NCBI RefSeq assembly: GCF_001866075.3 | Contig: NZ_CP063356.1 | Coordinates: 3,896,164 to 3,960,163 of the forward strand | Direction: 5' to 3' | From: Anaerobacillus isosaccharinicus | GTDB lineage: Bacteria > Bacillota > Bacilli > Bacillales > Anaerobacillaceae | Length of the DNA stretch: 64,000 nucleotides | In this document: piece by piece, positions 1-64,000 of the stretch | How the letters are laid out: every line of letters starts with the position of its first letter | How positions within the stretch are numbered: the first letter of the stretch is position 1 | Program-made: the position numbers and the translations under genes | The notes under the pieces: generated by a model | The model's input: only the letters and a program-made list of their open reading frames with translations | What the model was told of the DNA's origin: nothing | Database searches by the model: none

Positions 1-1345
1 GGACAATCACGGCACGTCTCATTCGAACATCAGTAGCCTTAGCTAACAAGGAATGGCTTAATAGCATTTCATTCAATGTGGAAGGAGCTTCAATGAAGTA
101 CTTTGATGGTCTTGTATTATGGATTCGCTGATAACGATTTGCAAGGACAAAGTGACCAGCATGACCAAGTTCATGGGCTAATGTAAAAGCAGAACGCATT
201 TTTCCAGACCAAGTCATTAAAATATATGGATGGACTCCGTATGGACTTGAACAAAATGCACCACTTCGTTTACCAATTGTGTCAGCGTAATCAACCCAAC
301 GATCGTTGATAGCTGTTTCCATCGCTTCCATATATTCGGGTCCCATTACTTCTAGAGCTTCCAGTACTGCAGTAGAAGCTTCTTCAAAAGTAACCGTTTG
401 GTTATAATCTGGGTCAATCGGTGCTTTTAAGTCACATAACAACATTTCGTCTAAACCCAGAACTCGCTTTTTTAATTTGGCAAGGCGTCTCATATGTGGT
501 GCTAATTCAGTTTGAATAATATTTAAAATATTGTTATACATTTCAGATGTAACTTGTTGAGGCTGCAATAGCATTTCTTCAACAGAGTTGTAGTTACGTA
601 GACGTGACAATACGACTTGTTTTTTTACTTCTGTTGCATATGTTGCAGCAAATGTATTTTTATATTTATTTAATGTTTTGGTGAATGAAGCGTATGCCTG
701 TCTTCTCTCATTAGTATGGGAAGATTGCTCATAACGAGTTTCATATAAAGCAAATGATACCGGTGCTTCCTCACCGTTTTCATCAATAATTGGCTCAAAT
801 TCCATATCAGATGTTTTACTTCGAGAGTAAATCATGAACGGACTCTCCAAAACTTCACCTAACGAAGCGAGTACTGTTTCCGTTTCTTGTGATAGTTGAT
901 GAGCTTTTGCTTCCATCAATTCTAGTAAGGTTTTGCGGTATGTTTCTAAAGCTTTTTCCATAAGAAGGTATTCAGCTATCCTACCTTCTGGTAATGCTAA
1001 AATTTCAGCATGAATGAAAGAGACGTCAGCATTCATCCTCGCAACAACAGCGGTTAGATTACTTAAATTTGCTTGATAAAGTGAGTTCGTTCCATCTTCT
1101 GAAGAACGTAAGTATACGTATGTACTGACCCGAACCGTCCTTAGTTGAAGTTTTTCATAGGCTGCAAGACAAGCTAATAAAACCTCTGCACCTTCAGCTA
1201 GACGACCTCTATATGTTGTTACTTCATTTATGTCGTTCCCTAATAGAGCTAATTCTTCTTCCCAAGCTTCATTGGAAGTGAAGAGTTCATCTAAATTCCA
1301 CGTTTGTTCACTAGGTACCTCACTACGAGTTAATCGTTTTGACAT
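1..1345 (-). CDS. pepF: Oligoendopeptidase F (M3 metallopeptidase), 3' part cut by window edge
   Basis: This is a cytoplasmic zinc endopeptidase of the M3 family that degrades short peptides. About 448 codons are present and the C-terminus lies beyond position 1; the family is usually near 600 residues. The start is ATG at 1345-1343, preceded by GGAGATG. The translation begins MSKRLTRSEVPSEQTWNLDE, typical of PepF. The zinc-binding motif HELGH, in the context TLAHELGHAGHF, is encoded near 155-180; the third zinc ligand further downstream is not clearly placed. The family assignment is secure; the individual substrate is not known. Confidence 0.93.
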   Translation of the reverse strand, partial: MSKRLTRSEVPSEQTWNLDELFTSNEAWEEELALLGNDINEVTTYRGRLAEGAEVLLACLAAYEKLQLRTVRVSTYVYLRSSEDGTNSLYQANLSNLTAVVARMNADVSFIHAEILALPEGRIAEYLLMEKALETYRKTLLELMEAKAHQLSQETETVLASLGEVLESPFMIYSRSKTSDMEFEPIIDENGEEAPVSFALYETRYEQSSHTNERRQAYASFTKTLNKYKNTFAATYATEVKKQVVLSRLRNYNSVEEMLLQPQQVTSEMYNNILNIIQTELAPHMRRLAKLKKRVLGLDEMLLCDLKAPIDPDYNQTVTFEEASTAVLEALEVMGPEYMEAMETAINDRWVDYADTIGKRSGAFCSSPYGVHPYILMTWSGKMRSAFTLAHELGHAGHFVLANRYQRIHNTRPSKYFIEAPSTLNEMLLSHSLLAKATDVRMRRAVIV

Positions 1346-1485
1346 CTTTTTCTCATCTCCCAGTGTTCATTTTAGTTAGGTATTTCGATAATCGAAATTA
1401 TGATTATTATACCCTTTCTGAAAAGGCAAGGAAAGAAATGTGAATAGAGACTTTAATAGGTGAACAGTAAAGTTAGATCGACAAG

Positions 1486-1518
1486 TAAAAAACGCAGTCA
1501 AATGTCTGCGTTTTTTCA
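1486..1518 (-). terminator. Intrinsic terminator of the methyltransferase gene
   Basis: The arms AAAAACGCAG and CTGCGTTTTT enclose an 8-nt loop just past the stop codon of the leftward gene. The structure is symmetrical enough to work on both strands. Confidence 0.75.
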
Positions 1519-1520
1519 GA

Positions 1521-2090
1521 TTAATTATTGATAGTTTTTCTTGCAAAAATGGTTTGTCTTCCCTCTCGTTCATTTTCTTCATAAAAAAGAACGTGCCAGT
1601 CTTTAAATTCAGAAAGCAATTCTTGTTGCTTCAGTTTGAACTGATCAGATATTCTCTGTTCTTCATTCAGTGGAGATGTATAAAAGGTTTCCATAAAAAA
1701 ATAACCGTTTTCCTTAATAATTGATTTAACAAATGGGAAAGTCAATCGATCAAGATAATAAGTGATTACTACTAGGTCTAATGATTGCTTTTCTATATGT
1801 AGCTTACTTAATTCAGTCAGATCACATAAACGAGGCTGAACCGTAAGCCCCTCCTTTTCGACTTGTTCTGTCACAAAATCAATAGCAACGTCAGAAATAT
1901 CAAATGCCTGGACTTGGTAGTTAAGATCTGCAAGGAAAAAACTATTTGCACCAAGACCACAAGCAAGGTCAAGAGCTAAACCTCCATTAAGGTATGATGA
2001 TAAGCTTTTTAGTCTTTCGTTTGGAGCTTGGTGCACATGGTCATTTAAGCGATCTTTGTATTTATTATTCCATTTAGATTTCGAATCCAA
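1521..2090 (-). CDS. Class I SAM-dependent methyltransferase (TehB-like)
   Basis: A 189-residue cytoplasmic methyltransferase. The SAM-binding motif I is LDLACGLGANSFFLA near residues 40-54, followed by an acidic residue in VQAFDISDVA that would hold the ribose. I chose a TTG start at 2090-2088 because a perfect AAAGGAGGT lies 7 nt upstream; an in-frame ATG 19 codons further up has no such site and would put the ribosome binding site inside the coding region. The substrate cannot be read from sequence. The proteins closest in style are TehB-like enzymes of unknown substrate in Bacillus. The gene is monocistronic and convergent with nothing nearby. Confidence 0.85.
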   Translation of the reverse strand: MDSKSKWNNKYKDRLNDHVHQAPNERLKSLSSYLNGGLALDLACGLGANSFFLADLNYQVQAFDISDVAIDFVTEQVEKEGLTVQPRLCDLTELSKLHIEKQSLDLVVITYYLDRLTFPFVKSIIKENGYFFMETFYTSPLNEEQRISDQFKLKQQELLSEFKDWHVLFYEENEREGRQTIFARKTINN

Positions 2091-2253
2091 TGAGAGACCT
2101 CCTTTTCTATGGTAAGTATTTGATTTCCTATGTTTTAAACAGCGCATTAAAATAAAGGACTTTGTTCCCTCAATAAAACAGTTATAACTGGGTTAATTTC
2201 TTCTTAGTATAGAATATCAAAAAAAATACGATATTCTAAAGGGGTGTGTCGAT

Positions 2254-3717
2254 ATGGTTGAACAATTGGCGCTCAATGATATGATATCCATTATTCAAAA
2301 GGGGTTAGGTAAGTCTGTGATTCCCAAAAAAGTAGTAGTTATTGGGGCCGGATTAGCCGGATTAGTCACGGCATCACTTTTAAAGGATGCAGGACACAAT
2401 GTGATCGTTTTAGAAGCTAATCATAGAGTTGGCGGTCGTGTTTTAACCGTTAGACACCCATTTTCTCGTGGCCTTCATTTTGAAGCTGGCGCCTCTCGAT
2501 TTCCAGAAAACCATTTTCTTTTTTGGGAATATGTAAAAAAATTCAAGTTAGGAACTCGCCCTTTCATTAACAGTACTCCAGATGATTTATTCTTTGTGAA
2601 TGGAATTAAAACACGAAGATGGTTATACAATTTAAATCCTAATATGTTAGGGTTCAACTTAACTGCCAAGGAAAAAGGAAAAACAGCGAATGAGCTGTTT
2701 GATTTTGTCGTTAATTCGCTTTCTCCATTTGTCCGCCGATACACTCCAATTCATTTTAAAGATGTACCGGAAATGTTAGACCAGTATACTCTTGATACGT
2801 TCCTTCAATTTAACCCTTTTGGTCCTTCATTATCCTCTGGTTCGATAGAGAAAATAAAAGTACTCTTAGGTCTTCAAGGGTTTTCTGAATACAGTGTTTA
2901 TAGTATTATCCAAATTTTCCTTCCATGGTTTGAGGAAAAGCCAAGTTTTCATGAAATTGTTGGTGGTAACGACCGACTTCCGTTTCAATTTTATGAGCAA
3001 TTAAAAAACGAGGTTCATTTAAATCGAAAGGTTACTCGTATTGAAGTTCGAAATGATGAAGTCTTTCTTACCTCTACCGATAAACTTAGCTTGAAAGAAT
3101 CAATAACAAAAGCTGACTTTGCGGTGATAGCTATTCCGTTTTCTGCTTTGAATTTAATCCGTGTTGAACCTAGCTGGGCTTTTTCACAACAGAAACGGCA
3201 AGCGATACGTAATTTGCGATATATTCCTGCCACAAGAATAGGAATGGAGTTCAAGAGCAGATTTTGGGAAAAGCATGGAATATTTGGTGGGCAAACCGTT
3301 ACTGATCTTCCGAATAGATTTATTTATTACCCAAGTAGCGGTATCGGTAGCATTGGACCTGCAATTCTTACTGCAAGCTACACACTAGGTGCAGATACAC
3401 TTGCATGGGATAGTCTTACAGATTATGAGCGTTCAAACTATCTGCTACGAGACTTAGCCTATATATTTGGAAAAGTAGTTTATCAAGAATTTGTCTCGTC
3501 TGTTTCAATTAGCTGGAGACAGAATGCGGATATTGCTGGAGGTGCTGTGCCTATCTTAAAGGCAGGAGATCTTGCACAAACAGCACCGTTTATCTCGAAT
3601 CCAGAACATCGAATTCATTTTGCTGGTGATCATGCTTCCACATACCCAGGTTGGATTGAAGGAGCGATTGAGTCGGGAATACGTGCTGCATTTGAAATTC
3701 ACCATTTGGAGCAATAG
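2254..3717 (+). CDS. Flavin monoamine oxidase family protein
   Basis: An FAD-dependent amine oxidase of 487 residues. The dinucleotide-binding motif VVVIGAGLAGLVTASLL (about residues 27-43) is followed by the acidic ribose ligand in VIVLEANHRVGGRV, both diagnostic of the family. The C-terminal FAD motif HFAGDHASTYPGWIEGAIESG (about 455-475, given here only as key residues G, D, GWIEGA) is also present. Members include L-amino-acid oxidases and monoamine oxidases; B. subtilis YobN is of this type. There is no signal peptide, so it acts in the cytoplasm. Substrate is unknown. The start ATG follows AAAGGGGTG at good spacing. Confidence 0.88.
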   Translation: MVEQLALNDMISIIQKGLGKSVIPKKVVVIGAGLAGLVTASLLKDAGHNVIVLEANHRVGGRVLTVRHPFSRGLHFEAGASRFPENHFLFWEYVKKFKLGTRPFINSTPDDLFFVNGIKTRRWLYNLNPNMLGFNLTAKEKGKTANELFDFVVNSLSPFVRRYTPIHFKDVPEMLDQYTLDTFLQFNPFGPSLSSGSIEKIKVLLGLQGFSEYSVYSIIQIFLPWFEEKPSFHEIVGGNDRLPFQFYEQLKNEVHLNRKVTRIEVRNDEVFLTSTDKLSLKESITKADFAVIAIPFSALNLIRVEPSWAFSQQKRQAIRNLRYIPATRIGMEFKSRFWEKHGIFGGQTVTDLPNRFIYYPSSGIGSIGPAILTASYTLGADTLAWDSLTDYERSNYLLRDLAYIFGKVVYQEFVSSVSISWRQNADIAGGAVPILKAGDLAQTAPFISNPEHRIHFAGDHASTYPGWIEGAIESGIRAAFEIHHLEQ

Positions 3718-3734
3718 ATTGGGTTGTGGATTTC

Positions 3735-3926
3735 CTACCGTCTATTCATCGCTTTTTGCTTTAGCATAATTTGATACGATTTATCGATAATATCTGATAA
3801 AACATCGCCTTTATAAATCCGGCCAACTTTTGTGTTTTCTTGGTAGTACTCAACGATCGCATCTAATTGGAGGATCGTTTCCTTACTTACACGAACGTTT
3901 AGTTGTAACCTGCTTTCATCACTCAT
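3735..3926 (-). CDS. Small ribbon-helix-helix-like protein
   Basis: A 63-residue basic protein. The stretch LQLNVRVSKETILQLDAIVEYY (residues L7-Y28; key pattern beta strand then helix) resembles the N-terminal strand and first helix of CopG/Arc-type ribbon-helix-helix regulators. The start ATG at 3926 follows AGGAGATG. No antitoxin partner is adjacent. The regulator reading is an inference from pattern only; target and partner are unknown. Confidence 0.55.
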   Translation of the reverse strand: MSDESRLQLNVRVSKETILQLDAIVEYYQENTKVGRIYKGDVLSDIIDKSYQIMLKQKAMNRR

Positions 3927-4311
3927 AAGCTTTCATCTCCTAAATTGTTATTTATACCCATGATATATCAACTGCTAGCAATTTACTATCTAATTGTTAG
4001 CGGTTGTTTAATTTCTATAATAATCCCTACCAGAAAATGACTAGAACCTTAATGTCCAATTTAACTTAGATTAGAGTGCGTTTATTTCATTTTGAAAAAA
4101 ATCATAGATAGGCTTAAATGAATTTTTACCTAGTATTAAATAGGTATAGGTATCATTTTATGAGAAAATATGTCGACGTAGCTTAAAGAAACGTTTATGA
4201 TGTTTAGTAGAATTGTTTCAAAAGGAGAATAAATTGTGACGCCAATGTTGTTTATACGACTACATTTAAATTAGAGAATTTAATTATCTTGGTAGGTACA
4301 ATAGGAGCAAA
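3927..4311. other. Intergenic region with decayed coding remnants
   Basis: AT-rich sequence without a supported gene. The right half (about 4230-4311) lies where the N-terminal half of the adjacent metallophosphoesterase should be, but all frames there carry stops, so the 5' part of that gene is deleted or decayed. A strong AAAGGAG at about 4220 followed by GTG leads only into a short broken frame. Confidence 0.4.
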
Positions 4312-4810
4312 ATGATGAGCGAGATGTATGCGCCATTAGGGATTTTCGGAGTTTTGGGAAATCATGAGTATTACGGGAGGGCTATTCCCCTATTCGTTGA
4401 TGAAATAAAAAAATAATATGAAAATTTTGTTAGATGAGGTCATCCTAATTGAAGATAGTTTTTATATCGTTGGAAGAAAAGATAAAACAGATCGAAACCG
4501 GCTATCGATTGAAAAGCTTGTAGAAAATATTGATCATTCTTTACCCATCGTCTTAATGGATCACCAACCTTATGAATTAGGACAAGCAATGAGGAACAAT
4601 ATTGATATAAGTCTTGCCGGACACACGCATCGTGGACAAATGGTACCAAATCACTTCATAACAAAAAAGATCTATGAACTAGATTGGGGCTATAAAAAGA
4701 AACAGCAGCTTCATGCTTTTGTTTCGTCTGGCTTTGGTTTTTGGGGCCCAGCAATTCGAATAGGAAGTCGTTCAGAGATCATCCAAATTGATGTAGTTTT
4801 TGAAAAATAA
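4312..4810 (+). pseudogene. Metallophosphoesterase remnant, 5'-truncated and frameshifted
   Basis: Two frames together read as the C-terminal two thirds of a calcineurin-like metallophosphoesterase. The first frame (4312-4416) gives the metal-binding block GVLGNHEYYG; it ends at TAA. The second frame (from 4418) continues with MDHQPYELG and the His-rich block LAGHTHRGQM. Removing one A from the run of seven A at 4407-4413 joins them seamlessly (DEIKNNMKILLDEV). The N-terminal DxH block is absent. The family includes YkoQ/YpbG-like membrane-linked enzymes. Loss of the first metal ligands plus the frameshift argue for an inactive gene. Confidence 0.75.
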
Positions 4811-4840
4811 TTTTTTAATCCCTATTATGGCTGGTGAACT

Positions 4841-5353
4841 ATGTTTAAAAGACAACTACGAAAGCTTAAATATCTTTGTATAAGGCTACTTAGAATAAAA
4901 GATAACGCACATAGTATTGCCCGAGGCTTTACTATAGGTTTCTTAATGAATTTTATTCCATCTTTTGGTTTAGGTCCTTTTCTCTCAACTTTAGGGCCAA
5001 AGTTAGTTAGAGGAAATGTAGTTGCTGGATTCATTGGGGGTATCTTCTTTATTTGGGCATTTCCGTTTTTTTTCTACTTAAACATTATTGTTGGTGAAGC
5101 GTTATTGCCAATAAAAATCGAAACAAAAATCGAAATCATTATCGTTGAATTTGAAGAAGGTTTGGAAGAACCAGAACAAGTAATTACAGCCAGCTTAAAA
5201 ATTGGTAAGGCTTTTTTAGTAGGAATGATTGTTAATATGATTTTGTTCGGTGCAGTCCTCTATTTTTTTATCTATTATGTCATAAAAAAATATCGAAAAG
5301 ATATCCTCAAGCATTTTCACAAAGGTTGGACGTTAACTAAAAATAAAGAATGA
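4841..5353 (+). CDS. DUF2062 family membrane protein
   Basis: A 170-residue membrane protein. The conserved region SIARGFTIGFLMNFIPSFG and GPFLSTLGPKLVRGN (about residues 26-63) matches the DUF2062 pattern, with three predicted membrane segments around residues 30-50, 60-90 and 125-150. The C-terminus is basic and probably cytoplasmic. There is no clear Shine-Dalgarno sequence before the ATG. It follows the broken metallophosphoesterase, and could once have been translated after it. Function is not known for the family. Confidence 0.75.
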   Translation: MFKRQLRKLKYLCIRLLRIKDNAHSIARGFTIGFLMNFIPSFGLGPFLSTLGPKLVRGNVVAGFIGGIFFIWAFPFFFYLNIIVGEALLPIKIETKIEIIIVEFEEGLEEPEQVITASLKIGKAFLVGMIVNMILFGAVLYFFIYYVIKKYRKDILKHFHKGWTLTKNKE

Positions 5354-5377
5354 TAGGCGTTACTTCCTAAACGTTAA

Positions 5378-5414
5378 AATGAGACTTCAATGGTTAAAAC
5401 CGTTGAGTCTCATT
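5378..5414. terminator. Bidirectional terminator between convergent genes
   Basis: Long arms AATGAGACTtCAAtGGTT and AACCgTTGaGTCTCATT with a 2-3 nt loop sit between the DUF2062 gene and the convergent 3D-domain gene. Confidence 0.75.
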
Positions 5415-5416
5415 AT

Positions 5417-5920
5417 TTAATCACTTTGATCAATGATGACAATATCTAGCACCCTTCTGCCAAACTGGCGAGCATCGTCCACATTTTCCATATAAATATC
5501 TAATGTCTTCCCTTTAATTGCACCACCACGATCTTCACAAATAAAGGTCTCGTTAAAAAATGGAATGTAGATTATTGTTCCAAATGAAAGTTCAGGAGGA
5601 CAAGCAATCGTGTAGTTTTCCTGAACGAACTTTCCGGAAGCAGTGATCCTGTAAGCGGGGTGACCAGGTGATTTTCCTGTGCTTTCTGGCCCTGCTGTGT
5701 AGGCAGTTACTTCATATTTGTCATATATTTTTTTTTCCTCACTTTTCTGCTCGTGTTCAGATAAAATAATCGTTGGAGATGGATTTATTTGGACAGCATC
5801 TTGTCTTTTTTCAAAAAATGCGGCTGCTTTTATAATAATCGGATTTACTTCCTCAAAATGAAAGAGAAGCACACTAATAAAGAAAATTGTTGATAGTATT
5901 GCAGCAATTAATAGCCTCAT
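5417..5920 (-). CDS. 3D domain-containing cell-wall protein (YuiC-like)
   Basis: A 167-residue protein with an N-terminal membrane anchor (about residues 3-20) and a C-terminal 3D domain outside the cell. The three conserved aspartates are seen in CEDRGGAIKGKTLDIYM and VDDARQFG near residues 120-155. Such domains resemble the lytic transglycosylase fold of MltA and YuiC/YocH, which cleave peptidoglycan, often linked with spore germination or stationary phase. I chose the second ATG (5920) because GGAGT sits 7 nt before it. Confidence 0.82.
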   Translation of the reverse strand: MRLLIAAILSTIFFISVLLFHFEEVNPIIIKAAAFFEKRQDAVQINPSPTIILSEHEQKSEEKKIYDKYEVTAYTAGPESTGKSPGHPAYRITASGKFVQENYTIACPPELSFGTIIYIPFFNETFICEDRGGAIKGKTLDIYMENVDDARQFGRRVLDIVIIDQSD

Positions 5921-6027
5921 CGTCATACTCCTTCATTTTGGTTCCTTATCAGTCTTGACCTCTTTATAATAGCATTTCGGGAAGGAAAGAAGGAATAGTT
6001 TGGCAAAGATAACTTTTAAAAACAAAA

Positions 6028-6067
6028 AGGCTGTACCAATAGGCATCTAATACCTTATGGGACAACC
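6028..6067 (-). terminator. Imperfect terminator after the MgtC-family gene
   Basis: On the minus strand the arms AGGTTGTCCCATAAGG and CCTATTGGTACAGCCT pair with four mismatches and are followed by TTTTTGTTTTT. Confidence 0.6.
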
Positions 6068-6073
6068 TCTTCA

Positions 6074-6793
6074 TTATGATAAATTTTCAACCTCAACTTT
6101 TTCAATACCTTCTAAGGTTTTTAACTGATAGAAAACATCTGTTGTGAACATTTCTTTATGAGTCATAACAATAAAGGTTAGTAAATATTGTGTAGCTTCT
6201 TCCTTTACTTTTACACTACTAATTTTATAGTCAAATGCTTTGATGTGTTTAATCAGGTCCGTTAGTTGTATTTCTTTACTCGTATACATCCTTACTTTGA
6301 TTTCCTTTTCTTTTAACCCTTTAGGACCAATTTTGTTGATTAAATAAGGAAGAATTTGAACAGCGAGAATGAGTAAACCGAGTGTGACTAGTGCTTCTTT
6401 ATAAAAACTTGCACCTACAGCAATCCCAATAGCACCACACACCCAGAGCATAACTGCTGTTGTAATTCCTGAGATGACATCATTTTTTCGAACAAGAATG
6501 ACACCCCCGCCAATAAAGCCGATCCCACTAATAACTTGGGCAGCAAGACGTAGTGGATCCATTGGTTTTGTGTAGGCCTCGCTATAAAGTTCTGCTGAAT
6601 AGATAGAGACAATTGTTAACAAGCAACTTCCAACTGTTAAAATCATCGCAGTCTTTAGACCTGCAGGTTTGTGTTTTAAAGATCTTTCTAGTCCAATGAT
6701 GCTTCCAATAATCGCAGCAAAAACAAGCTTTAATACATTTTCGTCGTAAAAAAAATGTATGAATTCAGTTACAAAGGGAATTGAAAATAACAA
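6074..6793 (-). CDS. MgtC/SapB family membrane protein
   Basis: A 239-residue protein with about five N-terminal membrane helices (residues 15-150) and a cytoplasmic ACT-like C-terminal domain. Diagnostic blocks are IIGSIIGLERSLKHKPAG and GIGFIGGGVI. MgtC proteins help survival in low magnesium or acid stress; the B. subtilis member is YhiD. The start appears to be TTG at 6793, following AGGAG. It stands alone with its own terminator. Confidence 0.88.
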   Translation of the reverse strand: MLFSIPFVTEFIHFFYDENVLKLVFAAIIGSIIGLERSLKHKPAGLKTAMILTVGSCLLTIVSIYSAELYSEAYTKPMDPLRLAAQVISGIGFIGGGVILVRKNDVISGITTAVMLWVCGAIGIAVGASFYKEALVTLGLLILAVQILPYLINKIGPKGLKEKEIKVRMYTSKEIQLTDLIKHIKAFDYKISSVKVKEEATQYLLTFIVMTHKEMFTTDVFYQLKTLEGIEKVEVENLS

Positions 6794-6889
6794 TGGATAA
6801 ACACTCCTAGTATATAAATGTCATAACAATAGAGTTCAAAGGAATATCTAACGTCCATAGTATTGCACCTATAATCATAATTATTAAGT

Positions 6890-7990
6890 TTACAATAAGG
6901 CGTCAGCAGCAACAATCTCTATTTTTAAATGGTCTTTACTTGCCAAATTAATTTCATATGGTTGTACTTCTTGGTTATCTTCATCCCTGATGACCCTAAT
7001 TTCAGGTCTTCCGAATGCATCGAAATTATAGTTTGATACGATTCCGATTCGGCCATCGCTTAGCTTTACGGTTAGTCCTTGCGGGTAGATGGCGATGCAA
7101 TTTCTAAAAAGTTCAATTTGTCTTGAATCAAAATGTGTGCCGCTCCCAGTATAAAGTAATTCAAGTCCTTGATGGGGTAACATTGATGGGCGGTATACTC
7201 GATGACTTGTAACCGCATCGAATACATCGACAACACTAATGATTTTTGCATATTTGTGGATTTCTTCCCCTTTTAAGCCACGGGGATATCCAGAACCATC
7301 CATTCTTTCGTGGTGCTGAAAGGCACAATGAGCGACGGTTAGCGGTATTTCATGGATTTTTCTTAATACTTCAAAACCTAGTTCAGTGTGAGATTTTACA
7401 TGGTTGAATTCCTCTATAGTAAGTTTTCCTGGTTTATTTAATACCTCTTTTGAAATGTAGACTTTACCTAAATCATGCAGCATCGCACCTAAACCAATTT
7501 CTTCTATATTCTTTAGCGGTAGGCCGTTAGCAATGGCTAGCTGACAAGCGTATATCGTCACGTTTAGACTATGGCTATATAAATAATTTTCATGAATCTT
7601 TGTTGTTGCAAGAAGGTTTAAAGCAGTTTGGGTCTCTGTTAAACAGTTTAAAATATCTCTAAATATCTTTTGAAAGCTACGGATCGCCCTCTCTGATTTC
7701 ATCATGCCACGAATTTTTGCTGTTTTTAAGTCAGCAATTGTATCTAGTCCTTCTGTTATAAGGTTAACGGCTTCAATGCGAAGTTCTTCAGGAATAGACT
7801 CAATAATTTCAATTCCCTCAGATTCTTCATCCTCTATATAAATCGTAAAAATATTGTATTTTTTTAAACCAGTAAGTAAATTACTCGATAGCTCAGTTCC
7901 TTCTGACAACAATACTTTGCCATTTGCATTATAAATCGTTTTCCCCAGTTTAATTCCAGGCTGACAGCGATCAAGTGTAATTAAACGCAT
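6890..7990 (-). CDS. HD-GYP domain cyclic-di-GMP phosphodiesterase
   Basis: A 366-residue cytoplasmic protein with a C-terminal HD-GYP domain, which hydrolyses c-di-GMP. Signature elements are LHDLGKVYISKEVLNKPG (metal-binding HD), the second metal His in VKSHTELG, and HHERMDGSGYPRGLKG, which holds the GYP triplet. The N-terminal part (residues 1-110) matches the DUF3391-like leader common in Bacillaceae HD-GYP proteins. The start ATG at 7990 follows AGAGGAAG; the open frame extends 69 codons further but lacks a site there. It is divergent from the small gene at 8185. Confidence 0.88.
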   Translation of the reverse strand: MRLITLDRCQPGIKLGKTIYNANGKVLLSEGTELSSNLLTGLKKYNIFTIYIEDEESEGIEIIESIPEELRIEAVNLITEGLDTIADLKTAKIRGMMKSERAIRSFQKIFRDILNCLTETQTALNLLATTKIHENYLYSHSLNVTIYACQLAIANGLPLKNIEEIGLGAMLHDLGKVYISKEVLNKPGKLTIEEFNHVKSHTELGFEVLRKIHEIPLTVAHCAFQHHERMDGSGYPRGLKGEEIHKYAKIISVVDVFDAVTSHRVYRPSMLPHQGLELLYTGSGTHFDSRQIELFRNCIAIYPQGLTVKLSDGRIGIVSNYNFDAFGRPEIRVIRDEDNQEVQPYEINLASKDHLKIEIVAADALL

Positions 7991-8184
7991 GTTCTTCTTC
8001 CTCTCTTTGCGTTTTAAAAGTGATGTTACGTCACTATTCGACATTTTTATTAAAATTTCCTTCTTAAATGGTAACCGATTTAGCTCCCAGTATCCTAGTA
8101 AAATGTGATAAAATTTTGTTTTTTTCTCAAATAAAGTCAAATCTTGTTGTGATATATGTATAATTATTGTCGGAGGTGATCTAA

Positions 8185-8361
8185 ATGAAGGTCTCATATG
8201 AAATTAAAAACGCATTTGATATTAAAGAAATAAAAGAATTATTAAAACCTTTTGGTGGTAGATGTGCCAAAGTTGATGGATCGCAATTGATCTATCAAAT
8301 TAAAGATGAAAATGAGAGTCAAGCTTTAGAAGTTCTAAAAGAAAAAGGCTTTATTAAGTAA
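8185..8361 (+). CDS. Small hypothetical protein (58 aa)
   Basis: A charged 58-residue protein starting MKVSYEIKNAFDIKEIKELL. Helix-loop-strand alternation (residues 10-20 helix, 27-41 strand, 43-54 helix) suggests a small compact alpha/beta domain. The start follows a perfect GGAGGTGAT at 5-6 nt spacing, and a strong terminator follows the stop, so expression is very likely. I do not recognise the family. It is divergent to the HD-GYP gene. Confidence 0.75.
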   Translation: MKVSYEIKNAFDIKEIKELLKPFGGRCAKVDGSQLIYQIKDENESQALEVLKEKGFIK

Positions 8362-8376
8362 AAAGATACTTACATA

Positions 8377-8414
8377 AAATTAAGGCGTTACCTATTAGGT
8401 TAGCGTCTTAATTT
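8377..8414 (+). terminator. Intrinsic terminator of the 58-aa gene
   Basis: Arms AAATTAAGGCGTTACC and GGTTAGCGTCTTAATTT around a 5-nt loop, followed by ATTTTT. Confidence 0.75.
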
Positions 8415-8528
8415 ATTTTTCGTGCTATTTTTCTTTGACTATTTTTTAATTTTGACATACATTAATTTAAAGTTGAATAAAATTAATTTGAAAAGTAATT
8501 CAATTTTTAAGGATTTTTAGTGATTTTC

Positions 8529-8557
8529 TTGCAATTATAGCTGTAATTTGATATGTT
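8529..8557 (+). promoter_or_regulatory. Possible sigma-A promoter of the L-box/dapA unit
   Basis: TTGCAA and TATGTT are separated by 17 nt and lie about 40 nt before the first conserved base of the riboswitch. The -10 box is weak, so this is tentative. Confidence 0.4.
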
Positions 8558-8594
8558 TGATCAAAGTTCATATTTCTTAACTTCAATTATATTT

Positions 8595-8775
8595 GAAGTG
8601 ATAGAGGTGCAAAAACCATTAGTACAAATTTTGAGGAGAGTGAGCTCCGTTGATAGTTTGGAAAGGGGAATTTGCCGAAGTAACTTGTTACTCATAAAAC
8701 TTGTTACTGGGCCTGTATTGAATAAATGCAGGACTGTCGTATAGTTATAAGACTATATGGAGGGCTATCTTACGC
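8595..8775 (+). promoter_or_regulatory. Lysine riboswitch (L box)
   Basis: The order of conserved L-box blocks is present: AGAGGTGC (8603-8610), GAGGAGAG, TTTGGAAAGGGGAATTTGCC (8657-8676), CTGGGCCT (8707-8714), AGGACTGTC (8730-8738) and GGAGGGCTATC (8759-8769). Lysine binding in this class normally stabilises the aptamer and lets the downstream terminator form. A terminator hairpin follows at 8801 and dapA begins at 8932, so the switch should turn dapA off when lysine is abundant. Confidence 0.93.
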
Positions 8776-8800
8776 TGGAATAACTGAGAACGAATTCCTA

Positions 8801-8836
8801 GCAACAACGATTCCTTCGTTGTTGCTTTTTGTTTTT
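8801..8836 (+). terminator. Riboswitch expression-platform terminator
   Basis: Perfect 10-bp arms GCAACAACGA and TCGTTGTTGC with a 5-nt loop and the T-run TTTTTGTTTTT, placed between the L box and dapA. Confidence 0.88.
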
Positions 8837-8931
8837 AACTCGGTTGGATCTTGTGATTTAGCTCTATTCACGAACTTACGTCGTCTTATTTTTGAATGGC
8901 GAACAAAACTTACTGAATAGAGGTGTGTTCC

Positions 8932-9819
8932 ATGAATTTTGGACATTTATTAACGGCAATGGTGACACCATTTGACCAAAATGGAAAAATTGACTTTGAA
9001 GCTACTCAAAGCTTAGTGAATCATTTAATTGATAACGGTAATGATGGGATTGTTGTTGCAGGAACTACGGGTGAATCCCCTACCCTAACTACAACAGAAA
9101 AAGCAGAGTTGTTTAAATTTGTTGTTGAGGTTGTTGCTGGTCGTGTTTCTGTTATTGCGGGTACAGGAACAAATAGTACAGCCTCATCCATTGAATTAAC
9201 AGAGATTGCAACTAAATCAGGTGTTGATGGAATTATGCTTGTCGCACCATATTATAATAAACCAAATCAAGAAGGTCTTTACCTCCATTTCAAAACAATT
9301 GCAGATTCTACTCATTTACCTGTTATGCTCTACAACATTCCAGGTCGTAGTGCAGTTAATATCCAAGTGGAAACAATCGTTCGTCTCTCACAAGTTACCA
9401 ATATCGTCTGTGTAAAAGAAGCTAGTGGAGACTTAGATGCTATGGCTGATATTATTGAAAATACTGCGGATGATTTCTTGGTATATAGTGGTGATGATGG
9501 TCTTACTCTACCGGTATTAGCTATTGGTGGACATGGTGTTGTTTCGGTATCGGCTCATGTAATTGGCAAGGAAATGAAGGAAATGATTACGACTTTCCAA
9601 AACGGCGACTCGAAAAAAGCTGCTTCACTTCATCGAAAGCTTTTACCGATTATGAAGACAATGTTTATTGCTCCTAATCCGACGCCTGTAAAAGCAGCTC
9701 TAGAAATGATTGGACAAAACGTAGGTTCAGTCCGTTTACCTCTAGTCCCACTGACAGAAACAGAATTAGAGATAGTTAATGGCGCTATGAGAGGCAAATT
9801 GTTATCTCCAGTAATATAA
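8932..9819 (+). CDS. dapA: 4-hydroxy-tetrahydrodipicolinate synthase
   Basis: DapA (295 residues, normal length) condenses pyruvate with aspartate semialdehyde, the first committed step to lysine and dipicolinate. The Schiff-base lysine lies in VCVKEASGDL (about K163), the N-terminal block MVTPFDQNGKIDF and the motif GTTGESPTLT are typical, and YYNKPNQEGLY carries the catalytic tyrosine. I chose ATG at 8932 over the in-frame GTG at 8923, since AGAGGTG lies at the right distance for the ATG. It is controlled by the lysine riboswitch and ends in its own terminator. Confidence 0.96.
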   Translation: MNFGHLLTAMVTPFDQNGKIDFEATQSLVNHLIDNGNDGIVVAGTTGESPTLTTTEKAELFKFVVEVVAGRVSVIAGTGTNSTASSIELTEIATKSGVDGIMLVAPYYNKPNQEGLYLHFKTIADSTHLPVMLYNIPGRSAVNIQVETIVRLSQVTNIVCVKEASGDLDAMADIIENTADDFLVYSGDDGLTLPVLAIGGHGVVSVSAHVIGKEMKEMITTFQNGDSKKAASLHRKLLPIMKTMFIAPNPTPVKAALEMIGQNVGSVRLPLVPLTETELEIVNGAMRGKLLSPVI

Positions 9820-9851
9820 TATACACCCTCCTCACGGATTGGGAATTACCT

Positions 9852-9885
9852 AAAGGGCACATTGAACATTTCAATGTGCCCTTTA
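9852..9885 (+). terminator. Terminator after dapA
   Basis: Arms AAAGGGCACATTGA and TCAATGTGCCCTTT with a short loop; near-perfect 14-bp stem. Confidence 0.85.
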
Positions 9886-9906
9886 AAAGTTGTTGTTACT
9901 CAAAGA

Positions 9907-9935
9907 AAAAAACGACTTGGCTTAACCAAGTCGCT
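9907..9935 (-). terminator. Terminator after the ASCH-domain gene
   Basis: Arms AACGACTTGG and CCAAGTCGCTT flank a 5-nt loop; on the minus strand the stem is followed by a T-rich run. Confidence 0.7.
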
Positions 9936-9943
9936 TTCGTTCT

Positions 9944-10285
9944 CTATTCTTCTACTGGACTAAACTCATGTGCCCAAACTTTCATTGTTGGAACCCATGG
10001 CATTCCTTTATGTAAAGATAGGATGGAGTTTTTATACTCCTCAAGTGTTGGGTATCCTTCGTCATTAGCGATTTCATCTGTTAAATCACCTAGTGTTTGG
10101 CGATAAACATTGTTTATTCTAAATGATTTGCCGTTTAAGACCATGATTTCTCCGATATCTGCGTAGCGTCCATTTCTTCTTACTGCAGTTTTTTTACCTT
10201 CTAAGATTTTTTCGATATCTGCAGCACCTGTTACTAGCCTATCTATTTCACATGTTTTTGGTGGTAATTTTTCAATTTCAGACAT
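9944..10285 (-). CDS. ASCH domain-containing protein
   Basis: A 113-residue protein of the ASCH (PUA-like) superfamily, which binds RNA or acts on modified nucleosides. Family blocks seen are GRYADIGEIM, FRINNVYRQTLGDLTDE and GYPTLEEYKN. No membrane or signal segments. The role is uncertain: ASCH members include N4-acetylcytidine amidohydrolases (YqfB) and possible RNA regulators. Followed by its own terminator; no operon partners. Confidence 0.75.
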   Translation of the reverse strand: MSEIEKLPPKTCEIDRLVTGAADIEKILEGKKTAVRRNGRYADIGEIMVLNGKSFRINNVYRQTLGDLTDEIANDEGYPTLEEYKNSILSLHKGMPWVPTMKVWAHEFSPVEE

Positions 10286-10427
10286 TATTTTCCCTCACTT
10301 TTGCTTTTTTTCTATTATAACATTAAGAGTGTAATAATGTTATAAAGTGTGCAAATTTTCGTTTTGTATGTATATTACTATTCTTTTCTAATAAAAATTT
10401 CATCAAATAGAAAGCGGCTGACTCATA

Positions 10428-10531
10428 AGTGGCTGCTCACCTCAAGTTGTTACTGTAAATAGAAAAAGAAAGGCATTCATATACAGTTTTTTGCTTGAGG
10501 TGACGGATACTATGCTTTTAAATCAGCCACT
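10428..10531. repeat. Nested inverted repeats in the ASCH/collagen-like gap
   Basis: Three nested pairs of arms fold over the same centre: AGTGGCTG (10428-10435) with CAGCCACT (10524-10531); TCACCTCAAG (10437-10446) with CTTGAGGTGA (10494-10503); ACTGTA (10452-10457) with TACAGT (10482-10487). A 20-nt bulge lies on the right arm. It lies downstream of the collagen-like gene, so it may end or stabilise that transcript, but the usual T-run is missing. Confidence 0.5.
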
Positions 10532-10551
10532 AATTATAAGGTTTTATCATT

Positions 10552-11079
10552 TTACGTGCATTGGAAAGATTCAATTCTCCGTAAATCCGTACCAAAGTAG
10601 ACCCACATCCAGCCATTCCAGCGATAGCCTGAAATCGATCTTCTACCAATAAAGGTTGGGTAGAACCAGAATTGTTGACGGTTTGTCAACCAAACATAAG
10701 TGTACCGATACAAGCAGCCTCTAATCGCACCTGGATCAACTGCAAAAACTCCCACTTGTTGTTGTTGTGGTGTGAAGGCTGGCGGTGGTCCTGTAGGTGG
10801 TCCTACTTGTTGACCAGGTCCCGGAGGTATTCCCGGAGGTCCTGGTGGAGGCCCTGGCTGCCACGGTGGACCACCTGGCCCTGGAGGTCTTCCTGGTGGA
10901 GGTCCTGGAGGGCCAAATAGTCCGCCTGGGAAAGGAAACCATGAACCACCAAAAATTCTCTCGTCTTGGGCTGTGCCTTGGTAGTGAGTCGGTTGAATAT
11001 GATGCGAATAATCATATCCTCCCCCATCTCCATGAGTAGCATAGCCGTAATTGGGATCTTCATAATAATTTGGATACAT
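10552..11079 (-). CDS. Collagen-like Pro/Gly-rich protein, probable spore surface protein
   Basis: A 175-residue protein. The N-terminus (residues 1-45) is rich in Tyr, His and Gly; residues about 50-98 are Pro/Gly-rich with irregular GPP/PPG triplets; the C-terminus (about 108-175) is a compact aromatic domain with paired cysteines and repeated Trp/Tyr (GCLYRYTYVWLTNRQ). No signal peptide, which suits spore coat or exosporium proteins assembled from the mother cell. I chose the ATG at 11079 (8 nt after AAAGGAG) over one three codons upstream. The C-terminal domain occurs in Bacillus hypothetical proteins; function is not known. Confidence 0.7.
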   Translation of the reverse strand: MYPNYYEDPNYGYATHGDGGGYDYSHHIQPTHYQGTAQDERIFGGSWFPFPGGLFGPPGPPPGRPPGPGGPPWQPGPPPGPPGIPPGPGQQVGPPTGPPPAFTPQQQQVGVFAVDPGAIRGCLYRYTYVWLTNRQQFWFYPTFIGRRSISGYRWNGWMWVYFGTDLRRIESFQCT

Positions 11080-11171
11080 AAGATGCACTCCTTTTCGTCT
11101 AGGTTTACATCATCATATGCATGGGTAACCGGGCGAACATCTTGTCTAGAAGAAAAGGGCTTTTGACTATA

Positions 11172-11226
11172 AAAATCGAAAAACTAAGGTTAGGTCATAT
11201 TACCAGTACCTTAGTTTTTCGATTTA
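11172..11226 (-). terminator. Terminator of the lysine catabolic operon
   Basis: Arms AATCGAAAAACTAAGGT and ACCTTAGTTTTTCGATT surround an 18-nt loop. The stem overlaps the stop codon of the last gene of the operon. Confidence 0.85.
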
Positions 11227-12648
11227 TTTTTTGAAGCAAATAAGCTTCATTTCCGTCATTTCTTCAATGGCATATTTTAATCCTTCGCGACCATAACCAC
11301 TTTCCTTTACACCCCCATAAGGCATATGATCTACCCGAAAAGTTGGGATGTCGTTAATCATTACTCCACCCACCTCTAAATTAGAGGCTGTCTCAAATGC
11401 TGTATGCACGTTATTCGTATAAATACCAGCTTGGAGACCATATTTAGAATCATTGACGTAATCAACGGCTTCTTCGACTGAATGAACTTTATTAATAATG
11501 ACTAATGGCGCAAATGCTTCTTGGCAAGAAACTTTTGAATGGCTTGTCACATTCGTTAAAACGGTTGGGTATAGAATATTCCCCTCTCGTTTTGCACCAA
11601 TGAGAATTTTGGCATCTTCTTTAACTGCTTCATCAATCCATACTAGTGCACGTTCTACTTCTTTTGGTCTAATTAAAGCTGAGATATCTGTTTTTTCATC
11701 TAGGGGATCCCCACATACTAGTTTCTCAGCTTTTTTTACAAATTTTTCAAGGAATTGATCAAATAGATTTTCATGAACATAAATGCGTTGCACAGAGATA
11801 CATACTTGGCCAGCATTTGCAAAAGCACCAAATACGGCTCTGTCAATAACTGTTTCAAGATCTACCCCATCATCGATAATTAACGCAGAGTTAGAGCCAA
11901 GTTCTAACGTAACTTTCTTTAAACCGGCTTTTTCTTTAATGAGCTTTCCTACTTGAGGGCTTCCGGTAAAGGTAATTCCTTTGACTCGTTCGTCTCGAAT
12001 AAGTTTGTCTCCAGCAATATGACCGTGGCCTGGAATGATATTGAGGACACCTGAAGGCAATCCAGCTTTTTCAAATACATCAGCTAAAAATAATGCTGTA
12101 AGTGGTGTTTGTTCTGCTGGTTTTAGAATGATGGCATTTCCAGCAGCAATGGCTGGGCCAACTTTGTGAGCGACTAAATTCATTGGGAAATTAAACGGCG
12201 TAATGGCACCAACTACGCCAATCGGTTCACGAACTGTAAAGGCAATTCTTCCTTCCCCACCTGGTGCTGCGTCCATGGGTATCATTTCTCCAGTTATGCG
12301 ACGTGCTTCTTCTGCAGCAAATTTGTAAGTCATAATTGTACGAGTGACTTCCCCTTTTGCTGCGGTGATTGGTTTGGCAGATTCTATGGAGATTAGTTTC
12401 GCGCATTCTTCTGCTTTTTCTTTTAATAGAGTAACAACTTTTTCTAAAATGTCAGCTCGCTCGTAGGCGGGCACTTTTGCGATGATTTTACTAGCTCGCA
12501 CCGCTGCAGCGATTGCTAAGTCTGTTTCTTCCTCATTAGCAAAAGCAACATCAGCAATTTTTTCATTCGTATAAGGGGAATACAGTGATACATATGTTTT
12601 TGCTTTTATAAATTGACCATCAATATAAAGGTCGTACGTTTTTGTCAT
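11224..12648 (-). CDS. Aldehyde dehydrogenase, probable succinate-semialdehyde dehydrogenase
   Basis: A 474-residue NAD(P)-dependent aldehyde dehydrogenase. Seen are the catalytic glutamate in VTLELGSNSA (about residue 250), the catalytic cysteine in NAGQVCISVQR (about 285) and the Rossmann block ITFTGSPQVGK. By sequence it is of the broad GapN/lactaldehyde/GabD group and could take several aldehydes. As the last gene after a GABA-type aminotransferase, the likely job is oxidation of succinate semialdehyde to succinate. Good GGAG site before the ATG; 16 nt from the previous stop; own terminator. Confidence 0.85.
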   Translation of the reverse strand: MTKTYDLYIDGQFIKAKTYVSLYSPYTNEKIADVAFANEEETDLAIAAAVRASKIIAKVPAYERADILEKVVTLLKEKAEECAKLISIESAKPITAAKGEVTRTIMTYKFAAEEARRITGEMIPMDAAPGGEGRIAFTVREPIGVVGAITPFNFPMNLVAHKVGPAIAAGNAIILKPAEQTPLTALFLADVFEKAGLPSGVLNIIPGHGHIAGDKLIRDERVKGITFTGSPQVGKLIKEKAGLKKVTLELGSNSALIIDDGVDLETVIDRAVFGAFANAGQVCISVQRIYVHENLFDQFLEKFVKKAEKLVCGDPLDEKTDISALIRPKEVERALVWIDEAVKEDAKILIGAKREGNILYPTVLTNVTSHSKVSCQEAFAPLVIINKVHSVEEAVDYVNDSKYGLQAGIYTNNVHTAFETASNLEVGGVMINDIPTFRVDHMPYGGVKESGYGREGLKYAIEEMTEMKLICFKK

Positions 12649-12664
12649 CCTATTAAACTCCTTT

Positions 12665-13999
12665 TCAATTCACTAATTCAACGATCACATCTTCAATGAC
12701 GGTAAGTCCTTCTTGGAGTTGTTCGTCTGTGATCACTAATGGGCATAAAAAACGAAGGACGTTCCCATAGAGGCCAGCACCTAAAATAATGACGCCCCGT
12801 CTATTTACTTCTTGGACGATGTTCGCCACTAATTCTTTATTCGGTGTTTTTGTCTGATTATCCTCCACAAATTCAACCGCAGTCATTGCGCCTAAAGAAC
12901 GGATGTCACCGATTTGTGGTACCTTCATTTGAAGTTTCTTGAAGCACTTAACAATTTGATTGCCAATTGTTTCTGCGCGTTCGCAAAGTTGTTCTTTTTC
13001 AAGCATTTCGATTACCTGTAGTGCAGCCACGCAGCCAAGTGGACTTCCACCATATGTGCCTCCGATCTCACCAATATTAGGAGCGTCCATAATTTCTGTG
13101 CGTCCTGTTACTGCACTTATTGGTAAGCCGGCAGCAATCGATTTCGACAAGGTCATTATATCAGGAACGACACCAAAGTGCTCCATAGCAAACATTTTTC
13201 CGGTGCGACCAAAGCCAGTTTGGACTTCATCAGCAATCATTAAAATCTTGTATTTTTCACAAATCGCTTTTACACCTTGGATAAAACGAACCGAAGGCAC
13301 AACAAAGCCTCCCTCACCTTGAACCGGTTCAAGAATAACAGCGGCAATGTCATCAGCTGAAACTTCACTTAAGTAAAACTCTTCAACCTTTGCAAGGATT
13401 AAATCATCTAGCTCGTCATTGGTTAGTCCGTTAGGCTTTCGATAGTAGTAAGGGTACGGTAGTTTGTACGTATCAGTAGCAAACGGTCCAAAGCCATATT
13501 TGTAAGGTTTTACTTTACTTGTCAGTGACATTGCCATAAATGTTCGACCGTGATAGCCGCGTTCAAAGGAGATGATCCCTCTTCGTTTCGTATATTTTCT
13601 AGCAATCTTGACTGCGTTTTCAACAGCTTCGGCACCACTGTTTAAAAAAAATGTTTTTTTCTGATGAGTTCCAGGTGTAATCTCATTTAATTTTTCAGCT
13701 AAGGCAATATAGGGCTCATACATCATCACATGAAAAGAAGTGTGTAAATACTGATCAAGCTGAGCTTTTAATGCAGTCACAACTTCTGGGGGACAATGAC
13801 CTGTGTTAATTGTTCCAATGGCACCAGCAAAATCAATAAACGTATTTCCATCTACGTCAGTGAGTAAGGCTCCCCTTCCTTTTTCAACAAACGTCATCGC
13901 GGTATTAAAAGGCCCTTTTGGCACGTGCTTGTAGCGCCGTTCGAGCATTTTTTTGGCAATTGGTCCTGGTATTTCTGTTTTCAAATCAATAGATTTCAT
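12665..13999 (-). CDS. gabT: 4-aminobutyrate aminotransferase (class III)
   Basis: A 444-residue PLP enzyme. The PLP lysine lies in DIMTLSKSIAAG, preceded by IADEVQTGFGRTG, and GAIGTINTGH and NSGAEAVENAVK are typical of GABA transaminases. It would move the amino group of GABA to 2-oxoglutarate, giving succinate semialdehyde. The ATG at 13999 overlaps the upstream deacylase stop as ATGA, so the two are translationally coupled. The frame continues 11 codons further up inside the previous gene, but GGAGGTG fits the ATG at 13999. Close relatives act on other omega-amines. Confidence 0.9.
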   Translation of the reverse strand: MKSIDLKTEIPGPIAKKMLERRYKHVPKGPFNTAMTFVEKGRGALLTDVDGNTFIDFAGAIGTINTGHCPPEVVTALKAQLDQYLHTSFHVMMYEPYIALAEKLNEITPGTHQKKTFFLNSGAEAVENAVKIARKYTKRRGIISFERGYHGRTFMAMSLTSKVKPYKYGFGPFATDTYKLPYPYYYRKPNGLTNDELDDLILAKVEEFYLSEVSADDIAAVILEPVQGEGGFVVPSVRFIQGVKAICEKYKILMIADEVQTGFGRTGKMFAMEHFGVVPDIMTLSKSIAAGLPISAVTGRTEIMDAPNIGEIGGTYGGSPLGCVAALQVIEMLEKEQLCERAETIGNQIVKCFKKLQMKVPQIGDIRSLGAMTAVEFVEDNQTKTPNKELVANIVQEVNRRGVIILGAGLYGNVLRFLCPLVITDEQLQEGLTVIEDVIVELVN

Positions 14000-15279
14000 T
14001 TGTTTACACCTCCATTTTCCGTTCCACACCAATCAATGACTGTTAAAGCAATAATTTCGGCTGCTTTAAAAATTTGCTCTATTTCAATGTATTCATTTGG
14101 AAAATGAGCCATACTTGATGTTCCAGGGCCAAAGACAATCGAAGGCGTTTTACCAACTTGCGTGAGGAGACCACCATCTGTTCCCCATGGTGATGCTTCA
14201 ATTACTGGGGCTTTGCCTGTGACTTTTTCATAGTTGGCTTGTAAGATTACCATTAACGGATGTTTTTCATCAATAGCACCCGGGAGCCATTGAGCTCCGT
14301 ACCACTCAAGTTCAACAGGATGATCGTCAAACCAGGTGTCTACTTTAGCTAGCTCTTTTAACCATGAATCTAATTCTTGTTGGACATCCTCGATTTTTTC
14401 ATTAGGAGCAATCCCAATTCTGCCTTCAAGCTTTACTAAGTCGGCGACTGAAGATGGCCAGTCGCCCCCTTCAATTCTACCAATGTTGATTGGGACGGGG
14501 ATTGGGATGTTCTTATACAAGGGCTCATTGATCCGCTTGTTTCTTAAAGTTTCTAATTTCTCGATATGTTTGACAACAATAGAGCTTTTTTCGATGGCGC
14601 TAACCCCTTGGTACCTCGTACCGCCATGGGCCGAACGACCTTTGACATGAACACGAAACCATTTCGAGCCTTGTTGTTTTGGGAAAATTCGCATGTCTGT
14701 TGGCTCAGGAATAATAGCGGCATCGGCATGATAACCCTTCATGATCGCAGCTAGGGTACCTGCCCCTCCACTTTCTTCTTCTACAACACTGTGAAGAATG
14801 ACATCGCCTTTCAGTTGGATGTTTAGTTGTTTAATAGTTTCTACAGCTAAGTAAAGGGCAAGGTTCCCGCCCTTCATATCGGTTGTGCCACGGCCATACA
14901 TTTTTCCGTCATTGATGAGCCCATCGTAAGGCGGGTTCTCCCATTGTCTCAGGTCACCGGCAGGAACGACATCAACATGGCCATTTAAAACAATAGAGTT
15001 GCCGCCACCTGTTCCTTTTAACACACCAACAACGTTAGGACTTCCTAAAAACGTTTCTCGATTAGAAAAAAAGTAAGGGTGTTTTTTTAATGCTATGCCG
15101 TCTAGTTCCCACTGATCAACTTCAAGTCCCATTTTTTGAAGTTTAGAAGCAATCAACTCTTGTACAGAGGCTTCATTTCCTTGTGTGCTAGGGAATTGGA
15201 CTAGCTGTTGTAAAAAATGAACAGCTTCTTGGCGATGAATTTGTAACCATTGACTGATTTTTTCTTGTAGATTGCTCAT
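13996..15279 (-). CDS. yodQ: M20 family deacylase (YodQ-like)
   Basis: A 427-residue zinc amidohydrolase of the ArgE/DapE/Acy1 group. Metal ligands are recognisable in VLNGHVDVVP, YGRGTTDMKGG, VVEEESGGAGT and the late EASPWGTDGG. The B. subtilis homologue YodQ lies in the same order next to kamA. In this pathway it would most simply remove the acetyl group added by AblB, giving GABA from 4-acetamidobutyrate; that step is inferred. AGGAGG precedes the ATG; the stop overlaps gabT by 4 nt. Confidence 0.88.
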   Translation of the reverse strand: MSNLQEKISQWLQIHRQEAVHFLQQLVQFPSTQGNEASVQELIASKLQKMGLEVDQWELDGIALKKHPYFFSNRETFLGSPNVVGVLKGTGGGNSIVLNGHVDVVPAGDLRQWENPPYDGLINDGKMYGRGTTDMKGGNLALYLAVETIKQLNIQLKGDVILHSVVEEESGGAGTLAAIMKGYHADAAIIPEPTDMRIFPKQQGSKWFRVHVKGRSAHGGTRYQGVSAIEKSSIVVKHIEKLETLRNKRINEPLYKNIPIPVPINIGRIEGGDWPSSVADLVKLEGRIGIAPNEKIEDVQQELDSWLKELAKVDTWFDDHPVELEWYGAQWLPGAIDEKHPLMVILQANYEKVTGKAPVIEASPWGTDGGLLTQVGKTPSIVFGPGTSSMAHFPNEYIEIEQIFKAAEIIALTVIDWCGTENGGVNK

Positions 15280-15357
15280 GACGATCCTCCTAATCTATAA
15301 AGGTGGAAGTATAAAGGCTAGGTTATAAGGATGTCTACTGTTTCTCCTAGTCAAAAA

Positions 15358-16017
15358 TCAAATAGTCTTCAGTTCCTTACTTATAATAAAGTCTGCATCT
15401 GTATGTTTTCTAATATCAGCAACGGTAAAAGGCTCCATGACCTCTAGCAAAAGTAGTCCTTCTTTCGTTACTTCAAATACAGCCATGTCGGTAATGATTA
15501 GATTGACGCAGTGTGGTGCTGTTAGTGGAAGTGTACAAGTTTTTAAGATTTTCGGACTTCCATTTTTACTAACGTGATTCATAAGGACAATTACTTTTTT
15601 TGATTTTTGTGCGAGCTCAATGGCTCCGCCCATTCCAGGCACTTTTTTTCCCGGGACAATCCAGTTAGCTAAATCACCCTGTTCACTGACTTCTAGTGCT
15701 CCTAAGATCGTTACATCGACTAAACCGCGGCGAATGATCCCAAATGCTGTGGCGCTATCAAAGTAAGAACCACCTGGAACGATCGTAATTGGGTATCCAC
15801 CAGCATTACAAAGATTTTCATCTTCATCTCCTTTAACAGGACTTGGTCCAGTACCTAAAATTCCGTTTTCAGCATGAAACATGACTTTCATTGCATGAGG
15901 AATATAGTTTGCAACTAAAGTAGGAATGCCAATGCCTAGATTTACAGTCATTCCTTGTTGAATTTTTTTTGCAGCTCGTTTGGCAATACGTTCTCGGTTA
16001 TCTATTCCCATACCCAT
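15358..16017 (-). CDS. yodR: CoA transferase subunit B (YodR-like)
   Basis: A 219-residue beta subunit of an acetoacetate/butyrate-type CoA transferase. The catalytic glutamate is in FHAENGILGTG (about residue 53), with VNLGIGIPTLVANY upstream. It pairs with the alpha subunit encoded just before; together they would activate the 3-oxo acid made by YodT. The start is ambiguous: TTG 16023, ATG 16017 or ATG 16011; ATG 16017 is at the best distance from AAGGGG. All overlap the end of yodS. Confidence 0.88.
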   Translation of the reverse strand: MGMGIDNRERIAKRAAKKIQQGMTVNLGIGIPTLVANYIPHAMKVMFHAENGILGTGPSPVKGDEDENLCNAGGYPITIVPGGSYFDSATAFGIIRRGLVDVTILGALEVSEQGDLANWIVPGKKVPGMGGAIELAQKSKKVIVLMNHVSKNGSPKILKTCTLPLTAPHCVNLIITDMAVFEVTKEGLLLLEVMEPFTVADIRKHTDADFIISKELKTI

Positions 16018-16676
16018 TTCCAATCGACCCCTTGAGATTTAATAACAAAATTAACAAATACACCTGGTGTGATGATCTCTTCCGGATCAAGCTGACCAAT
16101 CTCCACAATCTCTTCTACTTCGGCAATGGTCACTTGGCCTGCCATAGCAACGAGGGGATTTGTATTTCGGGCACTTTTGTCGTAAATTAAATTGCCGTAT
16201 TTATCAGCTTTTTTTGCATAGACAATAGAAACGTCAGCCATTAAGGCTGGTTCAATTAGGAAGCTCCGACCACTGACTTCAACAGTATCTTTGTTTTTAG
16301 CGATTATGCTATCAATGCCAACGTCAATGAGTACGCCACCTAAGCCCATTCCACCAGCACGGATCCGTTCGACCAGGGTTCCTTGTGGGGAAAATTCTAC
16401 TTTTAGCTTTCCTCCTGTCATCTGGTTTCCAGCAACGGGGTTTGAGCCAATATGGGAAGCAATCAGTGTACTTGCTCTTCCTTGACTGACAAGCTTACCA
16501 ATACCGATGTTGGGAAACCCTGCGTCATTTCCGATTAAATGGAGGTTCTTAACCCCTTTAGCTAATATGCCATTGATGATCGTCGGAGGATTGCCAACGC
16601 CGCCAAATCCCCCGTACATTAAAGTACATCCGTCTTGAATATATTCTAAAGCCTTTTCTAAAGTTACGACTTTCAT
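16002..16676 (-). CDS. yodS: CoA transferase subunit A (YodS-like)
   Basis: A 224-residue alpha subunit. The glycine-rich CoA-binding block LMYGGFGGVGNPP lies at residues 19-31, and FSPQGTLVERIRAGGMGLGG is typical of the family (positions about 95-114). It starts with ATGA overlapping the yodT stop and overlaps yodR at its end, so the three genes are tightly coupled. Works as a heteromer with YodR in the cytoplasm. Confidence 0.9.
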   Translation of the reverse strand: MKVVTLEKALEYIQDGCTLMYGGFGGVGNPPTIINGILAKGVKNLHLIGNDAGFPNIGIGKLVSQGRASTLIASHIGSNPVAGNQMTGGKLKVEFSPQGTLVERIRAGGMGLGGVLIDVGIDSIIAKNKDTVEVSGRSFLIEPALMADVSIVYAKKADKYGNLIYDKSARNTNPLVAMAGQVTIAEVEEIVEIGQLDPEEIITPGVFVNFVIKSQGVDWKWVWE

Positions 16677-18019
16677 GACACCTGACCTCCATCCTTTGGA
16701 CGTAGCTGTTCATCTACTTTGATAAATGCTTTCTTCAAGCGAATAACTAATTCGTCGACCTCCTCCTTTGTAATGACTAGTGGTGGCGAAATTAAAATCG
16801 CATCACCGGTAATCCCTTCTTCACCAGCGCTTGAAGGATAAACGAGTAATCCATTTTCCATTGCTTTTTGAATAACGAGGTTCGCTAGTTTAATTGGCGT
16901 TCTTAATTCTTTGTCATAGACAAATTCAATACCAACTAATAGTCCTTTGCCGCGCACATCACCGATAAAGGCAAATTCGTTCGCTAGTGTTGATAGTTTG
17001 TGAATAAGATAGTTGCCCATCATTTTTCCTCGGTCGACCAATTGATTTTTTTCGATATATTCAAGGACGGCTAAAGATACAGCTGCTGATTGGGGGTTGG
17101 CACTATACGTGTGCCCACTCATGATCATTTTTGATCCTTTTAAAATAGGATCCATGACACGTTCACTGACTAAAGTAGCAGCCATTGGTGTGTAGCCGGC
17201 AGTCATCCCCTTACCAAGGGCAACGAGATCTGGCTGAACGTTCCAATGTTCGATAGCTAACATTTTTCCAGTCCGACCGATCCCGGTCATCACTTCATCG
17301 GCGATAAATAAAATGTCGTTTCGATCACAAATCTTTTTAATTTCAGTGTAATAATCATCAGGTGGAACAATCGCCCCTCCTGCTGCCCCGATAATAGGTT
17401 CAGCAATAAAGGCAGCGATCGTTTGTTTGCCCAGTCGCTTAATGACTCGTTCTAATTCACTAGCGCAAAGAAGTTTACAACTTGGATACGTAAGGTTAAA
17501 TGGACAGCGATAACAATAAGGGGCGGAAACAGTTGGGAAGTCTTCTAGTAATGGAATGAAACGCTCTCTGCGGCCAACATGACCTGACATCGATAAGGCA
17601 CCTAAGGTAATGCCATGGTAACTTATAAAACGGGAAAGAACTTTAGTTTTTGTGAAAATCCCCCGTTCCTGCCAGTATTGAATGGCAATTTTCATCGCAG
17701 TTTCTGTTGCCTCTGAGCCACTATTAACAAAAAAAGACCAATTTAAATCACCTGGTGTCATTTCACTTAATTTTCTTGCTAGTGCTTCGGCAGGCTCACT
17801 TGTAAACTGGGAGCGATAAACGAATGAGACTTTATTTGCTTGATCATTAATCGCCTTAATAATTTCAGGCACACCATGCCCGATACTTGCGGTTACTGCT
17901 CCAGAAGAACCATCAATATATTCTTTTTTATCTTTGTCGTACAAATAGACGCCTTTTCCGTAGTCAATCGTGGGATAAACCGCGTCTAAAACAGGTTTAA
18001 TTAAATGGCTCCGCTTCAC
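16673..18019 (-). CDS. yodT: Class III aminotransferase (YodT-like), probable acetyl-beta-lysine transaminase
   Basis: A PLP aminotransferase (448 residues). The PLP lysine lies in DLVALGKGMTAGY, with FIADEVMTGIGRTG upstream and DGSSGAVTASIGHG near the N-terminus. I chose GTG at 18019 since GGGAG stands 7 nt before it; the frame extends 8 codons further to a GTG at 18043 with no good site. In B. subtilis the homologue sits in the kamA cluster. Likely substrate here is N6-acetyl-beta-lysine, giving 6-acetamido-3-oxohexanoate; this comes from context. Confidence 0.88.
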   Translation of the reverse strand: MKRSHLIKPVLDAVYPTIDYGKGVYLYDKDKKEYIDGSSGAVTASIGHGVPEIIKAINDQANKVSFVYRSQFTSEPAEALARKLSEMTPGDLNWSFFVNSGSEATETAMKIAIQYWQERGIFTKTKVLSRFISYHGITLGALSMSGHVGRRERFIPLLEDFPTVSAPYCYRCPFNLTYPSCKLLCASELERVIKRLGKQTIAAFIAEPIIGAAGGAIVPPDDYYTEIKKICDRNDILFIADEVMTGIGRTGKMLAIEHWNVQPDLVALGKGMTAGYTPMAATLVSERVMDPILKGSKMIMSGHTYSANPQSAAVSLAVLEYIEKNQLVDRGKMMGNYLIHKLSTLANEFAFIGDVRGKGLLVGIEFVYDKELRTPIKLANLVIQKAMENGLLVYPSSAGEEGITGDAILISPPLVITKEEVDELVIRLKKAFIKVDEQLRPKDGGQVS

Positions 18020-18066
18020 TTTAATTCTCCCTTCATACGCCACTTAGGAAGATTACTGATAGAGTC

Positions 18067-18123
18067 AGACAAAATTTAGTGGTGTGTTTGGCGAAGATGT
18101 TTAGATAGAAAAAAATTTTGTCT
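18067..18123. repeat. Inverted repeat between ablB and yodT
   Basis: Perfect 11-nt arms AGACAAAATTT (18067-18077) and AAATTTTGTCT (18113-18123) with a 35-nt loop fill the only sizeable gap inside the operon. The right arm lies against the ablB stop. It may be an mRNA processing or stability element; no T-run for termination. Confidence 0.5.
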
Positions 18124-18125
18124 AG

Positions 18126-18974
18126 TTACACTAACTTTTTTACCCAAATGTTCATGTTTTCGTACTGACCGTTCATTACACAGTTGTTTCCTAATCTTCC
18201 TGTGTACAAATAGCCTAATTTTTTTAAACAGGCGTTCATCCCAAATGACTGGGCCCTTGCTAATGAATAGGAGCAGTAAATTTGGCGACTAATTAACTCT
18301 TCCTCAAGTCCCGAGATTAATAGCTGCATAAAGCCGTACTTTCGATGCTCTTGTAGTGTGGCACAGTCAGTCATTTCAGCATTATGATATGCCTCATTCA
18401 CTTCTGCTGACGCAGTGCTTACAATTTCACCGTTCCATTCGATGATTTTAAAAATCGTTCCTTCTTCCATCACCTTCCCAATGTAGCTTTCATCATCCAT
18501 TGGTGTTGGGTATGTTTGAAAAACTAGTTTGTATAAAGAAGCTAAAGATTTACAATCATCCATATTCGCAAGGCGGATTGAGTAGCCAGCTGGCAAAACG
18601 TTTGATTGTGTTGGATTTGGGAGTGCGGTAATTTTCTCTAAGAAGAGATCTTCTTCTTTCCAAGATGGGCTTGTGCGACGATCGACATTTACGTAATGAA
18701 CCATGAAAAAAGCATCGTTGCCGTTAAAATAGCCATTGATCGTGCCCTCAAATACATAGCCATTTGAAAGAAATGTTCGCCAGTCTTCCTCGCGTGCTTT
18801 AATTAGTTCTTTTGTAAAAGAATATTGCTTTGCTAGCGCTTTCATTCTTATTATGATGGAATTTATATTACCGCGATAATCGTCAATACGAATTCGTTTA
18901 TTTACAAAATCTAAATAGACAAGCATTGTAAAATCAGGACCTGTCTCCCACATTGAAATGTAAGGTTCTTTCAT
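18126..18974 (-). CDS. ablB: Beta-lysine N6-acetyltransferase
   Basis: A 282-residue GNAT enzyme that acetylates the terminal amine of beta-lysine. The C-terminal half holds the GNAT fold, with EHRKYGFMQLLISGLEEE as the acetyl-CoA loop (key residues R-x-x-G; about 220-240) and SYSLARAQSFGMN after it. The homologue in B. subtilis is YodP. I chose ATG 18974, 8 nt after GGGGG; a TTG lies one codon before. It follows yokU by 39 nt. In methanogens the product is an osmolyte, an alternative to the degradative role assumed here. Confidence 0.9.
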   Translation of the reverse strand: MKEPYISMWETGPDFTMLVYLDFVNKRIRIDDYRGNINSIIIRMKALAKQYSFTKELIKAREEDWRTFLSNGYVFEGTINGYFNGNDAFFMVHYVNVDRRTSPSWKEEDLFLEKITALPNPTQSNVLPAGYSIRLANMDDCKSLASLYKLVFQTYPTPMDDESYIGKVMEEGTIFKIIEWNGEIVSTASAEVNEAYHNAEMTDCATLQEHRKYGFMQLLISGLEEELISRQIYCSYSLARAQSFGMNACLKKLGYLYTGRLGNNCVMNGQYENMNIWVKKLV

Positions 18975-19013
18975 CAATGTTTCCCCCTATCTTTAAGGAA
19001 AGTGAGCCCCTTA

Positions 19014-19289
19014 TTAGGACTCACTCTGTTTTAGTGCGAATATATTTTTATATTGAGCTGACATTAATTCTTTATAGGTAAATTCCTTTTTGCCTTTAGG
19101 TAGCTCACGGGCGTATAAGGACATATCAATGTCATGGTTCATCTCATCTGATAAATATGATCCACAATTTACGCATGTAAATGCAGGTATTTCTAAAATG
19201 TGAACTGCATCTGTCCCATCAGGTAAAATCCAATAGCAGTCTTTCGTTGTTTCTTTTACTTCTGTGTTATCACACCACATGCACTCCAA
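19014..19289 (-). CDS. yokU: YokU family zinc-finger-like protein
   Basis: A 91-residue protein with two Cys pairs, MWCDN near the N-terminus (C3 and C6) and FTCVNCGSYLSD (about C39, C42), which together look like a zinc ribbon of the YgiT/YokU kind. Start is TTG at 19289, 8 nt after GGAGG. YokU proteins are commonly encoded beside kamA; their role is not known. The gene is 21 nt after kamA and surely cotranscribed. Confidence 0.8.
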   Translation of the reverse strand: MECMWCDNTEVKETTKDCYWILPDGTDAVHILEIPAFTCVNCGSYLSDEMNHDIDMSLYARELPKGKKEFTYKELMSAQYKNIFALKQSES

Positions 19290-19310
19290 AAGTCATTCCT
19301 CCCTACTCGT

Positions 19311-20714
19311 TTATGAGGTCTCTAGGTTTTTTTTGTTCTTTTTCTCTTGAGACTTGATCAACTTCTCTTTCATTTGATCCCGCTTTTCCCGTCTTTCCTT
19401 TAAGGAAGAATGCTCAGTTGAGGAGTTGTATTGTTCTCGTTTTTCTTTTCGGCGTAGTCCCTCAGGTACAAGGTTGAATTTATCATCATTTAACAACGCC
19501 GCAACACCAACTGCTTTCTCTTTTTCTGTAATTCCGTAGATTTCGTTAAAATAAGCATCTGCACGCCCTGGAACATAGTTTTTCGGTTCTGGGTATGAGG
19601 AAATTACGCCTTCAAAATTACGTAAAACGACCTTGTCTGGACTTTGCGAAATTAAATAGTTAGGTTGCAGTGTGATTTTACCACCACCACCAGGAGCATC
19701 AACGACAAATTCAGGTACCGCATAGCCTGAAGTGTGACCACGTAACCCTTCAATAATCTCTAACCCTTTTGAAACTGGGGCACGGAAATGACCGATTCCT
19801 TCTGATAAATCACATTGATAAATATAATAAGGGCGAACTCTTGTTTTCACTAAGTCATGCATTAATTTTTTCATAATGGCTGTACTATCATTAATCCCAG
19901 CTAAAATTACAGCTTGATTACCTAGTGGCACTCCTGCCATTGATAGCATGTCACACGCCTTCTTCGCTTCTTCAGTAATTTCGAGAGAGTGGTTGAAATG
20001 TGTATTTAACCAAACAGGATGATACTTTTTTAAGATATTGCAAAGGTTTTCGGTAATTCGTTGTGGGAACACAACAGGCGCTCTGGTACCGATCCGAATA
20101 ATTTCAACATGTGGAATAGCGCGTAAGTTTTTCAGAATATATTCCAAAATCGTGTCGTTAATTAGTAAGCCATCGCCACCAGAGATTAATACGTCACGAA
20201 CTTCGGGAGTGTTTCGAATATAGTTGATGACAACATCCAGCTGTTTTTTTGGAACGCCCATACCTACTTGACCAGAAAAGCGGCGTCTCGTACAGTAGCG
20301 ACAATACATTGAGCATTGATTTGTGACTAAAAATAAAACTCGGTCAGGATAACGGTGAGTTAATCCTGGTACGGGTGAGTCTTCATCTTCAAATAATGGA
20401 TCCTCAAGGTCATACTTGGTTTTATGAATTTCTGCGGATAATGGTACCGATTGCATACGGATTGGACAACGAGGATCGTCAGGGTTCATTAAAGATGCGT
20501 AATATGGAGTTATGTTTAAAGGTATCGTTTGTGTTGAAATTCTAACTCCTTCTTCTTCATCAGGAGTTAGGTTGACAACCTTTTTTAAATCGTCAAGGGT
20601 GCGAATAGTATTCGTTAACTGCCACATCCAATCATTCCATTTTTCCTCAGGTACATCTTTCCAAAGTTCAATTTCTGTGTAATGACGTCTGAAATTATTT
20701 TTCTCTGTGTTCAT
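19311..20714 (-). CDS. kamA: L-lysine 2,3-aminomutase
   Basis: KamA (467 residues) is a radical SAM, PLP-dependent enzyme that turns L-lysine into L-beta-lysine. The 4Fe-4S ligands are C134, C138 and C141 in NQCSMYCRYCTRRRFSG. The PLP lysine lies in DAPGGGGKITLQPNY (about residue 346). The C-terminal 50 residues are highly charged and longer than needed for catalysis. GAGGAGG precedes the ATG. It is the first gene after the sigma-54-type promoter. Working KamA needs anaerobic or low-oxygen conditions for its cluster. Confidence 0.96.
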   Translation of the reverse strand: MNTEKNNFRRHYTEIELWKDVPEEKWNDWMWQLTNTIRTLDDLKKVVNLTPDEEEGVRISTQTIPLNITPYYASLMNPDDPRCPIRMQSVPLSAEIHKTKYDLEDPLFEDEDSPVPGLTHRYPDRVLFLVTNQCSMYCRYCTRRRFSGQVGMGVPKKQLDVVINYIRNTPEVRDVLISGGDGLLINDTILEYILKNLRAIPHVEIIRIGTRAPVVFPQRITENLCNILKKYHPVWLNTHFNHSLEITEEAKKACDMLSMAGVPLGNQAVILAGINDSTAIMKKLMHDLVKTRVRPYYIYQCDLSEGIGHFRAPVSKGLEIIEGLRGHTSGYAVPEFVVDAPGGGGKITLQPNYLISQSPDKVVLRNFEGVISSYPEPKNYVPGRADAYFNEIYGITEKEKAVGVAALLNDDKFNLVPEGLRRKEKREQYNSSTEHSSLKERREKRDQMKEKLIKSQEKKNKKNLETS

Positions 20715-20807
20715 AGTGTAGCCTCCTCGGCGTTTTTTGAGTTTGAAAGATTAAGTATCGAAATTTCAGGCAATCAGCACTCGTTTTCTTATACTCACCT
20801 ATAAACA

Positions 20808-20825
20808 TGCAAAACTCATGCCAAA
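20808..20825 (-). promoter_or_regulatory. Sigma-54 (-24/-12) promoter of the kamA operon
   Basis: The minus strand reads TTTGGCATGAGTTTTGCA, against the consensus TTGGCAC-N5-TTGCW. The invariant GG (20822-20821) and GC (20810-20809) are exactly 12 nt apart. The expected start of transcription near 20797 leaves a leader of about 83 nt before kamA. A sigma-54 activator is encoded immediately upstream. Confidence 0.85.
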
Positions 20826-20866
20826 GATGGAACACCATATTAACAACAATAAAAACGTAAAAACGC

Positions 20867-20910
20867 AAAAAAAATGGCAGCTTTGTGAAATATTTGCTGC
20901 CATTTTTTTT
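20867..20910 (-). terminator. Terminator after the sigma-54 activator gene
   Basis: Arms AAAAAATGGCAGC and GCTGCCATTTTTT with a 14-nt loop. It separates the activator transcript from the kamA promoter. Confidence 0.85.
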
Positions 20911-20916
20911 GCACCC

Positions 20917-22320
20917 TTATTTTTCGATGCCATATTTATTTAGTTTATACTGAAGTGCTTGCCTTTTTACGCCTAACGCTTTCGCTGTTTGACTAATGTT
21001 GCCATCGTTTTCCTTGAAGGCTTGCAGGATTGTTTCTCGTTCAAATTCCTCCATAATATTTGGAAGGTCGATCTTGCCTGCTTGGGGTACGATTGATACT
21101 TGTTCAGGTACGGTCGTTGTTTGAAGCAAATGCTCTGGTAAATGCCTCTTTTCAAGTCTTTCATAACCGATGTCCATAACATTAAATGCTGATTCTATGG
21201 CATGGCTGAGTTCGCGGATATTTCCTGGCCAGTGGTAATGACGTAATAGCTGCAATGCTTCATCACTTATTTCATGAACATTTGAACCAAATGCTTCATT
21301 AAACTTTTTCAAAAAATAGGTTACTAGAAGAGGAATATCTGATTTTCGTTCTTGAAGTGTTGGTAGTTTTACGTGTACGACATTTAGGCGGTAAAATAAA
21401 TCGGTGCGCAAAATCTTTTGCTCAAGAGCTTTGGCTGGCTGTATATTCATCGCCGTAATAATACGAACATCCATTTCTTTCTCTGTATCGCCACCAAGGC
21501 GACGAACTTTTCCGTCTTGGAGAACCCTAAGTAATTTCGCTTGAAGTAATAGGTCCAAGCTATTCAACTCATCCAAAAATAAGGTCCCACCATTTGCTTG
21601 CTCAAAGATACCAGGTCGATCAATGGCTCCAGTAAAGGCCCCCCTCGTTGTACCAAACAACAAACCTTCCATTAGCTCTTTCGGTACAGCAGCACAATTT
21701 AAAGCAATGAACGGTTCTTCCCGCCTAATGCTTGCGTTATGTATACTTTGGGCAACAAGTTCTTTTCCAGTTCCAGTCGGACCACAAATCATCACTGGAG
21801 AAAGCGATCTAGCGGCTTTTTTCGCAATCATTAAGGCTTTTTGAAAATTAGCGCTAGTTCCAATCAAATCACAAAATTGAAAGTCCGCAGATCCCTTTGA
21901 AGCCCTCCCTTTTTTCTTCGTTTCAAAAAGCTCTTTTCGTAATTCGAGAGTTTGATCATACATGCGAACAATTCTAGTAATATCCTTGGCAGTTTCAACA
22001 GCACCAATAATTTCATCACCTTCATACAAAGGATGTGTGCTATTAATGGTCGTTATTTGCTTTCCTTGTAAGTTCACGTAAGTTTGCATTGCCTCAACGG
22101 TTTCAATGCCTTTCTTTAAAGCTAAATTTAGCGTGCTCGTTTCAGAAGTTAACGATGGATATAAGTGAAAAATCGTTTTCCCTAAAACCTTTTCACGTTC
22201 CATTCCATCTATTTCAGCCATCGTTTGATTATAAAAAACTGTCGTTCCGTTTTTATCGACGACATGGACACCAACATGAACGATGTTTAAAACCCATTCA
22301 TAATGTTTCGACCACTCCAT
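20917..22320 (-). CDS. Sigma-54-dependent activator of the lysine catabolic operon (KamR/RocR-like)
   Basis: A 467-residue enhancer-binding protein. Domains: an N-terminal PAS domain (about 5-115) as likely sensor, a central AAA+ ATPase with Walker A GPTGTGKE (180-187), the sigma-54 contact loop GAFTGA (227-232) and Walker B LFLDELNSL (247-255), and a Fis-type helix-turn-helix at 440-467. There is no receiver domain, so it probably senses a small molecule, most simply lysine or a pathway intermediate. It would drive the promoter at 20808-20825. In B. thuringiensis the kam locus is known to be under sigma-54 with an adjacent activator. Confidence 0.9.
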   Translation of the reverse strand: MEWSKHYEWVLNIVHVGVHVVDKNGTTVFYNQTMAEIDGMEREKVLGKTIFHLYPSLTSETSTLNLALKKGIETVEAMQTYVNLQGKQITTINSTHPLYEGDEIIGAVETAKDITRIVRMYDQTLELRKELFETKKKGRASKGSADFQFCDLIGTSANFQKALMIAKKAARSLSPVMICGPTGTGKELVAQSIHNASIRREEPFIALNCAAVPKELMEGLLFGTTRGAFTGAIDRPGIFEQANGGTLFLDELNSLDLLLQAKLLRVLQDGKVRRLGGDTEKEMDVRIITAMNIQPAKALEQKILRTDLFYRLNVVHVKLPTLQERKSDIPLLVTYFLKKFNEAFGSNVHEISDEALQLLRHYHWPGNIRELSHAIESAFNVMDIGYERLEKRHLPEHLLQTTTVPEQVSIVPQAGKIDLPNIMEEFERETILQAFKENDGNISQTAKALGVKRQALQYKLNKYGIEK

Positions 22321-22434
22321 TTTCTTTTCCTCCTGCCCTTTGGTTTTTGGCTAGGACCTTAAAAAACTAGTTATCTACTTATTATATGAATGTTTTACCA
22401 GTTTAATCAAATAACTGAAAAATTCCACAATTCA

Positions 22435-22480
22435 AAAAGCCATATTGAACGTTCCAAGGACCTAGTCAATATGGCTTTAA
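22435..22480 (-). terminator. Terminator after the MFS gene
   Basis: Arms AAAAAGCCATATTGA and TCAATATGGCTTT enclose a 17-nt loop; on the minus strand the stem runs into GCTTTTTG. Confidence 0.78.
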
Positions 22481-22494
22481 ATACATTTGTTAGA

Positions 22495-23763
22495 TTAACC
22501 TACTTTTGATTTTACTACGTTAGATGAAGGTCTTAGTTTTCTTTCTACGTAAAGGACAACAACTAAAAAGGCTAACCCACCAACAAAACGGAAAATAGAT
22601 GAAATCCCCATTGCTACATTCATTCCGTAAAGCTCTAAAAATAATACGCCTAATTGTGGTGCGATAAAACCGATCCCTGCAATGACGACATTATAGCTTG
22701 CTAGGTAGGATGTCCGATCATTTTCAGGTGACACTTTTAATAACTGATTAAACAAGAGCATCGTTGTTCCAGCAACGAATGTTCCTGACCATAAATTTAC
22801 CATTGTTAAATAAACGAGGTTTGTTGATAAAATGGTTAACACCGGTGCCGTTGTCATTCCAAGAGCAGCTATCAAAAGCATGACACTGTTCCCTTTTTTA
22901 TCGGCTAACCTTCCCCACCACTTATAACTAGCAATCTGGGAAACTTGGTTAGCTACTGTAAATAAACTAACCCAAAAAGCAGTAGCCCCTGCATAATTGA
23001 TTTGATAAATATTAAAAAGTGGCCAAGCCATTTGCCAACCAAAGTTAAATAAGAGTGCGCAAATTAAAAAATAAACGTACGGCTTATGCTTAAGCATCTT
23101 TTTCAAGAAACTAAAATCTAGCTTTTTTACGTTTCCAGCCTTTTTTGGAATAACTCTTCGGTGCTCAATATGTTTCATTAGATAATAAACTTCTAATACT
23201 CCAAATAAAAAGCCTAAGGTAAAAAAGATTTGGTAAGGCCCTGCAGCACTTACATCAAACATGTTTAAGATCACACCGACAATAAAGGTCGTAATCATTC
23301 CAACAATGGTTAAGATACGGTTTCTTTCGCTAAAAAATTGACCTCTACGTTCATCAGGGATAAGATCGCCAATAAACGATTGCCAAGACAACGTCGACAG
23401 CGCTGTTGGAAAATTCATTAAGGCAATTAAAACGACTAAAATCCAAGCTTGGTTTACGTAAGGGATAAATGGTACGAAAACAAGCAGTAATAGAAAAAAA
23501 CGAGCCATGAAAATTGAAATGGCGGTAAACTTCTTCTTCGTTTCTAACCGGTTCAGCCAAATCGCTCCTGGGATCATGGCTAAAATACTCATTAAAGAAG
23601 GCAGGGAACTAAGTAAGCCAACTTGCTGATTGTTTGCTCCTAACACTTGTATAGCGAATAACGGAATAAAGCCGGAAACTAAACTCATGGCAATAATCGA
23701 AAATGCACCATTCCATATACTATTGCGTTCATTATTTTTAATTGTCTCTGGTAGGTAAAACAT
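22495..23763 (-). CDS. MFS transporter
   Basis: A 422-residue membrane protein with 12 hydrophobic segments and the cytoplasmic loops usual for the major facilitator superfamily, e.g. SFIGDLIPDERRGQFFSERNR between helices 4 and 5 (key D-x-x-P-x-x-x-R-G) and WGRLADKKGNS between 8 and 9. It is most like Bacillus drug or small-solute exporters of unknown substrate. The Shine-Dalgarno site before the ATG is poor. Own terminator; no coupling to the lysine operon. Confidence 0.82.
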   Translation of the reverse strand: MFYLPETIKNNERNSIWNGAFSIIAMSLVSGFIPLFAIQVLGANNQQVGLLSSLPSLMSILAMIPGAIWLNRLETKKKFTAISIFMARFFLLLLVFVPFIPYVNQAWILVVLIALMNFPTALSTLSWQSFIGDLIPDERRGQFFSERNRILTIVGMITTFIVGVILNMFDVSAAGPYQIFFTLGFLFGVLEVYYLMKHIEHRRVIPKKAGNVKKLDFSFLKKMLKHKPYVYFLICALLFNFGWQMAWPLFNIYQINYAGATAFWVSLFTVANQVSQIASYKWWGRLADKKGNSVMLLIAALGMTTAPVLTILSTNLVYLTMVNLWSGTFVAGTTMLLFNQLLKVSPENDRTSYLASYNVVIAGIGFIAPQLGVLFLELYGMNVAMGISSIFRFVGGLAFLVVVLYVERKLRPSSNVVKSKVG

Positions 23764-23923
23764 ACCTCTTTCATCTTCCTTCTATGTTTAGTGACACGAA
23801 ATGTTTATAGAAGGATTTTACTCCTGTGAGGAGAAACAATCAATCTTTTTTTTAGTTGGAAATTTATAGGCGCAACACTCGGTCTCGAAAATCATAGGCT
23901 AATAAAAAAGTAAGGAGTTTTCC

Positions 23924-24193
23924 ATGTATAGTTATCCGTACCGTTACATTCCAAACTATTATCAACCACCACCAATTAGTTACTATCCCTACCCGAATCC
24001 GTATGCATTTGATCCTTATAAAGTTGAGCTTCCTAAAGTTAGCGATCCATTCCAACGTTGTCGGAAAAAATGTTTATCGTTAGGGTACCGGCCAGGATCA
24101 TTTGGATGGCAGTATTGTATGCAAGGCTGTTCGGGTCTGCTTGGTTCATTATTAGATGATCCGCAGTTTGTGGAGGATATGTTGGAGGAATAG
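23924..24193 (+). CDS. Small Tyr/Pro-rich protein, possible spore coat protein
   Basis: An 89-residue protein. Residues 1-32 are very rich in Tyr and Pro (YSYPYRYIPNYYQPPP), the middle has two paired cysteine motifs, RCRKKC and YCMQGC, and the tail is acidic. Composition and lack of a signal peptide suit a cysteine-cross-linked coat component, but no family is recognised. AAGGAG lies before the ATG and a strong terminator follows. Confidence 0.6.
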   Translation: MYSYPYRYIPNYYQPPPISYYPYPNPYAFDPYKVELPKVSDPFQRCRKKCLSLGYRPGSFGWQYCMQGCSGLLGSLLDDPQFVEDMLEE

Positions 24194-24238
24194 CATAAGA
24201 TTTTTACGAAAAATTGCGGCGGCTTAAATGAAATCAAA

Positions 24239-24266
24239 TAGGCCTCAATCTTTAAAATGAGGCCTA
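24239..24266. terminator. Bidirectional terminator
   Basis: Perfect 9-bp arms TAGGCCTCA and TGAGGCCTA with a 10-nt loop between convergent genes. Confidence 0.75.
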
Positions 24267-24283
24267 CCAAGAACTAATAACAT

Positions 24284-24748
24284 CTATTTTTTTATCATTT
24301 GATCGACCTTTGTTTTCATTGCTGAGATGACCGTTCGCTTATATCGTAATGCTAAAACTAAGATTTTTAATTGCTCCATTCTTGATAAGTTCTGGAACCG
24401 TGGTTCTTGTTTTAAGAACGATCGAACGATTGACCAGCTTTTTGGGGTCATCGGGAAATCATCCAAATTTTGCTTATTTCGCACCTTAGAAAACCATGAC
24501 TTTAACCCAGAAGAAGTTGACTCATCAACGATACAAGGTGCATAAATGTTTTTTGGGCTTTTCTTAAGATGATCAAAGTGATCTTGCCCATTTAAAATAC
24601 TATAGCTACCATCTTTGCTTTTTTTTACAACCAAAATATACATGCAGTCCGACATGAAACGTTGAAGTTTTTTGACATGACCTGATATTTTTAAAGAAGG
24701 ATCGGGCTTGATTTTACTCAAAGGTATATACTTTACAGTAAATTTCAT
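24284..24748 (-). CDS. ParB-N-like hypothetical protein
   Basis: A 154-residue basic protein. The N-terminal half (residues 3-70) reads as a strand, the phrase IPLSKIKPDPS, then VVKKSKDGSYSILNGQDHFD, which resembles the ParB/sulfiredoxin N-terminal fold (strand-helix followed by G-x-x-R/H). The canonical ParB box is weak (NGQDH rather than GERR). No helix-turn-helix or partner is next to it. I prefer the second ATG (24748), which is 6 nt after AGAGG. Function unknown. Confidence 0.55.
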   Translation of the reverse strand: MKFTVKYIPLSKIKPDPSLKISGHVKKLQRFMSDCMYILVVKKSKDGSYSILNGQDHFDHLKKSPKNIYAPCIVDESTSSGLKSWFSKVRNKQNLDDFPMTPKSWSIVRSFLKQEPRFQNLSRMEQLKILVLALRYKRTVISAMKTKVDQMIKK

Positions 24749-24807
24749 TCTCATCCTCTCCCTATTTAAGCTAGGTGTAAATTCTAGTAGCGGTTTGACA
24801 GGAGCTT

Positions 24808-24927
24808 ATGAAGTGGCTAGAGCGATATAAAGTTAATAAAAAATTGACTGTCTTTAAGATCATATTCACAGTGTTCGTGAGTATGCCTACTAGTTTTTTA
24901 CTGCATATTTGGATCAGCGGGAAATAG
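24808..24927 (+). CDS. Possible small membrane protein (39 aa)
   Basis: A 39-residue frame with a basic N-terminus (MKWLERYKVNKKL) and one hydrophobic segment (about residues 14-34). An AGGAG lies only 3 nt before the ATG, too close for best use, so the gene is doubtful. Confidence 0.3.
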   Translation: MKWLERYKVNKKLTVFKIIFTVFVSMPTSFLLHIWISGK

Positions 24928-25040
24928 TGTTAAGAACACGCATACCAATATAGAAGAGGAATTTTTTCAGTCAACAGAGAATTCTTTATAAGTGCTTATG
25001 ATTTCAAATCGTTATCAATCTTATAAGGGAGAGATCAGTG

Positions 25041-25766
25041 ATGGTATTTCTTTATGTTTTTTTATCCGTATTTGGCAGTGTTCTTCTTGCTGTTATTTTC
25101 GGAATTCCAGTCGTTTCAGCATCGGGTATTTCCTTCTTCCCCTACGAGTATTTTATTTTAGGTTTGACCTCCTCTGTTGGGTATTACTATTTTGTTTATA
25201 CAAAGGAAAAGGCTTTTAATAAGCAACATATCCTAACTGGCTTCTCTTTTGGAATACTTGCTTTGCTGACAGTGATGCTAATTCAATATATGGTTATAAA
25301 AAAATTGTTTGGTGAGACAATTTCTGCTCTAATGTATGTCAACATTTTCAGGTATGAAATACTCGTTTTTCTAATTGGAAGCATTGTGCTTCCCCTGTTT
25401 AAAATAGGTGGTCAAATTAAATGCAAAGCATGTAAACGTGGTTATTTCACTGAGGAGTTGCTATTTGAGGTTAATCAAGATTACCAACATGATGTAAAAC
25501 GATTTATCCAGTTGGCTGACAATGCAAACCAATCAGAGCTTAGTGATTTTATTATCGAAAGAAGATTATCTACTGGGTTTAATTCAAAAATAAAAGGCGA
25601 AGAAACTTCACAACATTCTTTTTACTTACTTACCTGCACTAATTGTCATTCGCAATATATCTCAAGAGGGAAACAACGTGATATTAACGATGATGATTCA
25701 AATCAATCGTATAAGATCGTAACAAAAATTCATTTAAATGAAAAATTATTGTGTAATAAACAGTAA
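25041..25766 (+). CDS. Membrane protein with cytoplasmic zinc-ribbon-like domain
   Basis: About 241 residues. Four hydrophobic segments occupy residues 1-125; the C-terminal half is soluble and carries two Cys pairs, IKCKACKRGYF and LTCTNCHSQYI, with the spacing of a split zinc ribbon. I do not recognise a family. Start is ATG 25041 or the GTG one codon before; both are near GGGAG. A very strong terminator follows. Confidence 0.6.
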   Translation: MVFLYVFLSVFGSVLLAVIFGIPVVSASGISFFPYEYFILGLTSSVGYYYFVYTKEKAFNKQHILTGFSFGILALLTVMLIQYMVIKKLFGETISALMYVNIFRYEILVFLIGSIVLPLFKIGGQIKCKACKRGYFTEELLFEVNQDYQHDVKRFIQLADNANQSELSDFIIERRLSTGFNSKIKGEETSQHSFYLLTCTNCHSQYISRGKQRDINDDDSNQSYKIVTKIHLNEKLLCNKQ

Positions 25767-25813
25767 AGAGGATAGGTTTGCAGAGAAGTAATTTCTGCAA
25801 ACCTATCCTCTTT
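25765..25813 (+). terminator. Terminator after the zinc-ribbon membrane protein
   Basis: Near-perfect 20-bp stem: AAAGAGGATAGGTTTGCAGA against TTCTGCAAACCTATCCTCTTT. Confidence 0.85.
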
Positions 25814-25850
25814 GCTACATGTGGTATAGCGATGTAATCAGCGGTTTACT

Positions 25851-26159
25851 TTATTTTTCCTTTTCTTTGATCTTTTCACGGATACTCTCCAATTCTTTTA
25901 ACGATAACTCACTTAGTGAATTTTTAATTTCCTCCTCAATCTCGTTTCTGTTGCTTTCGCGATATTGATCCCACCATTCTCTTAACCCATCTGTATTTTT
26001 AAGTAGGTAATCAATATCGATTTCCTCTATCTCATCGTCTGACAAATAATTTAATACAGCAGCTAGCAAACGATTAAGCTTTTCGATTTCCTTTTCATCT
26101 TCGCTGTTAGCGATCTCCAAATCTGCAACCTCGTTAATAGGCGTGACTTTTCGTGGCAT
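25851..26159 (-). CDS. Acidic helical hypothetical protein
   Basis: A 102-residue protein, strongly acidic in the middle (DDEIEEIDIDYLL) and with a helical charged tail that could form a coiled coil (about 65-102). No known family. The ATG is 8 nt after GGAGG. It stands alone. Confidence 0.6.
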   Translation of the reverse strand: MPRKVTPINEVADLEIANSEDEKEIEKLNRLLAAVLNYLSDDEIEEIDIDYLLKNTDGLREWWDQYRESNRNEIEEEIKNSLSELSLKELESIREKIKEKEK

Positions 26160-26345
26160 TGTATCGCCTCCTTAATATTCCAATACTGTTATGTCTCTAG
26201 TATGACCAATATATTCTGGCTCCATTAACAATTATCGGGGTAGTGATCTTATTGGATTTAATACTAAACAAACCTATCCCAAAGTATATTGCCAAGTAAA
26301 AAGCGCCCCTCCATTATTGAAGGACGCAAGTGATTTAGAACAATT

Positions 26346-27980
26346 TTATCTCCGTTTTTCATGCATGTACTTTAGCCATTTTTTTAACTTAATACTGAAT
26401 ACAAAATACCCCACACTAGAAACAAAGGATATTCCTGCTGAAAGCTGCATAATCAACGAATGCGATGTATAAATTCCTGTTGCAACTCCGATAAGTCCAA
26501 GCAGTGTTAGTTGAAATAGCTGCTTTTTATAGTTTTCATAAATTGTGAATTGAAAATGCCTTCTTTGTTCTGTTTCCTTGATTTGTTCGAATTTTTGCGG
26601 TGCTTTTAAAAACTCTGTAGCAGAATGCATGACCTTGAATAATGGTTGAGACTGTATCCAGTACCAGATAAAAGACCATTTTTTATTGCCTTGCTTATTT
26701 AGCCAATCGAGAAAAATAGGTTTTACTAGGTGAATCAACTCTTTCTCTGGAACTAAATTTCGGATAGTCCCTTCAATTGTAATAAAAGAGCGTCCTAAAA
26801 AAACAAAACGTGTTGGAACTTGAATTGGAAGGGCTTGAAGCATGTCGTTCATTTCTAGCTTTAAAGCGATAAGGTCCATTTCCTTCAATTGAGCTGGGTG
26901 GAAAGACATTAATTCAGCCAACAAGTTTTCTATCGTTCTCGAATCAGCTCCTGGTTGTAAAAATCCTAATTGTGTTAAGTAGTCTACTGATTTAGGATAA
27001 TTTTTAGATAGGATACTTTCGATAAGCGCTTCAAAATTTGTTGCATCTCTTTTCGAAATTTCGCCTGTCATCCCAAAATCAAGTAAGATGATCTTTCCTT
27101 CTGTTGAGACTAGTACATTGCCTGGATGTGGATCTGCGTGAAACATGCCAGGCTCAAGCCATTGCGGTAGGAATACTTCAATAAGCCGTCCTGCCAACTC
27201 TTGCCGACTTAAGTTTAATTGATCCAACGCTTGTTCATCGGTTAGTCTAATTCCTCTCACCCATTCCATCACAAGTACCTTGGATGTACTTAGCTCCGTA
27301 TACACATCAGGAATTTTTACGGCTTCATTATCTTTATATCGATCTTTAAAATAAAGTAACGTATTTCGTTCTTTTGCAAAATCAAGCTCTCGTTCAATCA
27401 CCTGTTTAAGTTCTTTAAATAAGACTATTAAGTTGATAAAGCCTTTTGGAAGAGGAATTAAGTAATGAGCAAACCAGATAATAATACCTAAAGTACGAAA
27501 ATCAGTCTGTACGATTGAAGATATATTTGGACGCTGCACCTTAATGGCAACCTCTGTTCCATCTTTCAGCACACCTTTATAAACTTCGCCAATAGAAGCA
27601 GAGGCAATTGCCTCTTTTTCGATGGAAAGAAAATGATGTTCAATGGAACCTCCCCACTCAGCTTCAAGAATTATCTTTATCTCTTCCCATTCAGAAGGAG
27701 GAACTTTATCTGTAAGATCTTGTATTTGAGAGATAAAGGCGCTAGGAAGCAAATCGGCACGAATACTTAGAATTTGGCCGACTTTGATTAGTAACCCTTC
27801 TAATTCAAATAATGTTTTTCGAAATCGTTTTCCGATTTTCTCCCACAATAGTTCCCACTCGGGATCAGTTTTTTTTGTGATCTTATACCAATAAATCTGA
27901 ATGAAGATAACAAAGGCCATGGAAAGTACCTTTGTCATTCGCCCTAATTTATTATTTGTCTTCAACACGTATTCACTCAT
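26346..27980 (-). CDS. ABC1/AarF/UbiB-family atypical protein kinase
   Basis: A 544-residue membrane-associated kinase-like protein. Family features are the KxGQ motif LIKVGQILSIRADLLP (about residues 64-79), the Ala-rich loop ASASIGEVYKG in place of the usual P-loop, VAIKVQRP with the ATP-binding lysine, FHADPHPGNVLV and LLDFGMTG (the metal-binding DFG). Two hydrophobic segments occupy the C-terminal 60 residues. Family members are tied to ubiquinone or other isoprenoid lipid metabolism as ATPases. It probably forms an operon with the two genes before it (gaps 30 and 36 nt). Confidence 0.88.
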   Translation of the reverse strand: MSEYVLKTNNKLGRMTKVLSMAFVIFIQIYWYKITKKTDPEWELLWEKIGKRFRKTLFELEGLLIKVGQILSIRADLLPSAFISQIQDLTDKVPPSEWEEIKIILEAEWGGSIEHHFLSIEKEAIASASIGEVYKGVLKDGTEVAIKVQRPNISSIVQTDFRTLGIIIWFAHYLIPLPKGFINLIVLFKELKQVIERELDFAKERNTLLYFKDRYKDNEAVKIPDVYTELSTSKVLVMEWVRGIRLTDEQALDQLNLSRQELAGRLIEVFLPQWLEPGMFHADPHPGNVLVSTEGKIILLDFGMTGEISKRDATNFEALIESILSKNYPKSVDYLTQLGFLQPGADSRTIENLLAELMSFHPAQLKEMDLIALKLEMNDMLQALPIQVPTRFVFLGRSFITIEGTIRNLVPEKELIHLVKPIFLDWLNKQGNKKWSFIWYWIQSQPLFKVMHSATEFLKAPQKFEQIKETEQRRHFQFTIYENYKKQLFQLTLLGLIGVATGIYTSHSLIMQLSAGISFVSSVGYFVFSIKLKKWLKYMHEKRR

Positions 27981-28016
27981 TTCTAATTGAGAGATTCTAT
28001 TTTAGTAATCTAGAAA

Positions 28017-28796
28017 TTAATTTTTCAGAAAAAATAATAGTTCTGTTTTCTCACCGACTTTTTCGAAACCACATTTTTCATACATTTCCATGGCAGTATT
28101 GTCACTTTCTGTAATTAAGTAAGCGTGTTCGATATTGTTATGAAAAGCTTTCTCTAAAAGATGTTTAAGTACCGAAGTTCCAAAGCCTTTCCTCTGGTAT
28201 GCTTCTAGAATATCGAAATCTTCCATTTTAACAATTTCCTGTGACTGCATATACTCAATATTCCCAATTGCAGTTTCACCACTATAACAGACAAAGAGTT
28301 GCACAGCCTTATCGTTATTTCTATAAACGCTTGCTTGTCCATTAATCCTACGTTGGGCGAAATCAAGTCCCATTCCTTCTGTATTTACAGCTATGTCAAC
28401 ATTGATCCCATCATCTAAGACTTGTTTCGTATCCGCACATAAAATTTTGCATTCTGGATTTCCATTTAATTCATTATATTTATTAGTGTTTATATACAAG
28501 AAGTTATAGATACATATTTCGGGTTTAATAGGGAGGTTTTCTAGTAGTGTTTCACTAACAGAATGATACGTCTCAACTCGAAAGAACCCTTTTGCTTTCG
28601 TTTCTTCTTTATCTAGTTCATTTAATATGTACTCAACTAATCCTTCTTTAGATTTGTATAAAGTGAAATTATGAGTGTACATGTCTGGTATAGCAGAGTT
28701 AGTAAATGTCAACGTATGATCACTTTCCACAACCTCAGAAAACATTTTAATATAGTCAATTTCAGTATCTTGTAATTTATCGATTAGATTTTTCAT
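28017..28796 (-). CDS. GNAT family N-acetyltransferase
   Basis: A 259-residue protein whose C-terminal 100 residues form a GNAT domain: the acetyl-CoA loop AYQRKGFGTSVLKHLL (R-x-x-G-x-G/A) followed by ESDNTAMEMYEKCGFEKVGE. The N-terminal 140 residues show an alpha/beta pattern without clear motifs. Substrate unknown. It lies 30 nt after the coiled-coil gene and 36 nt before the ABC1 gene. Confidence 0.82.
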   Translation of the reverse strand: MKNLIDKLQDTEIDYIKMFSEVVESDHTLTFTNSAIPDMYTHNFTLYKSKEGLVEYILNELDKEETKAKGFFRVETYHSVSETLLENLPIKPEICIYNFLYINTNKYNELNGNPECKILCADTKQVLDDGINVDIAVNTEGMGLDFAQRRINGQASVYRNNDKAVQLFVCYSGETAIGNIEYMQSQEIVKMEDFDILEAYQRKGFGTSVLKHLLEKAFHNNIEHAYLITESDNTAMEMYEKCGFEKVGEKTELLFFLKN

Positions 28797-28826
28797 GATC
28801 TTTTCTAATCTCCTTTAGATTGAGAG

Positions 28827-29768
28827 TTATTGAGCTAATTCAAGCAGCTGTTTTCTTTCTGCTGCGATTTGCTTAAATTCGTATTCATGGTGATTTTGTT
28901 GTTCTCGTAACTGTCTTAGTAGACCGTCAACCGTTGTTTTTGTAGATTCAACTTGCTTAATAGAATCGGTGATTTTGCCATGAACAACCCAGTCAACAAT
29001 CAGACCATCAAAAAAGTAATCAGCAAACGTTAACATGCCACTAAATTGAAGGTCGATATGGCCATGATTGACAACATCTTTTAACTCCTCTTGGAAATGG
29101 CGTATGTAAGTTTGGGCTTGATGAACATGATTTTTTGCATCGTCAATATGACCATGTTTAATCGCGGTTGTAATCATACCACCACCAACCATATCCCAAG
29201 TAGACCAGCCTCTTGCTTTTTCTAATGAATTAAGTGCTGTAGAAAGAGCGCGGGAAGTACCGTTCCCTGCGTCGATCGCTTCTTGATACTCTTTTAACGA
29301 TGCCTTTAACTCTGCTTGCTTATCGGATAGCTCATATAATTGTTCGCTCCAAATTGACTGTTCGTCGTGGATTAGTCGTTCTTTTTCAATGAGAAGAAGT
29401 TGGTAGTCACGATCGGCGTGTCTGACTGTCTCAAGCTTAGCTGTCAGTTCAGCTATTTCTGTTTTCATTTCTTCCATTGTTTCAACTGCTTCTTCATATT
29501 TTAATTGAGCAGCTAAAGATTCTTGCTGTTCTTGATCTAATTTCTCTAATTTCTTACCGATAATCGTATAAAAAATGTTTGTTAGGGAGATCTTCTCAAG
29601 CTTCTCCACATCTTTTTGTTCTTTTAAAAGTTGGTTTTTAAGTTGGCTGGTTTTCTGGTTTTGCTCATTTAAATACTCGCTTGCTCTTGCTAGATGCTCT
29701 TCATACTTTCGTTTCTTCCACTGTGCTTCTTTTATGGCTTCAAGACGTGTGTTTAAGTCAGTAAACAT
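28827..29768 (-). CDS. Coiled-coil protein of unknown function
   Basis: A 313-residue cytoplasmic protein, nearly all helical. Long heptad-like stretches run over residues 1-170 and 270-313; between them lies ARGWSTWDMVGGGMITTAIKHG (key W-S-T-W-D and GGG, about 183-205) and a His-rich block (HIDDAKNHVHQAQ). I do not recognise the family by name, though the W-S-T-W-D element looks conserved in Bacillaceae proteins. First gene of a probable operon with the GNAT and ABC1 genes. Confidence 0.65.
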   Translation of the reverse strand: MFTDLNTRLEAIKEAQWKKRKYEEHLARASEYLNEQNQKTSQLKNQLLKEQKDVEKLEKISLTNIFYTIIGKKLEKLDQEQQESLAAQLKYEEAVETMEEMKTEIAELTAKLETVRHADRDYQLLLIEKERLIHDEQSIWSEQLYELSDKQAELKASLKEYQEAIDAGNGTSRALSTALNSLEKARGWSTWDMVGGGMITTAIKHGHIDDAKNHVHQAQTYIRHFQEELKDVVNHGHIDLQFSGMLTFADYFFDGLIVDWVVHGKITDSIKQVESTKTTVDGLLRQLREQQNHHEYEFKQIAAERKQLLELAQ

Positions 29769-29838
29769 GTTGTATCACTCCTATTAAGTATTAGGGAGCT
29801 AGAAATGTTCATAGGGGTTAATTCATTAGTGGTTGCAC

Positions 29839-29868
29839 ATCTTAATTTACACATGGGTAAATTAAGAT
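29839..29868. repeat. Perfect hairpin upstream of the coiled-coil gene
   Basis: 11-bp arms ATCTTAATTTA and TAAATTAAGAT with an 8-nt loop, then AATTTTTATTT on the plus strand. It lies about 70 nt before the coiled-coil start and could end the alkyltransferase-like transcript or bind a regulator. Confidence 0.5.
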
Positions 29869-29981
29869 AATTTTTATTTGAGATGGCATAAGCTTTTGAG
29901 CTTTCCTCTTGTTTTTATATACTAGTTTCCTTCTCCCTAGTTATTGGTACGATTTTGGCAATAAAAAAGTTTCGTTTTGGT

Positions 29982-30287
29982 TTAGGGTTGCCACTGATAT
30001 TTTTCTAAATCAACATTTCCATTTAGGGCTACTTCAACGCCTTCAATTTCGAGGTTCATTATTTGATCGTTATAGGATTCATCATTTTGAAGGCCGATTT
30101 GTCCCTTTGCGTTAATTACCCTGTGCCAAGGCAGTTGATACTTCTTGCTCATTGAATGAAGGATTCGGACAACTTGACGAGCTGCACGGGGACTTCCAGC
30201 TAGCTTTGCAATCTGCCCATAGGTCATAACCTTGCCTTCTGGGATGGTTTGAATAATGTGAATTACTTTTTCGGTAAAAGGAGTCAC
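29982..30287 (-). CDS. Alkyltransferase-like protein (MGMT family lacking the acceptor cysteine)
   Basis: A 101-residue protein of the O6-alkylguanine-DNA alkyltransferase DNA-binding domain. The active-site motif PCHRV is here PWHRV in LPWHRVINAKGQIG (about residues 53-66), so the protein cannot take up the alkyl group. The helix-turn-helix with arginine finger (VMTYGQIAKLAGSPRAARQV) is intact. Proteins of this type bind O6-alkylguanine and hand it to nucleotide excision repair. The start is GTG 8 nt after AAAGGA. Confidence 0.88.
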   Translation of the reverse strand: MTPFTEKVIHIIQTIPEGKVMTYGQIAKLAGSPRAARQVVRILHSMSKKYQLPWHRVINAKGQIGLQNDESYNDQIMNLEIEGVEVALNGNVDLEKYQWQP

Positions 30288-30454
30288 AATTGTTGTCCTT
30301 TCTATAAACAGTCTACTTCTAATGGAGCCATGCGCCTATACATCTAGAGTTCACAAACCATGAGTTCGTTCAAAACAATTATTTCATTTAAAGTTAGTAT
30401 TAACAATCCTCAATTTAAACGGATTTCGTGAAGTTCTGGAAAACTAAAAAAAGG

Positions 30455-30478
30455 TTACAACTCATGTCCAAGTTGTAA
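30455..30478. terminator. Hairpin, possible terminator
   Basis: 8-bp arms TTACAACT and AGTTGTAA with an 8-nt loop, followed by TTTA; second structure downstream of fabF. Confidence 0.45.
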
Positions 30479-30502
30479 TTTACTATCTTCTAATATGACA
30501 AA

Positions 30503-30528
30503 AAGAGGATGCAATGGAACATCCTCTT
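30503..30528 (-). terminator. Terminator after fabF
   Basis: 9-bp arms AAGAGGATG and CATCCTCTT with an 8-nt loop; on the minus strand the stem runs into CTCTTTTTG. Confidence 0.75.
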
Positions 30529-30535
30529 AGGAAAA

Positions 30536-31774
30536 TTACTGATATTTCTTAAACGCTAACGTAACATTATGTCCGCCAAATCCAAGAGAATTGGAGATCA
30601 CAACATTAACGTCAGCTTTCTTTGCCTTATTTGGAACATAATCTAAATCAAGCTCTTCGTCTGGTGTCTCGTAGCCAATCGTCGCAGGAATAATTCCGTC
30701 TCTGATGGCTAACAATGAAAAAATTGCTTCAATGGCACCGGCAGCTCCTAGTAAGTGACCAGTCATTGATTTAGTCGAACTAACTGAAAGCTTATATGCG
30801 TGGTCGCCAAACACCTCTTTAATTGCTTGTGTTTCATATAAGTCATTGTAATGAGTGCTTGTGCCGTGGGCATTAATATAATCGACTTGGTCAGGTGTAA
30901 CGCCTGCGTCTTGTAGCGCTAATTTCATGGCACGTTGTCCACCTTCTCCATTTGGAGCTGGTGTTGTAATATGATAAGCGTCACCTGTTGCTCCGTAACC
31001 GACAAGTTCACCGTAAATTTGAGCACCACGAGCTAAGGCATGCTCTAATTCTTCTAAAATAATAATTCCTGAACCTTCAGCAATGACGAATCCGTCACGA
31101 CTTTTATCAAAAGGGCGACTCGCTGTCGTTGGATCTGGATTTGTAGATAAAGCGGTCATGTTTGAGAACCCAGCAACTGTCATTTCAGTAATCGCGGATT
31201 CTGTTCCGCCGGTAATCATCATATCCATTTCCCCACTTTGAATCGTGCGGAAAGCATCACCAATCGAATTGGCGCCTGATGCACATGCTGTAACTGAACA
31301 GTTATTTATTCCTTTTGCTCCTAATTCAATGGAGACACGACCAGCTGCCATGTCAGGAATAAGCATTGGAATGATGAATGGACTTACCCTTTTTGGACCT
31401 TTTTCTAAAAACTTCTTATGCTGCTCTTCAAAAGAATCTAATCCGCCAATTCCAGAGCCAATCCAAACACCAATGCGTTCTGCGTTAACATCTTCTCCAA
31501 TTGTAACGCCTGCATCTAGAATGGCCATTTTACTTGCAGCAATGGCTAGCTGTGTATAGCGTCCCATTCGGCGTGCTTCTTTGCCGTCCATAAAAGCTTC
31601 AGGTTGAAAGTCTTTTACTTCACCTGCCACTTTAACAGTGAATCTTTCTGTATCAATCCGGGTCATTAGTGCAATTCCTGAAACACTATTTTTAATATTG
31701 TCCCAAGTTGTTGCTGCATCATTTCCTACTGGAGTTACTGCTCCAATTCCTGTAACTACAACTCTTTTTTTCAT
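30536..31774 (-). CDS. fabF: Beta-ketoacyl-ACP synthase II
   Basis: FabF (412 residues, normal length) elongates acyl-ACP with malonyl-ACP in fatty acid synthesis. The catalytic cysteine lies in [12 protein letters not shown] (about C164), the two histidines in [11 protein letters not shown] and [14 protein letters not shown] precedes the ATG. It follows fabH by 23 nt, the arrangement of the B. subtilis fabHA-fabF operon, which is under FapR. Confidence 0.96.
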
Positions 31775-31797
31775 TTTTCCATTCTCCCCTCAAGCAT

Positions 31798-32742
31798 TTA
31801 TTTGCCCCATCTTAAACAAATGGAACCCCATGTTAAACCGCCACCAAAGCCCACAATCACGACAACATCACCGTCGTTAATTTTACCGCTTTCAATTTCG
31901 GATAACAGAGCTAACGGAATTGATGCTGCGGAGGTGTTCCCATGTTTTGTAACGGTTGTTGATACTTTATTTTTATCTAAGCCAAGCCGTTCTCTAGCTG
32001 CATCAATAATCCGGACGTTTGCTTGGTGTGGAATGAGAAAATCGACATCCTCAGTGTTTAAACCCGCTTTTTTAATTACGGCTAGACTTGAATCAGGCAT
32101 TTGTCTTACTGCAAATTTAAATACTTCTCTACCGTTCATTGTGACGAAATTTGTTTTATTATCGACTAATAAGTGCTTTCCACCAGTGCCATCAGCGCCA
32201 ATTTCAAAAGCTAAAATCCCTTTTCCTTCAGAAACCTCACTTAAAATAACGGCACCGGCTCCATCTCCAAATAAAACAGAAGTATTTCGATCATCCCAAT
32301 CAACAATTTTTGAAAATTTCTCACTACCGATGACTAACACATTTTTATATGTATTGGAGTCAATGAATTGTTTTCCAGTTACTACTGCATAAACAAAGCC
32401 TGTACATGCAGCACTTAAATCCATAGCCGGGATATTAGGAATTTCTAACGCTTCTTGAACCATACAAGCTACAGACGGAAATACATAATCTGGAGTAGCT
32501 GTTGCTACAATAATTAGATCAATCTCACTAGCATCTATAGAGGCATTTGCTAATGCTCTCTTGGCAGCGATAATTGCCATATCAGAAGTATCCATATCCT
32601 CTAGAGCAATTCGTCGTTCTTCGATACCGGTTCTTGAACTGATCCAATCGGCTGTTGTATCCATAATTGCTTCTAAATCATGATTCGAAACAACGTTTGT
32701 TGGAACATATGAGCCAACTCCAATAATCCCTACACATTTCAT
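31798..32742 (-). CDS. fabH: Beta-ketoacyl-ACP synthase III
   Basis: FabH (314 residues) starts fatty acid synthesis by condensing an acyl-CoA with malonyl-ACP. The catalytic triad is visible: Cys in [12 protein letters not shown] (about C112), His in [12 protein letters not shown] and Asn in [13 protein letters not shown]. In Bacillus this enzyme prefers branched acyl-CoA primers. First gene of the fabH-fabF pair. Confidence 0.96.
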
Positions 32743-32762
32743 TTCATCACCCTTGCTTTCAA

Positions 32763-32780
32763 TTATGACTAGGTCATAGC
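32763..32780 (-). promoter_or_regulatory. Possible FapR operator
   Basis: The minus strand reads CTATGACCTAGTCATAAT about 20 nt before fabH. It is a near palindrome with the ACCTxGT core of the FapR site (TTAGTACCTGGTACTAA) and matching outer TAA, but the flanks differ, so the assignment is moderate. Confidence 0.45.
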
Positions 32781-32913
32781 ATCTACTGACTATTTTACCT
32801 TAATTTAAATAAAAAAAAAAGCTATATTTGTTTTTCTCAGCAACAAAGAAAACGCAGGTACCGATAGCGAACTAATATTAACTAAATTGAACCATAATTT
32901 TCTAAATAATAAA

Positions 32914-32940
32914 AAAACCACCAAGTAAATGGTGGCTTTT
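32914..32940 (-). terminator. Terminator after the cupredoxin gene
   Basis: Arms AAAACCACC and GGTGGCTTTT with an 8-nt loop; on the minus strand followed by TTTTTTT. Confidence 0.8.
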
Positions 32941-32952
32941 GAGAAATAACTA

Positions 32953-33351
32953 TTAATCTACTACTACTAAATTGATTTTCATGTCGTCGTGGCCTGCCCC
33001 GCATTGAATAGAACAAACAACTTCAAAAGTACCTGATTTTGTTGCTTCAAAAGTAATTGTTTCTGCAACGCCACCTTTGATGTCGTAACCAGCAATTTCT
33101 AGACCGTGGGCACCTTCAACATTATCAAGCTTGATCGTTACCTGATCGCCTTTTTTTACTACTAAATCTTGACTTGTTTCAAATTCAAAGTTTTTTGCTG
33201 TAATTGTAAATTCTTTATCACCAGCTTCAACGTTTGTTTCAACAGCTGCTGGTGTTTCTGTTGCTGGTGCAGCAGTGTCTTTGTCACCACCACATGCTAC
33301 TAATGTTGCCACAACAGTAAGTGAAATAATCATATGTACTAATTTTTTCAT
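32953..33351 (-). CDS. Stand-alone CuA-type cupredoxin lipoprotein
   Basis: A 132-residue lipoprotein. The signal peptide ends in TLVACGG (lipobox, C20), then comes a Thr/Ala/Pro linker and a cupredoxin domain (about 47-132). The ligands have the exact spacing of the CuA centre of cytochrome oxidase subunit II: C113-S-I-Q-C117-G-A-G-H121-D-D-M124, with H82 in EGAHGLEI as the first ligand. It has no membrane helices like true CoxB. Probable role is copper or electron handling outside the membrane. I chose the ATG 9 nt after AAGGGG. Confidence 0.85.
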   Translation of the reverse strand: MKKLVHMIISLTVVATLVACGGDKDTAAPATETPAAVETNVEAGDKEFTITAKNFEFETSQDLVVKKGDQVTIKLDNVEGAHGLEIAGYDIKGGVAETITFEATKSGTFEVVCSIQCGAGHDDMKINLVVVD

Positions 33352-33487
33352 CTTATTCATCCCCTTTTCTTCTTTCCTCTAAATATATATTAGTGGAGTA
33401 ATTAAAATACGACCAAAGATTGTGATAAATTTTCGAATTCTACAACACTAGAATAATGTTAATGTTTTTACCATAACACTCGATTCT

Positions 33488-34708
33488 TTAATTTACAATT
33501 TCTACGATTGTTTGCATCGGTAAATGCTGATAAAGCCATTGAATATCTGAATTGTGCATGCGAATGCAGCCCTTACTCGCATAACTGCCAATGGACGCTG
33601 GATTATTTGTGCCATGGATTCCATATGTATAGCCATTTGTTCCAGGCACATTTAATCCTAGCCAATGACTTCCGAGTGGATTCCTAGAATCACCACCAGG
33701 GATATTTTCTGGGTTAAACCAAGGTTTTTCTACTTTATTAACGATCTTAAATGTCCCTTCAGGTGTGAGTGACGAGTTTTTTCCAGTTGCGATCGGAAAT
33801 GTCCTCACTTGTTCATTATTCAAATAAACAATAAGTTGGTTTGTTCCTTTATTAATCTTTATGCTGTAACTTCCTTTGGGTTGGTTATTAATGATTGAAA
33901 GAGTGGGTATTTGTAAAATCATTCCGGCCTTCACATCAATCGTTGGATTTTTAATCCCATTAAACGTTGCAAGAGGATCTTGATATTGTGACGCCTGATA
34001 ATAGTTCATTGTAATGCTAAAAAGGGTTTCTCCTTGTTTTACCTCATGAAAAGCAGTGATAAGCGGATCTGGAAGTTCTAAGACCATCCCTGCTTTTATG
34101 TCAGTGGAAGGATTTTTTATATTATTATAATCCGCTACCTTACTTTGAAAACTGCCACTCAAATAATATTTCATCGTAATGCTAAACAATGTTTCGTTTG
34201 ACTGGACAACATGGCTAACGACTTGTTTTGCGGATGGTTTTAAAGGTACAGGTACTGGTTCTTTATTTGTTTGGGGTGCAACTTCAGTTTTAACTACTAC
34301 TTGTTCCGTTTCAGTTTTCGTTTCTTTTTCTATTAAATGAACTGCCGATACTTCTGGCTTTTTACTTTTGCTATGTAAAGCCTTTTCATCTTCTTTTCCA
34401 ATCGTTTCTTGTCCAGGTATTTCTTCAACGGTACTTACTGAAATGAGAGTCTCTGTGCTTGGTGAGTGCTGACCAAGATTTAAATTCTCTTCAAATGGAG
34501 AGGCTTCTGATTTAGACTCTATTGTAAGACTCTCTTGTAATGGCACAAAGTTAGGTTTAATTGAAGCCACAAAATCACTTGTAAATACACCTAAACTATA
34601 AACAATGATAACCATAAGAATAATAGGGATAATAAACTTTTTCTTTTTCACTTTATGTCTTTTTTTTCGTGTTGTTGACCTTTGCTCTAGACGATTATGT
34701 ATTGACAT
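33488..34708 (-). CDS. L,D-transpeptidase with two LysM domains
   Basis: A 406-residue, membrane-anchored cell wall enzyme. Order: basic N-tail, one membrane helix (about 25-45), a long Glu/Thr/Pro linker, two LysM repeats (about 165-215 and 222-270, each with ETLFSITM), and a YkuD catalytic domain at about 280-406. The active site HGTNNPASIG...SKGCIRM has the catalytic cysteine and histidine. It links or trims peptidoglycan. I chose ATG 34708 (after AAGGATG); the frame extends 13 codons further without a site. Confidence 0.88.
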   Translation of the reverse strand: MSIHNRLEQRSTTRKKRHKVKKKKFIIPIILMVIIVYSLGVFTSDFVASIKPNFVPLQESLTIESKSEASPFEENLNLGQHSPSTETLISVSTVEEIPGQETIGKEDEKALHSKSKKPEVSAVHLIEKETKTETEQVVVKTEVAPQTNKEPVPVPLKPSAKQVVSHVVQSNETLFSITMKYYLSGSFQSKVADYNNIKNPSTDIKAGMVLELPDPLITAFHEVKQGETLFSITMNYYQASQYQDPLATFNGIKNPTIDVKAGMILQIPTLSIINNQPKGSYSIKINKGTNQLIVYLNNEQVRTFPIATGKNSSLTPEGTFKIVNKVEKPWFNPENIPGGDSRNPLGSHWLGLNVPGTNGYTYGIHGTNNPASIGSYASKGCIRMHNSDIQWLYQHLPMQTIVEIVN

Positions 34709-34915
34709 CGATGCTTCATCCTTCTCTATTTTCAGTAATATTTGCACAATGTAGCAATTATTTCACATTGAACCAGAAATTTCTGCGATTTTTGACAAAA
34801 TAGGACTGAAAAACAAAAAAATCCACCTTAATCTCTACTACGTGATAATTATTCTGTGTGAAATTGTAACTATTTCTATTTTCATTTTCGCTAGTAAGGA
34901 CTATAGGCATAAAAA

Positions 34916-34942
34916 AACAATACCCCACGTTGAGGTATCGTT
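34916..34942 (-). terminator. Terminator after the radical SAM gene
   Basis: Arms AACAATACC and GGTATCGTT with one mismatch and a 9-nt loop; on the minus strand followed by a T-run of seven. Confidence 0.65.
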
Positions 34943-34948
34943 CCAATT

Positions 34949-35824
34949 TTATCCAAATCGCTTGCGATAGCCGCACTTTCTACATAATTCTTCGACGGCC
35001 TCTCTTCTAGAGAAACCGTTATAAAGGTTATTGGCTCGTTCACCCTCAACAATTTCAGAAAATGGTGTGTCATAAACGTTTCCTAAGTTAATGATACCCT
35101 CGCCATCAAGGCAACATGGGACAACTGTACCATTCGTTAAGATAGCAGCTTGGTTTCTTAAAGCATGGCAAAATCCTTTTCCCTCGTCTTCTTCTTCATG
35201 TAAGGCTGGCCATTTAAATTCATGGTCTTGGTTAAGATAAATCCTTTCGGTAATTTTTACTCCACTACCTGGCTCAACCTTTTCTTCAATTTGAAAATCT
35301 AAATTAAACTCTTTTTCTATTATTGCCAGTGCTTCGCGGTTTCTACTTTTATCAAGATTAGTGGCATTGTCCTGATCTAGGTTCCAAAGTCGAAGGGAAA
35401 CAATCATATTGCTGTTAGCAACGGCTTCCTTTGCGAAAGAAAGAATAGAAGAAATGTATTCAAGTCTATTCGTTGATCCAGCGTGACCATCAAAGCTATG
35501 CAAAGAAAAATTCATTTGTCTAAGTGCAGGTTTCATGAAGATTTTATGCTTCGCTTTTTTTAGAAGTGTACCATTTGTTGTAATGTTTACTTTAAAACCT
35601 TTTTCATGGCTAATATCTAATAGTTGATCAATTTTTGGATGGAGAAGCGGTTCCCCTTTTACATGAAAATAGATATATTTTGTATGTGGTTTAATTTGAT
35701 CTAATATATTTCTAAACTGATCTACTTCTATAAACTGCTTGGCTCGTTCAGTAGGTGGACAAAAGCTGCAAGCAAGATTACAAATGCTCGTAATTTCAAC
35801 ATAAAACTTTTTGAATGTTTTCAT
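34949..35824 (-). CDS. Radical SAM/SPASM domain protein
   Basis: A 291-residue radical SAM enzyme. The 4Fe-4S motif is CNLACSFC (C-x3-C-x2-C, about residues 15-22), with FHVKGEPLLHP as the glycine-rich SAM element. A SPASM-type C-terminus holds further cysteines, FCHALRN, VVPCCLDG and ELCRKCGY, likely to bind an auxiliary cluster. Such enzymes often modify peptides or proteins or act on small molecules. No small peptide gene is adjacent, so the substrate is open. Ends with its own terminator. Confidence 0.85.
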   Translation of the reverse strand: MKTFKKFYVEITSICNLACSFCPPTERAKQFIEVDQFRNILDQIKPHTKYIYFHVKGEPLLHPKIDQLLDISHEKGFKVNITTNGTLLKKAKHKIFMKPALRQMNFSLHSFDGHAGSTNRLEYISSILSFAKEAVANSNMIVSLRLWNLDQDNATNLDKSRNREALAIIEKEFNLDFQIEEKVEPGSGVKITERIYLNQDHEFKWPALHEEEDEGKGFCHALRNQAAILTNGTVVPCCLDGEGIINLGNVYDTPFSEIVEGERANNLYNGFSRREAVEELCRKCGYRKRFG

Positions 35825-35924
35825 GAGTATTCTCTTGCTCCTAGGTGATATTTTTTTACTACTGTGAATGATACCTCATTAGACTTATAAAATGAAGTGA
35901 AAACTATTGGTAGTAGGTTGAAGA

Positions 35925-35956
35925 AAAAAGGCTGACGGTGATCTGTCAGCCTTTTT
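35925..35956 (-). terminator. Terminator after the DUF420 gene
   Basis: Perfect 12-bp arms AAAAAGGCTGAC and GTCAGCCTTTTT with an 8-nt loop. Confidence 0.85.
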
Positions 35957-35960
35957 AGTC

Positions 35961-36491
35961 TTAATAATAAGGTGAAATTAAGAGATAAACAAGTACGCCA
36001 GTTAACGCAACATATAACCATAGAGGCATCGTCCAACGGGCAATTTTCTTATGCTTTTCATCTTGTCGATTTAGCCCTCTTGCTAAAGTTATTAAGGCTA
36101 ATGGGACTATTGCGGCAGCTAGAAAAATATGAGTGATTAAAATAAAGTAATAAATCGATTTTAGAATTCCTTCCCCACCATAAGTCGTTGCTTCAGATAA
36201 GGCATGGTGGCCGACATATGTGACTAGAAATAAGGCAGTTGTCGTAAATGCAGCATAAATGAATTTCGTGTGCAGCGAAATATTTTTTTTCTTAATTGCC
36301 CACAAAGCACCTACTAAAAATAAAAATGTAAATGAATTTAAGATAGCATTAATCAATGGCAGAATTTTAACATCAAAACCGGGATCGATCTCTAGTCTTG
36401 GCATTCCTGATAATAAAATGACAAGCCCGTTTATAACGATTGTTAAAATAATGATAGCCGGAGTATAATTTCTTACTTTTCTATCCTTCAC
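35961..36491 (-). CDS. DUF420 membrane protein (YozB/CtaM-like)
   Basis: A 176-residue protein with about five membrane segments. His residues in LHTKFIYAAF, YVGHHALS and ITHIFLAAA, typical of DUF420, could bind heme or metal. The S. aureus relative CtaM is needed for assembly of the aa3-type terminal oxidase. I chose GTG at 36491, 7 nt after GGAGG; an upstream ATG would put that site inside the gene. It lies a few kb from the CuA lipoprotein, which also relates to copper oxidases. Confidence 0.82.
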   Translation of the reverse strand: MKDRKVRNYTPAIIILTIVINGLVILLSGMPRLEIDPGFDVKILPLINAILNSFTFLFLVGALWAIKKKNISLHTKFIYAAFTTTALFLVTYVGHHALSEATTYGGEGILKSIYYFILITHIFLAAAIVPLALITLARGLNRQDEKHKKIARWTMPLWLYVALTGVLVYLLISPYY

Positions 36492-36741
36492 AAAAAAACC
36501 TCCATAATTCAAAGTTACTTTAAGATCATACTATTCCAGGCAACGAAAAATCAAACAACTAAACTCGATTAAAATGTATTGTACCTCCTAAATCCAAATA
36601 TCTAGGTTTGGTTCTCTCTAGTATCCTGCTTTTCGACAACATTATTAGTGTTAATGAGACAAAGAAAGTCAAAGGGTTCGACAAAGAGATGAAAGAATTT
36701 ATATAAAGACATTAGTATTGACATAAAAGGAGTTTTGCAAA

Positions 36742-36870
36742 ATGAGAACAAAGCGAAGAGACGACTGGAAAACACACTGGAAAAAGTACAAGCACCTTTA
36801 TAAGGGGAATCGGATCGAAAGAAGAAATAAATGGCGAGTCAAATGGGAAAATCGTTATAAGGCGAGTTAA
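36742..36870 (+). CDS. Small cationic Trp-rich protein (42 aa)
   Basis: A 42-residue protein starting MRTKRRDDWKTHWKKYKHLY. About 20 of 42 residues are Lys, Arg or His and four are Trp. AAAGGAG lies 9 nt before the ATG and a clear terminator follows the stop, so it is very probably expressed. No family is recognised. The composition would suit binding to nucleic acid or to acidic spore components; that is a guess. Confidence 0.65.
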   Translation: MRTKRRDDWKTHWKKYKHLYKGNRIERRNKWRVKWENRYKAS

Positions 36871-36884
36871 TATAGTAATTGTGA

Positions 36885-36911
36885 AGGGTGACTTATAAAC
36901 TGAGTCACCCT
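36885..36911 (+). terminator. Terminator after the 42-aa gene
   Basis: Arms GAGGGTGACT-like 36885-36893 (GGGTGACT) and AGTCACCC with a 9-nt loop, then TCTTCC; also serves the convergent gene on the other side. Confidence 0.65.
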
Positions 36912-36926
36912 CTTCCATTTAACCGC

Positions 36927-37082
36927 TTAATTCTTTTCTTCGAGTTCATCTACAGATTTATTTTCGATCTTAGCATCAAGGGGGATATATCCATACCCCG
37001 TTGAACTTACTTCAATATTATGAGGATCTTTCTTGCTGCTAGCTGACTCTCTATTCTTCTGTTCATATTCCTCTTTGGCCAT
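36927..37082 (-). CDS. Small acidic hypothetical protein (51 aa)
   Basis: A hydrophilic 51-residue protein starting MAKEEYEQKNRESASSKK and ending in an acidic tail. GAGGGATGAACA stands before the ATG. It is likely disordered and could be a minor sporulation protein; no family recognised. Confidence 0.55.
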   Translation of the reverse strand: MAKEEYEQKNRESASSKKDPHNIEVSSTGYGYIPLDAKIENKSVDELEEKN

Positions 37083-37235
37083 TGTTCATCCCTCATCTCA
37101 TAAAAATAGTTACTCTACTCATTATCTCTAAAGACGTGTTTGTTATACTTTTTAGTGAAGTTGTCACGGTTTTCCCAAAATGTGAATAATCTGTCCTAGG
37201 GAGATAAAGCATCTTTGGAGGAGGTGAATTAATGT

Positions 37236-37490
37236 ATGCCGAAATATAAAAGAAAACCTGTCGTTGTTGAGGCGGTGAAAATTACTAGTCCAATCACGAT
37301 TGACACTCCTGAAGGATCACTAAATGGCAAGGCTGGAGATTATTTAATCACGCAAGCTGATGGTGCTCAATATCCATGTAACCCCGATACCTTTGAAAAA
37401 ACCTATGAACCTGTCAAAACGTATGTCGATGTTAAGAAATATATGTATAAAGTATTAAGAAAAATCAAGAAAAAGCTAATTACTGGGTAA
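37236..37490 (+). CDS. PGDYG-like small protein
   Basis: An 84-residue protein. KRKPVVVEAVKIT, then KAGDYLITQADG and YPCNPDTFEKTYEP, follows the pattern of small phage-type proteins with a GDY(L/G) motif. No phage genes are adjacent. The GGAGGTG site is followed by two overlapping ATGs: the first (37232) reads only five codons in another frame; the second (37236) opens this gene. Role unknown. Confidence 0.6.
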   Translation: MPKYKRKPVVVEAVKITSPITIDTPEGSLNGKAGDYLITQADGAQYPCNPDTFEKTYEPVKTYVDVKKYMYKVLRKIKKKLITG

Positions 37491-37525
37491 ATAAGAAAAG
37501 GATCGATGTCTCTAGATTTTTAATA

Positions 37526-37551
37526 AACCCCTGAAACATTCTTCAGGGGTT
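37526..37551. terminator. Terminator between convergent genes
   Basis: Perfect 10-bp arms AACCCCTGAA and TTCAGGGGTT with a 6-nt loop, followed by CGTTTGTTT. Confidence 0.8.
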
Positions 37552-37562
37552 CGTTTGTTTAT

Positions 37563-39026
37563 TTATGAAGTAGGCAATTCAATTTTAAAAGTAGTACCAA
37601 CATTTTCTTCGCTTTCAACTTGAATAGTGCCTTTATGGTCCTTGATAATTTTAAAACAAACCATTAATCCTAATCCGTTTCCTTGTTCTTTTGTTGAGTA
37701 GAAAGGTTCTCCTAAGTTTTGTACTTTTTCTTTTGGAATACCAACACCTTGATCTTGGAATTCAATTAAGACTGTTCCGGCTCTTTTCTTCACTCTTATT
37801 TGAATGTCGCCACCATTAGGCATCGCTTCAATGGCATTTTTAACAATATTAAGGAAAACTTGCTTCAATTGGTTTTCGTCACAGTGAACAATCACAGAAG
37901 GTTCATCAAATTGCGTTAGAATTGAGACACGTTTGTATCTAGCCTCAGTTTGTAAGAACGTGACGATATGATTAAGAGTAGAGATAACATTTTTATCACT
38001 AAATTTTAAGACTTTTGGTTTTGCGAGTAACATAAATTCACCAACGATAAAGTCGATGCGTTGAATTTCATCTAATAGGATATCAAAGTATTGTTGTTTC
38101 TCTTCTTCGATTGTTTCATCTTTTAGAAACTCAGTATAGCCTCTTAATGATGTTAACGGATTTCGAATTTCATGAGCTACTCCTGCTGCTAATTCACCAA
38201 TAAGGGCTAGTTTCTCTGATCTTAAGATCATTTCCTCCACTTTTTTCCTGTCAGTAATGTCTTTACGGATTGCTACATATTGATAAGGTTTACCTTTATC
38301 GTCTAAAAAAGGAACGATGGTCGTGTCTACCCAATACTCTTTCCCATCTTTGGTTATATTTTTGACTTCGCCTTTCCAAATTTGACCAGTTCCAATTTTT
38401 TTCCACATATCTTGGAAAAAGCTTTTTGGATGATGTTTAGAGTTTAACATCCGATGGTCTTGCCCCATTAATTCCTCACGACTATATTTAGAAATTTGAC
38501 AAAAAGTGTCATTCACATAAGTGATAATTCCCTTTTTGTCAGTAATAGCTAAAATAGAGGAAGCGTCTAATGCATATTTAATATCAGCTAATTCTTTATT
38601 TGAAGTGGCTAATGCTTTTAACGTATTCTTCAAATTTTCTTCTGTTGTTTTTCGATCAGTAATATCAGTGCGAATGGAAATATATTGGTAAGGTTGTCCA
38701 AGCTCATTTAGGAAAGGAACTATTGTCGTATGAACCCAATAATAAGTTCCATCTTTCGCTTTATTTTTAATTTCTCCAGTCCAAATCGTCCCTTTAGAAA
38801 TTGTTCGATACATATTTGAAAAGAATTGCTTCGGGTGATGTCCTGAATTAAGGATTCTATGGTTTTGCCCTAATAATTCTTCACGATTATACTTAGAAAT
38901 GAAACAAAATTTATCATTCACATAAATTATCTCGCCAGATTGATCTGTTACGGCAATAATCGTAGTCGCATCAAGGGCATATTTAATATCTGTGGCAAAA
39001 TTATTAATTGAATTTTTAGGATCCAT
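37563..39026 (-). CDS. Sensor histidine kinase with two PAS domains
   Basis: A 487-residue soluble kinase without membrane segments. Two closely similar PAS/PAC units lie at about 10-130 and 145-262; each has HR(I/M)LNS(G/K)HHPK and YWV(H/D)TTIVPFL, so they arose by duplication. The kinase core follows: H-box AHEIRNPLTSLRGYTEFL (phosphorylated His), N-box FLNIVKNAIEAMPNGG, and G-boxes DQGVGIPKE and GNGLGLMVCF. It probably senses redox or a small ligand. No response regulator is next to it; it resembles Spo0A-phosphorelay kinases (KinA/E type). Confidence 0.88.
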   Translation of the reverse strand: MDPKNSINNFATDIKYALDATTIIAVTDQSGEIIYVNDKFCFISKYNREELLGQNHRILNSGHHPKQFFSNMYRTISKGTIWTGEIKNKAKDGTYYWVHTTIVPFLNELGQPYQYISIRTDITDRKTTEENLKNTLKALATSNKELADIKYALDASSILAITDKKGIITYVNDTFCQISKYSREELMGQDHRMLNSKHHPKSFFQDMWKKIGTGQIWKGEVKNITKDGKEYWVDTTIVPFLDDKGKPYQYVAIRKDITDRKKVEEMILRSEKLALIGELAAGVAHEIRNPLTSLRGYTEFLKDETIEEEKQQYFDILLDEIQRIDFIVGEFMLLAKPKVLKFSDKNVISTLNHIVTFLQTEARYKRVSILTQFDEPSVIVHCDENQLKQVFLNIVKNAIEAMPNGGDIQIRVKKRAGTVLIEFQDQGVGIPKEKVQNLGEPFYSTKEQGNGLGLMVCFKIIKDHKGTIQVESEENVGTTFKIELPTS

Positions 39027-39171
39027 TCAATTACCTCACTTCCTAATTTCGTACACAAAAGCCATAATTCTATTATGCAACAGACAAAAACAAGGTGTCT
39101 ATAGTGATTTCTGTTAATTAGGCTTGATGGCTACGATTTTATTGTAGGATGATTTTTTGGGGAAATAGGCG

Positions 39172-39612
39172 TTACCCTATTTCAGTCATATCAATAGATG
39201 ATATAAGTTCATTAATATTTATAACCGATATAATTCTATTTTCAAGCAATGCTACACCTTGGATGAAGTTAGTTTTACTATTTGATTCTAGTAAGCTTAT
39301 TGGCTTAATTAGGGATGTATCGAAATTTATGATTTCGTTAGTACTCTCGACCATTAGTGCAATTGTTGTTTTATCAGTATCAATGATAATATACCTTGAG
39401 TTTTCATCGATGTTACTTGATTGATTAAAAGTAAGTTTTTTGCAATCAATGATAGGCATTACTTGATCTCGGATGCTTACAATACCGAGCATGTAATCTG
39501 GCATTTGTGGAGTTGGTGTAGTTTCAGACACCTTTTCGATTGATGTAATATTGTTAATGTCAATCCCATAGGTTCCACCTTCAATGGAAAATAGTACGAA
39601 GTTGGTTTTCAT
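39172..39612 (-). CDS. cheW: Chemotaxis coupling protein CheW
   Basis: A 146-residue single-domain CheW that links receptors to CheA. The pattern YGIDINNITSIEKV, MLGIVSIRDQVMPIIDCKK and FIQGVALLENRIISVIN is typical of the five-stranded double barrel. A site AAAGGGTG precedes the ATG. It follows cheX by 54 nt and is separate from the main flagellar locus, perhaps an extra copy. Confidence 0.85.
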   Translation of the reverse strand: MKTNFVLFSIEGGTYGIDINNITSIEKVSETTPTPQMPDYMLGIVSIRDQVMPIIDCKKLTFNQSSNIDENSRYIIIDTDKTTIALMVESTNEIINFDTSLIKPISLLESNSKTNFIQGVALLENRIISVININELISSIDMTEIG

Positions 39613-39666
39613 TAGTAAATCACCCTTTCTTATGAACGATCTAATTATACACTAATAGTGTTCTTT

Positions 39667-40116
39667 TTACCGATTTTCGATAATTAAGAAGGCATTTAGT
39701 GGCCCGACATCTTTAATCTTTACGATAATATGAACGGCTTTTCCAACCAGCTTTGTCGTTTCATTTATTAATGTGGGCGGTGAAATATCTGTTTGGAAGC
39801 CTTGTTCAACAATAAGTGTTGATAGGTTTCCTGCCACCATGTTTCCAAATTCACCTGTAAAAGATTCGAGAAGTTCCCCTTCAATAGGCATTCCAAACAT
39901 GTGTTGGCCGATTTGAGAAAAAACACCACTATCTCCGTGTAAAATAAGTTCTGCCTCAATATCACCTGTAAAGCTAACCATTGTTCCGAATTGAAATCCA
40001 CCATGTTTGTTTACAACGTGTACGGGTTCAAATTCATTATGTAAGGGCAATAGCGTTTTAAGTGATGAAATCGTTCCATTGACTAAGTGTAAAAGTTTTT
40101 TATCCTTTGTTGTCAT
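39667..40116 (-). CDS. cheX: Chemotaxis phosphatase CheX
   Basis: A 149-residue protein of the CheC/CheX/FliY family, which dephosphorylates CheY. The catalytic pattern S/D-x3-E-x2-N is seen once in ESFTGEFGNMVAGN (about residues 77-90), as expected for CheX. No membrane segments. It is encoded just before cheW and likely cotranscribed. Confidence 0.82.
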   Translation of the reverse strand: MTTKDKKLLHLVNGTISSLKTLLPLHNEFEPVHVVNKHGGFQFGTMVSFTGDIEAELILHGDSGVFSQIGQHMFGMPIEGELLESFTGEFGNMVAGNLSTLIVEQGFQTDISPPTLINETTKLVGKAVHIIVKIKDVGPLNAFLIIENR

Positions 40117-40295
40117 TATATAATATATCTCCTTAGTCGGCTTATTTTAATAGTTAGTCTACTTTCCTCTATTATTATAGTATTATTATATCAAATTATC
40201 TTAATTTTAAAAATATAAAAGAATTGAATATTTCTTTTTAGCTAAAATTAAAAGTAACTGTTAAAGAGGAGGATCTAGTGAAATCATAATAAAGA

Positions 40296-40315
40296 ACGTA
40301 ACCAAATGGCTACGT
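40296..40315 (-). terminator. Terminator after the GrdB-like selenoprotein gene
   Basis: Arms ACGTAaCCA and TGGcTACGT with a 2-nt loop; on the minus strand followed by TTCTTTATT. Confidence 0.6.
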
Positions 40316-40323
40316 CCCTTCAT

Positions 40324-41031
40324 TTATTTCTTATAACTTGGAAAATCAACTTCATGAATATTACCAGGTTCTTGTCTTTTTGTTAATTCTTCTAGGGCTA
40401 CTTGCAATACTTTCATTTGGGTGTTCTTATCATTTGGTTTTCCTAAAGAATGACCAAATCTAAAGCCAATTGGATGGATCGCCCGTGGTGGCCTCATTAA
40501 ACTTGATTGTTCGACATCAAGGGTAATGAGCGAAGTTGGGATTCCTTGTGCTTCAATTCCACGCTGCACTGTAACTACAGTGCGATGACAAAGTGGTCAG
40601 CCAGCAGTTAATAATACTGCGTCTGCTTTTGATCGGACAACTTCTTTGACGAGAGCTGGAATTGTTTCTTTATTAATTTTATTTAACCGCATTGAGTAGC
40701 CCATCATCGTTAAATGTTTTTCAGCTACTCCACCAAGATCCCCATCCTCAACCATTTCCCTTAGTCGATCAATCGGAAAAACACAGTTGATATCTTCTTT
40801 AGGATAGTCTGTATTATAATGGTCTTTTGGTGCTGAATGGGTAACTGTTAAGTCTTTTGGATCAACATCGCCAGGGATAATGCGAAATGTTGCATCGCCT
40901 TCTGCTGGATCAGTATTATAAGGCTCTTGCTCATTTAAATGAACGCCCGATGTTGAAACGATCATGATGGTCATCTCATGCAATGGTTTATCGTTAGGTG
41001 TATATGGTATTGCTTTTCGAGAAAGTTCCAT
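40324..41031 (-). CDS. GrdB/PrdB-like selenoprotein with in-frame UGA (Sec145)
   Basis: Read through a single UGA at 40599-40597, the frame encodes 235 residues of the glycine/betaine/sarcosine/D-proline reductase selenoprotein B family, shorter than true GrdB (about 435). The UGA gives VLLTAG-U-PLCHRTV, i.e. the Sec-x-x-Cys redox motif in the place expected for the family. A SECIS hairpin follows the UGA. The ATG at 41031 is 7 nt after AAGGAG. It follows the seleno-peroxiredoxin by 26 nt, so both form one operon. Likely a thiol/selenol redox enzyme; true amino acid reductase activity is unlikely without the other subunits. Confidence 0.9.
40566..40583 (-). promoter_or_regulatory. Bacterial SECIS hairpin of the GrdB-like gene
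   Basis: On the minus strand, GCACTGT-AGTT-ACAGTGC forms a perfect 7-bp stem with a 4-nt loop, starting 13 nt after the UGA. The loop G lies 22 nt downstream of the UGA, inside the known 16-37 nt range, and is in one of the first two loop positions, as SelB recognition needs. Confidence 0.85.
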
Positions 41032-41057
41032 ACACATTCTCCTTATTCACTAATGTT

Positions 41058-41558
41058 TTATAACTTACGTAACACATCGAACAATTCTTCGTTGTCTGGT
41101 TGGATTCCAATTGGATGAACATCAATAAATTGGATAATTCCTTCTTTATCAATGATCATTAATGCACGTTCCGAAGCCCCGTATGCAGGCTCTTCAGGGT
41201 TCGTACGAAGAACACCATACTTTTCGGATACCTCTCCATGCGGATAAAAATCTGCACATAAAGGGTAAGAAAGTCCTCCAATTGATTTTGCCCATGCATT
41301 ATGACTATGAACACTATCGACACTTATACCCAAGACCTGGGTATCAAACTCCTCAAAACGAGAAAGATCATCCTCGTAGGAAGGCATTTGCGCGCCTCAG
41401 ACTGGTGTCCAATCTAGAGGGTAAAAGCATAAAAATACATTTTTGTCGCCGCGAAATTCACTTAACGTAACTTTGCGGTCACCGTGAGCTAATAACGTAA
41501 AGTCAGGTGCTTGATCTCCAACTTTTAATGTTTTGGTTTCAAGAGCTCCTTTAGGCAT
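41058..41558 (-). CDS. prxU: Seleno-peroxiredoxin with in-frame UGA at the peroxidatic position (Sec54)
   Basis: Read through the UGA at 41399-41397, the frame gives a complete 166-residue peroxiredoxin. The active site reads FYPLDWTPV-U-GAQMPSYE, so Sec54 stands for the peroxidatic cysteine of the TxxC motif; MPKGALETKTLKVGDQAPDF is the usual N-terminus. Only two Cys remain (C43, C101). It would reduce peroxides using a thiol donor. Known relatives are PrxU of Eubacterium acidaminophilum and related anaerobes. GGGAG lies 7 nt before the ATG. A possible SECIS (TTTCTC-GTTTT-GAGGAG at 41349-41365) is 31 nt after the UGA and weaker than that of the next gene. Confidence 0.9.
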
Positions 41559-41721
41559 AGCAATTCTCCCTTCTATTTCTTTTTTTCAACACTTTATATT
41601 ATCGCCATCTTTATTAGAAATAATCTCTTATTGTTAAAAAATTGCAGTTTTTTATTTACTACTCAAGATGGTCCCGAAATTTACCTGGTTACTTACATTA
41701 TTCGATAAGCTATATAAAAAA

Positions 41722-41742
41722 GAGCATGGATGCACCATGCCC
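41722..41742 (-). terminator. Terminator after the CvfC-like gene
   Basis: On the minus strand GCATGG-tgcat-CCATGC is followed by TCTTTTTT. Confidence 0.75.
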
Positions 41743-41749
41743 CTATCAG

Positions 41750-42877
41750 CTATTCTACTTTCCTAGCGTTCGTCATTTGTTGCCAAACGGAACCTGCAGC
41801 TTCCTCGCCGCTCTCAATCCGTTTAATTGCCATTTTTATTTGCAAGCTTACTTCAAATTCTGGATCATCTTCAGCTTCTTTTAAAGCAAATAGCGCAGTT
41901 TCATCGCCAACCTCGTATAGAAACATCGCTGCACGCCAGCGAACCAGTTTATTTTTATCTTTTAGTGCCTCTACCATTGCGGACATTGCTTTTGGATTAC
42001 CGATATCTGATAAGCAGTCCCCTGCTGTTCTTCTAACTGTTACAGAGCGGTCTTTTAGGCTTTCATACAAATATGGAAGAACTGCCTCGTCCTCAAGCAT
42101 TCCTAAATAGACAATAGCAAGGCGGCGAATTGAAGTATTTTCATCTTTTAACGCCTTGGCTAATAAAGGAATGTCTTTTTGTTTTGGAACCATTTTATCT
42201 AGGGCCGCATAGCGAGTTTTCCAATCGTCACTTTTAAATGCTTCGGCTACTTCTTCTGAAGATATCTGCACACGCATTGGACGCTCCTCGACTTTCTGGA
42301 ATGCAGCTGCAACTAATTCGTCTAGACGTTGTTGGTCATATGCTGCCGAAATTTCTTCGGTTACTTCCTTGGCAACTTCCTCTGTATCTCCATAGCGAAC
42401 GCCGAACTCCCTCCATTGCCGTTCTTTAACTAAGTTGTCTGCAGAAGACTGAGCCCTTAAGATTGCTTCTTTAAAACGATCAGGTAAGCCAAATCGCTTT
42501 TCTCCATCACCGTCTTCAATTTTAATTTGGATCGGAATCCCACGGAACATATGAACGAACACTTTTAGCTCACCAAATGTATCAGTAGAATCGTTAGCTT
42601 CATGATTTATAGCTTCGACTTTCTCACCAAAGGCTTCACGAACTTGGGGTAAAATTACTTTCCAATCCATCTTTGGATGGCGTTCTAGGGCTATAAAGTC
42701 TATAACTTGATAAACCCCTGTCACACCTTCAATTTCTAACAATATTTTTAAGTATTGGGGTGCCTTGTCTTTATCTTCTTTTTTAAAGTTATAAGAATGG
42801 TTACTGGGCAGACTTGTATCTAAATTTAATTTCATAGAATTCGGACTAGGCGTTGGTTCAATCGAAATTAGTCTCAA
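41750..42877 (-). CDS. CvfC-like conserved virulence factor, HEAT-repeat protein
   Basis: A 375-residue cytoplasmic protein. The N-terminus (1-85) resembles the Nfu N-terminal domain (TPSPNSMKLNLD, then EIEGVTGVYQVIDFIAL); the C-terminus (about 215-360) has HEAT-like repeats, e.g. KDENTSIRRLAIVYLGMLED and KDRSVTVRRTAGDCLSDIG. This order is that of S. aureus CvfC and its Bacillus homologues. Biochemical role is not known. I chose TTG at 42877, 7 nt after AAAGGAG; a GTG three codons earlier is too near that site. Confidence 0.82.
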   Translation of the reverse strand: MRLISIEPTPSPNSMKLNLDTSLPSNHSYNFKKEDKDKAPQYLKILLEIEGVTGVYQVIDFIALERHPKMDWKVILPQVREAFGEKVEAINHEANDSTDTFGELKVFVHMFRGIPIQIKIEDGDGEKRFGLPDRFKEAILRAQSSADNLVKERQWREFGVRYGDTEEVAKEVTEEISAAYDQQRLDELVAAAFQKVEERPMRVQISSEEVAEAFKSDDWKTRYAALDKMVPKQKDIPLLAKALKDENTSIRRLAIVYLGMLEDEAVLPYLYESLKDRSVTVRRTAGDCLSDIGNPKAMSAMVEALKDKNKLVRWRAAMFLYEVGDETALFALKEAEDDPEFEVSLQIKMAIKRIESGEEAAGSVWQQMTNARKVE

Positions 42878-42959
42878 ATAAAACACTCCTTTTTGAAATG
42901 GCTTAGTTTAGATCGTAACATAATCAAAATTGAAGCTCCAACTTTCTGCTTAATGAGCA

Positions 42960-42991
42960 AAAAGACCAAATCCGCAATGGACTTGGTCTTA
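42960..42991 (-). terminator. Terminator after the DUF1028 gene
   Basis: Arms AAGACCAAaTCC and GGAcTTGGTCTT with a 5-nt loop; on the minus strand followed by TTTTT. Confidence 0.78.
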
Positions 42992-43006
42992 GCATACAGC
43001 TGAAAT

Positions 43007-43879
43007 TCAGATTTTACTTTTGGTTAATAAGAAGTTCAGAACTTTTTTATCAATTTTACCTTGAGGTTGTTGGCGTTCTTCAAAGTTTTCAGTCAGTATA
43101 AATTCGTTTAAACCTTCAGCTATTTCAGCTTGTGTCGTTACTGCGGTTTTCAGATAACCTAATGCATGTAGTGCCCCACTTATTTGCGCTAAAACAGGCT
43201 CATCGATGAAGATGACATCCTCTTCTTTTGGTTTACTGAAGAAAAGTTGTTGTAAATCGTAAAGACGGATTAGTTCTTTAATTGGGTCTGGGTGATCGTC
43301 TACGCGAAGGTCAATGGCGCGATCATTAAAGCCACCGTAGCCGCCTTGGTCCTTGACGACTAAAAGTGCTGCTGATTGTTTTCCGCGAGAATCTCCACCT
43401 GCTTCTTGGGCAGCATCTAAAGCCGCGAGTAAACGTTCTGCTAATGAACCCGTTGAAGCTTTGAACGTTGATGCCATCGCTTTTACCGTTTCTTCACTTA
43501 CTAAAATGTTTCCTTGCGCTGCGAAATGGGTTCCGGCAATCCCACCTGCCCAATCAAAACACTTCTCTCCTGTAAAAGTCGCTGAATTTCCGTTGCCATC
43601 AACGATACCTACTTGGCGCAAAGCTTTGTCCTCATCGTCAGAAGTTAGGAGATCCAATGCTTCTTGAGCTGTTTTCCCTTCTGACATAAGCTCAAGGCCT
43701 TTTGGTCCGTATGTAGTATTTGCGTAAGACTGCGTTGCAACTGCACCAATACCAGCTTTTGCCCAAGGGACAACAGCTCCAACTCCTAAAAATTTCGATT
43801 GAACTGCAATCCCTAACTCTTCTGTTTTGGGGTCAAACCCAACGATTGAAAACGTCGCTACTAGATCTTTTTGTTTCAT
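43007..43879 (-). CDS. DUF1028 (putative Ntn-hydrolase) protein
   Basis: A 290-residue protein. FSIVGFDPKTEELGIAVQSKF and AGIGAVATQSYANTTYGPKG (given as landmarks within residues 9-60), then GKQSAALLVVKD and DLRVDDHPDPIKEL, are diagnostic for DUF1028, thought to be an Ntn-type hydrolase. The region after about residue 210 is an extra helical domain. I chose ATG 43879 (9 nt after GAGG); a GTG three codons before lies inside the site. It starts 5 nt after the DUF1284 stop, so they are coupled. Confidence 0.85.
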   Translation of the reverse strand: MKQKDLVATFSIVGFDPKTEELGIAVQSKFLGVGAVVPWAKAGIGAVATQSYANTTYGPKGLELMSEGKTAQEALDLLTSDDEDKALRQVGIVDGNGNSATFTGEKCFDWAGGIAGTHFAAQGNILVSEETVKAMASTFKASTGSLAERLLAALDAAQEAGGDSRGKQSAALLVVKDQGGYGGFNDRAIDLRVDDHPDPIKELIRLYDLQQLFFSKPKEEDVIFIDEPVLAQISGALHALGYLKTAVTTQAEIAEGLNEFILTENFEERQQPQGKIDKKVLNFLLTKSKI

Positions 43880-43884
43880 TTTCT

Positions 43885-44307
43885 TCACCTCGTATTAGTT
43901 TTTAGTTTTTCAATACCAGCCTTACAAACACCATAGGGTAACCAACTGCAATCTTTACATAAGTAATCTAAATCATCTGATTTGACCATCTTTTTGGTCC
44001 ATTCAATGAGTTTGCTTTTTCGGTACATTTTATTTTTTTCAAGTTTTAAGTGCTCGATGACTTTTTCATCCATCGTCTTTACATGTTCGTCTGAGCCAGC
44101 ACTAGCAATACAGATCGTTCCTCCATTATGAGGGCAAGCTGTACATGCATCGTCTAAAGTGGCGACAACACGGATAGGAAAATCCTTTTCATGATCGCGA
44201 ATATCTTCAACAATCGAGCCCATTTTCACAACAAATTCAGGGCTGTATCCCATTCCTTGAAATCCATGGACACATAGTAAGTGGTGTCCTCTCAATGTTC
44301 GTTCCAT
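43885..44307 (-). CDS. DUF1284 Cys-rich protein
   Basis: A 140-residue protein. RGHHLLCVHGFQGMGYSPEF at residues 6-25 is the DUF1284 signature. Eight cysteines, in ACTACPHNGGTIC and LCKDCSWLPYGVCK, suggest binding of an iron-sulfur cluster or zinc. Function is not known. It forms an operon with the DUF1028 gene. Confidence 0.82.
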   Translation of the reverse strand: MERTLRGHHLLCVHGFQGMGYSPEFVVKMGSIVEDIRDHEKDFPIRVVATLDDACTACPHNGGTICIASAGSDEHVKTMDEKVIEHLKLEKNKMYRKSKLIEWTKKMVKSDDLDYLCKDCSWLPYGVCKAGIEKLKTNTR

Positions 44308-44436
44308 ATGACTCTCCTATGTTTTAACCGATTTTTTAAAAAATGTACAACTACTATTTTATCAAACTATTAATACTATTTCGACATTCGAATAGAAATT
44401 CCTACTAAAAAACTGTTTTTACTGTTTAAAATAAAA

Positions 44437-44465
44437 AAGCTACAACCAGTTAAAGTTGTAACTTT
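44437..44465 (-). terminator. Terminator after the SDR gene
   Basis: Arms AAAGcTACAAC and GTTGTAaCTTT with an 8-nt loop; on the minus strand followed by a T-rich run. Confidence 0.68.
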
Positions 44466-44474
44466 CTCATTTTG

Positions 44475-45548
44475 CTATTTATTACTGACCATTGCTTCTT
44501 TTGAGAAACCGCTAATAATCCGGTATAGCATGTCACCATCCATTTTTAGCAGTGCTTGACCATTTCGAGAAAATAGTTCATTTGTATTTTCGGTTGGGAA
44601 ATAAATCGATCTGTTCAAATACTCTTTAAAAACTTCTAGTGGTTTATTAATAGAGAGTTCAAAATCTGTTAAATGAGGTGCTTCTTCAATGGAAGCTAGG
44701 CTTAAGCTTTGGTAGTCAAACACATCTTTAATCATTTCAATAACGAATTCATTTGTTGGCGGATTTGGGTTTGTTAGATGATATACTGTCTCGTTTTTGC
44801 TATACTTCATGGCTAACAAAAGAGCTTGTACAACATAATCAACTGGGACAATGTTGGAGACCGTATTTTTATCTACTAGTAATCTCACAGCTATTTCCTT
44901 GTTCATTTTAATTGATCGTTTTTTTAATAGCTGAACTGCTTTTAAGATCCCATACATTCCAAACGTTGTATTTGCTTTTCCGGTAATGGAGTTTCCAACG
45001 ATGATTGAAGGACGCATAATTGCGACAGAAAACCTATCACTATACCCGATCACAGCATGCTCACTATGACACTTGCTTTCTTCATAACTGTTAACAAATG
45101 TAGTATTTAAAGAGTATAATTCCTCTTGTCCTGTCGTTTGATTACCTAACGTGTAAGCAGTGCTCACGTAGATAAATTTTTTAACGTTAATTTCTTTTGC
45201 AAATTCTAAACAAAAGTTTGTACCGTTTAGATTTGTTTTGAAAATAACATCTCTATGCGCTTCGTCAAAGGAAAGAAAAGCGGCGGTATGAAAGACGATA
45301 TCTATTTTACCAACAAGGTTTTGCAAAGTTTGCTCAGTCAGACCTAATTTCGTTGTTTCTAAATTTCCTTCACAAAAATGGACTTGGTGTCTTTGTGTGA
45401 TTGGTAAATGTTCCAGTAATGCATTAGCTTTTTTCATACTGCGAATTAATAAGTAAACTTGATGGCCCTCTCCCACTAAGCCTTTTACTAGTTCAGTCCC
45501 TAAAAAACCAGTTGCACCTGTAATAAATACATTCATTTGCTTAATCAT
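44475..45548 (-). CDS. Extended SDR / fatty acyl-CoA reductase-like protein
   Basis: A 357-residue NAD(P)-binding protein. The Rossmann motif ITGATGFLGTELVKGL is at the N-terminus (about 9-24) and the catalytic pair is YEESKCHSE (Y-x3-K, about 150-158) with the serine in FIYVSTAYTLG. It is of the extended SDR group with a male-sterility/acyl reductase-like domain. The substrate could be a fatty acyl-CoA or a polyketide-type thioester. Stand-alone gene. Confidence 0.82.
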   Translation of the reverse strand: MIKQMNVFITGATGFLGTELVKGLVGEGHQVYLLIRSMKKANALLEHLPITQRHQVHFCEGNLETTKLGLTEQTLQNLVGKIDIVFHTAAFLSFDEAHRDVIFKTNLNGTNFCLEFAKEINVKKFIYVSTAYTLGNQTTGQEELYSLNTTFVNSYEESKCHSEHAVIGYSDRFSVAIMRPSIIVGNSITGKANTTFGMYGILKAVQLLKKRSIKMNKEIAVRLLVDKNTVSNIVPVDYVVQALLLAMKYSKNETVYHLTNPNPPTNEFVIEMIKDVFDYQSLSLASIEEAPHLTDFELSINKPLEVFKEYLNRSIYFPTENTNELFSRNGQALLKMDGDMLYRIISGFSKEAMVSNK

Positions 45549-45594
45549 TTCCCCTCTAAAAACTAATATCTTTTTATCTTAACATATGGAGAGG

Positions 45595-45864
45595 TTAATC
45601 GTTTAAATTGTTTTTTGCCATTTTAATCATTTCTTTCACCATACTTCCACCGATTTTCCCGCCAACCTGTCCAGCTTGTTTGGAAGTAAGTGTACCGTTA
45701 TTGCCTTTTTGTAAAGGAACATTTAATTCTTTTGCTACTTCATATTTGACGTTGTCAGGTGAGGCTGGATCTACTTTATATCCTTCTTTAGCCATGACAT
45801 CAGCTTTTAAGCGATTTACGCCTTGAGAAGCTTCAGGGACAAGTAAACGTCTCTTTCTCGCCAT
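45595..45864 (-). CDS. Alpha/beta-type small acid-soluble spore protein
   Basis: An 89-residue DNA-binding SASP that protects spore DNA. The germination protease site is KYEVAKELNV (about 40-49), and the C-terminal block LTSKQAGQVGGKIGGSMVKEM (about 59-79) is the second conserved motif. Expected under sigma-G in the forespore. Starts 2 nt after the stop of the upstream small gene. Slightly longer N-terminus (MARKRRLLVPEAS) than the common 60-70 residue type. Confidence 0.92.
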   Translation of the reverse strand: MARKRRLLVPEASQGVNRLKADVMAKEGYKVDPASPDNVKYEVAKELNVPLQKGNNGTLTSKQAGQVGGKIGGSMVKEMIKMAKNNLND

Positions 45865-45866
45865 GA

Positions 45867-46124
45867 TTATTCAACTCCTTCAAAATCTGTATAAAATACA
45901 GGGTTAAGTAACGAGGAATTAGTGAAATCAAGCTCTTCAATGTCATGACCGTTTGCATAGTAATTGATTTCCTGCTCTATTTTGTTTAGATCATCTGAAA
46001 TGTGCTCAGTGGAATGGTTACTATTCGTCAGTTCATCCATCTGAATTTTTAACATTTTTCGTGTCTCTGTTAATACATAGAGCTTTTCTAATTTTTCGAA
46101 GTAGGTTAAAGGTTGTTGTTCCAT
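45867..46124 (-). CDS. Hypothetical helical protein cotranscribed with the SASP gene
   Basis: An 85-residue protein, helical in the first 60 residues (FEKLEKLYVLTETRKMLK) with an acidic tail. GGAGG lies before the ATG, and the SASP gene starts directly behind it, so it may be a forespore protein. No family recognised. Confidence 0.65.
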   Translation of the reverse strand: MEQQPLTYFEKLEKLYVLTETRKMLKIQMDELTNSNHSTEHISDDLNKIEQEINYYANGHDIEELDFTNSSLLNPVFYTDFEGVE

Positions 46125-46229
46125 TTTTTAGCCTCCAGGAGTTTTCAGTTAGTTTGTGCTAATTTAGATCCCTTATTCAATTCAAGATAGAAAAAATCGT
46201 GAAAATTCTCATAATAATGACGTGAAAAA

Positions 46230-46255
46230 ATGCTTAGGAAATTTTTCCTAAGCAT
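46230..46255 (-). terminator. Terminator of the seven-gene ATP-grasp/channel operon
   Basis: Perfect 12-bp arms ATGCTTAGGAAA and TTTCCTAAGCAT with a 2-nt loop; on the minus strand followed by TTTTTTCACG. Confidence 0.82.
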
Positions 46256-46275
46256 CAGGTTCCAACTTTTTTAAA

Positions 46276-46845
46276 TTAGTCATTGTAGTATTGCCACTCA
46301 ATCTCCTCGTTTTCAATAAGGGCTTCAATCGTTTTTAAATGGTTCGTAGCACTGAGAATACGATAATTATTAATGTAATCATCATCAATGTACAAGGTCT
46401 GACTGCTAGTATTGTAAACATGCTTCTTTGTCTCATTAGTAACGAGAATACTAAGAGTAAAGTTATGCTCTCTAAATCTATGATTAATGTCTCTTTTTAG
46501 TTTTAGAGACTCAAAATCAGTTAGGATCTGTTCAATAATCTCTTCATCTTCAATTGTGACACTCGCTTCTATGTCTCGGTAACCATTCGAATTATCATTA
46601 ATGGTAATGGTCATGTCTCTTATTTGACTTTTTTCATTTAGTTGATTTGAAACAAGCTTAGGAAAGGTCGTATACTGCATGTGGTTAACCAAGAAGAAAA
46701 CGGCAACGAGTACAACCATGACTGCGGCAATCAATTTACTTTTCGTTTTGACAAATAAACTTAGAAACAATGCTAACAATACTATAAAAATAGCCATGAG
46801 GGTAAAGTCGAAATAGTGATATAAAAAAATAATAAAAGTACTCAT
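46276..46845 (-). CDS. Membrane protein, last gene of the operon
   Basis: A 189-residue protein with two membrane helices (about 10-32 and 36-56) and an external or cytoplasmic domain of about 130 residues with alternating strands. GGGAGATTT precedes the ATG. It lies 66 nt after the PpiC-like lipoprotein gene and before the operon terminator. No family recognised. Confidence 0.65.
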   Translation of the reverse strand: MSTFIIFLYHYFDFTLMAIFIVLLALFLSLFVKTKSKLIAAVMVVLVAVFFLVNHMQYTTFPKLVSNQLNEKSQIRDMTITINDNSNGYRDIEASVTIEDEEIIEQILTDFESLKLKRDINHRFREHNFTLSILVTNETKKHVYNTSSQTLYIDDDYINNYRILSATNHLKTIEALIENEEIEWQYYND

Positions 46846-46911
46846 AAATCTCCCTCTCCCTCCCTTTTGATAACACCAACTTTTACTAATCTACTTTTCG
46901 CTTTAACTTAA

Positions 46912-47454
46912 CTAGTTGATTACTAATTGGCCTGTGCTTTTATATTCGGCAACAAGTTCGTTAAAATGATTCGTAATGTTCTCTCTCCAAATGTCAGCTT
47001 CAGCATCAGATGTAGGTTCATCGAAATTTATCTGAATATATTCTTGTAGGTAAGCATTTCTTTCAATATAGGTAGTTGCCCATACGTTATAGTAATCTTC
47101 AGCTTCCATACCCAGTTCAAGAGCCTGCGTTTCAAAGAAATCCTTATCTTCTTCTTGGTCAAGCCCTGGATAATAGGCAGCTTTCAAATAATCGACAGAA
47201 TCTTGGGTTATTAAGACCCCAAGTTTTTGAGCCTCAAGCTTTATAATCTCTTCCTTAAGGTACATTTCAATGTACCCTTCCTCAAACGGGTATTGAAGTA
47301 AAACATCTTTTTTGCTAATTTCTGTTCCTGCGACAGTTGCTACAAGTTCGCCATCAATATTGGCCGATGCTGCTGGTTCTGTCGGTTCCACTGGTTCTGA
47401 ACAACCACTGATGAAAATGGCGAATGCGATGAGTAAAAACATAAATTTTTTAAT
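46912..47454 (-). CDS. PpiC/SurA-N-like lipoprotein with apparent ATT start
   Basis: A 180-residue lipoprotein. The signal peptide is KKFMFLLIAFAIFISGC with the lipobox cysteine at 17; the rest has the SurA N-terminal pattern (VATVAGTEISKKDVLLQYP, then helices) seen in parvulin-type foldases, but no PPIase domain. The first ATG (47442) leaves no positive charges in the signal peptide and lies 19 nt from GGAGG. ATT at 47454 lies 7 nt from GGAGG and adds Lys-Lys, so ATT is likely the start. Seventeen nt separate it from the channel gene. Confidence 0.72.
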   Translation of the reverse strand: MKKFMFLLIAFAIFISGCSEPVEPTEPAASANIDGELVATVAGTEISKKDVLLQYPFEEGYIEMYLKEEIIKLEAQKLGVLITQDSVDYLKAAYYPGLDQEEDKDFFETQALELGMEAEDYYNVWATTYIERNAYLQEYIQINFDEPTSDAEADIWRENITNHFNELVAEYKSTGQLVIN

Positions 47455-47471
47455 GGGAAATCCTCCTCAAG

Positions 47472-48489
47472 CTAATGTTTTAATTTTTCAAATGTTTCTC
47501 GGTTGCAAATAATATAAAGAACAGCATCTTCTGGAATTTTTTCATTTAGTCGTCGATTAATATCTAAGAGGTGACGGTCAGCGATTAATGTTGCCCCATT
47601 TTGCAGTAAGCTTTGAAAGGCATCATTATAGGTTACCCAGTCACTCTTTTTAGAAATTTTATATAAATCTTCACCATGCTGTCTACTAATAAGTTGGGAG
47701 TATACTTGATTGACTCCTTTATAGAGTGCGGAGCGGACAGCTAAATGGGAAATGGTCTCCTGAGATAAAATAAATTCATCTACTTTCACATGAGAAAAGT
47801 TAGAGACATGCTTCTCTGTAGCCACTTCAACGGTCGTATGAATGTCAGGTGCTAACCTCTCAGCCGTAATGGCTACCAGTAATGTTTTAGCATCTTTTAA
47901 CGATGGATCTTGAATTGTATCATCGGAAAAGATAATGACTGCCTTTGCCTTTTTGATATTCGCCTTTTCAAATGTTTCGGCTTCCGTCGGATCTCCTTGG
48001 ATATAATAGACTCGATTATACGTTAAGTCAATTGGTGATTGTCGTAGTTGATCGACAATGACGATTTCCGTTGTTGAATCAGAATCTAAAATTTCTTTTA
48101 CGGCAATATCCGTTTTTTTACTCCAGCCGACAATCAGTATATGTTGATCTTTCATATAATTCATTCTGCCTTCCTCCCTCTTCCGCCTTAAAATCGTGAA
48201 CGAGTCGATGATTTTACCAATCACAACACCTAATAAACCGATCCCAATTAAATACATAAAGATAGAAAATATTTTTTCCGCCCATCGTAACCGGTGAATA
48301 ATCACCATAACCGACGGTTGAAAAGGTTGTCATCACAAAATACAAAGTATTTGGTAACGATTCAAAATTATCTGGTTCAAGGAAATACATGACGAAGGTA
48401 CATAACAAGATAAAGGAAATCGTAGCAATGGCTAAGGTGATATTTTTCATTTTAATTAAAGTTAAACTAAATTTCAAAAAAAAGTGCAT
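47472..48489 (-). pseudogene. TrkA-N-type potassium channel (YugO-like), one frameshift
   Basis: Two frames join to a 338-residue K+ channel. The first gives two membrane helices and the selectivity filter TVGYGD in MTTFSTVGYGDYSP; the second starts with FSIFMYLIGIGLLGVVIG (inner helix) and holds the cytoplasmic TrkA-N/RCK domain (ILIVGWSKKTDIAVKEIL, then IVDQ). The shift lies in six A (plus strand T run 48272-48277): removing one A restores TMGGKIFSIF. Both halves look well conserved, so this is either a very recent mutation, phase variation or a sequencing error. GGAGG stands 7 nt before the ATG at 48489. Confidence 0.85.
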
Positions 48490-48507
48490 CGTGTTTCCTC
48501 CATATGT

Positions 48508-48532
48508 AAACGGGGAAAAAATTTCCCCGTTT
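48508..48532 (-). repeat. Intercistronic hairpin between ligase and channel genes
   Basis: Perfect 11-bp arms AAACGGGGAAA and TTTCCCCGTTT with a 3-nt loop between genes. No T-run follows on the minus strand, so it likely modulates mRNA stability or partial termination. Confidence 0.6.
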
Positions 48533-48538
48533 TGAACT

Positions 48539-49789
48539 TTAAATCGTTGTATACGGCACAAACATAGACAAGTTCCCTGTAATTAACCCACCAACTCGAA
48601 AGAACAGACCACTAGGTTGCCCGTCCATGACGTGTGAACCAATGAGAAGCTTACCGGTATATGGGCCATCCCATGTGTCAATCGTTTGATCTGGCATTTG
48701 ATAATATAGCTGATAGATCGTTTGTTGGCTTTGGTAATGATCGACATCTTCTTCGAGGACTGCGCCATTTGCCACAATTTGAATGCCACCACCTTCACGC
48801 CCAAGCACTGGTTTTTTTACATAAGAGTTTAGTGAATTTGGTGAGGTGTACGTAGGCAGAAAATATTTATCAATCGCGTCCTGCTCAATGCGAGTATACC
48901 ATTCACTTTTTTTCTCGGTAATCAAAGCTAAAATAGCTTTTGACTGCATTAGTAATGCTGATGGTGGGTTAATAATTTTGACTTTATCCTCCATCACATG
49001 AACGAGAAATTGTTCGCCAATCGCTTCACCTGTCCCGCTTCGTTCTTCTAAAAAATATTCTAAGGGGTAAAGGCGATATAAATATTCAATCGGTTCACCA
49101 TCTGGAGTCTTAAGCCCGTCTTTTTGCACAACGATCTCTTCTAAAGGTACGTATTTTGCTTTTTGCGGATAGTGGCTCATTAGGTATTGGACGGTTTGTT
49201 TATCTTCTGTATGCCAATCTGCACAAGTGAAGTATAACGTATCTGTACTTCTAATATAGTAATCCTTAATCACCTGATACCAAGTGTCGCGAATCCTTTT
49301 ATCAATTTCACTATTGGGATTTTGGCTATTATGCTCATTACAAAGAACTTCTTGAGCTATGGCAGCTTCGACAATGCCCACGGGTGTGTCTGTATTTGCC
49401 TCAATAACTTTCAAGCCGTCGCTAGAAGCAATAAAATCATATCGAACAAAATATGAAAACTTTGTTTTGCTTTCTTTTAAAAATAAATCCCAAAGCATAA
49501 TTGGTAAACCTAATTGGTGTAGCGCAGAAGGATTTTTTCCGATCTGTTCATATGTTTTTTTGAAAATATCATGAACAGCTCTTGAGGCATTTTCGATTTC
49601 ATAAGCCATTTGCCTGGGAACTAGTAGTAAGGAATCGCTCATGTATTGGTTGTCTTCGTAATTTTCATAAAGAGTTGCCCATGTAAACCCTTTCTCTCTG
49701 GCCTTCAGTTCAACGGTCTCCCAATTTTTTAAATACGTATTAGGGTCAAACGGTTCGGTTAATGATTTGTATGGAAGCATTCTAAGCAT
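48539..49789 (-). CDS. Glutathionylspermidine-synthase-like ATP-grasp ligase (copy 1)
   Basis: A 416-residue ATP-grasp amide ligase of the GspS-C/YgiC/YjfC family. Seen are RYDFIASSDGLKVIEANTDTPVG (key RxD and EANxDTP, about 120-142), NPPSALLMQSKAILALI, and the ATP-binding part YVKKPVLGREGGG (about 310-322). These bind ATP and join a carboxylate to an amine. The substrate is unknown; glutathionylspermidine is unlikely in this group. It differs strongly from copy 2, so duplication is old. Confidence 0.85.
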   Translation of the reverse strand: MLRMLPYKSLTEPFDPNTYLKNWETVELKAREKGFTWATLYENYEDNQYMSDSLLLVPRQMAYEIENASRAVHDIFKKTYEQIGKNPSALHQLGLPIMLWDLFLKESKTKFSYFVRYDFIASSDGLKVIEANTDTPVGIVEAAIAQEVLCNEHNSQNPNSEIDKRIRDTWYQVIKDYYIRSTDTLYFTCADWHTEDKQTVQYLMSHYPQKAKYVPLEEIVVQKDGLKTPDGEPIEYLYRLYPLEYFLEERSGTGEAIGEQFLVHVMEDKVKIINPPSALLMQSKAILALITEKKSEWYTRIEQDAIDKYFLPTYTSPNSLNSYVKKPVLGREGGGIQIVANGAVLEEDVDHYQSQQTIYQLYYQMPDQTIDTWDGPYTGKLLIGSHVMDGQPSGLFFRVGGLITGNLSMFVPYTTI

Positions 49790-49855
49790 GTACCTCCTAA
49801 TATGAAAATTTGGCTAGCGCCTTAGCTGGTGCAAGCCTTTAGTTTCCTCTTAATA

Positions 49856-50272
49856 TTAATAACTAATACTTGCTGCAACAATTAATCCTACTAAAACAGA
49901 TACCCCACCTAGGAAAAGACCGACAGCGACATTTCCTTTCTCAACTTCCTTCGCTAAGTTCGTGTTGCGTGTAAAGACGTACTCAATCACGAGGTGAAGG
50001 ATTATCTGAACGATAATGGCAATGAAAGCCCATAATGCTAAGTCTACAAGGTTAATTGAGCTGCGGATAGCTGATTGCAAGACTACTACAAGCCCTGCCA
50101 TTTTTCCTAGTAATTTTAAAGAAACGGCAACATTTCCGTTTTTAATCAACGCGCGCTCTGAATATGGAGTAATCATTTTAAAGATAAAAGTCCCGATTAA
50201 AAATAAGACTAAAGACGTTCCTAAGTAAATTAAGAAATGGTCAAATGTTTGTAAATAATAAGTTAAATTCAT
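49856..50272 (-). CDS. DUF350 membrane protein (YjfL-like)
   Basis: A 138-residue protein with four membrane helices. The repeated phrase NGNVAVSLKLLG and KGNVAVGLFLGG shows an internal duplication of a two-helix unit, as usual for DUF350. The ATG at 50272 overlaps the stop of ligase copy 2 as ATGA. In E. coli the relative YjfL lies in an operon with YjfM and the ligase YjfC, the same partners as here. Confidence 0.85.
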   Translation of the reverse strand: MNLTYYLQTFDHFLIYLGTSLVLFLIGTFIFKMITPYSERALIKNGNVAVSLKLLGKMAGLVVVLQSAIRSSINLVDLALWAFIAIIVQIILHLVIEYVFTRNTNLAKEVEKGNVAVGLFLGGVSVLVGLIVAASISY

Positions 50273-51537
50273 TTTTGTTCTCCTCTCACACCACAAGGTA
50301 GGAAATATGATAAATTATCTGTAATTTTAGCACCGGCTCGAAGACCAAAAGCGCTGGGTTTTTCATTGACGATAAAACTACCAATTAAGAGATGGGCATC
50401 TTTTTCGCCATGCTCAGTTTTGATCGTTGTTGCTGGTAATTCTACATATTTTTGATACACTTTCACATATTGATCGTATGTTTTTTCTTGTTGTGAAAAA
50501 AGTACTTCTCCTTGCAGTTTTACTTCGACAGTATCGCCTTCACGTCCGAATGCAGGTTTTGAAACGTACTTCTCCCCTGTTTCATGAAATGGTTCTTCAT
50601 CTAAATAAGTCGGTAAAAAATACCGTTCGATAACTTCTAATTCTTCGTCATCAAAAAAAGAGTCACGTTGTTCATACATACCCCAGATTAAGGCCATCAC
50701 AGCTTTACTTTGCATTAAAAATGCAGACACTGGATTTAACATCCCCACTTTTTTCTGGTTAACGAGCTTCAAAAATTCAATTCCAATCGGATAGTTATCA
50801 ACTGTCACATCTTCTAAAAGTGCTTCCAATGGATACGTATGGCGATAAACTATATCGATTTTTTTGCCATCTGGGTCATAAACACCTTGATGAACTCCAT
50901 CAGAAACGACTTTTAGGTCACGCAAAGGTACAAAAATGGAGGCTTTAATTTTTGCAGTGTTCATCAAGTATCTCATCGTTTCGCGGTCTTCAATGTCTTC
51001 TTCGTGAGCCGTAAAAACAACATACGGATGTCCTTGGATCCCAATTGAATTAGCACAATGAAACACACTATTACGAACCGCTTTTCCTAGTTCTTCTGCT
51101 TGTAAGGAATTCGGATTTTCGAGATTGAATTTTTTGCAAACGAGTTCGTTTACATCAAATAATTCACGAATGAACGTCGGTGTGTCAGAATTAAATTCAA
51201 TGATCTTTGGGCCAACGGGTGTCATCACAAAATCAAATCGACCGATGACCGTTTCATATGGAAGTGAAGTCATTCGTAGAAAAGGTAATCCCTTTTCAGG
51301 AAAACCAAGATCAAGCAATGTTTCGTCAGCTACACTTCGGACTAAATAATTGGTTTTTTTAAAGATCAAATAAGCATCTTGTGTAGCCTTTTTAATCTGA
51401 TCAATCTCTGTCTGGGCAAGTTCATAGCAGTCATAAAGGGCATACTCTGTACCGTAAAGACGATCCCAAAATGCTGGGATTTTCGCATAAAATTCATTCC
51501 GGTTTTGGCTATGATTATCCACCGAATGAGCCACCAC
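50269..51537 (-). CDS. Glutathionylspermidine-synthase-like ATP-grasp ligase (copy 2)
   Basis: A 422-residue ATP-grasp ligase of the same family as copy 1. RFDFVMTPVGPKIIEFNSDTPT, NPVSAFLMQSKAVMALIWGM and YVSKPAFGREGDTVE are the corresponding conserved parts. Here the DTP motif comes after EFNS rather than EANT. The start (GTG 51537) lies inside the 3' end of the lipoprotein gene and is uncertain; a GTG 5 codons on is possible. The stop overlaps the DUF350 start. Confidence 0.85.
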   Translation of the reverse strand: MVAHSVDNHSQNRNEFYAKIPAFWDRLYGTEYALYDCYELAQTEIDQIKKATQDAYLIFKKTNYLVRSVADETLLDLGFPEKGLPFLRMTSLPYETVIGRFDFVMTPVGPKIIEFNSDTPTFIRELFDVNELVCKKFNLENPNSLQAEELGKAVRNSVFHCANSIGIQGHPYVVFTAHEEDIEDRETMRYLMNTAKIKASIFVPLRDLKVVSDGVHQGVYDPDGKKIDIVYRHTYPLEALLEDVTVDNYPIGIEFLKLVNQKKVGMLNPVSAFLMQSKAVMALIWGMYEQRDSFFDDEELEVIERYFLPTYLDEEPFHETGEKYVSKPAFGREGDTVEVKLQGEVLFSQQEKTYDQYVKVYQKYVELPATTIKTEHGEKDAHLLIGSFIVNEKPSAFGLRAGAKITDNLSYFLPCGVRGEQK

Positions 51538-51991
51538 TTCCCATACCAGAACGAGAACTTGAATTTACACTACTACCAGTGTTCGTATTCGTGTTCGTCT
51601 TAGGTTGCGTTACTTGTTGATTTGTTGGAGTATTATTACGATTTGTAACTCCAGCACTACCCGATCCACCGCTTCCTGCTGTCATACGGCCAGCCATAAA
51701 TGCTGCCATTGTTGGAAACCAACTACCTCCATGGTAATAATGGCCATGTCGCTCGGAGCCAACTTGGGCACATTGGTAACCTTCTGCTTCTTCATCCCAC
51801 TTCCACGTGTCACAATCTGCTTCACTTGGAGAAGGTAATGCAGGTACTTCCGTAACTTCAGTATTTGCATTCCTATATTCAGGGACTGCTGTTAGCTCAT
51901 GTCTGTTTACTCCACACCCTGATAAAGTAGCAAGGGCCAAACTTGTTCCAACGATTCCTTTTAGTAATTTATCAGTCTTTGGCTTTCTCAT
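51515..51991 (-). CDS. YgiB/YjfM-like (DUF1190) lipoprotein with Gly/Ser tail
   Basis: A 158-residue lipoprotein. The signal peptide ends LATLSGCG (lipobox C27). Middle block HGGSWFPTMAAFMAGRM resembles the GSFWMPLMAGYMMGR of E. coli YgiB. The tail is Asn/Thr/Gln-rich and ends SGMGSGGSFGG. E. coli ygiB/yjfM lie beside the ATP-grasp genes ygiC/yjfC. The tail could be the target of the ligases; that is inference. ATG 51991 has GGAGGTG before it. First gene of the operon. Confidence 0.8.
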   Translation of the reverse strand: MRKPKTDKLLKGIVGTSLALATLSGCGVNRHELTAVPEYRNANTEVTEVPALPSPSEADCDTWKWDEEAEGYQCAQVGSERHGHYYHGGSWFPTMAAFMAGRMTAGSGGSGSAGVTNRNNTPTNQQVTQPKTNTNTNTGSSVNSSSRSGMGSGGSFGG

Positions 51992-52203
51992 TTCAACACC
52001 TCCAGTTCTAATACGAAACATTCTTTAGGAAGGTTTCAAGTCTTTTACAATTTTATCACTTCCTGTTGGTAACTGGGTTAAAAAATAAATAAAAGTGTCT
52101 TTCTTTATTAGTAAATATAGGATTTTTGGATTTTTGGTGAAAATATTTTAATTTTTTCAGGGGGAAATTAAGGGTAAGTCTTAATAAAAAGGTGGGGTAT
52201 TAA

Positions 52204-52473
52204 ATGGAAATGCATGAAATTCGTGACCAAATTATAATTGAAGATGATGATGGAAATGAAAAGGAATATAATGTTGAGGCTTTATTTGACATGGCTGATG
52301 AGTCATATGCGCTCCTTTCTTCTAATGAAGAAGTGATTTTGATGAGGATTGAAGAGTATGAAGATGAACAAACATTGGTTGGAGTTACTAATCCAGAGGA
52401 AAAAGCATCAATCTTATCAGCGTATGCCCTGGCGGTAGAAGCTGACCGTGACCCGAATATCATTTCAGACTAG
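52204..52473 (+). CDS. DUF1292 family protein (YrzB-like)
   Basis: An 89-residue acidic protein. IIIEDDDGNEKEYNVEALFD, YALLSSNEEVILMRIEEY and LVGVTNPEE fit DUF1292, common in Bacillota beside yrrK/yrzL. In this window it stands alone with its own terminator, so it is likely a second member. Function unknown. Confidence 0.82.
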   Translation: MEMHEIRDQIIIEDDDGNEKEYNVEALFDMADESYALLSSNEEVILMRIEEYEDEQTLVGVTNPEEKASILSAYALAVEADRDPNIISD

Positions 52474-52490
52474 AAAAACTTGTTCGTGAT

Positions 52491-52530
52491 CGAGTATTGA
52501 CCAATGAAAGGTTAATACTCGTTTTTTTTT
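52491..52530 (+). terminator. Terminator after the DUF1292 gene
   Basis: Arms CGAGTATTgACC and GGTtAATACTCG with a 7-nt loop and a T-run of nine. Confidence 0.85.
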
Positions 52531-52745
52531 TGAAGGACGGTAGGTTCATTAGTGAAGAAATAGTAGCAAAAAAAAGCATTGACTTCGTTCCTATAGCACT
52601 ATATATCCCCTATAAAATCAAGAAAAACACCAGAAAAGAATCGTTATATATTGTCTTTTTATAAAATATTTAATAAGGATTGCCTACTCTACAAAAGCAC
52701 ACAATACCTTTGTTCCAAAAAACAAATACGTGGAGGTCATTATCT

Positions 52746-53171
52746 ATGAACACATATAACCAAGGGATGCAGCAAATTAACGAATGCCGTCAATATGCTC
52801 AGCAATTAATTCAACAAACACAACAAGGAACTCAACAGTACAAGCAAATGTTGCAGCAGGAGCAACAAAATGTTCAAATGTTGGAACAAATGATTCAACG
52901 TGAGCGTCAAGCTACTCAAATCATTCAGCACACTCTTCAAGGCCATGATCAAGCAATCCAGCAATGTCAGCAAATTATTCAAACATGTAACCAATTAGAG
53001 CAAGAAATTAGAAACCAAAGTAGCCACTCTATGACTTACGGACAAAGTGCTACAGCCTCATATCAACCGATGCAACAACAAACACACCAAATGATGAACC
53101 AAATGAATATGCACCAACAGCAGCAACAACAACCTTCTACTTTCCAATCAAGTAACTATTCACAACAATAG
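52746..53171 (+). CDS. Gln-rich helical protein, possible spore coat component
   Basis: A 141-residue protein, more than one third Gln. Residues 1-95 are heptad-like helix (QQLIQQTQQGTQQYKQMLQQ region) with a few Cys; the C-terminus is low complexity (Gln, Met, His, Ser). I chose ATG 52746, 9 nt after GGAGG, over an upstream weak start. Composition resembles Gln-rich coat proteins of Bacillus, but no family is certain. Strong terminator follows. Confidence 0.65.
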   Translation: MNTYNQGMQQINECRQYAQQLIQQTQQGTQQYKQMLQQEQQNVQMLEQMIQRERQATQIIQHTLQGHDQAIQQCQQIIQTCNQLEQEIRNQSSHSMTYGQSATASYQPMQQQTHQMMNQMNMHQQQQQQPSTFQSSNYSQQ

Positions 53172-53179
53172 TTAGTAAA

Positions 53180-53208
53180 AGAGCTGCCCATTAACTCGGG
53201 CAGCTTTA
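53180..53208. terminator. Terminator after the Gln-rich protein
   Basis: Perfect 8-bp arms AGCTGCCC and GGGCAGCT with an 8-nt loop; T-run TTTACATTTC. Confidence 0.75.
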
Positions 53209-53238
53209 CATTTCTTTTCGTTAGCAGATCAAGGCGCA

Positions 53239-53826
53239 TCACCTTGATACATAGATATTATCAGTTATCCAAAATCGCCATGGATAGTCTTTCGCTTCAC
53301 CGCTATTATTTATGCCAATTCTTGGGCCACTTGAAATAACATCCGGGTCTTTTCCAGAGGCAATATACAATGGTGGTTCTGTTAGCGGATGACCATAATC
53401 TTCTTTGGTAATGCCAAGGGCTTTCGTTAGTTTTCCTGGCCCGCTTGTTAGGTCACGGACTCCTTTGTCTGTTCCTCTCCGTTCAAACATGAGTCGGGTG
53501 CCATGACAAGGTTCAACTGCTCGAATTAAAACAGCTTCCGGTTGCCCTATTTCACCGCTAACGACATTTACTAGACAATGTGTATGCATGACGTACGTAT
53601 ACGTGAGCCCAGGAGGACCGAACATTACTTCTGTCCGAGGTGTGCGGCGATTGTTAAAACTATGTGCTGCTCTATCTCCTGGTCCAACATAAGCCTCAGT
53701 TTCCACAATCCATCCTGAAGCTATCCCTTCAGGAGTTTCCTTCACTAGTAGTTTTCCTAAAAGAGATTTGGCCAATTTAAGAGTCGGTTGTTGGTAAAAT
53801 GTTTCTGGTAATGGTTTTACTTGCAT
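53239..53826 (-). CDS. 3-methyladenine DNA glycosylase (AAG/MPG family)
   Basis: A 195-residue DNA repair enzyme that removes alkylated purines. The catalytic glutamate is in VETEAYVGPGDRAAHS (about residue 43), the intercalating tyrosine in TYVMHTHCLVNVVS, and LIRAVEPCHG is also conserved. The B. subtilis homologue is YxlJ. Single gene. Confidence 0.92.
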   Translation of the reverse strand: MQVKPLPETFYQQPTLKLAKSLLGKLLVKETPEGIASGWIVETEAYVGPGDRAAHSFNNRRTPRTEVMFGPPGLTYTYVMHTHCLVNVVSGEIGQPEAVLIRAVEPCHGTRLMFERRGTDKGVRDLTSGPGKLTKALGITKEDYGHPLTEPPLYIASGKDPDVISSGPRIGINNSGEAKDYPWRFWITDNIYVSR

Positions 53827-53944
53827 AGGTGCACCTCACCAAGTTTTGAAGTAATTAATCTTTAAAAGTATGTGGTTTCTTATTGGTTTCTTATTCGAGA
53901 CAGAACCTTTCATTGGTACTTTGTAGCTTGGTGTTGTTTTTTTG

Positions 53945-54440
53945 GGGGATACATAGAACTCTTCTATGTGACCGTGTAGCTAGGCTGTGCTCTTTTTGGG
54001 TCACATAGAAATCTTCAATGTGACCGTGAAGAAAGGCTGTGCTCTTTTTGGGTCACATAGAACCATTCTATGTGACCGTGAAGAACGGTGCTGCTCTTTT
54101 TGGGTCACATAGAACCACTCTATTTGACCGTGAAGAACGTCTGTGCCCTTTTTGGGTCACATAGAACCATTCTATGTGACCGTGAAGAACGTCTGTGCCC
54201 TTTTTGGGTCACATAGAACCACTCTATGTGACCTTGAAGAACGGTGCTGCTCTTTTTGGGTTACATAGAACCATTCTATGTGACCGTGAAGAACGGCTGT
54301 GCCCTTTTTGGGTCACATAGAACCACTCTATGTGACCGTGAAGAACGGTGCTGCTCTTTTTGGGTTACATAGAACTCTTCTATGTGACCGTGTAGCAGGG
54401 CTGTACTCTTTTTGGGTCACATAGAACTCTTCTATGTGAC
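53945..54440. repeat. Ten-copy, 52-bp tandem array of hairpins
   Basis: The word ACATAGAA recurs at 53951, 54003, 54055, 54107, 54159, 54211, 54263, 54315, 54367 and 54419, always exactly 52 bp apart. Each unit holds a hairpin GGTCACATAGA-n5-TCTATGTGACC (11-bp stem) and a spacer with GTGAAGAACG and CTTTTTGGG. Loops alternate CCATT/CCACT in copies 3-8, while copies 1, 9 and 10 share the loop CTCT and copies 1 and 9 the spacer GTGTAGC. The last copy overlaps the 3' end of the permease gene. Confidence 0.95.
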
Positions 54441-55766
54441 TACAGAAACTCTTCTTGTCAGTAGATAATAGAGAGTCCCGGTAGTAATAAATGTAATAAA
54501 TCCTGGAGAGTACGCCTCAGGTAATATGAAATAACAGGCCATTCCGATGACTACACAAAGAAACCCCAGTTTATTATACTGGTAGCTTTCGTTTCCTAAC
54601 CGTTCAAAGTCGTCATCTGTTAGATTACGTTTTTTTATGAATAGAAAATCACTAACAACAACTGCTGACAAAGGAATAATAAAGGCACCTAAAAAGGATA
54701 TAAACACTTTGGCATCATTTACTAATGCAGGGAATGAGCTTAACGTAATCGCGGCTATCCCAAAGGCGATCGCACTGCGAACTCTTCCTAAGCGAGGGAT
54801 ACTGTTTAATAGGCTATATCCTCCTGTGTAAGCGTTACTTAAATTGATCGAGATCATTGAAAAAATTGCTGCTACAAAAATAATAAAAATAAACAACGTA
54901 GAATTAGTCATTTGTGTAGCGATGACATATGGGTTCCAACTGCCTGCTAAAGTGGCGGTATATGCACCTAATACTGCTGTCATGAAAAAGCCAAAAACAT
55001 TACCGATATACAATCCGAAAAATGCTTGTTTCGGTGTTTTTCCATAACGAGCCATGTCAGAGGCTGAGCTAACCCCAGAGACATATTGAACAAATGCTAA
55101 ACTAGCAAAGAACAGCATCGTGCTTAGTTGATTAGTCCCTTTCATTTCCCATACATCGGTAAAAGTTAATCCAGCTTCTGCTGAGGTTATAAAAATGTAA
55201 AGCATGACAATACCGCCTAAAAATAAAACAGGCAGAAAATATTTTGTGATCTTTTTTACAGCTTCAAATCCAATTAAGGCAAGTATTGCCATAATAGATG
55301 CCATTGTTAACGCTAACAGGATAAACGGCACTTGAAAACCTAAAAATCTATCAAAAAGCTCTTTTAAAAGGTAAGTACCACCGATGGTTTGCACACTGAA
55401 CCAATACAACGATGTTAGTGTCCGAACTGGAGAAGCAACAAACCTTGCACCCCTAATCCCCATTATCGAGCGCATGGCATATTGAGCTGGAATGCCATAT
55501 TTTGCCCCTGGTAGCGCTAAGAATGAGACAAATAAAAATGCAACAGCCGCGCCAATGACCGTTGATAAGACTGCATAAAAAAAGGAAAGGCCACCTTCCA
55601 AGACGGCCAAAGCAGGTACTAGAAAGTTTCCTGCATTTACTGAGACAGCCATTTGGATCATCGCGTATTCTAATGAAGTTGTGGTCCTCAGTTCTTTTGG
55701 AACCGCTTCTAAACCAAAACGTTCAATGACTGTCCGTTTTTCAATTGGTTTTACTGCTTCTCCCAT
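54432..55766 (-). CDS. NCS1 family purine/cytosine permease
   Basis: A 444-residue transporter with about 12 membrane helices. The N-terminus GLEAVPKELRTTTSLEY and the motif MAVSVNAGNFLVP place it in the nucleobase:cation symporter-1 family, near CodB-type carriers. The stop TAG lies inside the last hairpin of the 52-bp array, so that hairpin can act as terminator. It starts 3 nt after the HAD gene. Substrate not known; could be cytosine, allantoin or hydroxymethylpyrimidine. Confidence 0.85.
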   Translation of the reverse strand: MGEAVKPIEKRTVIERFGLEAVPKELRTTTSLEYAMIQMAVSVNAGNFLVPALAVLEGGLSFFYAVLSTVIGAAVAFLFVSFLALPGAKYGIPAQYAMRSIMGIRGARFVASPVRTLTSLYWFSVQTIGGTYLLKELFDRFLGFQVPFILLALTMASIMAILALIGFEAVKKITKYFLPVLFLGGIVMLYIFITSAEAGLTFTDVWEMKGTNQLSTMLFFASLAFVQYVSGVSSASDMARYGKTPKQAFFGLYIGNVFGFFMTAVLGAYTATLAGSWNPYVIATQMTNSTLFIFIIFVAAIFSMISINLSNAYTGGYSLLNSIPRLGRVRSAIAFGIAAITLSSFPALVNDAKVFISFLGAFIIPLSAVVVSDFLFIKKRNLTDDDFERLGNESYQYNKLGFLCVVIGMACYFILPEAYSPGFITFITTGTLYYLLTRRVSVVT

Positions 55767-55769
55767 CTG

Positions 55770-56402
55770 TTAGCCCCCTATTGACTGAGCAATTGAAAAG
55801 ATGTCTTGCGGTTGATGAGCATAAAAATCAGGTTTATTTTCCTTCGTTACTTCAATGGAATCAAAGCCCCAACTTACCCAAGCGATTTTAATCCCAGCCC
55901 GTTCGCAGGCTAAAATATCACGGAGTTCATCTCCTACATAAAGAACCTCAGAAGCTTTTAATCTATGTTTCTTTAGGAATTTCTTTATGACTTTATCTTT
56001 TCCAAAAATAGACGCAACTAAAATATCATCTACATTCTCAATCTTATTTTTATGAAGTGATTGTTTAATATTTTCCTCAGTGTTTGATGAAATGACGGCT
56101 AATTTATAGTTTGCATCTTCAAGGTTCGTTAATAACTCCTTAATGCCTGGGAACAATTGTAATTGATCAGTTCCCTCTTTATATAAAAGTAAAAATTCAA
56201 TAAAAGCAAACGGGATTTTATACAAGGGAAAGTTCATCATCCGACAGCGTTCTGCTATTGAATAGCGACTTAATTTTGCAATTTGTTCCTTCGTTAAATT
56301 TTGAAACTGATATTTCTGGGCTAATTTATTGATCACTTCAATTGAATGCTCTTTCGAATCAACTAATGTTCCATCAAAATCAAAAATAATATATTTTAAC
56401 AT
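55770..56402 (-). CDS. HAD family phosphatase (phosphoglycolate phosphatase-like)
   Basis: A 210-residue HAD hydrolase. The four motifs are seen: DFDGTLVDS (nucleophile Asp, residues 8-16), VISSNTEEN, KFLKKH and YVGDELRDILACERAG. The cap lies between motifs 1 and 2. Substrate unknown; context with a nucleobase permease hints at a nucleotide. Nineteen nt after the nucleotidyltransferase gene. Confidence 0.85.
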   Translation of the reverse strand: MLKYIIFDFDGTLVDSKEHSIEVINKLAQKYQFQNLTKEQIAKLSRYSIAERCRMMNFPLYKIPFAFIEFLLLYKEGTDQLQLFPGIKELLTNLEDANYKLAVISSNTEENIKQSLHKNKIENVDDILVASIFGKDKVIKKFLKKHRLKASEVLYVGDELRDILACERAGIKIAWVSWGFDSIEVTKENKPDFYAHQPQDIFSIAQSIGG

Positions 56403-56421
56403 TCGGGTTCCCCACCCCTTT

Positions 56422-57186
56422 TTATAGTTTTATCCCCCACATGTTTTCTAGGGCAAGTGTAAAGATTTCGTCTAACGGTGCACTACCTTTATCTTTATGC
56501 TCCAGCATTGTTTTTGTCACGGTACTAAGACGGTCTAGTTCGATTTCGATGAATGTAGTTATTGTAGAAAAATTTACTGTGGCGGTATGCCCTTTTTTCA
56601 AAAGAGCTAAATTGTTTAAATCTTCTTTTATGTAGGGGTGACATCCATGAACAAGAGTATGAAATTGAATGGGTGGATAGGATTTATTTTTTTCCAACCA
56701 CAGGCAAATAAGAAGTGGACGAACGACATTAAGGTACTGCTTAACTGAAGTGTTTAGTTGCTGAAGAACTTCTTGAAAGTTGCCACTTGCCATCTTCAAG
56801 TAATGGTAAAAACAAGCTTTAGCAGAAAACACTACGGGAATTGATTCCTTAATTTTAAGTAAGATCTCTTCATTTATTTGGTAAATATGCGGTGAATGTA
56901 ACCATTCTAACAGTGTTGGATTTGACTTTTTAAATAAAAATAACGCTTTATGCAAATCCCATCCATGAAGGTCAAGCTGCTCGTAAATTGGTTTAGAAAT
57001 CACATCGTTTTTTTTCTCAATCGACAAATACCATTTTATTGGGTGAATGTAAAGAAAACGAACATCATAGTCACTACTGATCGTTTCAAGTCCTGTTGCC
57101 CTGCTACCTGCTTCACACGCATAGATTATTTTCACATTATGTTCAACTTCAATTTTTCGAAGTTGCTGTCTAATAACATCTTTCAT
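56422..57186 (-). CDS. Nucleotidyltransferase (YcgL family)
   Basis: A 254-residue protein with a Pol-beta-type nucleotidyltransferase core: CEAGSRATGLETISSDYDVRFLY (key GSRATG and the metal ligands D-x-D in SDYDVRF, about residues 27-47). The rest is a helical domain as in B. subtilis YcgL. Target unknown. First gene of a unit with HAD and permease genes; the upstream gap is only 30 nt to a terminator, so its promoter is not obvious. Confidence 0.82.
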   Translation of the reverse strand: MKDVIRQQLRKIEVEHNVKIIYACEAGSRATGLETISSDYDVRFLYIHPIKWYLSIEKKNDVISKPIYEQLDLHGWDLHKALFLFKKSNPTLLEWLHSPHIYQINEEILLKIKESIPVVFSAKACFYHYLKMASGNFQEVLQQLNTSVKQYLNVVRPLLICLWLEKNKSYPPIQFHTLVHGCHPYIKEDLNNLALLKKGHTATVNFSTITTFIEIELDRLSTVTKTMLEHKDKGSAPLDEIFTLALENMWGIKL

Positions 57187-57215
57187 TATAGCACCACCAC
57201 TGTTATGTTAAATAG

Positions 57216-57244
57216 AAAAAAGCAGTTTTTAAACTGCCTTTTTT
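57216..57244. terminator. Terminator after csgA
   Basis: Arms AAAAAAGCAGTTT and AAACTGCCTTTTTT with a 2-nt loop. Confidence 0.8.
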
Positions 57245-57255
57245 AGGATACCATC

Positions 57256-57507
57256 TTAAAATAATAATTCATATACTTCGCTTAGTTCATGGGCGCGCTT
57301 CTCGTCTTGTTCTTTTTTGGCATAATTGATTTCATTTTTTAATACGAGGTCTAGTACAGCAATTTCAGCTTCGTTTAGGTCGTTAACGAATTCTCCCTCG
57401 TTTTGATAGTGATTTTCTTTTAGCATATTATAAATTCTCTGGCAACTTGGGTACTTCTCTGTATAATTTGATAATGACTCCCGTAAATAACCTAATGTTA
57501 CATCCAT
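57256..57507 (-). CDS. csgA: Sigma-G-dependent sporulation protein CsgA
   Basis: An 83-residue small acid-soluble type protein. The N-terminus MDVTLGYLRESLSNYTEKY and the end LSEVYELLF fit CsgA of B. subtilis, a forespore protein. Gene order ybxH-csgA is also as in B. subtilis. Two cysteine-free helices predicted. GGAGG site before ATG. Confidence 0.88.
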   Translation of the reverse strand: MDVTLGYLRESLSNYTEKYPSCQRIYNMLKENHYQNEGEFVNDLNEAEIAVLDLVLKNEINYAKKEQDEKRAHELSEVYELLF

Positions 57508-57519
57508 CTTATCAGCCTC

Positions 57520-57711
57520 CTAAATATCATGTTTTTCACAATATGTATCAACAATTTCTTCAATTTTTCTTAACTCCGGAAAGTCGCCTGAAAAATTAAA
57601 AACAATTTCCTCGATAAACTCGCCATTTTTTGAGACATGAATCGCCCCTGCTTGATTTATGACACTAAACTCTGGTTCAAATCGATACCCGTTTCGATCA
57701 ATGGCCCCCAT
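57520..57711 (-). CDS. ybxH: YbxH family protein
   Basis: A 63-residue protein: MGAIDRNGYRFEPEFSVINQ at the start and FVFNFSGDFPEL-like strands after. It is next to csgA as in B. subtilis. I chose ATG 57711, 9 nt after AAGGAG; the frame runs 17 codons further up. Probably cotranscribed with csgA in the forespore; function unknown. Confidence 0.82.
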   Translation of the reverse strand: MGAIDRNGYRFEPEFSVINQAGAIHVSKNGEFIEEIVFNFSGDFPELRKIEEIVDTYCEKHDI

Positions 57712-57869
57712 AAAAAACCACTCCTTAATTTCAAAAGTCTTACCATCGTTAGTATGACTCACTTCTATTAATTTTATTGAATTGGATAAAGTGTTTTTTG
57801 CATTAACTAAATATTTCGTTCAAAAGTAATGCATATTAAAACTGTCAAGAAATTTAGGGGGGATAATTG

Positions 57870-58181
57870 ATGGAATTTATCGAAAGAGAAGCGATTTTGA
57901 CTGAGATGAATCATTCGCTCCATACTATGCTAGAAAAATACGACCTTGAAGATGTTGGTATTTTTCAAGAAGAAGGCGAAGGAAATGACTATTATTTAGG
58001 TTATACCGTTAGAAAAAATGGTGAAGTGTACATGATCCATCAAAAGTTTAGAAAAGATGAGCAAGGTAATTTAAAGCCATCTGAACAAAGTTGGGTAATC
58101 GAATGCGAAGAAGGCGATTCAAGGGGATATGAAAATCTCGATGCTGTTTTTTCATATTTAAACACTACAGTTAAACATTAA
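57870..58181 (+). CDS. Hypothetical acidic protein (103 aa)
   Basis: A 103-residue acidic cytoplasmic protein. FIEREAILTEMNHSLHTMLE is a helix, followed by strands (YYLGYTVRKNGEVYMIHQKF). It looks like a small Bacillaceae DUF family, but I cannot name it with confidence. GGGGGG lies before the ATG; a TTG one codon earlier is possible. Confidence 0.65.
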   Translation: MEFIEREAILTEMNHSLHTMLEKYDLEDVGIFQEEGEGNDYYLGYTVRKNGEVYMIHQKFRKDEQGNLKPSEQSWVIECEEGDSRGYENLDAVFSYLNTTVKH

Positions 58182-58186
58182 AAAAA

Positions 58187-58218
58187 GCTACCAAAGGATA
58201 TTATCCCATTAAGGTAGC
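58187..58218 (+). terminator. Possible terminator
   Basis: 6-bp arms GCTACC and GGTAGC with a 20-nt loop that can itself pair (GGATA/TATCC). No T-run. Confidence 0.5.
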
Positions 58219-58307
58219 GAAGTATGATCCGTCCACTAATGTGTTGGTACATACGCTTCTAAGATGGGATAATTTCACAGTGGCAGCCTAGTTCTAGTCT
58301 CAATTAA

Positions 58308-58391
58308 TTAACAGCCGTAGCCTACGTAAGAAGCTCCGATGATAACTAAAAGAATAAACAATACTACGATTAACGCAAATCCTGCACCCAT
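58308..58391 (-). CDS. YjcZ family sporulation protein (27 aa)
   Basis: The 27-residue peptide MGAGFALIVVLFILLVIIGA plus SYVGYGC is a typical YjcZ/SscA-like small membrane protein: short Gly-rich N-terminus, hydrophobic helix, ending YVGYGC. SscA of B. subtilis is needed for coat assembly. AAAGGAG lies 10 nt before the ATG. Confidence 0.88.
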   Translation of the reverse strand: MGAGFALIVVLFILLVIIGASYVGYGC

Positions 58392-58521
58392 GTGTGATCT
58401 ACTCCTTTGTTTTTAATTTGGTGGAATATATATCCACCTTCGAGGTTACTATATTCAAACTAGGTGAAAGTGTTTGGGCTATTGTCCTACTAGATTTGTT
58501 TATCAACTCTTGCCCAAAACC

Positions 58522-58839
58522 TTAAAAAGGTCTATAGCCATATGGCGGTCTACCATAATACCCATAACCTGGATAATGACCATATTGAGGATACTGTGGA
58601 ACAGCCCCATAAGGGTAACCTGGAGCACCATAAAAACCATATGGTGTGCCAGCTTTAGCTCCAAAGGCACCACCTATTGTTCCTCCTAAAGCTCCTCCTA
58701 GCGCACCGCCTAAAAATAGTGGAAGTGCTGCTGCACCTAATACAGGGAAGAACCTTTGGTCATTTGGATCGTATTGTTCAGATCTCATATCGTACATATA
58801 AGGATTCATGCTAGTGGCATGCTGGTAGTAATTATACAT
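58522..58839 (-). CDS. Gly/Tyr-rich protein with glycine zipper, probable spore coat protein
   Basis: A 105-residue protein. Residues 1-30 hold Tyr/Met-rich sequence, 33-65 a glycine zipper (LGGALGGALGGTIGGAFG), and 66-105 repeated PYG/YGYYG blocks. Such zippers form membrane-bound or amyloid-like assemblies. No signal peptide. Together with the nearby YjcZ gene, a role in the spore coat is likely but unproven. Confidence 0.65.
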   Translation of the reverse strand: MYNYYQHATSMNPYMYDMRSEQYDPNDQRFFPVLGAAALPLFLGGALGGALGGTIGGAFGAKAGTPYGFYGAPGYPYGAVPQYPQYGHYPGYGYYGRPPYGYRPF

Positions 58840-58997
58840 TGGTATTTCCCCCTTGAAGTTATTTGTTTTATCCTATGTATTTGTCTCATTTATTGAGCAA
58901 GTACACACTCGCCTATTTAACCCAGAACTTCATTGTAGATATATAACACTATTCCTAGTATACTTATGTTAGATAAGACGGAAAGGTAGTGTTACCT

Positions 58998-59192
58998 ATG
59001 GATATCTTTACATTCCCAGATAAAGCTGCAGGTGGCTTTGGATATGCGTATATCATGATGGCGTTTCTGTTTATAGTTGCAAAAGTTACGTTATCTAAGT
59101 TGAAAAAAGCTGATAAAAAAGCAAAAGAAGAAGTTGCTCGGATTGAATTAAAAATGAAACAAGAAAACAATGTTGAGCATAAATTAAACTAG
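58998..59192 (+). CDS. Small single-pass membrane protein
   Basis: A 64-residue protein with one helix (about 12-32) and a basic/acidic helical tail (KLKKADKKAKEEVARIELK). ATG 58998 is 11 nt after AAAGG; a GTG three codons before is too close. A strong terminator follows. Unknown family. Confidence 0.6.
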   Translation: MDIFTFPDKAAGGFGYAYIMMAFLFIVAKVTLSKLKKADKKAKEEVARIELKMKQENNVEHKLN

Positions 59193-59208
59193 CTGAAAAA
59201 TCACATCA

Positions 59209-59240
59209 AAAAGGCGTAGAGATTAGTCTCTGCGCCTTTA
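59209..59240. terminator. Terminator between convergent genes
   Basis: Arms AAAGGCGTAGAGA and TCTCTGCGCCTTT with a 4-nt loop. Confidence 0.82.
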
Positions 59241-59309
59241 CATTTATTTCGTTGTAAATCCGTCAATCATTCAAACCCTTCTTCAATGTTGTATGATCGA
59301 GGACAGGAA

Positions 59310-60092
59310 TTAATCTATCAGTTCTTTAGCATTGTAAGTGATGTTGGTGACTTTTCCCTTAAAATACTCAAAGTCGCTGTCCTCTAAGTTCCAAACACCA
59401 GAAAAGCCTGAAATATACTTTATCCCGTTTTTTTCTTTGTGTTCACCGCAAATTCCAGTCCACTTCACATTTTTATATTCTTTTCCGTTTTCTGAGTAAT
59501 GTCGGTCAAAGGTTTCAAAACGAATATATTCCCCGAGGCCATTAAAGTAAAATACGCCACTAACCTCTGTATTATTAAAACTAATCGTTCCTTTAACAGA
59601 CGTATCATCTATAGTTGTCCAAGTTAAATAGTCTTGAAGCGCATAGCCTGGTACGAAGAGAGCTTCTGCTAAAACTGTTACTAGTGCTGCTTCGTCCATT
59701 TCCTTCCCTTTTGCGTCAGCCACAGTAAACATCTTTAATAGCTTGATCCGCATATTGCCGTGGCCTTCATGATATTTATCTCTTCCTTCAAAAGGAAAAA
59801 TTCCAAACATCTTACTAGTCATATAAACGATCCTTGTTGGTTCAGTGACGGAATTAAACTGATAACATTTCAAAGGGATCCAATCTTTTGTTGGAGACAT
59901 TTTTAGATAGACATCTTCCCATTCGACCAAGGCATTATTTATTTTTTCTTTGCCGATATAACCGCAGTAACGGAAATAATTTTGAACTAGTGTGGGCAGG
60001 TGTGATATATCCTTTTCTGTTAAAACTTCATTTGGTTTATCTTTGAATTTTATAATTTCTTTATTTACTTCGGCTAAGTATAGTTTTTTCAT
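59310..60092 (-). CDS. DUF6544-like protein
   Basis: A 260-residue soluble protein. LPTLVQNYFRYCGYIGKEKI followed by YQFNSVTEPTRIVYMTSKMF (landmarks within residues 30-95), and the late WTGICGEHKEKNG, fit the DUF6544 group common in Bacillota. Function unknown. GAGGAG precedes the ATG; 23 nt after the acetyltransferase gene, so likely cotranscribed. Confidence 0.68.
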   Translation of the reverse strand: MKKLYLAEVNKEIIKFKDKPNEVLTEKDISHLPTLVQNYFRYCGYIGKEKINNALVEWEDVYLKMSPTKDWIPLKCYQFNSVTEPTRIVYMTSKMFGIFPFEGRDKYHEGHGNMRIKLLKMFTVADAKGKEMDEAALVTVLAEALFVPGYALQDYLTWTTIDDTSVKGTISFNNTEVSGVFYFNGLGEYIRFETFDRHYSENGKEYKNVKWTGICGEHKEKNGIKYISGFSGVWNLEDSDFEYFKGKVTNITYNAKELID

Positions 60093-60115
60093 TTAGAACT
60101 CCTCATTTGCTTATA

Positions 60116-60985
60116 TTACGCATGGGCAATAAGTGGAAACTTAAATTGATTTGGAAATGAAACGCCTGCCGTCCGAACATGAAAGATGTCATCAGTTGTT
60201 AGTAACGGTTGAGCTTCGGGTAGTAAATCTTTGAAATTTGGTGTGAAATGAAATACGACTTCTGTGATTTTTTCAGTTGCAAAATAATCCATTAAATCCT
60301 TAAATAAGATGTCCTGATCAGTGAATACCCCATATAAGTGGAGGGTATTTTCCTTTGTCTGGTACAAAACGACCGTATCTAACGCATCTAGATAATAAAA
60401 GTGATTTCCAAATCCATGCACTCCGTAAAATCCTAAAACATGCTCACCTTTTTGAATGTCAAACCTATATGATGGTTGCGTATTCCCGTAGTAATCTAAG
60501 ATCATTTGTTTGTCTTTCTGTAGGTCGAGTTGTCGAGGTTGATAGATCTGTCTAGAGGATTGTACAGCGACGCTAAACTGTGTTTCAGTTATTTGAGTAA
60601 ATCCGAACTTTTGATAAAAAGGACTAACATCCTCATCGGAAAATAAGAAAAATAAATCGTACCCTAGTTCGTATTCTTCTATGACATTGGTCATTAAACG
60701 ACCGCTTAGACCTTGTTTTCTGTAGTCAGGATGTGTCATCACTGTTCCGATTTGAATAGCTTGTTTCAATTCTCCTTTAATCATCATTTCCATTTTACTA
60801 ACGGAAACATTGGCAACGATTTTACCGCCATCTAGGAACGAATAACATACATAACGGTCATTCCAAAATCCTTTTTGATACCATGGTTCAAAGTCTATAT
60901 TAAACGTTGTTTTGGCTAATTCATTAAAGCTAGCTCTAAATGTGTCGTTATCTCGGTAATCTTTTATAAATGTTAGTGAATTCAT
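60116..60985 (-). CDS. GNAT family N-acetyltransferase
   Basis: A 289-residue protein with the GNAT domain at residues 60-150: IGTVMTHPDYRKQGLSGRLM is the acetyl-CoA binding part and SPFYQKFGFTQI the end of the core. The C-terminal half is an Eis/SCP-like extension of unknown substrate. GGAG stands before the ATG. Nine nt after the flavodoxin gene, so both are in one unit. Confidence 0.85.
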   Translation of the reverse strand: MNSLTFIKDYRDNDTFRASFNELAKTTFNIDFEPWYQKGFWNDRYVCYSFLDGGKIVANVSVSKMEMMIKGELKQAIQIGTVMTHPDYRKQGLSGRLMTNVIEEYELGYDLFFLFSDEDVSPFYQKFGFTQITETQFSVAVQSSRQIYQPRQLDLQKDKQMILDYYGNTQPSYRFDIQKGEHVLGFYGVHGFGNHFYYLDALDTVVLYQTKENTLHLYGVFTDQDILFKDLMDYFATEKITEVVFHFTPNFKDLLPEAQPLLTTDDIFHVRTAGVSFPNQFKFPLIAHA

Positions 60986-60994
60986 CTTACTCTC

Positions 60995-61486
60995 CTAAAC
61001 TGTTAAACTATTTTGTTGAAATTTTTGTACAAACTCGCTAAGGGCCTCTTCATTGAAAGTTGATGCATCTACTGTATCGCCTTTCATTTTTTTGATAATT
61101 GTCTTTTCTAAAAAATTCATTTTGCCAAATATAAATTCACCACCAAATAAGCTATTGGATATTGAGTGGCTCCTAAGTTTATCAGGATATGCCAGTTCAA
61201 ATTGGGCTTTCGCCTGATCGCCTTCGTGCATGCAACAAAGAAAAAGTCCGATTTTCTTGGTCATTAGTACGTTTTCATTAAGCTTTATAAACTTGGTAAC
61301 TTTTCTTTGCATCATCCCGGCGTGAATAGAGCCACCTAAAATAATCGCTTCGTAATGATTGATTTCTGGTAATTTTGTTTTCTTTAAATCGATGACGGTA
61401 ACGTCCCCAGTAAGTTTTTCACTAAGAAGGGTTGCGGCTTTTGCGGTAGTCCCATGTGAAGATGCGTAAATAATTGCCGTTTTCAT
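60995..61486 (-). CDS. Flavodoxin domain protein (HemG/flavodoxin_5-like)
   Basis: A 163-residue protein binding FMN: the phosphate loop is IIYASSHGTTAKAA (residues 5-18) and the second site ILGGSIHAGMMQ. KIGLFLCCMHEGDQA is typical for the menaquinone-dependent protoporphyrinogen oxidase-like branch. True start is ATG 61486, 7 nt after GGGGG; the open frame runs 43 codons further up without a site. Confidence 0.82.
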   Translation of the reverse strand: MKTAIIYASSHGTTAKAATLLSEKLTGDVTVIDLKKTKLPEINHYEAIILGGSIHAGMMQRKVTKFIKLNENVLMTKKIGLFLCCMHEGDQAKAQFELAYPDKLRSHSISNSLFGGEFIFGKMNFLEKTIIKKMKGDTVDASTFNEEALSEFVQKFQQNSLTV

Positions 61487-61657
61487 TTTCGTTCCCCCTA
61501 ACCCATTTTTTCGCGCATGCTCTTTGTTTAAATTTACCACCAATGAGAATTCATGTAAATGAGTGAATTTCATAATTAATGAGTCATACGTAACTACATT
61601 TAGTAACTTAATCAAGATAATAATGGATGATGAAATTCATGTCATCTTATAGAAAAG

Positions 61658-61694
61658 ACAGGGCCATCTAAACATGTAGATAGCCCTGTTTTTT
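61658..61694 (-). terminator. Terminator after the small acidic gene
   Basis: Arms ACAGGGcCATCTA and TAGATaGCCCTGT with a 6-nt loop, both sides T-rich. Confidence 0.75.
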
Positions 61695-61696
61695 CT

Positions 61697-61882
61697 TTAA
61701 ATTAACCGGACGCCCCTAGTCGGTTTGTCTAGCTTTTCAATGTTCTCATTACGTTCGCCACCATCTGACAGCTCTTCGGAAAATTCATGCTCTTCTTTTT
61801 TTGATACGAATTTTGATGCTTTAATATCTCCAGGTGCTAAATTATTATTAGGAGCCGCTTCGTTGTTCAGTTTACTCATCAT
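61697..61882 (-). CDS. Small hydrophilic protein (60-61 aa), cut off from its promoter by the IS
   Basis: A disordered-looking 61-residue protein, KLNNEAAPNNNLAPGDIKAS at the start and KPTRGVRLI at the end. AGGAGGGG is placed before two tandem ATGs (61882 and 61879). The IS element ends only 19 nt upstream, so the original promoter lies on the other side of the IS. No family recognised. Confidence 0.6.
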   Translation of the reverse strand: MMSKLNNEAAPNNNLAPGDIKASKFVSKKEEHEFSEELSDGGERNENIEKLDKPTRGVRLI

Positions 61883-61901
61883 TTCCCCTCCTTTCTGTTA
61901 T

Positions 61902-63786
61902 ATAGACTCTCGGCATTTGCCGAGCCTTGTGGCTCAAGGTTTTCTTGAACCAATTTATTTGTATCCCTCCTATTTCTAGGTGGGATTTTTACTTTAGTTT
62001 TCTTCTTCAATTGGAAATTAATTGTTGAAAAATATCATAAAAAAACTAAAAAAACACTTGACTTTTTAGTGGAACCCCAATAATCGCCGAGGAGGAATTG
62101 ACTTCCTAACAATACGGTGAAATGGGGGATTTAAATGAAACCTGCGCTAATACCACATATCTCATATCAAAACTTCGTTTTAGACCAATTAAATACTCAT
62201 TACTCAGGCGGTATACTGACTCTCGTACAAAAAGATTGGACTATTATCTCGAAGTTATGGATCACGGATCTTTCGTTTACCACTACGTGGCTTCATGATT
62301 CATATTCAGTTAAAGGTCCTGAGCCACGTGATCCTGCTTCCATGCTTCGCTCTTATCTTTTGTGTTTATTGACAAGTCCGACCCTGAGTATTACAGAATG
62401 GGTGAACCAACTCCATCGTGTTCCTCTTTACACGATCCTTAGCGGCTTTGAACCTGGGGATGTTCCAGGTGTCGGTACTTTTTATGACTTCTTCAGACGG
62501 CTATCAGGTTTTGAGAAGGCTAATGTAAAACCTTTTATTAAGCTCAAACGAAAAAAGAAGAAGAAGAAAAAACCGAAAAAGGGTGAAAAAGCAACTCCTA
62601 GAAACCCTGGTATTATTAGAAAATTAGTGGATCGTCATTTACGCAATGGCTCAAAACAAAAACAATTGCCGGGAGATCAATTATACGCGTTTTTTCAATC
62701 TCAATTTCTTGAAGTTTCAGCGAGATTGGGTTTGCTTGGGGATCCCCATTCCCTTGGTGTTGTTGGAGATGGGACACCCGTGGAAACAGCGAGATACCCA
62801 AGGAGCAAACCTATTTGTGATTGTAGTGCCCAAGGACTAACGAATTGTACTCATCCTCGTCGATATTCTCAACCTGACATCGACTCAGGTTGGGATAGTT
62901 CAAGGGAGAGGTACTTCAACGGATATCATCTCTACATGATATCCACTAGCGATAGCCAATACGACTTGCCGCTATATCCACGGCTGCATCCTGCTTCCCG
63001 GCATGATTCAGTCAGCCTAGTGGTTGGTTCAATTGAATTTTCGCAACGGTACACCTTGGGCACAATTGATAAAATCCTTCTCGATGCCGCACATGATGCA
63101 GAACCGATTTACGAATTACTGGACCATCATAATGTGGAACCATTTATTGATCTTAATGTTCGAACAAAGAAAAACTTCAGTACGCAAAGTGATATTCAGA
63201 TTTCTCCCCTAGGCGTTCCTATTTGTCCAATTGGAATGGAAATGAAACCCAATGGGTTTGACAAATCTCAAAACCGCCAAAAGTGGCGTTGTCCACTAGC
63301 TTGCGGAACAAAAAATACATGTTCCACTCCGTGTTCTAAAGCGAAGTATGGCCGGACATTTCATACGTTTAAGCAAGATAATCTTCGTCTGTTCACTAAA
63401 ACACCGAGGTCTTCTGAAAAGTGGAAACTGATTTATAAACGAAGAACTTCAGTTGAACGTTCGAACAAAAGAGAAAAAGTCGACTATCACTTAGAATCTG
63501 GGCGTCATCGCTCTACAAAAATGTGGTATGTCCGCTTATATTCAATCATGATGTGTCAACACATAGATGCTTGGTACAGTAGTCAGAAAGAGACTTTGAA
63601 CATCCAAGAAATCATCTTTTCTAAGAGCGCCTAGTCATTTTTAAAAAATAGCAGCCGTAGGCTTATTTGGTATACACTTTTTTGAAAACACTATGAAAAC
63701 ACATCACTTTGCTGTCCTGTTAATGAAATTCCCAGTAAATTTTTTACAAATCTTCGATAAACTCATCATTTATTCCGAGAGTCTAT
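61902..63786 (+). mobile_element. Complete insertion sequence (IS1182-like), 1885 bp, TSD TTAT
   Basis: Terminal inverted repeats start ATAGACTCTCGG at 61902-61913 and end with its exact complement at 63775-63786. The flanks carry the direct repeat TTAT (61898-61901 and 63787-63790), a 4-bp target duplication. One transposase gene fills the element. Two small hairpins (CGGCATTTGCCG and GAGCCttgtGGCTC) lie just inside the left end. Size, TIR and 4-bp duplication suit the IS1182 family. Confidence 0.85.
62135..63634 (+). CDS. DDE transposase (IS1182-like)
   Basis: A 499-residue transposase that appears intact. The DDE acidic residues are probably D212 in GVVGDGTPVE, D317 in KILLDAAHD and E441 in RRTSVERSNKRE. 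A zinc-binding type Cys cluster lies at about 386-400 (CPLACGTKNTCSTPC), and a run of Lys at 138-148. It has a GGGGG site before the ATG. An intact frame plus matching TIR and TSD indicates a recent, possibly active insertion. Confidence 0.9.
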   Translation: MKPALIPHISYQNFVLDQLNTHYSGGILTLVQKDWTIISKLWITDLSFTTTWLHDSYSVKGPEPRDPASMLRSYLLCLLTSPTLSITEWVNQLHRVPLYTILSGFEPGDVPGVGTFYDFFRRLSGFEKANVKPFIKLKRKKKKKKKPKKGEKATPRNPGIIRKLVDRHLRNGSKQKQLPGDQLYAFFQSQFLEVSARLGLLGDPHSLGVVGDGTPVETARYPRSKPICDCSAQGLTNCTHPRRYSQPDIDSGWDSSRERYFNGYHLYMISTSDSQYDLPLYPRLHPASRHDSVSLVVGSIEFSQRYTLGTIDKILLDAAHDAEPIYELLDHHNVEPFIDLNVRTKKNFSTQSDIQISPLGVPICPIGMEMKPNGFDKSQNRQKWRCPLACGTKNTCSTPCSKAKYGRTFHTFKQDNLRLFTKTPRSSEKWKLIYKRRTSVERSNKREKVDYHLESGRHRSTKMWYVRLYSIMMCQHIDAWYSSQKETLNIQEIIFSKSA

Positions 63787-63864
63787 TTATGTAGTTTGCC
63801 CATTCTGAATGAAACAATTGAAAAGTTGGAAAAATAACAGTGAACTTACAAAGGAGGAAGTTAT

Positions 63865-64000
63865 ATGGCAAAAGAGGCTATGAAGCAATATAAAGTTACA
63901 CGGGGGAATGCCAAGGATAGTGGGATTTCAGCAACTTATGAATTTACAACTGGCAACAAGACGAGTAAAACTAATGGTCTTAAAGCAAGGAGGAGTAAGT
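63865..64000 (+). CDS. Partial unknown gene at window end
   Basis: Begins MAKEAMKQYKVTRGNAKDSG, at least 45 codons, open to the right edge. AAAGGAGG lies 7 nt before the ATG. Too short to assign a family. Confidence 0.5.
   Translation, partial: MAKEAMKQYKVTRGNAKDSGISATYEFTTGNKTSKTNGLKARRSK

Follow-up and report, generated by a model that had tools for sequence, protein, structure and literature searches.

The 64,000-nucleotide stretch of the Anaerobacillus isosaccharinicus genome analysed here (the window) contains, on its minus strand, two adjacent genes with in-frame UGA codons that together form an apparently distinct two-gene unit. The downstream gene (40324..41031) is, almost certainly, a true and functional selenoprotein gene, and its product, judging by its sequence, is a PrdB-like member of the GRDB family that belongs to an orphan subgroup distinct from both PrdB and GrdB. 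The upstream gene (41058..41558) looks like a second selenoprotein gene and encodes a peroxiredoxin of the AhpC-TSA family. The two genes are adjacent at every window-type locus counted in relatives and in named genomes, and the two selenoproteins probably work together. The first-pass annotation of this locus was right in recognizing a selenoprotein at 40324..41031; it did not report the Sec-peroxiredoxin next to it, the constant pairing of the two genes or the orphan subgroup.

The PrdB-like gene is one open frame of 235 codons (41031..40324, minus strand) with a single in-frame TGA (40597..40599), which falls in the motif LLTAGUPLCHR. The ATG at 41031 is the better spaced start, with an AAGGAG at a distance of 7 nt, and yields a protein of 235 aa with Sec at position 145 (AGUPLCHR); the mechanically predicted ORF starts at 41037 and gives 237 aa, with Sec as residue 147 (U147 below). 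A protein search of 101 genomes produced 19 matches in 16 genomes, eight of them close (90-100% identity, the window included) and the other 11 only 31-37% identical; exactly one in-frame TGA was present in 18 of the 19, and the remaining sequence had none and carried Cys. The closest named matches were from Anaerobacillus arseniciselenatis (94% identity) and an Anaerobacillus metagenome genome (93%). The UGA was also present at 27 of 27 loci in the collection of named genomes and was retained in 32 distinct related coding sequences. Cys occupies the Sec column in L061 and L118, both true PrdB (L061 scores 391 bits against PrdB), and no Cys form at this site was seen in the window clade. Protein-level constraint is present on both sides of the UGA: over 12 pairwise comparisons, pN was 0.013-0.173 upstream of the codon and 0.022-0.157 downstream, whereas pS was 0.52-0.82, which is near saturation and makes dN/dS unreliable in these comparisons.

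The genome, a single contig of 5.23 Mb rated 100% complete, encodes the full selenocysteine machinery, with selA (554 bits), selB (357 bits) and selD (402 bits) all over their cutoffs and two identical tRNA-Sec genes, also over cutoff. The initial description of this frame, including its coordinates, its 235 codons and its U-P-L-C motif, agreed with the sequence on re-reading, and its claim that the UGA is a true Sec codon was borne out by two of the checks that it had proposed, namely, the search for selA, selB, selC and selD, all four of which are present, and the alignment for Cys or Sec at the site, where the UGA is kept in all eight close orthologs. The two tRNA-Sec genes (L001, L002; 1494-1593), 137 kb apart, match perfectly over 100 bp, and identity over an alignment of 291 bp is 95%. 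Downstream of one is a gene that, by eye, resembles a tyrosine recombinase, and downstream of the other a fragment whose beginning resembles that gene. The selD gene (L017, G000:C1:3731765-3732694) has an in-frame TGA of its own, in GKGGUGCK, and so looks like a selenoprotein gene too.

Behind the UGA of the PrdB-like gene lies a hairpin (40566..40583, minus strand), GCACUGU-AGUU-ACAGUGC, with a 7-bp stem and an AGUU loop, which starts at base 17 counting from the U of UGA; both its sequence and the position of its loop G, 22 nt past the UGA, are as originally described. Excerpts of PMC13188914 give the rules for a bacterial SECIS element (bSECIS) as a loop of 3-9 nt, a stem of 4-16 bp, a G in the first two loop positions, a distance of 16-37 nt from the UGA and a minimum free energy (MFE) at or below -7.5 kcal/mol, and the hairpin, with an MFE of -12.3, satisfies the rules set out there. 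Its energy alone is unremarkable: the z-score is -1.20, 25 of 200 shuffles fold equally well, 63 of 500 synonymous resamplings are no less stable, and the segment ranks 10th among 222 segments of the gene; for two orthologs (L048, L049), the 48-nt segment has a minimum-energy fold other than the simple hairpin. What is decisive for the hairpin against chance is the cross-species comparison and not the folding energy. In a set of 32 distinct coding sequences, from 33 taken, invariant amino acids other than Met, Trp and Sec account for 135 codons, of which only five are the same codon in every sequence, and the consecutive hairpin codons ACU GUA GUU ACA are four of these five; outside the six hairpin codons, single-codon use drops to 1 of 129, and to none of 57 at four-fold sites. 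The single variable stem pair is C-G in 28, U-G in one and U-A in one of 30 distinct segments. It is the conserved UGA, the frozen hairpin codons, the constraint on both sides and the complete machinery that support the reading of this UGA as a Sec codon.

The protein passes the cutoff of the Pfam model for GRDB (PF07355; 29.0 bits against 22); its best NCBIfam match, TIGR04483 (PrdB), reaches 152.1 bits against a cutoff of 300, and the broader selenoprotein B model TIGR01918 reaches 44.8 against 65.45. Thus, the GrdB/PrdB-like identity assigned in the first-pass annotation holds at the level of the family. So does its remark that partner subunits are missing: no PrdA was matched in the complete single-contig genome by a search that matched all six true-PrdB genomes (four over cutoff), and no GrdA by one that matched six of eight other genomes. 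A search of the genome for PF09338, run without a positive control, also gave no match. When 398 genomes of the phylum were searched for PrdB, 123 matched, 18 of them above the cutoff, and the present genome's two GRDB-type proteins scored 197 and 146 bits.

In a tree of 53 rows, the window clade had 100/100 support, and all 31 orphan rows formed one group (100/97) to the exclusion of true PrdB and GrdB; the tree has several long branches, with a program warning on their joins, and the support of true PrdB itself is weak (69/45). The motifs differ between the groups. HGG(Y/F)D and MGGGG were present in 19 of 19 true PrdB rows, H(S/A)APK-x-HYN and MGY in all 33 rows of the window clade, and H-x-H-(Y/F)-(D/N) in 17 of the 18 other orphan rows (the exception is L060). 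Thirteen residues, including H67, D82, U147, C150, E162 and R185, are invariant in a family sample of 15, so that the catalytic core is kept and the surroundings, which are partly common to true PrdB and GrdB, are changed. With PrdB, the window protein shares its size, a near full-length alignment, Sec-x-x-Cys-His-Arg and the conserved H, D, E and R, and it differs in having H-x5-HYN, MGY and UPLC in place of HGGYD, MGGGG and UGTC, as well as in its score, clade and lack of a detected PrdA. With GrdB of glycine, sarcosine and betaine reductases, the homology covers the C-terminal half and Sec-x-x-Cys; the window protein has no counterpart of the N-terminal half, nor does it have the third Cys of UxxCxxC. 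No solved structure of a relative was identified: the best phmmer match (E 0.00097) and the best match of the family profile (E 0.0085) were two different designed proteins, the former a repeat protein, and we take both to be due to chance.

A second orphan PrdB-like selenoprotein gene, with the motif PGUYICHQ, is present in the same genome (G000:C1:2480440-2481099; L050, L129), near genes that, by eye, are rhodanese-like and TVP38-like. Further orphan clades of PrdB-like selenoproteins, of the UPxC(Q/N)Q type, were observed in other genomes of the order and phylum (L131-L137, L056-L058), and no partner was identified for these.

The gene directly upstream of the PrdB-like gene (41058..41558, minus strand; 166 aa) matches PF00578 with 125.4 bits against a cutoff of 26. 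Peroxiredoxins carry their catalytic residue in the motif P-x3-T-x2-(C/U), and the peroxidatic site of this protein has Sec54, in WTPVUGAQ (Sec codon 41397-41399). The sequence PLDWTPVU is present in all 26 aligned peroxiredoxin rows, in which there is no conserved Cys besides the Sec; the peroxiredoxins of both Ammoniphilus loci (L107, L108), and of eight loci of a second operon type described below, contain no cysteine at all. Because there is no conserved resolving cysteine, this peroxiredoxin appears to be of the 1-Sec type. As in the PrdB-like gene, there are fixed codons behind the UGA, and in eight orthologs only one to 10 of 500 synonymous resamplings of the 48-nt segment were as low as the actual sequence.

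The two genes are separated by 26 nt (41032..41057) that hold the AAGGAG ribosome-binding site of the PrdB-like gene. A terminator-like hairpin of 13 pairs follows the PrdB-like gene (40291..40320, minus strand), and another, of 10 pairs, lies between the peroxiredoxin gene and the HEAT-repeat gene upstream (41720..41744, minus strand); the region has four such sites on both strands together, against a shuffle mean of 1.1 (sd 1.2). Because of the upstream hairpin, the two selenoprotein genes look like a transcription unit of their own. We considered and rejected an operon shared with the HEAT/Nfu_N, DUF1028 and DUF1284 genes that lie upstream, since this hairpin intervenes; among the loci examined, these neighbours occur only in the genus of the window. 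The PrdB-like and peroxiredoxin genes adjoin each other at eight of eight window-type loci in relatives and at 27 of 27 loci in named genomes, two sets that overlap in some genomes, and the adjacent pair extends to Ammoniphilus and Aneurinibacillus. Across 28 loci (two from the same genome), these two genes are the only ones that recur, every other neighbour family being found at five loci or fewer once a seven-locus cluster that is an overlap of the peroxiredoxin gene in another frame is set aside. Locus L094 has a second PrdB-like gene, which is preceded by part of another match to the peroxiredoxin.

Upstream of the peroxiredoxin gene, in the window (about 41560-41640) and at 30 other loci, we observed a promoter-like block, roughly GGNTAA, 13-14 nt, GGGAATAAT, which most of the 31 upstream stretches show when aligned and which is weak in the window. 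It resembles a sigma-B-type site, and the corresponding layout scored 9.77 against a mean of 9.04 and a maximum of 9.29 in 20 shuffles; we do not rely on it, the best match in the window overlapping the ribosome-binding site. PerR and Fur sites, sought upstream at 31 loci with consensus sequences, scored like shuffles, L108 alone having a PerR-like site with two mismatches. As to mobile elements, the PrdB-like gene had no match in phages, and none of five pattern matches in viral contigs was a relative; 24 plasmid records matched, all at less than 60% identity, and among the 20 plasmid matches listed, 15 had a named feature, prdB in every case. Elsewhere in the window, a lysine riboswitch aptamer (8594-8775, plus strand; 124.8 bits) lies ahead of the ORF 8923-9819.

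A search for the peroxiredoxin in 397 genomes of the order (E up to 1e-45) located 22 places in 20 genomes. Fourteen of these adjoin a window-type PrdB-like gene. The other eight (L076-L083) adjoin a glutaredoxin-thioredoxin reductase (Grx-TrxR) fusion gene, with the peroxiredoxin behind the fusion, and represent the second operon type; the domains of one member of the fusion family are a glutaredoxin domain and a thioredoxin-reductase-like flavoprotein. In a tree of 26 peroxiredoxins, a single branch with 100/100 support splits the 18 rows from gene pairs from the eight rows from fusion loci. Seven of the 12 genomes that have only the pair lack a match spanning the Grx-TrxR fusion, and the other five, two of which are only 80% and 62% complete, have a full, partial or interrupted Grx-TrxR gene elsewhere.

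The fixed pairing, together with the different neighbour in the sister clade, suggests that the PrdB-like protein is the reductant of the 1-Sec peroxiredoxin, a mechanism that we propose tentatively and to which, as a whole, we would give a little less than an even chance. Sec54 of the peroxiredoxin would reduce peroxide and thereby be converted to the selenenic acid; its regeneration would depend on a thiol or selenol from another molecule, a conserved resolving cysteine being absent from the protein. The U-x-x-C pair of the PrdB-like protein might supply this reduction, with its selenol attacking the oxidized peroxiredoxin and Cys150 resolving the bond, so that an intramolecular selenenylsulfide would form in the PrdB-like protein, to be reset by a cellular thiol reductant, thioredoxin or similar. 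The PrdB-like protein would then act in the role that is presumably filled by the Grx-TrxR fusion beside the sister peroxiredoxin clade. The invariance of U147 and C150 in the sample of 15 counts in favor of this mechanism, as does the lack of a spanning Grx-TrxR match in seven of the 12 pair-only genomes. Counting against it, the five pair-only genomes with Grx-TrxR elsewhere imply that neither partner strictly substitutes for the other; the scores of PerR-type sites are no better than those of shuffles; and other orphan PrdB-like genes, one of them in the same genome, are not beside this peroxiredoxin in the stretches examined. The conserved H, D, E and R and the very strong conservation also speak against the mechanism, being suggestive of an enzyme with a small substrate of its own and not of a simple shuttle. 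A bolder reading, to which we would give somewhat less than an even chance, is that the pair makes up a peroxidase of two selenoproteins: a subunit of an amino-acid reductase (GRDB family), re-tooled and left without its partners, would be dedicated to donating electrons, through its selenol, to a 1-Sec peroxiredoxin that has no resolving cysteine. It would be a peroxiredoxin reductase of a new kind, distinct from those of the thioredoxin, AhpD and AhpF types.

The chief rival to the peroxiredoxin-reductase mechanism, which we consider doubtful and yet a serious possibility, is that the PrdB-like protein reduces some small molecule, the peroxiredoxin being ancillary and either protecting the readily oxidized selenol or removing peroxide that arises from or alongside the reaction. 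The set of invariant residues would suit such an enzyme, as would the second histidine, H73, and the MGY that replace the HGGYD and MGGGG of true PrdB, the excess of pS over pN and the orphan relatives that have no adjoining peroxiredoxin; furthermore, a Sec-peroxiredoxin has reportedly been described in Eubacterium acidaminophilum, a glycine-reductase organism. However, in the 28 loci the pair has no recurrent neighbour that encodes a transporter or another enzyme, and none of the results suggests a substrate. It appears improbable that both selenoproteins handle selenium or sulfur, for example, by reducing selenite-derived or persulfide species, and serve neither peroxide removal nor catabolism. 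The rhodanese-like and TVP38-like membrane genes near the sister orphan of the same genome (named by eye, with no family scan) and the TVP38-like neighbour, also by eye, in five of the six loci of that orphan's clade are compatible with this possibility, and Anaerobacillus species reduce selenate according to excerpts of PMC11944866; the window pair, however, has no recurrent neighbours of these families, and many carriers of the pair are Neobacillus, Mesobacillus and other Bacillus-like genera.

That the protein serves as the catalytic subunit in a reductase of D-proline, glycine, betaine or sarcosine, with its partner subunit elsewhere in the genome, is very unlikely and already largely refuted: PrdB is indeed the best NCBIfam match, but the score is half the PrdB cutoff, the tree places the window clade with the other orphans, the two motifs of true PrdB are missing, and neither PrdA nor GrdA was matched by searches whose positive controls worked, so membership in D-proline or glycine reductase was rejected. 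Finally, we rejected as negligible the possibility that the UGA arose by nonsense mutation or genuinely ends translation, with the two pieces representing a decaying gene or separate genes. Three relatives (L044, L047, L048) do end the same gene with TGA as an ordinary stop, and the hairpin energy alone is not exceptional, but the orthologs examined have UGA at this very codon, the hairpin codons are frozen, constraint is present on both sides and the Sec machinery is complete.

The selenoprotein class and the GRDB family are already known; what appears to be new is the orphan clade with changed motifs and the, apparently undescribed, two-selenoprotein operon. PrdB-type selenoproteins are abundant: excerpts of PMC2398784 count 235 Sec sequences assigned to PrdB in the Global Ocean Sampling set. 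In excerpts of reports including PMC13188914, PMC9312934, PMC2398784, PMC1794560, PMC5029168 and PMC11944866, no reaction was found for a PrdB-like protein without PrdA, and among the matches listed from the open-licence literature, no title dealt with a pair of Sec-peroxiredoxin and PrdB-like protein. Like the known pairs, grdA-grdB and prdB-prdC, the present unit consists of two adjacent selenoprotein genes with a supposed shared redox role, but the combination of peroxiredoxin and PrdB is missing from the neighbouring selenoprotein pairs that excerpts of PMC2398784 and PMC13188914 name. The fixed pairing and the different neighbour in the sister clade provide a concrete, testable redox partner for one orphan PrdB-like protein, and suggest that the label D-proline reductase is misleading for such proteins.

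With the Sec-peroxiredoxins (PF00578, TxxU type; PrxU, NF040737), the partner protein shares the Sec at the peroxidatic site, and it differs from PrxU in its score (74.6 bits against a cutoff of 270), in having no resolving cysteine and in the PrdB-like gene beside it. In the AhpC/AhpF and AhpC/AhpD systems, as here, a peroxiredoxin is encoded beside a dedicated thiol partner; the Grx-TrxR fusion of the sister clade matches the AhpF and thioredoxin reductase models, below their cutoffs. In the unit described here, by contrast, the partner is neither a thioredoxin-fold nor an AhpD-type protein but a member of the GRDB family.
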